Of a stretch of DNA of 37,207 bases, positions 1 to 37,207 are shown piece after piece. A program made the position numbers and the translations under genes. Each line of letters opens with the position of its first letter. Positions within the stretch are counted from its first letter, which is position 1. The stretch is from Gammaproteobacteria bacterium. GTDB taxonomy: Bacteria; Pseudomonadota; Gammaproteobacteria; Arenicellales; Arenicellaceae. The notes under the pieces were generated by a model. That model saw nothing but the letters and a program-made list of their open reading frames with translations. It was not told the DNA's origin and did not search any database. The stretch lies in the NCBI GenBank assembly GCA_022447525.1, contig JAKVBA010000034.1:12455-49661 (forward strand), read 5' to 3'.

Positions 1-1
1 C

Positions 2-2206
2 GGCTTAGGTGGTATGTTCTACGATTTAGAACGTGTTGAAATTAATAAGGGGCCTCAGGGAACTTTATACGGACGAAATGCATTAGCAGGTACTCTCAAC
101 ATTATTACCAAGAAGCCAACCTTTGGTGATACAGATGGTTATGCTCAATTTGAGTTGGCTAGCAGATCTGGTAAGGGTGCTGAGGCGGGTTTTAATATTG
201 GTCTTTCAGACACCAGTGCAATTCGTGTCGCGGGTTATTATAACGATAAAGATTATGCCTTCAATAACGCAGGAACGGCGGGTTTGGATCCAGCGGGTCT
301 CCAGGAAGATTATGGCCTTCGTTTGACTTACCTAAACGAGTTAAGCGAGCAGTCCTCTTTACAGATTGTTGCTGATTTTGGCCATGAGTCGGGTACAGGC
401 TATCCAGGTACTAACATCAACTCAGCTGTCCGAAATACTCAGTTGAGAGCGGAAGATCTTAACCTGCGTGATGTTCGATATCGTGGTCTGCAAGGCGAGA
501 TGGAGAATGATATCGCCGGAATACAGGCTGTGTTTGAAAGATCATTTGATAATTTCGACTTAGAGTTAAGTGGTTCGTATCGAACAGTGGATTTTTATCA
601 ACGTAATGCGGCATCGGACGGCATTGACTTTGATGGCGTCGGGGCTCTCGATGAGGATAACTTCAGCGGTCAGTTCTGGCAGTCACGCTCAGACGCTTTT
701 ATTGCTGAATTACGCTTGAGCTCAAACAATGATGGCCCGTTGCAGTGGACCACAGGCTTGTTCTCTTTTACTGAAGATCAAGAAGTGGGCTTCTTTGCAT
801 TAGCTGATAAAGGATATTGCTGCTATTCTGGAACTGAGTTCACTATGCCAGATGTGGACGGCGATGCGACCTCGATTTATGGTGACATTACGTTTGACTT
901 CACTGATCAGTTTCGTGGTATTGCTGGTTTGAGATACTCAGACGAGTCTAAATCGCGAGTCGGTATCGGTGGTAACTGGGCTCTAGTTCTTGGTGGCGCT
1001 GACTTCGCTTGCTGTGTTGCAACCCGTTTGGGCACTGAGGGTTTCGTGCCCGCATTGCTTGACCGACCTAACTTCGATGTTGCTGGAATCGATACTCCGC
1101 AAGAGCAAGCTCAGTTCCTAATCGAAGGTATCATCAGCCCGGGTGCACGTGACACTTTGATTCCACAGATTCAAAACGTTGCTAATGGTGGTGCAAATGG
1201 CGAGTGCTTTGTTCGACCCGATATTGATAATGGCTTCGTGACTTGCCCCGACAGTGGTTTCTTTACATACACAAATCTAACCATACCTGCTGAACAGCGC
1301 GGTGAATCGGATGCCGATTATTGGGATTTCCGTTTAGGCTTCGAATATGACCTAAGCGAAGATCATATGATCTACGGTAAGTTATCAACTGCACACAAAG
1401 CGGGTGGTTTTAACGATAGTTTTCAGGGTTTAGTTCCTGAAATTTTCGAACCTGAAGAAGTGACTGTTGTTGAATTTGGCTCAAGACTTACTTACGAAGC
1501 TTTTGGTAATCCTGCTGTATTCAATGCAACGGCTTTTTATTACGAGTACGACAATCAAGTATTTCAAGATTTGACCTGTATTAACTTTGACCAGCGCGAA
1601 CAAGATTGTAATGGTTTTGCTCTGGTGAACCGAAATGTAGGTGCTTCTGAATTGTTCGGTGTTGAGATTGAAAGTCGTTGGAACTTTGAAAACAGCCTAG
1701 CGCTGGATCTTTATGCAACATTTTTAGACAGTGAAATTACTGATGGGACTGTGGCTGATGTGCGTGAGCAAGATTTCGATAATGGCGGTGTTACACCGCT
1801 TATCGACTTGACCGGTAACAAGCTTCCTTTGCAGTCTGATTTTGAAATTACTGCAAAGCTATCTCAGCGGATCGAGCTCAAGAGGGGATCTTTCGATTGG
1901 CAAGTCTTGGCTAAGTATCGAGATGATTACTTCTTGAGTCAATTTAACGAGAGAGAAATCACATTACTTAACGGTGATACCAGAAGTGCTCTTGAAGTTG
2001 GCCATCCTGAATTACAGGAAGGTTTCCTCACGGTTAATGTAGGTCTTGGTTATACGACAGTAGATGGCCAGTATCGAATTGAGCTGTACGGTCAAAACAT
2101 AACCGATGAAGTCGCTTCCCAAAAAGCCATTGTTGGTAACGAAACCAATATCCGTTTCTTGAACGATGCGAGAACCTATGGTTTGCGTGCTATAGCTAAC
2201 TTCTAA
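2..2206 (+). CDS. TonB-dependent outer-membrane receptor, 5'-truncated
   Basis: The reading frame is open from base 2, so the gene begins upstream; the ATG at 14 is internal. The visible part starts in the plug domain (VEINKGPQGTLYGRNALAG, the usual end of the plug) and continues through about 690 residues of beta-barrel to a C-terminal Phe, as expected for BamA-assembled barrels. The signal peptide, TonB box and most of the plug are missing from the window. Receptors of this class take up siderophores, vitamins or glycans with TonB/ExbBD energy. The neighbours (GH3, sugar symporter, GH36, dgoD) make an oligosaccharide the likeliest substrate, which is inference. The barrel carries eight Cys in loop-like segments (GYCCYS, FACCVA, GECF, VTCPD, LTCIN, DCNG), unusual for a barrel and possibly disulfide-bonded loops. 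Confidence 0.93.
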   Translation, partial: GLGGMFYDLERVEINKGPQGTLYGRNALAGTLNIITKKPTFGDTDGYAQFELASRSGKGAEAGFNIGLSDTSAIRVAGYYNDKDYAFNNAGTAGLDPAGLQEDYGLRLTYLNELSEQSSLQIVADFGHESGTGYPGTNINSAVRNTQLRAEDLNLRDVRYRGLQGEMENDIAGIQAVFERSFDNFDLELSGSYRTVDFYQRNAASDGIDFDGVGALDEDNFSGQFWQSRSDAFIAELRLSSNNDGPLQWTTGLFSFTEDQEVGFFALADKGYCCYSGTEFTMPDVDGDATSIYGDITFDFTDQFRGIAGLRYSDESKSRVGIGGNWALVLGGADFACCVATRLGTEGFVPALLDRPNFDVAGIDTPQEQAQFLIEGIISPGARDTLIPQIQNVANGGANGECFVRPDIDNGFVTCPDSGFFTYTNLTIPAEQRGESDADYWDFRLGFEYDLSEDHMIYGKLSTAHKAGGFNDSFQGLVPEIFEPEEVTVVEFGSRLTYEAFGNPAVFNATAFYYEYDNQVFQDLTCINFDQREQDCNGFALVNRNVGASELFGVEIESRWNFENSLALDLYATFLDSEITDGTVADVREQDFDNGGVTPLIDLTGNKLPLQSDFEITAKLSQRIELKRGSFDWQVLAKYRDDYFLSQFNEREITLLNGDTRSALEVGHPELQEGFLTVNVGLGYTTVDGQYRIELYGQNITDEVASQKAIVGNETNIRFLNDARTYGLRAIANF

Positions 2207-2225
2207 CCCACAAAACCACACAGCC

Positions 2226-2277
2226 TGCGCTGCACCAACGAATATTCGCTTACCCTTGAAATCGTTGATGTGGCGCA
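2226..2277 (+). other. Intercistronic stem-loop between the receptor and GH3 genes
   Basis: Arms 2226-2240 and 2263-2277 are complementary over 15 positions (12 Watson-Crick pairs, two G-U pairs in RNA, one A-C mismatch), with one further C-G pair at 2225/2278. The loop is 22 nt and AT-rich. No T-run follows, so it is not a standard Rho-independent terminator. It could protect the 3' end of the receptor mRNA, be an RNase processing site, or set differential expression of receptor and GH3. Confidence 0.45.
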
Positions 2278-2350
2278 GACTTGTTTCCAATACTTATCTT
2301 TATGTACAAAGGCCGTGGGGCCTGTGTTCTTCGGATCAGAGTCTATTTTT

Positions 2351-4951
2351 ATGATAAATCGAAAACTCAATCTTATTTCTGCCGTTGTTCTTATGTGCTC
2401 GTTATTTGCCTGTGCTACTGAGCAAACGATTAGTAACAGTAAGAAATCAACCGATACTGGTTTAGCAAAACCCGAAACCCCTGATCACAACATAAAACTC
2501 TGGCCGCAACGTGAGCCAAGCCCGCCGCTGGTTCCTGAAGTTGAAAAAAGGGTGAGTAAGATTCTGGCATCAATGTCCATCGAGGAGAAGGTTGGTCAAA
2601 TTATTCAGCCGGAATTGAAGTATGTCACACCTGATGATGTCCGTAAGTATCATCTGGGGTCTATATTAAACGGTGGGGGCACCACACCAAATAACGACAA
2701 GCGAGCCAAGTTGACTGACTGGGTCGATTTGGCCGAGGCTTTTTATCAAGCTTCCATGGATGAATCTGACGGCTTTCAGCCTATTCCTTTAATCTGGGGC
2801 TCTGATGCAGTGCATGGTCACAACAACTTGTTTGGAGCCACGATTTTCCCACACAACATTGGTCTAGGCGCGGCTAACGATCCAGAGCTAATGTACAAAA
2901 TCGGCTCAGCAACAGCGACCGAAATGGCGGCTTCAGGGTTAGATTGGACGTTTGGACCGACGGTTGCGGTGGTTCGCGATCTACGTTGGGGTCGTACGTA
3001 TGAATCTTATTCCGAAGATCCTGAGATAGTTTCCAAGTTTGCATCAAAAATGGTTGAGGGAATCCAAGGCGACGTGCGAGCTACTGGAATTGATCGCTCC
3101 GAAAAAATAGTGGCCACTGCAAAGCACTATCTTGGTGATGGCGGAACTATTAATGGTGTTGATCGCGGTGATACTCTGTTATCAGAGGCTGAATTAAAGC
3201 GCATACATGCAGCCGGTTATATCACTGCCCTCGACAGTGATGTTATGACAACTATGGCTTCTTTCAACAGTTGGAATGGAGATCGTATGCACGGTCATAA
3301 GTATTTACTAACTGATGTTCTCAAGCGTAGGATGAATTTTCAAGGATTCGTCGTCGGAGATTGGGACGGTCATAGCCATTTACCTGGCTGCAGTTCCGCG
3401 CATTGTCCCGACGCAATCAATGCTGGAATCGATATGTTTATGGCGCCGAGTAAATGGGAGCCGTTATGGCATAATACTCTCAAGGATATCAAGGAGGGCC
3501 GCATTCCATTGGAACGTTTAGATGATGCTGTTACCAGAATCTTGCGAGTCAAAATCCTTGCTGGTTTATTTGAGGCAGGTCCTGTGTCTAAACGAGTATT
3601 AGCCGGTAAACTTGACAAAGTTGGTAATGACGAGCATCGAGCTATTGCTAGAGAAGCGGTTAGGAAGTCTCTAGTGCTACTTAAAAATAATGATCAATTA
3701 TTGCCGCTGAATCCTGCCTCAAAGATATTGGTTACTGGCGATGGAGCTCATAATATAGGCAAGCAAAGCGGCGGCTGGACCATCAGTTGGCAGGGCACCG
3801 GAACCAATAATGACGACTTTCCTAACGCGAGTAGTATCCTAGATGGGATTAAAGAGGTGGTTGCCAAGAATGGCGGTAGTGTCCATTACCAACCCAATTT
3901 TCACATCACTTCTTCTATCTCTAATCCAGCGGAAAAGCCTGATGTGGCTGTTGTTGTTTATGGCGAGGATCCATACGCAGAATGGCACGGCGACATCATG
4001 AACATAGAGTATCAATACGGTACAAAAACTGATTTAGCAACGCTAAAAGCACTCAAAGAAGCTGGAATTCCGGTGGTAAGTATTTTGCTCAGCGGCAGGC
4101 CCTTGTGGATGAATAAGGAAATCAATGCTTCCGATTCGTTCGTGGCGGCTTGGCTACCAGGGACTGAGGGAGCAGGAATTGCCGACGTTATTTTTGCCAA
4201 CAAAGATGGGCAACCGAATTACGATTTCCATGGTCGACTTTCTTTTAGCTGGCCTATGCATTCGCACCAAGCCAGCGTTAATATTGGTGATAGGGACTAC
4301 GCGCCATTATTTGCTTTTGGCTATGGATTGGATTACTCCGACACAGTTAATCTAGCATCAACTCTAAATGAACAGACTAGCTTTCCAGACAGTGAAAACT
4401 TAGATGATCAGTGGGTTTTCGTTTCAAGAGTAAATTCTCCATGGACTCTTGTTTTACAAGATGATGAAGCCGAGGTAATTACGGTCGATGGTAATCGAAA
4501 AGCATCGGCAAAGGATAATAATCTAACTGTCATGTCAGTTGATCGAGTTTCTCAAGAAGACGCAAGAAGGGTTAAATGGCTGGGTTTAAGGCCTGCCACC
4601 CTGAGCTTTTCAACACGATTCCCTCAAGACTTTGATCGGTATCAAGAGGCCGACGCGGCTTTAATTTTTGACATTAAATTACATCAGAAACTTGATGATC
4701 AAGTTTTATTCAATATGAGTTGTGGTGAAAACTGCTCAGGCAGTTTGTTATTGTCAGGGGCTTTGGACACTACAAAACTTGATGAATGGCAATCGGTGAA
4801 TATTCCCTTGTCCTGTTTTGTTGATAGGGGTCTTGATCTTGCAAAAGTAGACAGTGTTTTTGCATTGCATAGCAAAACAAAGGCCGATATGACTCTATCT
4901 AACATTAAAGTAGTTCCTGGGGTTGCCTCCCGGGACTGCGCTGACCTGTAG
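2351..4951 (+). CDS. Glycoside hydrolase family 3 lipoprotein (beta-glucosidase / exo-beta-glucanase type)
   Basis: This 866-residue protein starts at ATG 2351, chosen over the in-frame upstream codon at 2270 because it gives a clean lipoprotein signal peptide: basic N-terminus, hydrophobic core and lipobox LFAC with Cys21. The GH3 N-terminal (beta/alpha) barrel begins near KILASMSIEEKVGQI. It contains AKHYLGDGGT and the nucleophile motif GFVVGDWDG with Asp337. The GH3 C-terminal domain follows (KSLVLLKNN, then the YGEDPYAEWHGD region), and the last about 160 residues look like the ExoP C-terminal beta-sandwich of marine exo-1,3/1,4-beta-glucanases. Family enzymes release beta-linked glucose from chain ends; other beta-glycosides are possible. 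It probably sits in the periplasm or on the outer membrane. It is 17 bp upstream of the symporter gene, so an operon is likely. Confidence 0.93.
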   Translation: MINRKLNLISAVVLMCSLFACATEQTISNSKKSTDTGLAKPETPDHNIKLWPQREPSPPLVPEVEKRVSKILASMSIEEKVGQIIQPELKYVTPDDVRKYHLGSILNGGGTTPNNDKRAKLTDWVDLAEAFYQASMDESDGFQPIPLIWGSDAVHGHNNLFGATIFPHNIGLGAANDPELMYKIGSATATEMAASGLDWTFGPTVAVVRDLRWGRTYESYSEDPEIVSKFASKMVEGIQGDVRATGIDRSEKIVATAKHYLGDGGTINGVDRGDTLLSEAELKRIHAAGYITALDSDVMTTMASFNSWNGDRMHGHKYLLTDVLKRRMNFQGFVVGDWDGHSHLPGCSSAHCPDAINAGIDMFMAPSKWEPLWHNTLKDIKEGRIPLERLDDAVTRILRVKILAGLFEAGPVSKRVLAGKLDKVGNDEHRAIAREAVRKSLVLLKNNDQLLPLNPASKILVTGDGAHNIGKQSGGWTISWQGTGTNNDDFPNASSILDGIKEVVAKNGGSVHYQPNFHITSSISNPAEKPDVAVVVYGEDPYAEWHGDIMNIEYQYGTKTDLATLKALKEAGIPVVSILLSGRPLWMNKEINASDSFVAAWLPGTEGAGIADVIFANKDGQPNYDFHGRLSFSWPMHSHQASVNIGDRDYAPLFAFGYGLDYSDTVNLASTLNEQTSFPDSENLDDQWVFVSRVNSPWTLVLQDDEAEVITVDGNRKASAKDNNLTVMSVDRVSQEDARRVKWLGLRPATLSFSTRFPQDFDRYQEADAALIFDIKLHQKLDDQVLFNMSCGENCSGSLLLSGALDTTKLDEWQSVNIPLSCFVDRGLDLAKVDSVFALHSKTKADMTLSNIKVVPGVASRDCADL

Positions 4952-4968
4952 ACTGGGGGAGCAAAATT

Positions 4969-6531
4969 ATGCAACTTTCTAATACTGACATCGTCGTTTT
5001 TGCCATATATGTCCTCACTTTAATTGCGGTAGCCTGGTGGGTTTCCCGAGACAAGGGTGGCGTGCAAAAAGACACTCAAGAATACTTTCTTGCTGGTCGA
5101 AACCTGCCTTGGTGGGCTGTTGGCGCGTCATTAATAGCGGCAAACATTTCAGCTGAGCAAATCATCGGTATGTCCGGGTCTGGATATGCAATAGGTTTGG
5201 CGATTGCCTCGTATGAATGGATGGCAGCAATCACGTTGCTGATTGTTGGCAAATATTTCTTACCTGTGTTCATCAAGCGCGAAATCTACACTATGCCCCA
5301 GTTTTTAGAGCAACGTTTCGATGGGCGTTTGCGGACAATAATGGCGATATTTTGGCTGGGGGTTTATGTTTTCGTGAATCTCACTTCGGTACTGTGGCTG
5401 GGTGCACTGGCCATCAATACTGTTACAGGAATAGATATGGTAAATGGCATGATTTTACTGGGATTGTTTTCCGTGGTCTATTCGCTTTACGGTGGCCTTA
5501 AAGCCGTTGCTTTAACTGACATTATGCAAGTCGTTGTTTTAGTATTTGGTGGTCTTATATTGACTGGTATCACCCTTAATATTATTGCTGAGGATAGCGG
5601 GATCATCGCCGGATTTCAGTTATTACAAGAGCGTGCTCCTGAAAAATTCGATATGATTCTCGCTAAAGGCCATCCGCATTACATTAGTTTGCCTGGCCTA
5701 TCTGTTTTGATTGGCGGGATGTGGATTATGAATCTCAGTTACTGGGGTTTTAATCAATACATTATTCAGCGAACGCTTGCAGCCAAGAGTTTGAAAGAGG
5801 GTCAAGCAGGTATAGCTTTTGCCGCTTACTTAAAATTATTGATGCCCCTGATCGTGGTTGTTCCTGGAATTGTAGCGGTGATTTTAGCGCCCGATCTGGC
5901 TCGACCAGATCAAGCATATCCAACCATGATGCAATTAATGCCAGTTGGAATTAAAGGTCTAGTATTTGCTGCTTTGGTGGCGGCAATCGTCTCATCACTG
6001 AGTTCGATGACAAATAGTGTAGCCACTATATTCACCATGGACGTTTACCGTTCGATCAATTCGGGTTTATCACAAAGCCAAGAGGTGAAAGTAGGTCGAA
6101 TAGTGAGCTTGGTATCTCTTATTATTGCCATGATTTGCGCCAAGCCTTTACTTGGGAATTTTGAGCAGGCTTTTCAGTACATTCAAGAATTTACGGGTTT
6201 CTTCACGCCGGGTATCGTAGCAATTTTCTTTTTAGGCATCTTTTGGAAGTCTGCGACCCCCTTGGCAGCCTTGGTGGCAGCAATCGGCTCGGCTGTTTTC
6301 TCCCTAGGTTTTAAATTGTTGTGGCCGGAGCTGCCATTCATCGATCGAGTAGGGCTTGTTTTTGTCTTGTGTATTTTAATTCCTGTATTGGTCGTTTCCT
6401 TGCAAAAGAGTCAGCCGCAAGCAAATGCGGTCGATCTTAATGATGTAGATTTCTCAACGTCGACTAACTTCAATATTGCGTCTGTAGGCGTGGTTTTGGT
6501 TCTCTGCGCTCTCTATGCCGTTTGGTGGTAG
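4969..6531 (+). CDS. Na+/sugar symporter, SSS family, vSGLT-like (galactose/glucose)
   Basis: A 520-residue polytopic membrane protein of the sodium/solute symporter family. It closely resembles Vibrio vSGLT as I remember it: ANISAEQIIGMSGSGYAIGL, IASYEWMAAITL, YWGFNQYIIQRTLAAKS and FQYIQEFTGFFTPGI. Residues matching the vSGLT galactose contacts are all present: Gln64, Glu83, Asn262, Lys289 and the Gln in FQYIQEF (403-408). The predicted job is Na+-driven import of galactose or glucose across the inner membrane. A strong Shine-Dalgarno (GGGGGAG) precedes the ATG, 17 bp after the GH3 stop, indicating co-transcription. A strong terminator follows at 6579, so this is the last gene of its operon. 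The galactose preference is inferred from the residues and from the GH36 and dgoD neighbours. Confidence 0.93.
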   Translation: MQLSNTDIVVFAIYVLTLIAVAWWVSRDKGGVQKDTQEYFLAGRNLPWWAVGASLIAANISAEQIIGMSGSGYAIGLAIASYEWMAAITLLIVGKYFLPVFIKREIYTMPQFLEQRFDGRLRTIMAIFWLGVYVFVNLTSVLWLGALAINTVTGIDMVNGMILLGLFSVVYSLYGGLKAVALTDIMQVVVLVFGGLILTGITLNIIAEDSGIIAGFQLLQERAPEKFDMILAKGHPHYISLPGLSVLIGGMWIMNLSYWGFNQYIIQRTLAAKSLKEGQAGIAFAAYLKLLMPLIVVVPGIVAVILAPDLARPDQAYPTMMQLMPVGIKGLVFAALVAAIVSSLSSMTNSVATIFTMDVYRSINSGLSQSQEVKVGRIVSLVSLIIAMICAKPLLGNFEQAFQYIQEFTGFFTPGIVAIFFLGIFWKSATPLAALVAAIGSAVFSLGFKLLWPELPFIDRVGLVFVLCILIPVLVVSLQKSQPQANAVDLNDVDFSTSTNFNIASVGVVLVLCALYAVWW

Positions 6532-6578
6532 CGGTTTGGATATGACTGCGCTACAAAAATAATCTCAATGCAAAGGGT

Positions 6579-6621
6579 CCGAAAATACAGCTCTTATTGA
6601 GCTAGTATTTTCGGGCGTTTT
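6579..6621 (+). terminator. Rho-independent terminator after the sugar symporter
   Basis: A perfect 10-bp outer stem (6579-6588 with 6605-6614) continues into a 5-bp inner stem (6589-6593 with 6599-6603), broken only by one bulged A at 6604. The loop is TTATT and a T-rich tail follows after GCG. This ends the receptor/GH3/symporter unit and implies a separate promoter for GH36. Confidence 0.85.
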
Positions 6622-6878
6622 ATTGAGCTTAATGGAAACTGATAGGGCCTGAATTGATTTATTGCTGCATGAAGCGACCTCAAAAAAAGAAAATTGTCAG
6701 CAAGCAATTAGTTTAAATTAATTCAACATCATTAAAAATCACTTGCTCGAATCAAATCTTTACTACACACTGATTTTGTAACATAAATATTATAAATTTC
6801 GGTCGGGTCGGTTTGCTGAATTTTTAATGGTTCAGTTGAAATCGCCTATTCTTGTTTTTTGTGAGTGAGGATAGCCAA
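6622..6878 (+). other. AT-rich intergenic region upstream of GH36
   Basis: This is the rest of a 347-bp gene-free stretch. It is very AT-rich, especially 6690-6800 (for example the TATTATAAAT run near 6788-6797), and should hold the GH36 promoter. I see no -35/-10 pair good enough to call and no convincing operator palindrome. A Shine-Dalgarno-like GAGTGAGG (6863-6870) lies 8 nt before the ATG at 6879. Confidence 0.5.
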
Positions 6879-9113
6879 ATGAGTGTTGAGAGTCAGTCCA
6901 TGATCAACGTCAGCGAGGATCTTAAATTCAACCTGTCAAATAGCCGAATATCTTATATTTTTCAGGTGTCGGCGGAAGGCGTCCTAGAGCATCTGTTTTT
7001 CGGTCAAAGAATCTCAGCGAGCCATGGCCTTTCAGCGGGCCCGCGAAGAGAGTTTCGCGGGTGTACACTCGAGTTTCAAAGTATCGAAAACTACAATCTT
7101 GACGACACTCCCCAAGAGTACCCTTGGTATGGGACGTCAGACTCACGTCAGCCAGCGGTGCATATACGAAATGGAGAAGGTAATTCTACCAGTACGTTCT
7201 TATTTAAAAGTCATCGAGTTGTACAGAATAAACCTGAGCTTAATAGCTTGCCTTCCGCTCGAGGTCTAGATAGTGAGACATTGCAAATTCAACTTTTAGA
7301 TTCGGTAACGGACATTTTACTGACATTGAATTACACGGTTTACGAACATCATGATGTGATCGCTAGATCAACACATTTTAGTAATAATAGCGATCATGCG
7401 GTAACGATACTGAATGCCCATAGTTCATGCTTAGATTTACCTCAGGGTGATTACGAGTTGTTGCACTTTAATGGATCTTGGGCGCGCGAATTTGAGTCCG
7501 AGCGTATGGTCGTGCCAAAAGGTCGATTTACGATTGAGTCAACTAGAGGTGCGAGTAGCAATGCGCACAATCCATTTTTGGTACTGATGAGTAAGGGGGC
7601 AGGTGAGCAAAACGGTGATGTCTATGCGACAACCCTGATGTACAGCGGGAATTTTTCGCTATCTACTGAGAAAAATGAGTTTGAAAGTGTACGCATTTTA
7701 GCTGGGATCAATCCATTTAACTTTCAGTGGGTGCTTGAGCCAGGGGCAAGTTTTAGTACACCTGAGAGCTTGCAAGTTTTTAGTAATCAAGGACTAGATG
7801 GCATGAGTCAAGTTTGGCATCGTTTTGTCAAAGAACAAGTGAGTCCCTTACAATTTAACGACGTAGCACGACCAACTTATTTGAATTCTTGGGAAGCTGC
7901 TTATTTTGACGTCAGTCATGGCAAGATTTTAGAGCTGGCAGATAAGGCTAAGCAATTTGGCGTTGAAATGCTGGTGTTAGATGACGGTTGGTTTGTCGGA
8001 CGTAGCGACGATACCACCTCTTTAGGAGATTGGTTTTCAGACGCTGAAAAATTTCCTGAAGGTGTCGAGGAAACCGCTAAACAAGTCAAAGCAAAAGGGC
8101 TTAAGTTTGGTCTTTGGTTTGAGCCAGAAATGGTAAACCGGAAGAGTAAACTGTTTGTAAAACATCCAGAGTGGCTCATCCAGGTTCCCGATCGAAGATT
8201 TTCCACGGGGCGTTATCAGAATATCTTAGACCTAACTCGACAAGAGGTTATTGACTACCTCTTCGATCGACTAGATAGTTTCCTCAAAAGCGGCATGATC
8301 GATTATGTGAAATGGGATATGAATCGGGTAATGACTGAAGTTGGCTCCTTGGCATTACCAAGCAATCGTCAGCTTGAAGTACCTCATCGGTATATGCTTG
8401 GCTTGTATCAGTTGCTAGATCGTGTGACAACAAAGTATCCAAATGTTCTATTCGAAAACTGTGCCTCCGGCGGTAATCGATTTGATTTAGGAATGTTGCG
8501 TTATATGTCGCAGGGTTGGGTAAGCGATATGTGCGATCCCGTCGGAAGACTTGCAATCATAAATGGGGCTAGCCATCTATTTCCGCTCAGCACTTTGGCC
8601 AGCTATATTGGACCCGTGCCAAATCACCAAAACGGTCGATTTACCTCAGTCAAAATGAGGCAGGATGTTGGCTTTTTTGCGTCTGCGAGAGGGCTCTCTC
8701 TTAATGAAGAAGACTTAGAAACCTCAAGAGAAGAAATTGAGGCGGCGATAGAGCTATATAAAAAAACTGCTCAAGACATGGTTGGTGGGAGTTTCCATCG
8801 CCTCAAATATACCAATAATGAGGTCTGTTGGCAGTTAATTTCAAGCGATAAGCGCCGAGTCTACGTGGGTTATTATCACATTTTATCAGCACCAAATTTA
8901 CCTTATCGACGTGCTCGTTTGATTGGTCTTGATGTTAGTGTCGGCTACCATTTAGTCTCCAGCGGCGAAGTGTTTGGAGGGGATGCTTTGATGCATTTGG
9001 GTATCGATCTTCCTTATGTCGATGCTATGCAACATCAGGAAGGCAGAGATTACAATAACCATCTAGATAAAGGTGATTTTGCCTCGAACTTGATGGTGTT
9101 TGAGAGAGTTTGA
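6879..9113 (+). CDS. Alpha-galactosidase, glycoside hydrolase family 36
   Basis: A 744-residue GH36 enzyme that hydrolyses terminal alpha-galactosyl residues (melibiose, raffinose-type sugars, galactomannan side chains). ATG 6879 is preferred to the in-frame TTG at 6852 because a Shine-Dalgarno lies 8 nt before it. The N-terminal beta-sandwich spans about residues 15-320 and the catalytic barrel follows with VEMLVLDDGWF. The nucleophile is Asp480 in DYVKWDMNR and the acid/base is Asp550 in WVSDMCDP. Their 70-residue spacing matches Geobacillus AgaA (Asp478/Asp548). NCASGGNRFDLGML and PNHQNGR are further family motifs. No signal peptide is visible, so it should be cytoplasmic and act on imported oligosaccharide. 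The length is normal for the family. It is flanked by its own terminator and by dgoD, which uses a product of galactose oxidation. Confidence 0.95.
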   Translation: MSVESQSMINVSEDLKFNLSNSRISYIFQVSAEGVLEHLFFGQRISASHGLSAGPRREFRGCTLEFQSIENYNLDDTPQEYPWYGTSDSRQPAVHIRNGEGNSTSTFLFKSHRVVQNKPELNSLPSARGLDSETLQIQLLDSVTDILLTLNYTVYEHHDVIARSTHFSNNSDHAVTILNAHSSCLDLPQGDYELLHFNGSWAREFESERMVVPKGRFTIESTRGASSNAHNPFLVLMSKGAGEQNGDVYATTLMYSGNFSLSTEKNEFESVRILAGINPFNFQWVLEPGASFSTPESLQVFSNQGLDGMSQVWHRFVKEQVSPLQFNDVARPTYLNSWEAAYFDVSHGKILELADKAKQFGVEMLVLDDGWFVGRSDDTTSLGDWFSDAEKFPEGVEETAKQVKAKGLKFGLWFEPEMVNRKSKLFVKHPEWLIQVPDRRFSTGRYQNILDLTRQEVIDYLFDRLDSFLKSGMIDYVKWDMNRVMTEVGSLALPSNRQLEVPHRYMLGLYQLLDRVTTKYPNVLFENCASGGNRFDLGMLRYMSQGWVSDMCDPVGRLAIINGASHLFPLSTLASYIGPVPNHQNGRFTSVKMRQDVGFFASARGLSLNEEDLETSREEIEAAIELYKKTAQDMVGGSFHRLKYTNNEVCWQLISSDKRRVYVGYYHILSAPNLPYRRARLIGLDVSVGYHLVSSGEVFGGDALMHLGIDLPYVDAMQHQEGRDYNNHLDKGDFASNLMVFERV

Positions 9114-9119
9114 ATTAAG

Positions 9120-9163
9120 GCAGCGAGTTAATCGAAGTCCTGCGCTCGCTGCGTTGTATTTTT
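9120..9163 (+). terminator. Probable terminator after GH36
   Basis: Perfect 8-bp arms GCAGCGAG (9120-9127) and CTCGCTGC (9145-9152) enclose a 17-nt loop, followed by GTTGTATTTTTC. The GC-rich stem and T-tract fit an intrinsic terminator; the large loop lowers certainty. Confidence 0.55.
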
Positions 9164-9260
9164 CTTGATAATCGCTTGCTAAGCATACAATTCTCGCGTC
9201 TTTGACTCAGGTTGGCTCGTTTACTAGAGCTTTGACTTAGCTGTCTTCCTTATGTACCAT

Positions 9261-9281
9261 CATATTTATCATATAAATATG
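9261..9281 (+). promoter_or_regulatory. 21-bp inverted repeat upstream of dgoD (candidate operator)
   Basis: CATATTTAT (9261-9269) and ATAAATATG (9273-9281) form a perfect 9-bp inverted repeat around a 3-bp spacer, about 110 bp upstream of the dgoD ATG. Size and symmetry suit a dimeric repressor or activator. AT-rich dyads can arise by chance, and no regulator is identified. Confidence 0.4.
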
Positions 9282-9392
9282 CAAAAATTAGTCAGGCTTT
9301 TGTCTAGTTCGGACTTTACTTTCATAAGTTAAGCGAGATATCGGCCATCAGCGCTATAAAAAAGCGATTTACAAAATTAGGGAAATTTACCA

Positions 9393-10541
9393 ATGAAAAT
9401 AACAAGTTTCCGACTTTATTCGGTGCAGCCTCGATGGTTGTTTCTAGCGGTTGAGACTGATGAGGGAATTACTGGTTGGGGAGAACCTGTAATTGAGGGA
9501 AGATCATATACTGTTGCTGCCGCTGTGGAAGAGTTGATGGGTTATTTGATTGGTAAAGACCCCCGAGATATCAATGATCATTGGCAAACTATGTATCGAG
9601 GTGGCTTCTATCGAGGTGGGCCGATTTTGATGTCAGCAATAGCTGGTATTGATCAAGCCCTGTGGGATATCAAAGGTAAACTTTTTAACCAACCTGTATA
9701 CGAACTATTGGGTGGAAAACTCAGGGATAAAATGAAAACCTATTCTTGGGTCGGTGGCGATGATCCTGCCGAAGAAACGGAGCAAATGCGCACCCTTATA
9801 AAGAAGGGTTGGGACACGTTCAAATTGAACGGCTGTGGTCGATTAGCCATCATTGATAGTCATCGTGCGGTCGACAAGGTGCTCGATAGAGTTTCAACTA
9901 TTCGTGAAGAATTGGGTTCGTCCGTTGACTTTGGCTTGGATTTTCATGGGCGAGTATCGGTGTCGATGGCTAAGGTCTTGTTACGAGAACTCGAGCCATT
10001 TAAACCCCTATTTGTCGAGGAACCAGTATTGGCTGAGCAGGCTGAGCAATACAAGACATTATCTGAATCGACTTCGATTGTGCTCGCAGCTGGCGAGAGG
10101 ATGTACAGTCGGTTCGAATTCAAACGAGTATTCGAGGATGGCGGTTTAGGTATAGTACAACCTGATTTATCTCATGCAGGCGGTATTACCGAATGCATGA
10201 AAATTGCATCTATGGCAGAAGCATACGACGTTGCGTTAGCTCCCCATTGTCCTCTAGGGCCCATTGCTCTTGCAGCTTGTTTAGCAGTTGATTTTGTCTC
10301 TTATAATGCCGTGCTGCAGGAACAATCTATGGGGATTCACTACAACCAGGGTGCGGAGGTCTTAGACTATGTTAATAACAAGGAAGACTTTGCTATTGTG
10401 GATGGATACATTAAGCCCCTGCCAAAACCAGGATTAGGGGTCGATGTTAACGAAGACTTTGTAAAAGAGATGGCCGAAAAAGGATGCGATTGGAAAAACC
10501 CTGTTTGGCGGCATGTCGATGGCAGTATTGCTGAGTGGTAA
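9393..10541 (+). CDS. dgoD: D-galactonate dehydratase
   Basis: A 382-residue enolase-superfamily enzyme, the same length as E. coli DgoD, that converts D-galactonate to 2-keto-3-deoxy-galactonate. The Mg2+ ligands fall at the same numbers as in E. coli: Asp183 (GLDFHGRVS), Glu209 (FVEEPVL) and Glu235 ([10 protein letters not shown]). The catalytic bases are His185 in the same DFH motif and His285 (LAPHCPLGP). The N-terminal capping domain (about 1-120) and barrel are complete. The ATG follows a purine-rich AGGGAAA. It lies 279 bp after GH36 behind a likely terminator, so it probably has its own promoter (see the dyad at 9261). It acts in the De Ley-Doudoroff galactonate route; the preceding dehydrogenase and following kinase and aldolase are not nearby. 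Its stop is only 7 bp from the convergent regulator gene. Confidence 0.95.
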
Positions 10542-10548
10542 TTGGTTC

Positions 10549-11256
10549 TTAAGAAAAGTGAAGTGGAGTTTCTGAGCGTTCTTGTAACCAATGTGCCAGT
10601 GTTTGTCTATTTGTTAGGATGATTTCCCCGTAGCCGAGCTTAATTAAATCTTTTGATTCTAGCTTTTTTGCTGCTTTGCCTAGGGAAACTCTCGAGGTGC
10701 CTAACGAGGAAGCTAAATCGGTTTGTTTTAGCTTGATGACTGGGCTGGCTTGGGCAGTTGAGGCTGAGAGTGACAATAATAGCCGCGCCAACTGCTGATC
10801 TAAAGGAAGCCTTCGCATCGCATCCAGCAATTCCAGCAAAATATGCGAGCGAATTAAGGTGGCCGAAAGTAATGCCGTCAATATTTCCGGGTGTTGACCA
10901 CACAAGCTAAGAAAGATTGACCGGTCAAGTCGATATATCTCGGAGTGTCCGACGCTGGAAATATCATGGGTTCTAGGAAGTGCCGTAAAAACCGTAAATT
11001 CTCCAAAAGTTTCTCCAGCACCGAGTATTCCTGCACTGATGAAGGTGCCGTCTACACCGTTCACACCTATTTTTACGTGTCCAGACTTAATAATCGCCAC
11101 ACCCGCATGAGTATTGCCACGAGTGTGAATCAGTTGACCATCCGAAAACTTGACTAGATTTGCTTTGCTTACCAATAGATGTTTGTGTTGCTGATTTAGC
11201 CAATCCATCATCGCAGGTGATTTTAGGTTGAGCGTCATTGTTTTTTCTACTGTCAT
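10549..11256 (-). CDS. Crp/Fnr-family transcriptional regulator
   Basis: A 235-residue regulator with an N-terminal cyclic-nucleotide-binding-like domain (about 25-135) and a C-terminal winged helix (about 150-225). In the effector pocket FGEF (84-87) and PRT (94-96) retain the Glu and Arg used by Crp to hold cAMP, so a cyclic nucleotide ligand is plausible. No N-terminal Cys cluster like that of Fnr is present. The recognition helix region reads TSRVSLGKAAKKL, differing from the SRETVGR of Crp, so the site should not be the Crp TGTGA type. A 16-bp dyad just upstream of its start (11276-11291) is a candidate autoregulatory site. It converges on dgoD and diverges from the hydroxylase gene 147 bp away. 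An alternative ATG lies at 11238. Confidence 0.88.
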   Translation of the reverse strand: MTVEKTMTLNLKSPAMMDWLNQQHKHLLVSKANLVKFSDGQLIHTRGNTHAGVAIIKSGHVKIGVNGVDGTFISAGILGAGETFGEFTVFTALPRTHDISSVGHSEIYRLDRSIFLSLCGQHPEILTALLSATLIRSHILLELLDAMRRLPLDQQLARLLLSLSASTAQASPVIKLKQTDLASSLGTSRVSLGKAAKKLESKDLIKLGYGEIILTNRQTLAHWLQERSETPLHFS

Positions 11257-11275
11257 AGCCCCAATCTACACGAAA

Positions 11276-11291
11276 TGCTAAACAATTAGCA
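11276..11291 (-). promoter_or_regulatory. Candidate Crp/Fnr-type dyad operator
   Basis: TGCTAA-ACAA-TTAGCA is a perfect 6-bp inverted repeat with a 4-bp spacer, ending 20 bp upstream of the regulator ATG. The half-site plus N4 layout is like the Fnr dyad (TTGAT-N4-ATCAA). Its place in the divergent intergenic region suggests autoregulation, or control of the hydroxylase. Function is inferred. Confidence 0.45.
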
Positions 11292-11403
11292 ATTAACTCT
11301 CGGTGTTCCACTAGACTAAGCTTGAATCAGCCAGTGTCTGTTTTATTTTTCAACAACTTTTTATTTTGATATTTATTGTGCGGTAAGCGGGAGAGAATAT
11401 ACG

Positions 11404-12222
11404 ATGCGACCTGAAGCAGTGGCTATTACCCTCATATTTTTTATATTTGTGGCGCTTGAGTTTTTCTCAACAGGTTTCTTTCGCAAAGATGGCGAAAAGC
11501 AAGGTGATGGAACCGTAGAGCTTTTAAGTGGATTAGCTTTGCTTCTTATCACGCAGCCATTAGTACTTTACAGCGCTTATCACCTTGGTGAACTTTTACT
11601 TTCAAATCACAAGGGCTCGTTAGAAAACTGGCCCTTTGCTGGCGTATTCATGCTGTTTATACTATTTGACGATATGACCCAGTATTGGTGGCATCGACTT
11701 TCGCATACGGTGCCGTGGCTTTATAAGCTGCATAGGCCACATCACAATGCGAATTATTTGTCGATTCGTGTCGTATACCGAAACAACTTTTTTTACTACC
11801 TTTTTATGCCAGGGCTATGGTTTTCGGGGGTCTTGATCTATCTCGGTGGTGGGTGGGTTTACGCTGTCTATTTAACTCTTAAGATGATGATAATTTATGG
11901 TGCACACAGCGATGTAAGATGGGACAAGCCTCTTTACAAGATCTCGTGGTTGAGCCCGATAATGTGGTTGGTGGAGCGAGTTATTTCAACTCCTGCTACC
12001 CACAGTGCACACCATGGTAAACACGCTGAGGATGGCATTACGCATTACAAGGGAAACTATGGAAACATGTTGTTCTTCTGGGATGTACTATTTGGGACTG
12101 CGAAAATCACTCGTCTTTATCCAGAAGAGATGGGCGTAGAGAACCTTCCAGAAACCACAACTTCCGAGCAATTGTTGTGGCCATTTTTTACTGCGACTAA
12201 AAAGCAGACGTCAGAGCGGTAG
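11404..12222 (+). CDS. Sterol desaturase / fatty acid hydroxylase family membrane protein
   Basis: A 272-residue integral membrane di-iron protein of the fatty acid hydroxylase superfamily. The His clusters are present: HRLSH (97-101), HRPHH (110-114), His168 and HSAHH plus His207 (200-207). Hydrophobic segments lie near residues 5-25, 40-65, 78-90 and 130-165. Family members hydroxylate or desaturate lipids, sterols or carotenoids with O2 and reductant; this substrate cannot be told from sequence. A good Shine-Dalgarno (GGGAGAG, 11389-11395) precedes the ATG. The gene diverges from the Crp/Fnr-type regulator, which may control it, and converges on gmhA. Confidence 0.88.
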   Translation: MRPEAVAITLIFFIFVALEFFSTGFFRKDGEKQGDGTVELLSGLALLLITQPLVLYSAYHLGELLLSNHKGSLENWPFAGVFMLFILFDDMTQYWWHRLSHTVPWLYKLHRPHHNANYLSIRVVYRNNFFYYLFMPGLWFSGVLIYLGGGWVYAVYLTLKMMIIYGAHSDVRWDKPLYKISWLSPIMWLVERVISTPATHSAHHGKHAEDGITHYKGNYGNMLFFWDVLFGTAKITRLYPEEMGVENLPETTTSEQLLWPFFTATKKQTSER

Positions 12223-12298
12223 GGTACGGCCGCAGTCATGGCTCCAACAATAGCGTGAGCTTGCCCGATCTGACTACGGTCAGCTAGAAAACCCTTAT

Positions 12299-12321
12299 GG
12301 CTTTTCAAACATGGAAAAGCC
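12299..12321. terminator. Hairpin between convergent genes (possible bidirectional terminator)
   Basis: Arms GGCTTTTC (12299-12306) and GAAAAGCC (12314-12321) pair perfectly around a 7-nt loop, touching the gmhA stop codon. Neither side has a good T-run, so an intrinsic terminator is only possible. Confidence 0.35.
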
Positions 12322-12905
12322 TAATAGTTCTCTGGATGAAAACTGCGTTCGATCAGTTCAATGAATATATGTAATATTTTGATGTGAAGCTCTTGCACAC
12401 GATCAGCAAAGTCTCCACCTTTGGTGCATATATAAATACCAGCGAGCTCTTCAAGCTCGTGCGCCTCTCGACCACTTAAAATGATGACTTTTACACCGAG
12501 TGCTTTTGCGGCTTTAGCCGCTTCAACGACGTTTTTACTCGTCCCACTTGTGCTGATTCCCAACAGAATGTCACCCTCATCAGCGTGACTCTCCAGATAA
12601 CGAGAGAAAATGTATTCATAGCCAAAGTCATTAGCAACACAGCTTATATGACTGGGATCGCTTATGGATACCGCAGCGTGACCTTTACGATTTTTTCGGT
12701 ACCGTCCGGTCAATTCCTCTGCGAAGTGCATAGCATCACACATCGAACCACCGTTCCCACAAGAAAAAATAGTTTTGCCGTTTTCTAGCGCCTCTACTAA
12801 AAGCGTGGCCGCCGTTTCTATATTGTTTAGCTGTCTTTCGTTTGCGAGTAAGTTTTCCAAAGCCGACTGGGCTTCTTTCAAGCTGCCGCGAATGTGTTCT
12901 TTCAT
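12321..12905 (-). CDS. gmhA: Phosphoheptose isomerase (SIS domain)
   Basis: A 194-residue SIS-domain protein matching GmhA/LpcA in length and motifs. It converts sedoheptulose 7-phosphate to D-glycero-manno-heptose 7-phosphate, the first step of ADP-heptose synthesis for LPS core, in the cytosol. CGNGGSMCDAMHFAEEL contains the phosphate-binding loop and the His/Glu of the Zn site. STSGTSKNV is the second phosphate loop, and RVQELHIKILHI carries the C-terminal Gln and His ligands. It starts 27 bp after the pyrB stop, so it is probably the last gene of a pyrB-gmhA transcript. Pairing of LPS heptose synthesis with a pyrimidine gene is not one I recognise as a standard operon. Confidence 0.93.
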   Translation of the reverse strand: MKEHIRGSLKEAQSALENLLANERQLNNIETAATLLVEALENGKTIFSCGNGGSMCDAMHFAEELTGRYRKNRKGHAAVSISDPSHISCVANDFGYEYIFSRYLESHADEGDILLGISTSGTSKNVVEAAKAAKALGVKVIILSGREAHELEELAGIYICTKGGDFADRVQELHIKILHIFIELIERSFHPENY

Positions 12906-12932
12906 GATAGTGTTTGTTAATACAGGTAAAGA

Positions 12933-13859
12933 TTAGGGAGTGTTGTGCTTTGAGAGTAATAAGCTTAATAAAGCCATGCGAACAGGAACTCCATAGCTTG
13001 CTTGTTTGAAATAAAGAGCATTTGGCAAATCATCTACATCAGTATCGATTTCGTCGATTCTTGGCAGAGGGTCTAAAATCAAACAATCGCTGCCTTCAAC
13101 TTGTTTTCTGGTAAGTCGATACTTTTTACGATTTTTTTCGAACAGTACAGGATCAGCAAACCGTTCTTGCTGTAATCGGTTCACGTAGAAGATATCATAG
13201 CCATCATTTAAGTCTACTGAGTCGGCAACAGAGCACTCAACACCCATGTCGTTCATGCTCTCAAGCATTTTAGATGTGGGCATCAGTTCCTCTGGCCCTG
13301 TAAAGGTAAATCGGTTGTTCGGATATTGCGACAGCAACGTGGTAAGAGAGTGGATGCTTCGCGATTGCAGAGAATCAAAGCCAAAAACAACATTCAGATC
13401 GTCAAGGCGGCCCTTGTGCCTCATGATTGTATAGGCATCTATCAAGCTTTGCGTGGGGTGTTCATTACCACCATCACCAGCATTGATAAATGGGACTGTG
13501 CTAGTTCTGGCAGCCGTTTCTGCGCTCCCGTGCCACGGGTGACGCATGACGATAATATCGGAGTAGGCCTCAACCATTCGTATGGTGTCCTCTAAGCTCT
13601 CACCTTTTTCGATCGATGTGCTGGCTGCCCCCTGCGCAAAGACCATTCCTGCTTTTAATCTTTGAGCTGCACTCTGAAAGCTCAACATTGTTCTTGAACT
13701 GGGTTCAAAAAAGAGCAGCGCCACAACTTTGTCCTCCAATAAATTGATCCGCCCATATCTGTCAATATCATCAGCCATCTTATCTGTGACCGCAGTAATC
13801 TGTGAGATTATTTCTGGTGTGAGCTGATTAGCAGATATAAGAGAGTCGAAAGGCAGCAT
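12933..13859 (-). CDS. pyrB: Aspartate carbamoyltransferase catalytic chain
   Basis: A 308-residue ATCase catalytic chain for the first committed step of pyrimidine synthesis (carbamoyl phosphate plus L-aspartate). Carbamoyl-phosphate and aspartate site residues are present: FEPSSRT (51-57), TSIEKGESLEDT with Lys85, VMRHP with Arg106, GDGGNEHPTQ with His134 and Gln137, and NRLQQERF with Arg228 and Gln230. The nearly universal HPLPR loop reads DPLPR here (Asp263), and the usual Gln before His134 is Glu133. No pyrI, pyrC or pyrR lies next to it. It follows ruvX by 159 bp; that gap holds a hairpin and a possible leader ORF. Length and fold are otherwise normal, so I expect an active enzyme. Confidence 0.94.
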   Translation of the reverse strand: MLPFDSLISANQLTPEIISQITAVTDKMADDIDRYGRINLLEDKVVALLFFEPSSRTMLSFQSAAQRLKAGMVFAQGAASTSIEKGESLEDTIRMVEAYSDIIVMRHPWHGSAETAARTSTVPFINAGDGGNEHPTQSLIDAYTIMRHKGRLDDLNVVFGFDSLQSRSIHSLTTLLSQYPNNRFTFTGPEELMPTSKMLESMNDMGVECSVADSVDLNDGYDIFYVNRLQQERFADPVLFEKNRKKYRLTRKQVEGSDCLILDPLPRIDEIDTDVDDLPNALYFKQASYGVPVRMALLSLLLSKHNTP

Positions 13860-13879
13860 ATTAACCTGTCATTGGCGGA

Positions 13880-13918
13880 TTATGACTGCTGGAAGAATAT
13901 CATATAGCACTGTCGCAT
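13880..13918 (-). CDS. Possible 12-codon leader ORF upstream of pyrB
   Basis: ATG at 13918 opens a frame MRQCYMIFFQQS ending in TAA, 20 bp before the pyrB ATG. An AAGGAG ribosome-binding site ends 11 nt before it, and that site is the 3' arm of a 7-bp hairpin (13930-13951). The codons over Tyr-Met-Ile-Phe-Phe are U-rich, recalling UTP-sensitive leaders such as E. coli pyrL, but no terminator hairpin with T-run is visible. It may be chance. Confidence 0.25.
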   Translation of the reverse strand: MRQCYMIFFQQS

Positions 13919-13929
13919 TGAATTTGAAT

Positions 13930-13951
13930 CTCCTTATTACCTAGTAAGGAG
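13930..13951 (-). promoter_or_regulatory. Hairpin enclosing a Shine-Dalgarno in the pyrB leader
   Basis: Perfect 7-bp arms CTCCTTA and TAAGGAG flank an 8-nt loop. On the transcript strand the 3' arm is a consensus Shine-Dalgarno serving the small ORF at 13918. Folding would hide it, and opening would expose it. Confidence 0.35.
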
Positions 13952-14018
13952 TCCCGCTAGCGATCTGAGTCATCCTAGGTGTAACTTTTCTAGTTAGTGC
14001 AAGTTGGAACTTGTTTTC

Positions 14019-14423
14019 CTAATTTTCTGTGAAATAGGATTCCAAAATAAGACAGGCAGCAATCTGATCTCGTAGTTCAGTTTTTCGAGTTTGACTCAAA
14101 CCGCGATTGGCGATCTCACGGTTCGCACTATTTGAACTCAAGCGCTCGTTAACATCGATTATTTTTATCTTGTGATTTTGCTGAATATGGCTCTTCAGTC
14201 GGTTTATAGCTTTATTCAAATGTGGATCATTAGTCTGAGGGTCCCCCACGACTATAAGGTCGGGTTCCCATTCCTCAATAATATAGTCTACCGCAGCCCA
14301 ATCGTGTCGGCCTCTTACGACGGTTACCTGCCCGGCCGGATTCGCGCTTTTATTGAACTGCTGACCGCATGCAACGCCAGTTCTTTTCAGTCCCACATCA
14401 AACGCCATCACAAGTTCACTCAT
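14019..14423 (-). CDS. ruvX: RuvX/YqgF-family pre-16S rRNA nuclease
   Basis: A 134-residue RNase-H-fold protein of the YqgF/RuvX family, which processes the 5' end of 16S rRNA precursor and was formerly called a putative Holliday junction resolvase. Catalytic acidic residues are in place: Asp9 in FDVGLKRTGVA, Glu93 in NERLSS and Asp119 in RDQIAACLIL. The middle motif is VVGDPQTND instead of the common VVGLP, and Asn replaces the Asp usually preceding Glu93. The protein is a little shorter than E. coli YqgF (138). It starts 8 bp after the TonB-family gene stop, so they are co-transcribed. The usual yqgE partner is absent. Confidence 0.9.
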   Translation of the reverse strand: MSELVMAFDVGLKRTGVACGQQFNKSANPAGQVTVVRGRHDWAAVDYIIEEWEPDLIVVGDPQTNDPHLNKAINRLKSHIQQNHKIKIIDVNERLSSNSANREIANRGLSQTRKTELRDQIAACLILESYFTEN

Positions 14424-14431
14424 AAATATTA

Positions 14432-15328
14432 CTAACTGCGCGCCTTTGCGGTATTGTCAAAGCGGTTACCAGGAAGGAAATGGAAAGCGCGAGTGATCAC
14501 CAAGATATCTGTTTTTTTGAAGAATTCTTCCTCAGGAAATGAGCTGAAAGGCGATGCGTCTCGCACAATTTGAGTGGCAGCATCGTTGAGGATTTTGTGC
14601 TTGGATGGTTCAGTAATTTTAATACTGTGGATGGTGCCGTTTCGATTAATTTCGATAGACATTATTAGGCTGCCGTGTAAATTATTATCCCTTATTCGAT
14701 TCGGATAGTTCGCATTACCGACTTCAACCACTCGCTGCTTCCAAGCGCTAAGATACTTTGCTGCCCCATCACCTTTGGTGTTTGGACCCAGAAACGTCTT
14801 TTTTGGTCTCTTTTGATAGTCTTCCCATTCTTTGCTTGTTTTTGCTAACAGGCGTTTCATCTCTGCACGGCGTGCTTGAAGAGTGACTTGGTCTCGACCT
14901 TGCTCCGTACCCTGACGACGTTGTTTGGATATTTCTGGTTCAAATCTTTTTAACTGAATCTGACTCGATTCAGCTGTAAGTAACTGATCGGTTGCTATCC
15001 TTGTTTGGGTTATCTGTTTTGCAGTTTTATCTATAGACTCAATCGCTGAGGGGGTTACGGTTTTGAAAGGCAGGGGAGTACTACCCTCACGATCATCAGA
15101 GCCGCCCCCGGTATTGTCGTCACTGGAAACGAGCTCGGCGTCGTCGTTGGCTCTCTTGTTACTGTTGTTTATCAGAACAACTTCTAAGAAGTTATCGGTA
15201 TTTGATCTTGCCGCGATATCTGGCATTTTAAAGCTGACACCCAAGATCAGCACAGCGTGTGTCAAGATCGAGAAAAAAACAGTGACGCTTAGTAGGTCAT
15301 TGGGTTTTTGTTCAACGATAGTGGCCAT
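14432..15328 (-). CDS. TonB-family energy transducer / periplasmic protein
   Basis: A 298-residue protein with an N-terminal membrane anchor (VFFSILTHAVLILGVSFKM, about 17-35), a long polar and charged middle (about 45-195), and a C-terminal TonB-like domain (about 200-290; GSLIMSIEINRNGTIHS, then ASPFSSFPEEEF). TonB proteins pass proton-motive energy from ExbBD to outer-membrane receptors. This linker is not the classic Pro-Glu/Pro-Lys repeat. It belongs to the TonB-like proteins next to gshB in Pseudomonas and relatives; whether it powers receptors or has another envelope role is unclear. No exbB or exbD is nearby. It starts 37 bp after the gshB stop. Confidence 0.85.
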   Translation of the reverse strand: MATIVEQKPNDLLSVTVFFSILTHAVLILGVSFKMPDIAARSNTDNFLEVVLINNSNKRANDDAELVSSDDNTGGGSDDREGSTPLPFKTVTPSAIESIDKTAKQITQTRIATDQLLTAESSQIQLKRFEPEISKQRRQGTEQGRDQVTLQARRAEMKRLLAKTSKEWEDYQKRPKKTFLGPNTKGDGAAKYLSAWKQRVVEVGNANYPNRIRDNNLHGSLIMSIEINRNGTIHSIKITEPSKHKILNDAATQIVRDASPFSSFPEEEFFKKTDILVITRAFHFLPGNRFDNTAKARS

Positions 15329-15365
15329 AGTGATTTATCAAGATGCTATTTAACTTATCGATTTT

Positions 15366-16313
15366 TTAGCTTTGTTGAAGCTTATTTTTAATCGCGTGCA
15401 TTAAATCTAAAGCGATATTAGTACCGTAGGCTGCATTGATTTCTTTGATGCAGGTTGGGCTAGTAACATTTATTTCAGTTAGTCTGTCACCAATAATATC
15501 TAGACCCGCGAATAAGATATTTCTCTTTATCAATTCAGGGCCCACAATATCCGTAATCGCTCGGTCGCTATCACTTAACGGTTGGGCAACCCCGCGGCCA
15601 CCTGCGGCTAAATTGCCACGAGTTTCGCCTTGCGCAGGAATTCTGGCTAATACATAAGGAACGGGCTCGCCATTTACCATTAATACTCTTTTATCACCTT
15701 TGCTTATTTCGGTCATGTACTGTTGTGCCATGGCGAAAACGCTCTCATGTTTGGTGAGAGTCTCTATGATTACCCCGATATTAGCCGACTCACTCTGTAC
15801 CCGAAAAATCGATGCTCCGCCCATCCCGTCTAACGGCTTCAGAATGATGTCTTGGTGCTTAGCTAAAAACTGTCTAAAGTCTTCCGCTTTGCGACTGATA
15901 ATTGTTTCGGGACACACCTCAGGGAACCAAGCGCAATATGCTTTTTCATTACAATCTCTCAGCGCTTGGGGTGAGTTAACCACCAAAGCACCTTGTTGCT
16001 CTGCTAAGTCCAGGATGTAGGTCGAATAAACAAACTCCATATCGAAAGGAGGGTCTTTACGCATTAAAATCGCGTCAAGCTCGCCAAGTTTAATCCTTTT
16101 GTTTTCACCTAGTTCATACCACTTATTGCTGTCTTGCCGAACTGTGACCGATCTGCTGGCGCCGTAGGCAATTCCGTTTACGATCGAAAGGTCGTTTAGC
16201 TCTAAGTACTCGACTTGCCAACCTAGCGATTGGGCTTGCCAAATCATTTCAAAGGTGCTGTCTTTCTGAATGTTGATGGAGGAGATAGGATCCATCACTA
16301 CGCCGATTTTCAT
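15366..16313 (-). CDS. gshB: Glutathione synthetase
   Basis: A 315-residue ATP-grasp ligase that joins gamma-glutamylcysteine and glycine. The start is ATG 16313; an upstream in-frame TTG (16331) would add six residues not usual for GshB (E. coli GshB is 316). N-terminal motif MKIGVVMDPISSI, then MRKDPPFDMEFVY, the ATP-grasp KPLDGMGGASIFR loop, GDKRVLMVNGEPVPY, and the C-terminal TEINVTSPTCIKEI metal and substrate loop are all present. It is the first gene of the minus-strand gshB-tonB-ruvX-pyrB-gmhA series and diverges from the acetyltransferase gene. Confidence 0.95.
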   Translation of the reverse strand: MKIGVVMDPISSINIQKDSTFEMIWQAQSLGWQVEYLELNDLSIVNGIAYGASRSVTVRQDSNKWYELGENKRIKLGELDAILMRKDPPFDMEFVYSTYILDLAEQQGALVVNSPQALRDCNEKAYCAWFPEVCPETIISRKAEDFRQFLAKHQDIILKPLDGMGGASIFRVQSESANIGVIIETLTKHESVFAMAQQYMTEISKGDKRVLMVNGEPVPYVLARIPAQGETRGNLAAGGRGVAQPLSDSDRAITDIVGPELIKRNILFAGLDIIGDRLTEINVTSPTCIKEINAAYGTNIALDLMHAIKNKLQQS

Positions 16314-16441
16314 AATAGAGCTGTTGGCCAAAATGGCAATTAAGAGTATCTTTTATCGCTACAATATTACCTCGAATCTGCATTAAAGTAACCCAGCGTA
16401 TAAGTATGATTCGCAATCAGCTGTATATTGATCCGATGGTT

Positions 16442-16984
16442 ATGAAAATCGATACAAAACGTCTCATTATCCGGCCCTGGTTGCAGGAAGATAAAAAGCC
16501 TTTTCGTAAGATGAGTGCAGACATGGAAGTGATGAAATACTTTCCTAATACACTTAGCTCATCCGAGGCTGACGAGTTAATCGATCGACTTAGCGTCTTG
16601 ATTAAAAAAAAGGGTTTCGGTGTCTGTGCATTAGAGTGCAAACAAACAAATGAGTTTGCGGGCTGTGTTGGTTTACACGACATCCATGCCGACTTTCATT
16701 TTGCGCCAGCTACTGAGATACTTTGGCGATTAAGACCAAAATTTTGGGGTAAAGGTTATGCCAGCGAAGCCGCTCATGCTTGCTTGAAGTTTGGTTTTCA
16801 AGAACTAGGCCTCGACGAGATTATTGCTTACACGACTTGGAATAATGTGCCTTCTCAAAATCTCATGAAAAGGTTGGGGATGAAATATTCTGCAAGTTTT
16901 ATGCATCCTCAATTGGCAATTGAACATAATTTGTGCAACCATGTCTTATACAAGCTTAGGGTTCAAAATTATAGGGGCCTATGA
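16442..16984 (+). CDS. GNAT-family N-acetyltransferase (RimJ/RimL type)
   Basis: A 180-residue GNAT protein starting at ATG 16442, chosen because relatives begin with the pattern MxIxTxRLxIRPW, as here. In-frame ATGs at 16406 and 16436 would add 12 or 2 residues. The N-terminal strand KRLIIRPW, the central ILWRLRPKFWGKGYASEAA (acetyl-CoA pyrophosphate loop, GKGYA) and the C-terminal NVPSQNLMKRLGM are diagnostic of Acetyltransf_3 proteins that acetylate protein N-termini or small molecules. The substrate is unknown. It stands alone, divergent from gshB, with no clear Shine-Dalgarno. Confidence 0.85.
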   Translation: MKIDTKRLIIRPWLQEDKKPFRKMSADMEVMKYFPNTLSSSEADELIDRLSVLIKKKGFGVCALECKQTNEFAGCVGLHDIHADFHFAPATEILWRLRPKFWGKGYASEAAHACLKFGFQELGLDEIIAYTTWNNVPSQNLMKRLGMKYSASFMHPQLAIEHNLCNHVLYKLRVQNYRGL

Positions 16985-17344
16985 AAAACCATAACGGTCC
17001 CTCATCTAAGACTCGAGAGCGTGGGAAGACTTTACACCGTCAGACGTGAATGGTCGTCCCCTTCACGTAAAACGGTAACAACGACGATGTGCTCAAAAAC
17101 TCTCGTCCAAAGAAAAGGTATTCGTTCTTCTTTAAACTTTGTTAGTTTGTGATGGTTAGTTTATATCGTCACTAGGCTATGTTTTTTAAACCATGACTAG
17201 ATTGCGGTAGAATAAAAGAGGATATCGGGTGTCTCGAGCTTATAGAAGGACGCCTATATTAGAATACATCGCTTAATATTTATGTAGGCGATCATTTAGG
17301 GCAAAGTTGATCGCTATGATTCACATTTTGGGGGAAATGGGGAT
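16985..17344 (+). other. 360-bp intergenic region with one inverted repeat
   Basis: No credible gene. One clear inverted repeat, ACGTGAA (17044-17050) and TTCACGT (17062-17068) with an 11-nt spacer, lacks a T-run. A TAGAAT at 17208-17213 could be a -10 for the downstream gene but has a poor -35. A run GGGGGAAATGGGG just before 17345 supplies the ribosome-binding site. Confidence 0.5.
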
Positions 17345-18496
17345 ATGAAAAAGCAAGTTAAAGCCAGAATAGCCAGGCTCAAAAAACAGTCAATCCTAGT
17401 AATATTGATAGGAATTATAGTCACTTCGATATCGACGGTATCGGCAAACCAAACAAGATCTGGTCGAGCCTTGTTATCCAGTGGCAATCTGAGCAAACAA
17501 CAAGTGGATTTATTAGTGCTCCAGCTTGCTGGTAAGCCGCACAAGGATTTTCGAGATTTTTGCCTTTCCATTTACAATTCGAGCAGAATTATGCTCACCG
17601 GGCAACAAAAAAATGCAATCGCTCGATTTGCCTTGAAGCAAGAGCTAAGCGGGCCTCAGCGTGAAATTATTTTTCGAATTTTGGGTATTTACTCCCAGCT
17701 TAAGTACGGCGGCGAAGCCATAAGAAGTTTGGGAGATCTGGTTGAGATTCCTACGGTATCATCACGAAGAGGTAGTCGCGCTCAATTTAGCAAAGCCGGA
17801 AAAGTTCTCAAGGAAAAGTCCCAGAAATTCGGGCTCAAGTTTCAATCTTTAAAACACGGTGGTTATCTAATGAGCTTTCCGTGGCGCAAACCGGAAGGCG
17901 CCTCGGTAGCTATTTATACTCGACTAGGAGTTCATGAAGCAGACGAGCAAAAATGGAGGCTAAACGATGGCCGGAGAGTAGACCCATACAAGATGACTAA
18001 GGTTGGATCGAAGTTTTATGGGCGAGGAACTCAAAGTAATAAAAACGCGATTGTGGCAGCTATGTATGCCATGAGAGTTATCGTCGAGGAAAATATTAGA
18101 CTATTTAACGATATCAAATTAATCGTGGATGTAGAAAAAGGGTTTGACTACTACGTAAGTCAAACAGAGAGCCCGATGTATTTCGCCTCATACGACGGTA
18201 ATTACCCAGTGGAGCTGCCCAAAAACTCGGCTGATTTTGCGCAAAGTTTATGGGTAAAAGCCTTGATGGCTGTAGCCTTGGAGTCACTCGATATGCCTAA
18301 TCAAGCTATTCCTGCTAGCTTTAACGGTGAGGGCGCTATGCATGCTAAAGTGTTGCAATTTGGTCTGACTCACCCCAAAAAAAACAACCTTACCAGTTCG
18401 CCGCTGGAACATATGGATTTAAATAGTTTCTTACTGGATCTGCAAATAGTCACAGAAATGATCGTTAGAACTGGTCAGATGCGCCGTTTAGAGTGA
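17345..18496 (+). CDS. Exported M20-peptidase-like protein lacking catalytic residues (putative pseudoenzyme)
   Basis: A 383-residue protein with a basic N-terminus, a hydrophobic core (17-33) and a likely cleavage after VSA (34). Residues 36-120 match nothing I recognise. From about 125 it follows the M20 dipeptidase pattern of PepV relatives: LVEIPTVSS, a stretch aligning with YGHLDVVPADEEKW, then KFYGRGT and AAMYAM. The metal-site residues are changed. HxD is R193/G195 in YTRLGVHEAD, the bridging Asp of GRGTxDDKG is Ser231 (GRGTQSNKN), the Glu general base is Val263 in VDVEKG, and the C-terminal ligand His is lost in SSPLEHMD. The lid/dimerisation domain is absent. Probably a non-catalytic periplasmic protein; partner unknown. 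A strong purine-rich ribosome site precedes the ATG. Confidence 0.75.
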   Translation: MKKQVKARIARLKKQSILVILIGIIVTSISTVSANQTRSGRALLSSGNLSKQQVDLLVLQLAGKPHKDFRDFCLSIYNSSRIMLTGQQKNAIARFALKQELSGPQREIIFRILGIYSQLKYGGEAIRSLGDLVEIPTVSSRRGSRAQFSKAGKVLKEKSQKFGLKFQSLKHGGYLMSFPWRKPEGASVAIYTRLGVHEADEQKWRLNDGRRVDPYKMTKVGSKFYGRGTQSNKNAIVAAMYAMRVIVEENIRLFNDIKLIVDVEKGFDYYVSQTESPMYFASYDGNYPVELPKNSADFAQSLWVKALMAVALESLDMPNQAIPASFNGEGAMHAKVLQFGLTHPKKNNLTSSPLEHMDLNSFLLDLQIVTEMIVRTGQMRRLE

Positions 18497-18523
18497 ATTC
18501 TTTCCAACTCGAATCAGCATCGT

Positions 18524-19909
18524 TTAGAGAAGTAAAAAACAAACTATGGTGATTATTAATACAAATATTAAATTAAGTGTTATGCCTTCTCGCATCATGG
18601 TTTTTACTGATACCTGTTCGGTGGAATAAGCGATGGCATTGGGTGCTGTTGCAACTGGAAGCATAAAAGCGCATGAAGCCGATATGGTCGCTGGGAGCAT
18701 TAACAGCTCTATCGGTAAGCCTGTGGTACTGGCTGAAGCAGCTAAAATCGGTAGTAGTAACGTAGTAGTGGCTAAATTTGAATTCAATTCTGTGAAGAAA
18801 GTGACTGAAGTACAAATCAGTAAAATGATCAAAAGTGGACTTAAGTTGCCAATACTGGCACTGAAAAGCTGGCCGATCACATCTGCTAGCCCGCTCTCAA
18901 AAAATGCTTTGGCGATGGTGATGCCAGCACCATACATCAATAATATTCCCCATGGTATCTTCACCGCCGTATCCCAATCTAAAAGTCCGCCGCTTTTCTC
19001 TGAACGCACCGCAAACATCAAAAGAGCTCCCAATACGGATATTGTCGCATCGCTGATTCCACTGATACCCGCTAGACCAGCCCAGCCGCCGAAGGGCTGA
19101 GTGCGAAATACCCAGAGAAATACGATAAATGCAAATATCCAAATGACCGTCTTCTCGTCACGAGTGATCTCCGTCTGACTCGGCAAATCAACATTACAAG
19201 GGCCACTTAAATTTCGGCTTAGCCAGAGCCAGGCAATGGGTAATAAGATAAAAGTTATCGGGATCCCAATCTTCATCCAGTCTAGGAAACCAAAATCTAC
19301 ACCTGTAATTTCCTGATAAACGCCAGCAAAAATGACGTTTGGCGGGGTGCCAATCAATGTTGCGATACCCCCAATAGAACAAGCATAGGCAACGGCTAAA
19401 ACTAGTGGTGCGTTAAGTCTCAAATTTTGAATTTGATGGATGCAAGCCAATACTATTGGCATCAGCATCAGGCAGGTGGCTGTGTTACTAATCCACATTG
19501 ATAAAAACGCACCAGCGAGCATAAAAGCTAAAACCAGTCGTTTTAATCCATGATGCCCCACAAATCGCAAAATACTGATGGCAAAACGCCTATGTGCACC
19601 AGTTTGCTCAAGGGCCTTGGCCATCAAAAAGCCGCCGAGCATTAACAAGATGATATGCGACCCCATTCCAGAGGCCGCTGTTTTGTGGTCGATGACTCCA
19701 AATACTGGAAACAGCGTAAACGGTATTAGAGAGGTGGCCGGAATTGGTAGGGCCTCAGTAGCCCAGTACCATGCGGTTAACAAAGTGATTGCGGCGGTGA
19801 TGCTCGCTTCGTATTCGAGGCCCAAGTGCAAGAGAGAACCGTAGAGCATTGATGCAAGTATAGGTCCTATATAAAGGTGAGGGGCGCTTTTTCTCTTTGT
19901 TGTGCTCAT
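18524..19909 (-). CDS. DASS-family (SLC13) divalent anion:Na+ symporter
   Basis: A 461-residue polytopic membrane protein of the divalent-anion/Na+ symporter family, which imports dicarboxylates, citrate or sulfate. ATG 19909 is preferred to an in-frame TTG at 19924. The two SNT-type Na+/substrate motifs are WISNTATCLML and ELNSNLATTTLLLPIL, and the hairpin regions GGIATLIGTPPN and LPVATAPNAIAYST are typical. About 11-12 hydrophobic segments are visible. The substrate cannot be fixed from sequence; C4-dicarboxylates are the commonest for this motif set. It converges on the M20-like gene (27 bp) and diverges from the small lipoprotein. Confidence 0.9.
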   Translation of the reverse strand: MSTTKRKSAPHLYIGPILASMLYGSLLHLGLEYEASITAAITLLTAWYWATEALPIPATSLIPFTLFPVFGVIDHKTAASGMGSHIILLMLGGFLMAKALEQTGAHRRFAISILRFVGHHGLKRLVLAFMLAGAFLSMWISNTATCLMLMPIVLACIHQIQNLRLNAPLVLAVAYACSIGGIATLIGTPPNVIFAGVYQEITGVDFGFLDWMKIGIPITFILLPIAWLWLSRNLSGPCNVDLPSQTEITRDEKTVIWIFAFIVFLWVFRTQPFGGWAGLAGISGISDATISVLGALLMFAVRSEKSGGLLDWDTAVKIPWGILLMYGAGITIAKAFFESGLADVIGQLFSASIGNLSPLLIILLICTSVTFFTELNSNLATTTLLLPILAASASTTGLPIELLMLPATISASCAFMLPVATAPNAIAYSTEQVSVKTMMREGITLNLIFVLIITIVCFLLL

Positions 19910-20101
19910 GCTAGGTATATTCAATTTGTATTAAAAAAGATTTTTTAATAATAATGATGGAGGAAAGTATAAGCCCAATGCGCTTACGCTAGGATTTGCA
20001 AAAAGGTTCCTAAATTAGGTTTTAATTAGCAATGTTCTTGGTTGATTTTGATACATTTGAACCTTAACATTGCAGCTCACTACGCACCATCATTTAAGAA
20101 T

Positions 20102-20422
20102 ATGAATAAGCTCAAAAAACTAATGACTGGCGAATCGATAAATACAACATTGCTAGTTGATTCAAGCCAAATTCAAATTCGAAAAAAAATCGACACAATC
20201 CTACTGTTGTTGTTTTTGGTAACTGCACTCATTGGATGTGGTGGCAATAAAAAAGCAGCTGAGACAGAAGTCGTTGCCAAACAGGGCCCAGATATTACAC
20301 GGCCACCCCAAACGATTGGAACGCAAGAAGATCGGCAAGTAGTTGAAGAACGAAATCCTGATGAAACAATTTCGTTTGACGAATGGCGCAAGAAGCGACT
20401 AAAAGAGCTTCAGGGAAACTGA
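20102..20422 (+). CDS. Small putative lipoprotein of unknown function
   Basis: A 106-residue protein if started at ATG 20102. A hydrophobic stretch TILLLLFLVTALIGC ends in a lipobox (LIGC, Cys46). That leaves an unusually long 30-residue n-region, so translation may start later at a non-ATG codon nearer 20150. After Cys46 comes a Lys/Glu/Pro-rich linker and a charged C-terminus (FDEWRKKRLKELQ). I recognise no domain. A terminator follows. It is likely anchored to a membrane and exposed to the periplasm. Confidence 0.6.
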   Translation: MNKLKKLMTGESINTTLLVDSSQIQIRKKIDTILLLLFLVTALIGCGGNKKAAETEVVAKQGPDITRPPQTIGTQEDRQVVEERNPDETISFDEWRKKRLKELQGN

Positions 20423-20445
20423 ATTTAGAATGCTGATCGCAATGG

Positions 20446-20468
20446 AGAGAGGCTTTTTGGCCTCTTTT
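20446..20468 (+). terminator. Terminator after the small lipoprotein
   Basis: AGAGGC (20448-20453) pairs with GCCTCT (20460-20465) around TTTTTG, and the stem can extend with weak pairs. A short T-run (20465-20468) follows. A modest intrinsic terminator. Confidence 0.55.
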
Positions 20469-20558
20469 CCGTGTTGTCTAATGTATTGTATGCGGAGCAT
20501 CATTCAAGCGAGTACTTTGTATCAAAGCCGCGAGCTGGTCTCATAAAAGGAATTATAT

Positions 20559-20592
20559 TTGTCATAAACCTGTAATCAAACCTGGTCAGAAT
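20559..20592 (+). promoter_or_regulatory. Pho box and -10 for the porin gene
   Basis: TTGTCATAAACCTGTAAT (20559-20576) matches the PhoB consensus CTGTCATAWAWCTGTMAY at all but two positions. It consists of TGTCAT and TGTAAT half-sites 11 bp apart, and a weaker TGGTCAG copy follows at 20583. A -10-like CAGAAT (20587-20592) begins 10 bp after the box, the spacing expected when PhoB replaces the -35 element. The ATG of the porin is 77 bp further on. Confidence 0.75.
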
Positions 20593-20668
20593 ACGCGAGC
20601 CCCGAAAATCAAGGGTTAACAAGGGTCGATTCATTCGGATTGACTTCATAAAACGAGGTTTGAGATAA

Positions 20669-21691
20669 ATGAAAATTAAATTGATCGCAGCATTGATTGC
20701 TGCTTCTGCAGTTTCCATCGCTCCTGCTGCCAATGCAGAGGTAAAAGTTTCTACTAAAGGCGGCTTGAAAGTAACCAGCGGCGATTACAAGTTCCAATTT
20801 GGTGGACGAGTAATGTATGACTTCAATAAGTCAGAATTAAATGGCGAGACCGATGAAAATGATTTCGACCTTCGCAGAGGTCGTTTATATGCGAAAGGTA
20901 ATATTGCCAAAAATTGGGCGTTTAAGTCACAGTTCAATGTTGATGGCGGTGGTTTCGAAGATCTTTATATTCGTTACACTGGTTTTGGTAAAGGCGCTAA
21001 CATTACGATTGGTAACCAAAAAATGCCTTTCGGTTTAGAAGAATTAACATCTTCTAAAGACATATCCATCCTTGAGCGTTCAGCAATCACTGAACGATAT
21101 GCAGTCGGTCGTGCTGAGGGTATTCAGTTGCACGGTAAAGCAGGTGGTAATTCAACTTACGCAATTGGCGTATTCACTGATGATGAGAAAGACGCAGACG
21201 TAGGCTTTGCAGCTCGTTACACCACCGCTTTTAAAGGCGATAACAGCTTGGTACATCTTGGTGTAGCATACAAAGACATCAATGAAGATTCAGCTCTCGG
21301 TGTTGAGGGTGCTTTCGCTTCTGGCCCTTTCCACGTTCAAGCTGAATACGTAGATGGTGAGGAAGGTTCAAACGACGATTTAAGCGGCTACTACCTACAA
21401 GCTGGATATATATTGACTGGTGAATCACGTCCTTACAAAGGTGGCAAATTCAAACGTGTCACGCCAGAGGGCAAAGGCGGCGCTTGGGAAGTTGTTGCTC
21501 GTTATGAAGATGGCGACGGAAACCACAGCGACATTGAGTTGGGTCGTGATGATGCTTCTGCGTTTACTTTGGGCTTGAACTGGTACGCTCATAAGAACGT
21601 AAAGTTGGGTGTTAATTACACTGACGGTGAGAGCAATACTTCAGATGACGACGGTAGCGAGTTCCGTATACGTTTCCAACTTACTTTCTAA
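20669..21691 (+). CDS. Phosphate-selective porin of the OprP/OprO family
   Basis: A 340-residue outer-membrane porin with a clear signal peptide (MKIKLIAALIAASAVSIAPA, cleavage after ANA, residue 23). The body is antiparallel beta-strand with the OprP-type opening FQFGGRVMYDFN, NDFDLRRGRLYAKG and NITIGNQKMPFGLEELTSSKD, and it ends in a C-terminal Phe (FRIRFQLTF). OprP/OprO channels pass phosphate or polyphosphate. At 340 residues it is shorter than OprP (about 410 mature). The Pho box 93 bp upstream supports a phosphate-starvation role. A GAGG Shine-Dalgarno precedes the ATG and a strong terminator follows, so it is monocistronic. Codon choice looks more biased than its neighbours (many GGT, CGT, GAA), fitting high expression. 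Confidence 0.92.
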   Translation: MKIKLIAALIAASAVSIAPAANAEVKVSTKGGLKVTSGDYKFQFGGRVMYDFNKSELNGETDENDFDLRRGRLYAKGNIAKNWAFKSQFNVDGGGFEDLYIRYTGFGKGANITIGNQKMPFGLEELTSSKDISILERSAITERYAVGRAEGIQLHGKAGGNSTYAIGVFTDDEKDADVGFAARYTTAFKGDNSLVHLGVAYKDINEDSALGVEGAFASGPFHVQAEYVDGEEGSNDDLSGYYLQAGYILTGESRPYKGGKFKRVTPEGKGGAWEVVARYEDGDGNHSDIELGRDDASAFTLGLNWYAHKNVKLGVNYTDGESNTSDDDGSEFRIRFQLTF

Positions 21692-21730
21692 CTCCCGTTA
21701 GTAAGTATCGTTAGAAGATTGATACATCAC

Positions 21731-21764
21731 AAAAGGCTCTGCGAACTTCGTAGGGCCTTTTTTA
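21731..21764 (+). terminator. Rho-independent terminator after the porin
   Basis: AAAAGGC (21731-21737) pairs perfectly with GCCTTTT (21755-21761), with further inner pairing and small bulges, ending in a run of T. This is a strong intrinsic terminator. Confidence 0.88.
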
Positions 21765-21798
21765 TGTCTTGTTTCCTAGTTGTTGTTACACTTTTCGT

Positions 21799-22662
21799 AT
21801 GAAAAAAGTAACTAAGCTTATTCGCGGTTTAAAGACTAGGGTTTACGAATGGGGGAACTCAGGAAATCCAACACTATTTTACCTGCATGGCTGGATGGAC
21901 AGCGGTGCTAGTTTTAAATACGTTGCCGAATTTCTGCAAAAAAATTATCACGTGGTTGCTCCCGACCTACGTGGTTTTGGTGAAACAGAACATGCGCAAG
22001 GCTATTGGTTTCCTGATTATCTTGCTGACTTTGAAGCTTTATTAAATCTATATGCTTGCTCGGAGAGTGTGGATTTAGTTGGTCACAGCATGGGTGGGAA
22101 TATAGGTGCCTTGTACGCTGGCATCAGACCTGATCGTGTTAGATCACTGCTCATTCTTGATGCCTTGGGCCTTGAAACAACGAAACCAAAGGACGCTGTG
22201 ACTAAATATCGAACGTGGTTAGATCAAATCGTGCCTGATACGGAAAGTAAAGTTTATCCAAGCGAATCGGCACTGCGCAGATCGATTTTAAAAGTAAATC
22301 CTAATTTACCGTCGGCGGTTGTGGATGATTTGATGCAAATTTGGGCACGACAGATAGATGGCGGAGATCAATACGAATTGAAGCATGATCATCGACATCG
22401 CTTTGTTAATCCCGTGCGCTACAACTTTGACGAAGTATTGGAAATTTGGAAAGAGGTAAGGGCGCGAGTAGGGTTAGTGCTCGCGGATAAATCTTGGAAA
22501 TACGATAGCCTGCTTGACTCAGGACGATTGGATTTAGGCAGAGCGTCGCTGCGCATAAAGGATGAGGATCTTTTTACCATAAAAGGTTCGGGACACATGT
22601 TGCATCTCGAAAAACCTCGAGCGACCTCAGATTGCATAGCTCGTTTTTTTAATAAACATTAA
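21799..22662 (+). CDS. Alpha/beta-fold hydrolase
   Basis: A 287-residue alpha/beta hydrolase. ATG 21799 is chosen over a TTG at 21769 that lies next to the porin terminator. FYLHGWMDSGASF is the oxyanion-hole strand, VAPDLRGFGETE the next typical segment, VGHSMGG the nucleophile elbow with Ser97, LLILDALGLE follows, and GSGHMLHLEKP carries the catalytic His near the C-terminus. The protein is cytosolic (no signal peptide). The substrate is unknown: esterase, lipase-like or C-C hydrolase activities are all possible. It converges on bepA with a 40-bp gap. Confidence 0.88.
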   Translation: MKKVTKLIRGLKTRVYEWGNSGNPTLFYLHGWMDSGASFKYVAEFLQKNYHVVAPDLRGFGETEHAQGYWFPDYLADFEALLNLYACSESVDLVGHSMGGNIGALYAGIRPDRVRSLLILDALGLETTKPKDAVTKYRTWLDQIVPDTESKVYPSESALRRSILKVNPNLPSAVVDDLMQIWARQIDGGDQYELKHDHRHRFVNPVRYNFDEVLEIWKEVRARVGLVLADKSWKYDSLLDSGRLDLGRASLRIKDEDLFTIKGSGHMLHLEKPRATSDCIARFFNKH

Positions 22663-22702
22663 ATCGGTTTGAATACATTAATTGAATTCATTTTTAAGTA
22701 AA

Positions 22703-24193
22703 TCAAAGTAGCTTTTTAACCGCCGCTATCTCGTATTCAATTGACTCGATGCTGGCGGCAATACTTTCTCTCTCATACTCTGTTTTCACCATCATGAACG
22801 CTCGTTTGTATTGCTCGATGGCGAATTCATAATTGCCGCGTTTATAGTGATACTCTGCTCTTTGTATATATGAATTTTTCTTGTCACCCATATCCGCGTA
22901 AGCTCGTGAGAGTAAAAAGTGCAAATAAGGCTCGTCTGCGTTCGTTTTCAGTGCCTCGCGAATGATTGGTATTGCTTGATCTGATTTGTTGGTAAGAACT
23001 AGCGCATTCGCATAGTAAAGGTCGACTATATTGTTTCCAGCATCCTTTGCTCGGTTATAACTTTGCTCGAGCAATGTTAGTCCCAGCTCAATATTATTAG
23101 ACTCCAGTTCATTGTCGGCTTCCATTATCTGTACGGTTAAGTTGTTTGGATACCTTTGTGATAGTTTGGCGAAGATTTTACTTGCTTTCGCAAATTCACC
23201 ATTTTTCGATAGAGATACTGCGTAACCAAACTGAGTTGGCAAGCTATCGTCACCTAAATCGATCTTGTTTTTGTAATGATCTCTAGTTCGTGCGGGATTA
23301 CTGGAGTAAGCTGCGTTGATTTTAGCTTGCATTAGCAGGAATCGGTCATTGTCTTGCGGCGGTGGAGTAGGGTAAGAATTTACTCGAGTTGCCGACTCAG
23401 TCACGCGACTCAGTGTCAGAGGGTGGGTCCTCAAAAATTCTAAAGATTTAGACTCTGCCACTCGATTTTGACTTAAAAGTCGCTTGAAGAAGGTGGGCAT
23501 GCCTGCCGGATCATAACCCGCTCTGCTCAGTAACCGAATGCCCAATGCATCAGCTTCAGCTTCAAAGTCTCTTGAAAAGCTGAGCTGCCTATCCATTATG
23601 CTTGCCTGCGAAACTCCGATAGCGGCTTGAGCAGCGTCTGAACTGCCTGACGCCACTGCGGCCAAAAGAGCACCAAGGGCTAGCCAACTATCGTACTTTG
23701 AGTTCTCGAGGCGTCGCGATATATGAGCTTGTGTTATGTGGGCTATTTCATGCGCAACCACAGAAGCGAGTTCGCTCTCTGTTTCTGATTTGGTGAGAAT
23801 GGCTTTATGCAAAGCAATGTGACCTCCTGGCACCGCGAATGCATTTATATCCTCATTGTCTACCAAGTAAAAATGATACTTTTTATTCGCGTCTTTACTT
23901 ACTTGTAACAGCCGATTGCCGATATTATCAAGATAATCTAGTAATTCTGGATCGTATATATAAGGCATCCTATATCGAGATTGCCTAATAAATGAGCGGC
24001 CCAAGACTTTAGCCTTCTCGTTAGAGAGCATGGATTCTGCCTGAGAACCTAAGTCAGGTAACTGATCGTAATGGTCGCTTTGTGCAGACACAGAAGCTGT
24101 GATCGCTAGGCACATAGTGGTTGCAATACTTGCTCTAACAAGCTTTGCAGAAAGTGAGACTTTATCAATTATAGTGAAGCTTTGACCTAGCAC
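22703..24193 (-). CDS. bepA: BepA-like periplasmic M48 metalloprotease with TPR domain
   Basis: A 496-residue protein with a signal peptide (hydrophobic 20-36, cleavage near VSA), an M48 catalytic domain (about 60-260) and a C-terminal TPR-like helical region (about 310-490). The Zn motif is HEIAH (148-152) and the third ligand lies in FEAEADALG (Glu211). BepA degrades stalled LptD and other outer-membrane proteins and helps their assembly with BAM. The size agrees with E. coli BepA (487). The start is GTG 24193; no ATG gives a sensible signal peptide, since the next Met is inside the hydrophobic core. It diverges from tusA (146 bp), in keeping with bepA-tusA proximity in some gammaproteobacteria. 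Confidence 0.9.
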   Translation of the reverse strand: MLGQSFTIIDKVSLSAKLVRASIATTMCLAITASVSAQSDHYDQLPDLGSQAESMLSNEKAKVLGRSFIRQSRYRMPYIYDPELLDYLDNIGNRLLQVSKDANKKYHFYLVDNEDINAFAVPGGHIALHKAILTKSETESELASVVAHEIAHITQAHISRRLENSKYDSWLALGALLAAVASGSSDAAQAAIGVSQASIMDRQLSFSRDFEAEADALGIRLLSRAGYDPAGMPTFFKRLLSQNRVAESKSLEFLRTHPLTLSRVTESATRVNSYPTPPPQDNDRFLLMQAKINAAYSSNPARTRDHYKNKIDLGDDSLPTQFGYAVSLSKNGEFAKASKIFAKLSQRYPNNLTVQIMEADNELESNNIELGLTLLEQSYNRAKDAGNNIVDLYYANALVLTNKSDQAIPIIREALKTNADEPYLHFLLSRAYADMGDKKNSYIQRAEYHYKRGNYEFAIEQYKRAFMMVKTEYERESIAASIESIEYEIAAVKKLL

Positions 24194-24339
24194 GTTACCA
24201 CTCGATAAAAGTTTGTTAAAATTATGATGTTTTGGGATGCGAAATTATTGATGTAAGATGTTCTTACTGCGAGAAACCCTTACCATAACAACCATGCACG
24301 TCATATTACACCAAGCAGGCTCAATACAAGATTAAAAGC

Positions 24340-24591
24340 ATGTCAGAACTATTTCCTATCGCAGCCTGGGTGGATGCCATCGGCACTCGTTGCCCAGTTC
24401 CTCTATTGCGAGCGAAAAAAGCGCTCAAAACCATGGATGTGGGCGAGTATTTAGAGGTTAAGGCCAGTGATCCAAGTGCTAAGAGTGATTTTGAAGCAAT
24501 GCTTAAACACTTACCGCATGATTTGGTGCATTATCAACAGGGTCAGAGCGAACCAAGAGTTGATGTGTTCGTCATTCTCAAAGGCCGTTAA
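24340..24591 (+). CDS. tusA: TusA-family sulfurtransferase
   Basis: An 83-residue TusA-fold protein with the CPxP-type active site in VDAIGTRCPVPLLRAKKAL; Cys18 carries the persulfide. TusA takes sulfur from IscS and passes it to TusD in the relay that makes 2-thiouridine at wobble position 34 of tRNA. Because tusD, tusC, tusB and tusE follow just downstream, the relay role is well supported here. It could also supply sulfur to molybdenum cofactor synthesis, as known for TusA proteins. It is the first gene of the cluster; ycgL starts 33 bp later. Confidence 0.9.
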   Translation: MSELFPIAAWVDAIGTRCPVPLLRAKKALKTMDVGEYLEVKASDPSAKSDFEAMLKHLPHDLVHYQQGQSEPRVDVFVILKGR

Positions 24592-24624
24592 TAACCGTAA
24601 CCTAAAGTTCAATTAATATTTGCT

Positions 24625-24900
24625 ATGCACTGTTTCGTATACAAGGGTGAGAAGAAGGCAGACTATTATGTTTATTTGGCCGAAGAGTTAAACCTTGATC
24701 GACCACAAGCGTTAATTCCAAAGGCGATTTTAACGCTGTTGGGCGACTTACAATTCGTGCTAGATTTCGAACTTACAGAAGACAGAAAATTATCCCAAGC
24801 CGATGCCAAACAGGTAATCAACGATATAAAAGAGCAGGGCTTCTATCTACAGATGCCGACAAAAGATCTTAGTGCAGAAGAAGACCGGTTATTTAGTTAA
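24625..24900 (+). CDS. ycgL: YcgL domain-containing protein
   Basis: A 91-residue cytosolic protein of the YcgL family (DUF709), recognised by the N-terminal YKGEKKADYYVYL pattern, the middle LGDLQFVLDFELTEDRKL and the family signature EQGFYLQMP. The function of the family is not established. Its stop overlaps the tusD start (TAATG), so translation is coupled. Finding it inside a Tus cluster is a hint, but not proof, of a role in the same pathway. Confidence 0.9.
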   Translation: MHCFVYKGEKKADYYVYLAEELNLDRPQALIPKAILTLLGDLQFVLDFELTEDRKLSQADAKQVINDIKEQGFYLQMPTKDLSAEEDRLFS

Positions 24901-25289
24901 TGAAGCTTAACATTATTATAAATGGCTCCGGCTACAGCAGTCAGTCAGGCTACAGCGCTTTTCGTTTTACCCAGGCAGCGCTCAGTGCCGGACACGAAAT
25001 AACTCAGGTGTTTTTTTATCAAGATGGCGTCTCACAAGCGAACGAGCTAAACGTGCCGTTATCTGATGAATTTAATCCTGTGGAGGAATGGGCCAGTTTA
25101 GCTGATTCCCATGGTGTTAGATTGTTGGTGTGTATTTCGGCAGCGGAAAGAAGGGGTGTAATAGGCGCTGAACAACAAAGTGAATTTGGCAAATCATCTC
25201 ACAACTTGAACAGCAAATTCGAAATCGCTGGTCTAGGTCTGATGTTAGACGCCAGCCTAAGCTCAGATAGAACGGTTACCTTCAGATAG
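24900..25289 (+). CDS. tusD: Sulfurtransferase complex subunit TusD
   Basis: A 129-residue DsrE/TusD-fold protein. The active-site Cys78 sits in LLVCISAAERRGV at the same number as in E. coli TusD. It accepts sulfur from TusA and passes it to TusE within the TusBCD heterohexamer. The N-terminal strand LNIIINGSGYSSQSGYSA and FTQAALSAGHEI match the family. The start codon overlaps the ycgL stop by one base. Confidence 0.92.
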   Translation: MKLNIIINGSGYSSQSGYSAFRFTQAALSAGHEITQVFFYQDGVSQANELNVPLSDEFNPVEEWASLADSHGVRLLVCISAAERRGVIGAEQQSEFGKSSHNLNSKFEIAGLGLMLDASLSSDRTVTFR

Positions 25290-25299
25290 ATATTGATAG

Positions 25300-25668
25300 A
25301 TGATCGATAATAAGAAAAAATTGCTTTACGTTTTCGATTCGGGTCCTTACTCTAGTTCGTCGGGTTCGGAAACATTGGAGGCTGTCTTGGTGGGGACGAA
25401 TTTTGAGCAAGATATCAGCCTGCTTTTCATCAATAATGGATTATTTCAAATAAAACAAAATCAAGATACTGATGCTTCGCTGATGAGGCCATTTTATAAG
25501 ACATTTAATGCCCTAGAAGATTTCGAAATTTCCAAAGTCTACGCCTGTGATTTATCAATGTCGGCACGTGGTATAGCAACAGAGGATTTGATGATACCAG
25601 TTGCGGTAATTTCTTCCTCGCAAGTCTGTGAGCTTTTGGCTGATCAGGATAGGGTTTTTACATTTTGA
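25300..25668 (+). CDS. tusC: Sulfurtransferase complex subunit TusC
   Basis: A 122-residue DsrF/TusC-fold subunit of the TusBCD complex (KKLLYVFDSGPYSSSSG, then ISLLFINNGLFQIK). The conserved family pattern of a first beta-strand followed by a GPYxxxxGxE loop is clear. TusC is structural in the relay. It starts 10 bp after tusD and its TGA stop overlaps the tusB start. Confidence 0.9.
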   Translation: MIDNKKKLLYVFDSGPYSSSSGSETLEAVLVGTNFEQDISLLFINNGLFQIKQNQDTDASLMRPFYKTFNALEDFEISKVYACDLSMSARGIATEDLMIPVAVISSSQVCELLADQDRVFTF

Positions 25669-25967
25669 GCACTTTGTTTACAGTGACTAAATCTTGGTTT
25701 GATTTACAATCTTTGTATGAGCAAATTGGCTATGCAGCTCAGGGCGACTCAATTTTGTTGATACAAGATGCGGTATTAGCTTTGCATAGTCCCGTTGCGC
25801 TGGCCTCTTTTACAGCAAAAGCGCAGTTGCGAGGTGTGCAGGTTTTTGCCCTAGAGGAAGATTGTCAAATCAGGGGTATCGAGAATAAATATGACCTAGT
25901 GAAATGTATCGATTACGCTGCCTTTGTTGTTTTGGTCACTAAGCATTCCAAACAGATAGCTTGGTAA
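25665..25967 (+). CDS. tusB: Sulfurtransferase complex subunit TusB
   Basis: A 100-residue DsrH/TusB-type protein, the third subunit of TusBCD. It starts at TTG 25665, sharing four bases (TTGA) with the tusC stop, a layout typical of translational coupling; no in-frame ATG lies near. SILLIQDAVLAL and VQVFALEEDCQIRGI fit the family. Its sequence is the most divergent of the set, so identification leans partly on position. Confidence 0.83.
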   Translation: MSTLFTVTKSWFDLQSLYEQIGYAAQGDSILLIQDAVLALHSPVALASFTAKAQLRGVQVFALEEDCQIRGIENKYDLVKCIDYAAFVVLVTKHSKQIAW

Positions 25968-25979
25968 CGGTACAAGATT

Positions 25980-26321
25980 ATGAGTGATCATTTTATTGAG
26001 TTTGAAGGACACCGTTACGAAACCGATATTCAAGGATTTTTGAAACACCGATTACAGTGGACTGAAGCTTTAGGTAGATATATGGCGGCTCTGGATGGAG
26101 TTACACTGACCGAGGAACATTGGGAAATTATTCATTACTTCAGGGAATATTATGAAGACTATAACATTCCTCCTCCAATGCGGATGGTGATTCGGGTGTT
26201 TAAGAAGGCGTTTGGTGACGAGAATGCCAACAGCCGATATCTGTTGACGTTGTTTCCAGAGGGAGCAACAAAAGCCGCCAGTAAGTTTGGCGGCCTTCCT
26301 AAACCTAAAAATTGTAAGTGA
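25980..26321 (+). CDS. tusE: TusE/DsrC-family sulfur carrier
   Basis: A 113-residue DsrC-fold protein that accepts sulfur from TusD and delivers it to MnmA for tRNA thiolation. The C-terminal arm GLPKPKNCK keeps the penultimate Cys112 that carries sulfur. The second Cys about ten residues upstream, found in true DsrC of sulfite reduction or sulfur oxidation, is replaced (KAASKFGG). This makes TusE the right call rather than DsrC. PPPMRMVIRVFKKAFG and LTLFPEGA are family motifs. It is 12 bp after tusB. Confidence 0.92.
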   Translation: MSDHFIEFEGHRYETDIQGFLKHRLQWTEALGRYMAALDGVTLTEEHWEIIHYFREYYEDYNIPPPMRMVIRVFKKAFGDENANSRYLLTLFPEGATKAASKFGGLPKPKNCK

Positions 26322-26352
26322 GCCCCCCCAATTAAAAAAAAGCACAGGAACT

Positions 26353-27075
26353 ATGAAATTTTTAAAGTCATACTATGACGAAAATCAAGATATTATAAAA
26401 ATTGAAGCAGAGCAGGGTGCCCAATTTGCTCAACGCATTGCTAGCGATTTTAACCCTATCCACTACCCAGACTCTAAGCGGTTTTGTGTTCCGGGCGACC
26501 TTCTGTTTGCCATTGCCTTAGGAAAATACGGCCTATTTCAGTCTATGAAGTTTGAGTTTCTAGATATGGTCAAAGGAGGCTCATTATTAAAATATCCGGC
26601 GGATATCGAAAGTGGAAAAGGTGAAGTTAGTTATTCTTCTATCGAGGGTGAGTTAGGGAAGCGAGTACTTTCAATCAATGCCACTGGCGCACGGATGGAT
26701 GACGATCACAAGATTGAGAACGTAGTTCGCCAATACGTGGCATTCTCAGGTCGAAATTTTCCACACATATTGATGCCTTTAATGCGCGAACATGGTGTTA
26801 TGATCAACCCCGCCAGGCCTCTGGTGATCTATCAGAGTATGTCCTTCGATTTGCAAACTCTCGATTTTAGAGAGTTAATTATCGAACTTGGGAAGACCAC
26901 GCTTAGCATTGATGAAAAACGAGGGGAAGCCGTTTTCAATTTTGTATTTAGTCAAGACGACAAACAGATTGGGTCAGGCAAGAAAACCCTTATTTTGAGT
27001 GGATTACGCCCATATGATGACTCCAAAATGCAAGTGCTGGCTGATGAGTACCTTGCACGTGCAAATGCAGGTTAG
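26353..27075 (+). CDS. DUF3581 family protein
   Basis: A 240-residue protein that I assign to DUF3581, a gammaproteobacterial family without known function. ATG 26353 follows a CAGGA ribosome site by 4 nt; a longer frame from 26287 would overlap tusE. The segment SDFNPIHYPDSKRFCVPGDL resembles the hot-dog-fold signature of MaoC-type hydratases and thioesterases (N-P-I-H then a G-D-L loop), and a second half (FDLQTLDFRELIIELGKTT) may be a second hot-dog unit; this is inference. It follows tusE by 31 bp and may be co-transcribed. Confidence 0.75.
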   Translation: MKFLKSYYDENQDIIKIEAEQGAQFAQRIASDFNPIHYPDSKRFCVPGDLLFAIALGKYGLFQSMKFEFLDMVKGGSLLKYPADIESGKGEVSYSSIEGELGKRVLSINATGARMDDDHKIENVVRQYVAFSGRNFPHILMPLMREHGVMINPARPLVIYQSMSFDLQTLDFRELIIELGKTTLSIDEKRGEAVFNFVFSQDDKQIGSGKKTLILSGLRPYDDSKMQVLADEYLARANAG

Positions 27076-27186
27076 GCTCTGATTCAATCTTGCTGAACGA
27101 GCCGATGTCGCCCGCTTTGCAAGCAAATAATTAAATTATCTTTAATACCGTCAATCCAACCATGAGGCTTTTCGCCTAAAACTAAC

Positions 27187-28518
27187 ATGAAGAAAACAAT
27201 CGCAATTATCGGCGCTGCTGGAGTGCTACTCTGGCTTGGTGCCTCATACCTTACAGGTTTTTTAGCCGAAAAAGAAACAAGAAACTTGGTAGAGCGACTA
27301 AATCAGCAGTCACAAGATTACGGCGTTACTAATATCGATGTATACGATCGTGGCTTGCTGAGTTCGAAGGTAACCTATTCTTACAACCTACCGCCATCAT
27401 TGGCAGCAATGACTGGCTACAAAGAGGCAATAAAATATTCTTGCGATTATGATCATGGATTGATTGGTATCAGCTATTCCTGTGATTTGATGAGTATTGA
27501 CGCCTATCGGCAGTTCGTTGCTGAGACATTCAATGGCGAAGATCCTATCACTATCACCGGCAGTATCGCTGCTTTCGGCGGTATCAAGCAAACTATTTCA
27601 GTTGATGCCATTGATACCGAGATTGATGGCGGTGGTTCGATAAAAGTTGGAGCCAGTGAATTTAATCTTATGTCATCCGGAGGGCTAGATAAATATGACG
27701 TGAGCGCAACGATAGGCGCATCTAACATTATTGATGAAACCAGTGCTTTTAACATAAGTGACATCAAACTGGATGCTCAGCTATCGAAAACAGAACTTGG
27801 TTTGTTTGCCGGCAACTACAGCTTAGAGACAGATCAGCTTGCTGTTACCGGACCAGACGAGACCTTCTCAGTGAGTGGTTTTGAACTTAATGGGAACACA
27901 AGCGATAACGTAGAGACAATGGATTCTGTAATACAAGTTTCGATCAAACGTTTAAAGAACGATCAGAGCAGCGATATGACAATGGAGGATGTCTCACTGG
28001 CAGTAGACTTTACTGGGATCAATACCGAGGCCTTGATCGCATATCAAGAGTTCGCTCGAAATTTACAAACGGATCTTTTGGCTAATGTCGAGTATGGTGA
28101 GGAACCGCAGATGGATCCTAATCAAATTATGGCTTTATTACCGATCATTGAAAAAATGTTAGGCAAGGACTTGAATATCAAAGTCGCAATAAAAGCAAAA
28201 CTTGATGGTAAGCCTAATAGTTTTGATTTTAATCTGAAATTGCTAGAGAAAATGACATTTACCCAACTCAGTGCGTTTATGTTCGATCCAGCATCGGTCT
28301 TAAAAAAAATAAATCTTGAACTTGAAACTTCGCTGCATAAAACGGCATTGGGGAGTAATCCTGCAGCACTAGAGGCTATTGCACAAAATCCTATGTTTGT
28401 ATCTAAGGATGGTTCTTACAGCACCAGTCTAGTTTTAGGTGAAACTTCTTTCTTAAATGGTAAAACAGTCAGCATACAAGAGTTGCAAGCGCTGTTAATG
28501 GCTGGTGCACAACGTTAG
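27187..28518 (+). CDS. DUF945 (YdgA-like) family protein
   Basis: A 443-residue protein with one N-terminal membrane segment (IAIIGAAGVLLWLGASYLTG, 4-23) and a long periplasmic beta-rich body. The opening after the anchor (LVERLNQQ and TNIDVYDRGLLSSKVTYSY) fits the DUF945/YdgA family, membrane-anchored proteins of unknown function. The length is normal. It stands 111 bp after DUF3581 and 87 bp before obgE, the place where rplU-rpmA usually sits in relatives. Confidence 0.8.
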   Translation: MKKTIAIIGAAGVLLWLGASYLTGFLAEKETRNLVERLNQQSQDYGVTNIDVYDRGLLSSKVTYSYNLPPSLAAMTGYKEAIKYSCDYDHGLIGISYSCDLMSIDAYRQFVAETFNGEDPITITGSIAAFGGIKQTISVDAIDTEIDGGGSIKVGASEFNLMSSGGLDKYDVSATIGASNIIDETSAFNISDIKLDAQLSKTELGLFAGNYSLETDQLAVTGPDETFSVSGFELNGNTSDNVETMDSVIQVSIKRLKNDQSSDMTMEDVSLAVDFTGINTEALIAYQEFARNLQTDLLANVEYGEEPQMDPNQIMALLPIIEKMLGKDLNIKVAIKAKLDGKPNSFDFNLKLLEKMTFTQLSAFMFDPASVLKKINLELETSLHKTALGSNPAALEAIAQNPMFVSKDGSYSTSLVLGETSFLNGKTVSIQELQALLMAGAQR

Positions 28519-28540
28519 GTGAAAATAGACAGTAAACGAA

Positions 28541-28583
28541 AATATGCGGCTTGGACTAGGTAAAACAAGGCGCAATATGCGGC
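28541..28583 (+). repeat. Direct repeat upstream of obgE
   Basis: AATATGCGGC occurs exactly at 28541-28550 and again at 28574-28583, with 33 bp between repeat starts (about three helical turns), ending 22 bp before the obgE ATG. The pitch would place two bound proteins on one face of the helix. Function unknown. Confidence 0.4.
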
Positions 28584-28605
28584 GAAAAACGTTAAAATTC
28601 GTCGC

Positions 28606-29709
28606 ATGAAATTTGTAGATGAAGCCGAAATAACAGTTCACGCGGGCAATGGTGGACATGGCGCGCTTAGTTTTAGGCGCGAAAAATACATACCCAAAGG
28701 TGGTCCGGATGGGGGTGATGGAGGTCGTGGTGGTAGCGTCTTTCTAATTGCTACGCATGGACTTAACACATTGGCTGATTTTCGTTTTGTGCGACACTAT
28801 CAGGCCAAGGGAGGGCAAACAGGTGGGGGCAAGCTCAAAAGCGGACAAAGTGGGGAAGATCTTATCGTCAAGGTGCCGGTTGGAACAATTGTATTTGATG
28901 CGCATACAGAAGAGCTGATTGCCGATCTAACTGAGCCAGACCAAAAAGTGTTGGTTGCACAAGGCGGTGAGGGAGGGCTTGGTAATACAACTTTCAAATC
29001 CAGTACTAATCAAGCTCCAAGAAAGATTACTAAGGGCAAACCTGGTGATGCTCGAACTCTGCGTTTGGAGTTAAAAGTTCTGGCCGACGTGGGGTTATTG
29101 GGTTTGCCCAATGCCGGTAAATCTACTTTTTTACGATCTGTCTCTCAAGCTACTCCAAAAGTGGCAAACTACCCTTTCACCACCCTTTATCCAGAATTAG
29201 GTGTTGTTAGCCTGGGAGTTGGCAGTAGTTTTGTCATTGCCGATATTCCCGGTCTTATCGAAGGGGCCTCCGAGGGAGCAGGGCTGGGAATACAGTTCTT
29301 ACGTCATTTATCGCGAACAAAGCTTCTGCTTCACATCGTTGATATCGCTCCCTATGGTGATGAGAAAGCCGATTTGGCCGATGCCGTCAGAACAATAGTG
29401 TCCGAGCTTGATCAGTACTCTCAAGCCAGTGGAGCTGAGTTGGATAAATTGGATCGTTGGTTAGTCGTTAATAAAATTGACGCAGTACTAGATCAAGATC
29501 GAGAAGAGATTATGTCCTCCTTGTTAGATGAGCTTGATTGGCAAGGTCCTGTTTTCGAAATCAGTGCTATCTCTCGGCAAGGAACACAGGAGTTATGTAA
29601 TGCAATTATGCTCCATTTAAACGAGATGAACAAAGCCGACGAAAAGGAGGTGTTCGTTTCAATTCCAAACGACAGCATTGATACGTCTGATGAGTGGTAC
29701 CCAGAATAG
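28606..29709 (+). CDS. obgE: Obg-family GTPase
   Basis: A 367-residue ribosome-associated GTPase acting in late 50S assembly and stress control. The Gly-rich Obg fold (1-158) includes [17 protein letters not shown] and [12 protein letters not shown]. The G domain has G1 [12 protein letters not shown]3 DIPGLIEGA and G4 NKID. A short acidic C-terminus ends the protein. proB follows 24 bp downstream, as in Pseudomonas. The usual upstream rplU-rpmA pair is missing here. Confidence 0.96.
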
Positions 29710-29736
29710 TAATAGGTAAAAAGAAAGAGGTTAGTG

Positions 29737-30852
29737 GTGACTCGATCAGAGTTGAAAAACTGTAAACGTTGGGTACTAAAAGTCGGTAGTGCATTGCTCA
29801 CCGATGATGGCAAAGGTTTAAATATAAACTTTGTCCAAAGATTAGCTAAGCAGATAGCCTACCTACGTGATAACGGAGTTGAGATTGTCTTGGTTTCCTC
29901 TGGCTCTGTTGCCGCCGGTTTGAGTCAGCTCGGGCTGCAAAAACGGCCAACTCAGATCAATCAACTGCAAGCGGCGGCAGCAGTTGGTCAAGCCAGTCTG
30001 ATTAGAAGCTATGAGCATGCTTTTGAGCCCTATGGAGTCGGGATTGCACAAATTCTTCTTACTCATGCCGATATCGCAAATCGTGAGCGTTATCTTAATG
30101 CCAGAAGCACGATTTTAGCGCTGCTTGATTTTGATCAACTCGCGATTATCAATGAAAATGATACGGTTGCTACTGAAGAAATTTGCTTCGGCGACAACGA
30201 CAGCCTGGCGGCACTAGTTGCGAATTTGATCGAGGCTGATTTATTGGTGATTTTGACCGATCAAAGCGGCTTGTACTCTTCTGATCCCAGAACTAATCCA
30301 GCGGCAGAGCTGATCGAAGAAGCACGAGCAATGGATGCCAGCTTACTTGGTATGGCATCCGGGGGCACAGCAGTTGGGAGGGGGGGTATGGTCACCAAGT
30401 TGACTGCCGCTCAAATTGCAAGTAAGTCTGGTGCGCAGACTGTTATTGCGTCAGGACGCGAAAGTAACATTCTCTCTCGTTTATACGCGGGTGAAGCTTT
30501 GGGAACACTGTTGCTGGCGAATGAAAGGCTGAACTCTAAAAGGCAATGGATGGCTGGACAAATGAGAGTGGCTGGTAAGCTGGTAATAGACGATGGTGCT
30601 GTTGACGTTCTGCAAGCTGCAGGAAAAAGTCTTCTGCCAGTGGGGGTCGAAGAAGTTAAAGGAGATTTCACCAGGGGAGAGTGCGTGGTCTGTGTTTCCA
30701 GAAATGGCGTAGAAGTAGCCCGAGGGCTTAGTAACTTTTCGTCTGACGAGGCACGAACTATTGCTGGGAAAAGTAGTTCAGAGATAGTCGACGTATTGGG
30801 CTACGGTCGTGATTCAGAGATTATCCATCGCAATAATCTTGTTTTAGTTTAG
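29737..30852 (+). CDS. proB: Glutamate 5-kinase
   Basis: A 371-residue enzyme that phosphorylates L-glutamate for proline synthesis. The amino-acid-kinase domain (about 8-255) has VLKVGSALLTDDGKG, VLVSSGSVAAGL, INENDTVATEEICFGDND and GMVTKLTAAQIA. A C-terminal PUA domain (about 275-365) follows. Of two tandem GTG codons (29734, 29737) the second is better spaced from the AAGAGG-like site ending at 29730. The proA gene is not present. The TAG stop ends at 30852 and the stop of the convergent methyltransferase begins at 30853, so the two genes abut with no spacer. Confidence 0.95.
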   Translation: MTRSELKNCKRWVLKVGSALLTDDGKGLNINFVQRLAKQIAYLRDNGVEIVLVSSGSVAAGLSQLGLQKRPTQINQLQAAAAVGQASLIRSYEHAFEPYGVGIAQILLTHADIANRERYLNARSTILALLDFDQLAIINENDTVATEEICFGDNDSLAALVANLIEADLLVILTDQSGLYSSDPRTNPAAELIEEARAMDASLLGMASGGTAVGRGGMVTKLTAAQIASKSGAQTVIASGRESNILSRLYAGEALGTLLLANERLNSKRQWMAGQMRVAGKLVIDDGAVDVLQAAGKSLLPVGVEEVKGDFTRGECVVCVSRNGVEVARGLSNFSSDEARTIAGKSSSEIVDVLGYGRDSEIIHRNNLVLV

Positions 30853-31470
30853 TTATTTTTTAGCAATTGCGATCATCGATTTTGCCAGTGCTGGTATTCG
30901 CCCAACAAGTTTGTACTCTATCTCGTTAAAGCCCGCATCAGATAAAAGTCTCGTCAGGGTGTTTTTGCTCCAAAACTTGATATGTCCGCCTTCCCATAAA
31001 GGATCTACATGGGCGTCGAACTTTCCCGACAGCGCAACGGCTATGTTTTTTAAATAACCATGATAGGGGGTAGATATAATCGCAGTACCTCCGGTATTAA
31101 CAAGGTCGTATAAGGTTTTTGCATAAGTTTTGGGCGAGAACACGTGCTCTATAACCTCTAGACTAACGACTCGGTCAAAGGTGCCATAAATGCTGGCCAA
31201 ATCGTCATAAGCAGAACCTACTTGAAAATTTATCTTCGCATACGCCTTCTTTGCTATTGCGATACCTGACTTTGAAGTGTCTACGGCAGTAACATCATAT
31301 CCGAGCATGGCGATCCGATTGGTAATGCTTCCGTTTCCGCAACCTAGTTCGAATAATTTATCTGTAGAGGAGCTGGAGTGTCCTAGTAGCTCCAAAACTG
31401 GTTCTACTAAGTAGCTAGCATCATGAGTATCATGCGCGGACGAATAGTAATATTCAGAGTGATTTGACAT
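30853..31470 (-). CDS. Class I SAM-dependent methyltransferase
   Basis: A 205-residue Rossmann-fold methyltransferase with motif I LFELGCGNGSITNRIA, the acidic motif II end VTAVDTSKSGIAIAK, motif III-like GSAYDDL and motif IV VVSLEVIEHVFSP. The sequence is UbiG-like but lacks enough length and features to call UbiG; small-molecule or lipid substrates are possible. It is inserted between proB and rpsT, which are close neighbours in related genomes, and lies on the opposite strand to proB with abutting stop codons. Confidence 0.85.
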   Translation of the reverse strand: MSNHSEYYYSSAHDTHDASYLVEPVLELLGHSSSSTDKLFELGCGNGSITNRIAMLGYDVTAVDTSKSGIAIAKKAYAKINFQVGSAYDDLASIYGTFDRVVSLEVIEHVFSPKTYAKTLYDLVNTGGTAIISTPYHGYLKNIAVALSGKFDAHVDPLWEGGHIKFWSKNTLTRLLSDAGFNEIEYKLVGRIPALAKSMIAIAKK

Positions 31471-31549
31471 GCAGTTGATTTTCCTTCGTGTTGCAGGGAC
31501 ATAGCTTAACTTGCATTAGAATTGTTTATCAACTTATTCAATTGGCAAT

Positions 31550-31577
31550 AAAAAAAGGCCTTAGGTAGGCCCTTTTT
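31550..31577 (-). terminator. Terminator after rpsT (bidirectional stem)
   Basis: On the minus strand a stem with GGCCT/AGGCC core around ACCTA is extended by A/T pairs with one bulged G, ending in a run of seven T. This is a strong intrinsic terminator for rpsT; the plus strand also has a T-run. Confidence 0.85.
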
Positions 31578-31607
31578 CAGTATTTTCAATAAAAGAATCG
31601 GAAACTA

Positions 31608-31874
31608 TCAAGCTGCCATTTCTTTTACTCTTTTGTTTAATCGGCTCTTCAAGCGCGCTGCACGATTTTTGTGATGCAGCCCTTTTGAAGTTGCTTTGTC
31701 AATGATAGAGGCAGACGCTTGATAGGCTTCTTTAGCTTTCGCTTCGTCACCAGCAACAATCGCTGCTTCCAACTTTTTGATCGCAGTGCGAACGGCCGAG
31801 CGTTGCGAATGGTTACGCAAACGACGAACTGTATTTTGCTTTGCGCGTTTACGCGCTTGTGGAGAATTTGCCAC
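31608..31874 (-). CDS. rpsT: 30S ribosomal protein S20
   Basis: An 88-residue, Lys/Arg/Ala-rich S20 (MANSPQARKRAKQNTVRR, then the GLHHKNRAARLKSRLNK signature), binding 16S rRNA early in 30S assembly. The start codon is GTG, preceded by ACGAGG 9 nt upstream. E. coli rpsT also uses a non-AUG start (UUG), linked there to translational autoregulation. It has its own promoter (31904-31932) and terminator and diverges from murJ. Confidence 0.97.
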   Translation of the reverse strand: MANSPQARKRAKQNTVRRLRNHSQRSAVRTAIKKLEAAIVAGDEAKAKEAYQASASIIDKATSKGLHHKNRAARLKSRLNKRVKEMAA

Positions 31875-31903
31875 TTTTCTATACCTCGTAAAATCGAACG
31901 CGA

Positions 31904-31932
31904 AATATGCCGATCTACCCTTAAATTGTCAA
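31904..31932 (-). promoter_or_regulatory. Probable sigma-70 promoter of rpsT
   Basis: On the minus strand a perfect TTGACA -35 (31932-31927) is followed after exactly 17 bp by CATATT (31909-31904), four of six matches to TATAAT. Transcription would start about 22-25 nt before the GTG. Confidence 0.6.
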
Positions 31933-32180
31933 GCATTTAACGGATTTAATCTGCTCGTTTTTATAAAAACTGACTAAACACAGGTTTGTTTTAGAGTTTT
32001 TCACGCGATCTATCTCCCAAACCTCAAAATTTAAAGACGTTGGCATGCAGATCGCTTTTATTTTTGCTTAAGCGAGAAGCTTATCGGGATTTTGATGAGG
32101 GCTAGATTTTTACGTCGATAACTGTGTACCATCGACATACTTAAGCGGAATATAAATCGAACTTAATCTAAAATTATCGA
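31933..32180 (+). other. Intergenic region upstream of murJ
   Basis: The rest of the 306-bp gap between divergent rpsT and murJ. It holds an inverted repeat GTCGAT (32114-32119) / ATCGAC (32131-32136) and a TATAAA (32151-32156) that could be a murJ -10, though no good -35 lies at the proper distance. No RNA gene or ORF is recognised. Confidence 0.4.
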
Positions 32181-33716
32181 ATGTCAAAAGGGCTATTAAA
32201 ATCCACAGCTGTGGTCAGCGTAATGACTCTGGTTTCAAGAGTGAGCGGTCTCATACGTGACGTGGTGATGGCGAATATTTTAGGTTCAGGCGGGGTTGCA
32301 GATGCGTTCTTTGTGGCTTTTCGTATTCCCAACTTCTTACGTCGTATTTTCGGTGAGGGAGCATTTTCTCAAGCGTTTATACCAGTATTCAGTGAGTTAA
32401 CTGAAACCAATACGCAAGAAGCCAAGCGTTTCGTAAACGCGACTGCTGGTGTGCTCGCCCTGATTACATTGGGGTTGTCAATATTAGGAGTCATATTTGC
32501 GCCGTTTTTAGTATCTTTGTACGCATATGGTTATGTAGAAAAGCCGGAGCAGTTTAATGCGACCGTGGATGCATTACGAGTGATGTTTCCTTACTTGTTT
32601 TGTGTTTCATTAGTCGCGATGTCAGCTGGCATACTTAACACCCGTAATAGGTTTGCTGTTCCCGCTGTCACGCCAGTATTGCTTAATCTCTGTATGATTC
32701 TGGCCATGTGGTTTATAGTCCCGTTGATGAACAACGCCGCTAAGGCGCTTGCCATCGGCGTGATGCTGGCAGGTGGTATTCAGCTTTTGTTTCAAGTACC
32801 CAGTCTGCGCAAAGAGGGATATTTGCCCACGTTCAAAATAGATAGCAAAAATAAGCACACAAGGAGAGTCTTCAAACTAATGCTTCCCGCTGTTTTCAGT
32901 GTCTCCGTTGCCCAAGTAAATATGTTTGTGAATACTGTTTTGGCATCATTCTTGGTTACCGGCAGTGTGTCTTGGTTATATTACTCTGATCGCTTGATGG
33001 AGTTTCCAGTGGGGGTTTTTGGGATTGCATTAGCAACCGTGGTTTTGCCCAGTTTATCAAAGGAGCATGCTAGTGGAAGCCCTGAACACTTTTCAAAAAT
33101 GCTGGATTGGGCTTTGAGGTGGGTAATTGTTATTTCTCTGCCAGCTACTTTTGCTCTTTATGTTTTAGCTGTGCCGTTGCTTACAACCATCTTTCAGTAC
33201 AATGCTTTCACAATTAACGATGTACTCATGTCTGGTATGGCATTGCAAGCATTTGCCATGGGAGTCTGTGGCTTTATTTTTGTGAAGGTGTTGGCACCTG
33301 GTTTTTTCGCGCGTCAAGATACAAAAACACCGATGAAGGTGGCCGTTATTTCGGTTGCCATAAACGTTGTTTTGAGTGTTGTTCTTGTGAAATATTTTCA
33401 ACATGTTGGCTTAGCGCTGTCCGTTTCTATTGCTGCTTGGGCCAATGCGGTTTTGTTATTTGTGATTCTACTGTTTAAAAAAGTTTATCGTCCTGAATCA
33501 GGATGGGTGATGTTTCTTATGAAAGTCAGCGTCGCAGTGGGCGCTATGGTGTCTGTTCTTATTTATCTCAATGTCGATGAGAATGTCTGGTTTGCGTTGA
33601 ACCTATTCGAGCGTGTTTCGCGTCTAGGAGCTATGGTACTTTTAGGTGCCTTAGCGTATTTTGTTGTTCTTTATCTGTTAGGGTTAAGACCTCAACAGCT
33701 GCTGTTAAGACGTTAA
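32181..33716 (+). CDS. murJ: Lipid II flippase MurJ
   Basis: A 511-residue MOP-superfamily membrane protein with about 14 transmembrane segments that flips lipid II to the periplasm for peptidoglycan synthesis. The N-terminal signature SRVSGLIRDVVMANILG and VADAFFVAFRIPNFLRRIF, containing the essential Arg residues of the central cavity, and FSQAFIPVFSE are typical MurJ. The position between rpsT and ribF/ileS is conserved in gammaproteobacteria. It is followed 28 bp later by the DUF2203-like gene. Confidence 0.96.
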   Translation: MSKGLLKSTAVVSVMTLVSRVSGLIRDVVMANILGSGGVADAFFVAFRIPNFLRRIFGEGAFSQAFIPVFSELTETNTQEAKRFVNATAGVLALITLGLSILGVIFAPFLVSLYAYGYVEKPEQFNATVDALRVMFPYLFCVSLVAMSAGILNTRNRFAVPAVTPVLLNLCMILAMWFIVPLMNNAAKALAIGVMLAGGIQLLFQVPSLRKEGYLPTFKIDSKNKHTRRVFKLMLPAVFSVSVAQVNMFVNTVLASFLVTGSVSWLYYSDRLMEFPVGVFGIALATVVLPSLSKEHASGSPEHFSKMLDWALRWVIVISLPATFALYVLAVPLLTTIFQYNAFTINDVLMSGMALQAFAMGVCGFIFVKVLAPGFFARQDTKTPMKVAVISVAINVVLSVVLVKYFQHVGLALSVSIAAWANAVLLFVILLFKKVYRPESGWVMFLMKVSVAVGAMVSVLIYLNVDENVWFALNLFERVSRLGAMVLLGALAYFVVLYLLGLRPQQLLLRR

Positions 33717-33744
33717 TTTAGTATAGGTCCTTTAAGCGAATATC

Positions 33745-34137
33745 ATGGTCATAGAGATTGCTGGTAGTGCTAAAGTCTTTAATTTAACTGAATCTCGGGC
33801 GCTGGTGCCGTTGGTCAAAAAAATTACACTCGAACACCATCGCGCGCTTCAGCCGATTCAGTATAGACTCGATCGTATGCTATCAAATGACCCAAGACGA
33901 GCTGTGATCGAGAGAGGTTTTGAACGTGAAGTGGGTGCGTGGCAAGGTAAAATACATCGTCTCGGACTGGTCACTGTAGGTCTTTGGGAAGTAGAGTTTT
34001 CGGTTGGTGCAGAGGGGGCATTAAGCTGGCGATATCCTGAGTTGGAGCTCAGCTGTTTCAGGGAAACAGGTAGTATGGTTCGCAACAAACTTAACGATTA
34101 TATAGAAGAATACGACCCCGATTGGGCGTTAACATAG
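33745..34137 (+). CDS. DUF2203-like small protein
   Basis: A 130-residue cytosolic protein. FNLTESRALVPLVKKIT at the N-terminus, followed by a helix and then GLVTVGLWEVEFSVGAEGALSWRYPE, resembles the DUF2203 pattern (FTLEEARALLPLL, then a GLVDFP/W-rich strand pair). The function is unknown. It fills the gap between murJ and ribF, genes normally adjacent, with 28 and 54 bp spacers, and is probably co-transcribed with them. Confidence 0.6.
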   Translation: MVIEIAGSAKVFNLTESRALVPLVKKITLEHHRALQPIQYRLDRMLSNDPRRAVIERGFEREVGAWQGKIHRLGLVTVGLWEVEFSVGAEGALSWRYPELELSCFRETGSMVRNKLNDYIEEYDPDWALT

Positions 34138-34191
34138 AATACAGCTATGCAAAACATCCTTGGTCGAAACCGGAGACATTAATCCAGACTT

Positions 34192-35115
34192 ATGGAACTT
34201 ATTCGTGGCTTGAGCCAACTTGAAAAACGACATCGCCCAAGCGTAGTGTCAATTGGTAATTATGATGGTGTGCATCGAGGTCATCAGCACGTAATCAGTA
34301 CTTTGATGGCCAAGAGTCGTCAGTTCGCTGCGCCAGCCACTGTCGTTACTTTTGAGCCTCTGGCGAAGGAATTTTTTATGCCTGGATCTGTGCCTAGGCT
34401 AAGTAGCATAGAGGATCGGGCTGCTCTGCTTTTTGAGCTGGGTGTCGAAAGGGTTCTATGTATTGAGTTTACTGCGGATTTTGCCGCCTATTCACCACAT
34501 GGATTTATACAAGAAGTGTTGGTCGAAGGGTTGGGAATACAATATTTGTGTGTCGGAGATGATTTTCGGTTTGGTAAAAATCGAGCTGGGGATTTCAATA
34601 TGCTCGTCAACGCTGGCAAACAATTTGGCTTCGATGTCACCGCCCATGATACTTTCGAGTTATATGGTGTCAGAGTTAGTAGTGGGCGCGTGAGACAGGC
34701 TTTGATCAATTCTGATTTTCGATTAGCTGAACAACTCCTTGGTCGACCCTTTGCAATATCTGGTGAGGTTAAACAGGGTAGGCAGCTAGGGAGAACGATC
34801 GATTTCCCAACCGCTAATCTAGAACTGGCGGGTTCTTTAGTGCCGATCCAGGGCGTATTTACCGTCACAGTTGCTATTGAAGGCGAGGGTAGTTTTGCTG
34901 GAGTCGCTAATATTGGCCAAAGGCCAACGGTTGGTGGAAGTGAGAACAGGCTGGAAGTTCATTTGTTTGATTTTGATCAAGATTTATATGGAAAAACCTT
35001 GGAAGTTTTCTTTCACTCAAAGATACGTGATGAGCGCAAATTTGATTCGTTTGACTTGTTAAAGCAACAAATAAAGCTCGACGCACAGCTAGCACGAGAA
35101 GAGCTACAAAAATAA
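34192..35115 (+). CDS. ribF: Bifunctional riboflavin kinase / FAD synthetase
   Basis: A 307-residue enzyme making FMN then FAD from riboflavin. The N-terminal FAD synthetase (nucleotidyltransferase) domain shows SIGNYDGVHRGHQHVI and VGDDFRFGKNRAGDF. The C-terminal flavokinase domain (about 185-305) shows GRTIDFPTANLEL, NIGQRPTVGG, LEVHLFDFDQDLYG and a terminal FxxFDxLKxQIxxD region. Length matches E. coli RibF (313). Order murJ-ribF-ileS is conserved. Confidence 0.96.
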   Translation: MELIRGLSQLEKRHRPSVVSIGNYDGVHRGHQHVISTLMAKSRQFAAPATVVTFEPLAKEFFMPGSVPRLSSIEDRAALLFELGVERVLCIEFTADFAAYSPHGFIQEVLVEGLGIQYLCVGDDFRFGKNRAGDFNMLVNAGKQFGFDVTAHDTFELYGVRVSSGRVRQALINSDFRLAEQLLGRPFAISGEVKQGRQLGRTIDFPTANLELAGSLVPIQGVFTVTVAIEGEGSFAGVANIGQRPTVGGSENRLEVHLFDFDQDLYGKTLEVFFHSKIRDERKFDSFDLLKQQIKLDAQLAREELQK

Positions 35116-35211
35116 TTTAATTAATTTAGCTGTTTTGCTGGCAACAATCGTTGGTCTATCGGTGCAAGTGCCTTAGAATAAAGGGTTATTACAAATACAG
35201 GCGAGCAAGTC

Positions 35212-35223
35212 GGCACCGGTGCC
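35212..35223. repeat. 12-bp perfect palindrome upstream of ileS
   Basis: GGCACCGGTGCC is a perfect palindrome 43 bp before the ileS ATG, within a 151-bp ribF-ileS gap. It has no T-run. It may be a protein site or a chance GC-rich island in an AT-rich region. Confidence 0.3.
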
Positions 35224-35266
35224 TATTTACTGCTGGTCTATTACGTTTCGCCGCAGTGACTCAATA

Positions 35267-37207
35267 ATGACTAAAGAAAAGCCAGGTAGTCAGTACAAAG
35301 ACACCATCAATTTGCCCAAAACGGCCTTCCCAATGAAAGCCAGCCTGCCAAATCGGGAGCCACAGATTTTAAAAAAATGGGCCGAGATCGATGCATACCA
35401 TACCTTACAAAAACGAAGGTCTAATGCGCCTACATATGTTCTTCACGATGGCCCTCCTTACGCTAACGGGAATATTCATATAGGACATTCGGTCAACAAG
35501 ATCTTAAAAGATATTATTGTTAAGTCCCGTAACTTGCAGGGACTGCGTTCTCCCTATGTGCCGGGTTGGGATTGTCACGGCTTACCAATTGAAATTCAGG
35601 TTGAAAAAAAGCACGGTAAGGCTGGTCATAAGATTGACAAAAAAACATTTCGTCAAAAATGCCGAGAGTATGCTGAACGACAAGTTGCAACCCAAAAGGC
35701 CGACTTTAAGCGCTTAGGTGTTCAAGCCGATTGGGAAAATCCATATCTGACCATGGCCTATGAAACAGAGGCGAATATCGTTAGAAGTTTAGCCAAGATA
35801 GTGGAGGCTGGGCATCTCTACCACGGTTTGATGCCGGTTTATTGGTGTCCACTTTGCGGATCGGCGCTGGCTGAAGCCGAGGTTGAGTATCAGGACAAAG
35901 TATCACCCGCGATAGACGTTAAATTTGAAGTCGCTGATACCGAAGAGTTTGCTAACAGAGTAGGAATAGATCGTAGTCAGTTACACAAACCTGCGGTGGT
36001 TATATGGACTACAACGCCGTGGACATTGCCTGCGAACGAAGCCGTATCATTGCATCCAGAGCTAACTTATGTGTTGGTTCAAGCTGGGAGTGAACAGTTG
36101 ATTCTGGTTAAAGAGCTAGTCGAGTCAGCACTAGAGCGATATGAGCTTGGTGAATCGCAAATTTTGTCTGAGTTCAATGGCGCAGCTGTTGAGTTGATGC
36201 AGTTGAAGCATCCTTTTTATGATAAGCAGGTTCCAGTCATTTTAGGCGACCATGTGACAACCGATGCCGGAACTGGCGCGGTGCATACTGCGCCTGCTCA
36301 CGGTGTGGAAGATTTTGCCGTTGGTAAAAAATACAATATCCCTGTGAACAATCCAGTAGGTTCTAATGGTACTTATCTTGAGTCAACTGAGTTATTTGCA
36401 GGTCAGTTTGTGTTCAAGGCGAATCCAAACGTGGTTGCCGTATTGGAAGAGCGTGGTGCATTACTTAAGCACGTCGAGTATGAGCACAGTTATCCGCATT
36501 GTTGGCGTCATAAAACACCCGTGCTTTTTCGAGCGACGGCGCAATGGTTTATTGGAATGGAGCATCTGGCAGGCGAGAAAGGCCTGCGTTATCAATCATT
36601 ACGAGCAATTGATGACGTTAACTGGGAACCAGATTGGGGTAAAGCGCGAATTCGTTCAATGGTCGAAAATCGACCAGACTGGTGTGTGTCCAGACAGAGA
36701 AACTGGGGCGTCCCGATCACCATCTATCTTCACAAAGAAACTGGCGAAATGCACCCAAATACCGTTGAGTTAATGGAGCTTGCAGCACAGAAGATTGAGC
36801 AAGGCGGCGTGCAAGCCTGGTATGACTTGGACGACGCCGAGTTGCTTGGTACTCAAGTGGATGAATACGACAAAGTAACTGACACACTCGACGTTTGGTT
36901 TGATTCGGGGGTAACACATCACAGCGTTGTTGATGCACGTGAAGAATTAGTTGGTCCAGCAGACTTGTATCTTGAAGGTTCCGATCAGCACCGCGGTTGG
37001 TTTCAATCAAGTTTGTTAAGCAGTGTTGCTATGCATGGAAAGGCACCGTACAAAACCGTTTTGACCCATGGTTTTACGGTAGACAAAGACGGTAAGAAGA
37101 TGTCCAAGTCCTTGGGTAATGTTATGTCGCCACAAGAGGTTATAAGCACGCTTGGTGCCGACGTCTTGAGGCTTTGGATAGCAGCAACCGATTATCGCAG
37201 CGAGATG
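35267..37207 (+). CDS. ileS: Isoleucyl-tRNA synthetase, 3'-truncated by the window
   Basis: A continuous frame of 647 codons from ATG 35267 to the last base, out of about 940 in the family. The class I HIGH motif is HIGH in [19 protein letters not shown] (near residue 60-75). The [13 protein letters not shown] strand belongs to the editing (CP1) domain, which also has the [12 protein letters not shown] motif. KMSKS is at 611-615 in [13 protein letters not shown]. It charges tRNA-Ile. The missing part should hold the anticodon-binding domain and C-terminal Zn site. No T-box or leader peptide is seen upstream. Confidence 0.97.

Follow-up and report, generated by a model that had tools for sequence, protein, structure and literature searches.

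In E. coli the genes of the Tus sulfur relay, tusA, tusBCD and tusE, lie at separate loci. In the window analysed here, a stretch of 37,207 nucleotides from an Arenicella genome, seven genes follow each other head to tail on the + strand (24340-27075), in the order tusA, ycgL, tusD, tusC, tusB, tusE and a DUF3581 gene, and the question raised by this locus is whether YcgL and the DUF3581 protein work together with the relay. The first-pass annotation had described this contiguity and had read the tight packing as a sign that YcgL, and perhaps the DUF3581 protein, act with tRNA thiolation or sulfur handling. The layout itself was borne out, as all seven genes were found at their coordinates with matching Pfam families (Table 1), and the start-stop overlap described for ycgL and tusD consists of one common base (TAATG at 24898-24902).

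TusD, TusC and TusB scored over their NCBIfam cut-offs (TIGR03012, TIGR03010 and TIGR03011), while TusE was over that of TIGR03342 and under that of the TusE equivalog NF008562. For TusA the score was below the NCBIfam equivalog cut-off (42.3 against 78) and above the Pfam cut-off (60.6 against 28.6). The DUF3581 profile (PF12119) was matched at 273.3 bits with a cut-off of 25; the ATG at 26353 is the best start for this gene, the longer alternative from a TTG at 26287 overlapping tusE. The intergenic distances from tusA through tusE are 33, -1, 10, -4 and 12 bases, and because of these short gaps the stretch looks like one operon. A promoter and terminator scan of 24000-28700 was uninformative (12 promoter and 3 terminator sites, where shuffled sequences gave 10.5 and 3.8). 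The divergent gene for a BepA-like M48 protease is a conserved flank in the genus and adjoins tusA in the family loci; it lies outside the relay.

Table 1. Genes at the tus locus and its flanks, with coordinates in the window.
Gene	Position	Strand	Product and profile matches
BepA-like M48 protease gene	22703..24130	-	Divergent; NCBIfam BepA 366 bits, under the cut-off of 570
tusA	24340..24591	+	83 aa, sulfur carrier; Cys18 within CPVP motif; Pfam TusA 60.6 bits
ycgL	24625..24900	+	91 aa, no known function; Pfam YcgL 78.7 bits
tusD	24900..25289	+	129 aa; active Cys78; Pfam DsrE 85.1 bits; TIGR03012 147 bits
tusC	25300..25668	+	122 aa; Pfam DsrE 83.0 bits; TIGR03010 108.5 bits
tusB	25665..25967	+	100 aa, TTG start; Pfam DsrH 70.3 bits; TIGR03011 78.7 bits
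tusE	25980..26321	+	113 aa; penultimate Cys112; Pfam DsrC 117.5 bits; TIGR03342 120.1 bits
DUF3581 gene	26353..27075	+	240 aa; Pfam 273.3 bits; predicted double hot-dog, invariant D32, N34, P35, H37
DUF945 gene	27187..28518	+	Pfam DUF945 154.3 bits; not claimed as relay part

We consider it probable, as one joint assessment, that the cluster represents a standard Tus operon, whose sulfur relay would serve 2-thiouridine formation at tRNA position 34, with two lineage-specific neighbours, ycgL being a passenger and the DUF3581 gene encoding a late-arriving acyl-thioester enzyme. Judged from the protein families and the preserved cysteines, a cysteine desulfurase would supply persulfide sulfur to Cys18 of TusA, from where it would pass to Cys78 of TusD in the TusBCD complex and then via Cys112 of TusE to MnmA, with the relay chemistry as given in excerpts of PMC6225789 and PMC3397948. 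At the loci of the Arenicella family, Cys18 was kept in 19/19 TusA proteins, Cys78 in 19/19 TusD proteins and Cys112 in 21/21 TusE proteins. MnmA was found over the cut-off in 20 of the 21 family genomes, including this one, where its gene is situated outside the cluster (G000:C156:32606-33661, 446 bits). The locus resembles the E. coli relay (TusA, TusBCD, TusE and MnmA) in its protein families, its intact sulfur-carrying cysteines and the presence of MnmA in the genome, and differs from it in having tusA and tusE joined to tusDCB, with an additional gene, ycgL, behind tusA. According to an excerpt of PMC3397948, DsrEFH-DsrC of sulfur oxidisers is homologous to TusBCD-TusE; unlike DsrC, which has a second cysteine, the TusE sequence reads Ser101 at that position, in line with the TusE-type pattern given there. 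No paper treating both Arenicella and sulfurtransferases was found in the searched literature.

Among 20 TusE loci chosen from other families, 16 carried tusD-C and tusE together, and none had tusA or ycgL within the flanks covered. The tusDC-tusE linkage is thus common, and the operon is real and largely ordinary. Two odd Tus arrangements were also seen, a TusE without TusCD and a TusD-TusC fusion without adjoining TusB.

Within the Arenicella family, ycgL was located at most 2.4 kb from tusE on the same strand in all 21 genomes, even with YcgL sequences sharing no more than 36-67% identity with the copy in the window. The order tusA-ycgL-tusDCB-tusE was found in 18/21 genomes, with short gaps except in two where a gene of about 1 kb intervenes, and ycgL overlapped the next tus gene or lay within 50 bases of it at 19 of the 21 loci. 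In two species a gene for an outer-membrane barrel stands between ycgL and tusD. In the genus g177 the ycgL-tusE pair stands without tusA, tusC or tusD alongside; in two of its genomes (G221 and G222) the pair is found at a different place, with gaps of -4 and +15 bases, and a genome-wide search for the DsrE family matched a single distant protein in each, G221 being 88% complete. As the pair survives in a genus without tusCD, a local role for ycgL with tusE in this family is possible.

Outside the family this linkage disappeared. Of 88 ycgL loci sampled from the rest of the class, none had tusA, B, C or D nearby within the flanks covered, and the same was true of tusA-D in all 47 sister-family genomes read, the coverage in 27 of them being limited to about 1.5 kb either side of ycgL. 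The link to the tus genes that the first-pass annotation had drawn from tight packing is therefore recurrent in one family and absent elsewhere. In the sister families, ycgL adjoins a gene for a small hydrophobic protein in 44/47 genomes and has gltA (citrate synthase) nearby in 39/47, so that its setting there is gltA-ycgL-small hydrophobic protein as opposed to the inside of a tus operon. Since ycgL has the tus genes as neighbours in one family and gltA in most genomes of the sister families, adjacency in a single genome is weak evidence for joint function. It would appear that a single move, close to or at the root of the family, brought ycgL into the operon from a different location (beside citrate synthase in the sister families).

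The distribution of the proteins was also compared. DsrC-family proteins were present in 57/90 genomes with YcgL against 45/114 without it in the class (p = 0.001, uncorrected for kinship). No TusE-family protein occurred in the other 33 of the 90 YcgL genomes, no YcgL match in 8 of the 16 tusDC-tusE genomes of other families, and YcgL in none of the four genomes whose TusE stands alone. A Pfam scan of 83 of the 86 close same-strand neighbours of ycgL outside the family, the three long ones of L111, L113 and L124 being left out, revealed no conserved partner. The commonest families were CxxCxxCC (4) and RNase D-like exonuclease with HRDC (3), and TusA, DsrE, DsrH and DsrC were absent among the best 25 of 76 neighbour families. 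DsrC-family proteins near YcgL in L116 (1.6 kb off on the same strand, the genome having 8 DsrC matches) and in G235 and G236 (opposite strand) were taken as paralogs or chance.

The YcgL of the window is a member of its family (PF05166; PDB 2h7a), which an excerpt of PMC4176338 calls a protein of unknown function. With E values up to 0.1 allowed, E. coli YcgL (2h7a, E 2.7e-6) was the sole relative in the PDB. At the position of the N-terminal cysteine of YcgL, Cys accounted for 93 of the 108 residues tallied, the remainder being Thr, Ala, Val or Ser, and was lost in 2/21 family members. As this cysteine is not invariant, YcgL is not an obligatory sulfur carrier, and a sulfur-carrier role via this residue was rejected. 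Long YcgL reading frames were inspected by eye for gene fusions and appeared to be 5' extensions with no fused domains.

YcgL could be a true Tus accessory in this family, recruited by a gene move into the operon, binding TusE (or TusE-MnmA) and working with TusE without TusCD in g177. We regard this as rather unlikely. The unbroken linkage to tusE, the close spacing, the retention of the bare pair in G221 and G222 and the correlated presence of YcgL and DsrC-family proteins all speak for it, and persistence of the pair without tusCD and at such YcgL divergence is not needed of a pure passenger; yet tusA-D are missing, within the flanks covered, from every ycgL locus sampled outside the family, a barrel gene separates ycgL from tusD in two species, the lone-TusE genomes are devoid of YcgL and more than a third of the YcgL genomes are devoid of TusE. 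Distinctly unlikely, in our estimate, is the more specific proposal that YcgL, a conserved protein of Gammaproteobacteria, is a TusE partner wired into the Tus operon of the Arenicella family, which in g177 would let TusE work without TusCD (e.g. by receiving sulfur straight from TusA), and whose contact with TusE may exist unlinked in other bacteria. Most likely, ycgL is transcribed along with the tus genes but serves a separate function outside the relay.

Nor does the cluster have the appearance of a mere chance neighbourhood of unrelated genes: the repeated tusA-ycgL-tusDCB-tusE order with mostly short gaps makes this very improbable for the whole, although it holds for the DUF3581-DUF945 part, found here in one clade only. 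A role of DUF3581 in the relay or in tRNA thiolation is scarcely credible, since the position of DUF3581 directly after tusE in three related species is outweighed by its location elsewhere in 13 of the 16 family genomes having it, by the 16/33 DUF3581 genomes without a TusE-family protein, by the 80 named loci (0/80 with any tus gene or YcgL nearby within the flanks covered) and by a predicted hot-dog fold whose hydratase-type motif is invariant. The suggested tie to tRNA thiolation did not survive the comparison, recurrence being confined to 3/16 family genomes and the predicted fold being that of an acyl-thioester enzyme. The three genomes form one clade of Arenicella species (local support 1.000), and only there (the window, L009 and L016) does a DUF945 gene stand beside DUF3581. 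The DUF3581 gene would be a later arrival in this three-species clade, inserted along with the DUF945 gene into the interval that separates tusE from obgE. In the class, none of the 31 DUF3581 loci had tusA-D or YcgL nearby. DUF3581 presence showed no association with DsrC/TusE presence (17/33 against 85/171, Fisher p = 1.0) and was associated with that of YcgL (30/33 against 60/171, p = 2e-9, uncorrected for kinship). In L034, DUF3581 lies beside a divergent DsrC paralog in a genome with 6 DsrC matches, which was taken as chance.

For DUF3581, AF2 predicted a double hot-dog fold with high confidence (pLDDT 95.1, pTM 0.91), and D32, N34, P35 and H37 (DxNPxH) were invariant in 62 sequences; the Asp and His may be the catalytic residues of a hydratase motif. 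The model matched double hot-dog structures at Z of about 12 and 8-12% identity, namely 2bi0 (Z 12.7, rmsd 3.3, 186 aligned), the MaoC protein 4e3e (Z 12.2, rmsd 3.2, 188 aligned), the TesB protein 4r9z (Z 12.2, rmsd 3.5, 179 aligned) and the mesaconyl-CoA hydratase 8hgn (Z 12.0, rmsd 4.0, 192 aligned). As the Z values of hydratases and thioesterases tie, the reaction is left between them; Foldseek alone placed thioesterases first, with TM-scores of at most 0.51 in the best 50 rows. DUF3581 shares its predicted fold with MaoC-like/hydratase-2 and TesB-type proteins and has the invariant D, N, P and H, and differs from them in its low identity and in the lack of a significant sequence-profile match: a PDB profile search gave no match up to E 10, only 4/46 members matched PF01575 (MaoC), not significantly (best E 0.053), and hhalign with the single MaoC protein of the genome gave no support. 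The double hot-dog model and the invariant motif point to acyl-thioester chemistry, and on this predicted structure DUF3581 would most likely be a double hot-dog enzyme on acyl thioesters, with Asp32 and His37 as a dyad of the hydratase kind, and would have no link to tRNA thiolation.

Taken alone, the neighbourhood hardly argues for a role of YcgL or DUF3581 in the sulfur relay, and the case of ycgL shows the limits of gene neighbourhood as evidence for joint function. DUF3581, which two papers of the searched literature name (PMC12828279 and PMC9693364), gains a testable hypothesis based on its fold. The TusE without TusCD and the TusD-TusC fusion without adjoining TusB could reveal which steps of the relay are dispensable.

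The genome containing the window is a draft of 3.62 Mb in 222 contigs. Its genus is probably Arenicella: five named Arenicella records with DUF3581 have DNA in common with genomes grouped in the window's genus. The NCBI taxonomy names Arenicellaceae and Arenicellales stand here for the family and order groups compared. In the window, tusA, ycgL, tusD, tusC, tusB, tusE and the DUF3581 gene (family PF12119) follow each other on the forward strand between a divergent gene for a BepA-like protease and a DUF945 gene, and the gene identities bear out the contiguity described in the first-pass annotation. At the family loci, the active cysteines were kept in TusA (19/19), TusD (19/19) and TusE (21/21). 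TusE of the window carries Ser101 where DsrC has its second cysteine, whose absence is the TusE-type pattern in passages of PMC3397948. Following the route outlined for these families in parts of PMC6225789 and PMC3397948, sulfur would pass from a cysteine desulfurase via TusA, TusD and TusE to MnmA. The MnmA gene lies outside the cluster; it scored above the cut-off in 20 of the 21 Arenicellaceae genomes, with a weak match below it in G220 (genome 93% complete). The run from tusA to tusE is probably co-transcribed, and its tus genes probably act as a relay, an ordinary reading for them. Elsewhere in the window, translations judged by eye point to a glycan-use stretch, in which a TonB-receptor-like frame is followed by GH3-like glycosidase, sodium:solute symporter-like and alpha-galactosidase-like frames.

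The contiguity of tusDCB and tusE is not special. Twenty TusE loci were picked by hand across 14 other families. In 16 of them tusD and tusC were located upstream of tusE (tusB being recognised in 15 of these), and in four TusE stood alone; neither tusA nor ycgL was found near TusE within the stretches fetched. The profiles, built from the family, scored the distant TusD proteins of these loci at 76-144 bits, so a TusD near ycgL could have been visible to them; this sensitivity check covers TusD, not TusA. Outside the family, a BepA-like gene adjoins tusD in one genome and DUF3581 in another.

Coordinates of features at the loci compared
Feature	Genome	Locus and position	Strand	Gap (nt)
Putative glycan-use stretch	G000 (window)	2270-9113		
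Beta-barrel gene between ycgL and tusD	Arenicella species	L011:2026-2694		
Beta-barrel gene between ycgL and tusD	Arenicella species	L014:7330-8091		
TusD-TusC fusion	G220	L010:6861-7556	-	
ycgL-tusE pair	G221	L002:7838-8430		-4
ycgL-tusE pair	G222	L005:7538-8143		+15
BepA-like gene beside tusD	G119	L250:2256-4184		
BepA-like gene beside DUF3581	G090	L050:5634-7720		

The tight packing had been taken to suggest that YcgL, and perhaps DUF3581, act in tRNA thiolation or sulfur handling. For DUF3581 this reading is not supported. The gene is present in 16 of the 21 family genomes and directly follows tusE in only three (G000, G215 and G217), which form one clade (local support 1.000, FastTree, eight concatenated proteins) and each carry a DUF945 gene between DUF3581 and obgE. 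In an evenly drawn class sample of 204 genomes, DUF3581 was found in 33, 16 of them with no DsrC-family protein. Within the stretches fetched, none of 31 class loci had tusA-D or ycgL near DUF3581, and one had a divergent DsrC paralog; at 80 further loci from named organisms, which include Shewanella, Psychromonas, Porticoccaceae, Thioalkalivibrio and the five Arenicella records, DUF3581 was accompanied by no tus gene and no ycgL. YcgL occurred in 30 of the 33 DUF3581 genomes versus 60 of 171 others (p = 2e-9, uncorrected for kinship). A long-type FabG reductase-like protein of ~450 aa (by eye) is encoded near DUF3581 on the opposite strand at the Arenicella loci L024, L026, L027 and L031.

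Residues F25, A26, D32, N34, P35 and H37 are invariant in 62 DUF3581 sequences and resemble the MaoC hydratase-2 motif. The AlphaFold2 model (pLDDT 95.1, pTM 0.91) groups DUF3581 with double hot-dog proteins, the VIA-align matches Rv0216 (Z 12.7), MaoC dehydratase (12.2), TesB (12.2) and mesaconyl-CoA hydratase (12.0) being tied within 1. Sequence profiles do not reveal this relation: 4 of 46 members touched MaoC (best E 0.053), the DUF3581 profile had no match in PDB, and hhalign against the genome's single MaoC protein gave no support. A portion of the database paper PMC12828279 places DUF3581 under fatty acid biosynthesis, in line with this predicted fold, and the protein may have hydratase-like chemistry.

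Throughout the family, ycgL is located at most 2.4 kb from tusE on the same strand (21/21). All 18 genomes of the window's genus (probably Arenicella) share the order tusA-ycgL-tusD-C-B-tusE, interrupted in two species by an outer-membrane beta-barrel gene; this synteny is weak evidence for a link, because the bepA and obgE flanks are mostly conserved too. In G220, from a second genus, tusA-ycgL is followed by a TusD-TusC fusion (one 231-aa frame retaining the TusD cysteine), tusE and a ThiF-family gene, and no TusB was recognised at the locus. The best evidence comes from G221 and G222, of a third genus, since there ycgL and tusE are kept as a pair without bepA, tusA or obgE alongside, in a different place next to argS-like frames (by eye) and a SPOR-domain gene. 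Both TusA copies of these genomes lie away from the pair, one adjoining a 350-aa MnmA-like frame (contigs G221:C246 and G222:C24). A genome-wide search for TusD and TusC found neither in the two genomes, the sole DsrE-family match in each being distant.

YcgL is present in 90 genomes of the class sample. All 88 ycgL loci outside the family were fetched, a number of stretches ending at contig ends; within them no TusA, B, C or D was near ycgL, and one had a DsrC paralog at 1.6 kb. In the order, YcgL was found in 81 of 109 genomes, 60 of them outside the family. Among the 47 of these that were read (27 with ~1.5 kb per side only), none had tusA-D near ycgL and two had a DsrC-like gene on the opposite strand. 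Their recurrent neighbourhood (L254-L303) is gltA, ycgL and a small hydrophobic-protein gene without Pfam family, with the citrate synthase gene gltA nearby in 39 and the small gene adjoining in 44; a rhomboid gene follows in the one locus that was checked with Pfam.

DsrC-family proteins were more frequent in genomes with YcgL than without (57/90 versus 45/114, p = 0.001, uncorrected for kinship). No such protein accompanies YcgL in 33 of its 90 genomes, and in the other-family TusE set YcgL is absent from 8 of 16 tusDC-tusE genomes and from all four with TusE alone; therefore, YcgL is generally neither required by the relay nor dependent on it. The N-terminal Cys of YcgL made up 93 of 108 residues tallied. 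A role of YcgL in sulfur relay is possible but weakly supported, and the protein is probably a passenger. Given the absence of tusA-D near ycgL in the loci read outside the family and the gltA setting in sister families, the place of ycgL among the tus genes appears to be derived and was probably acquired at the root of the Arenicellaceae or close to it.
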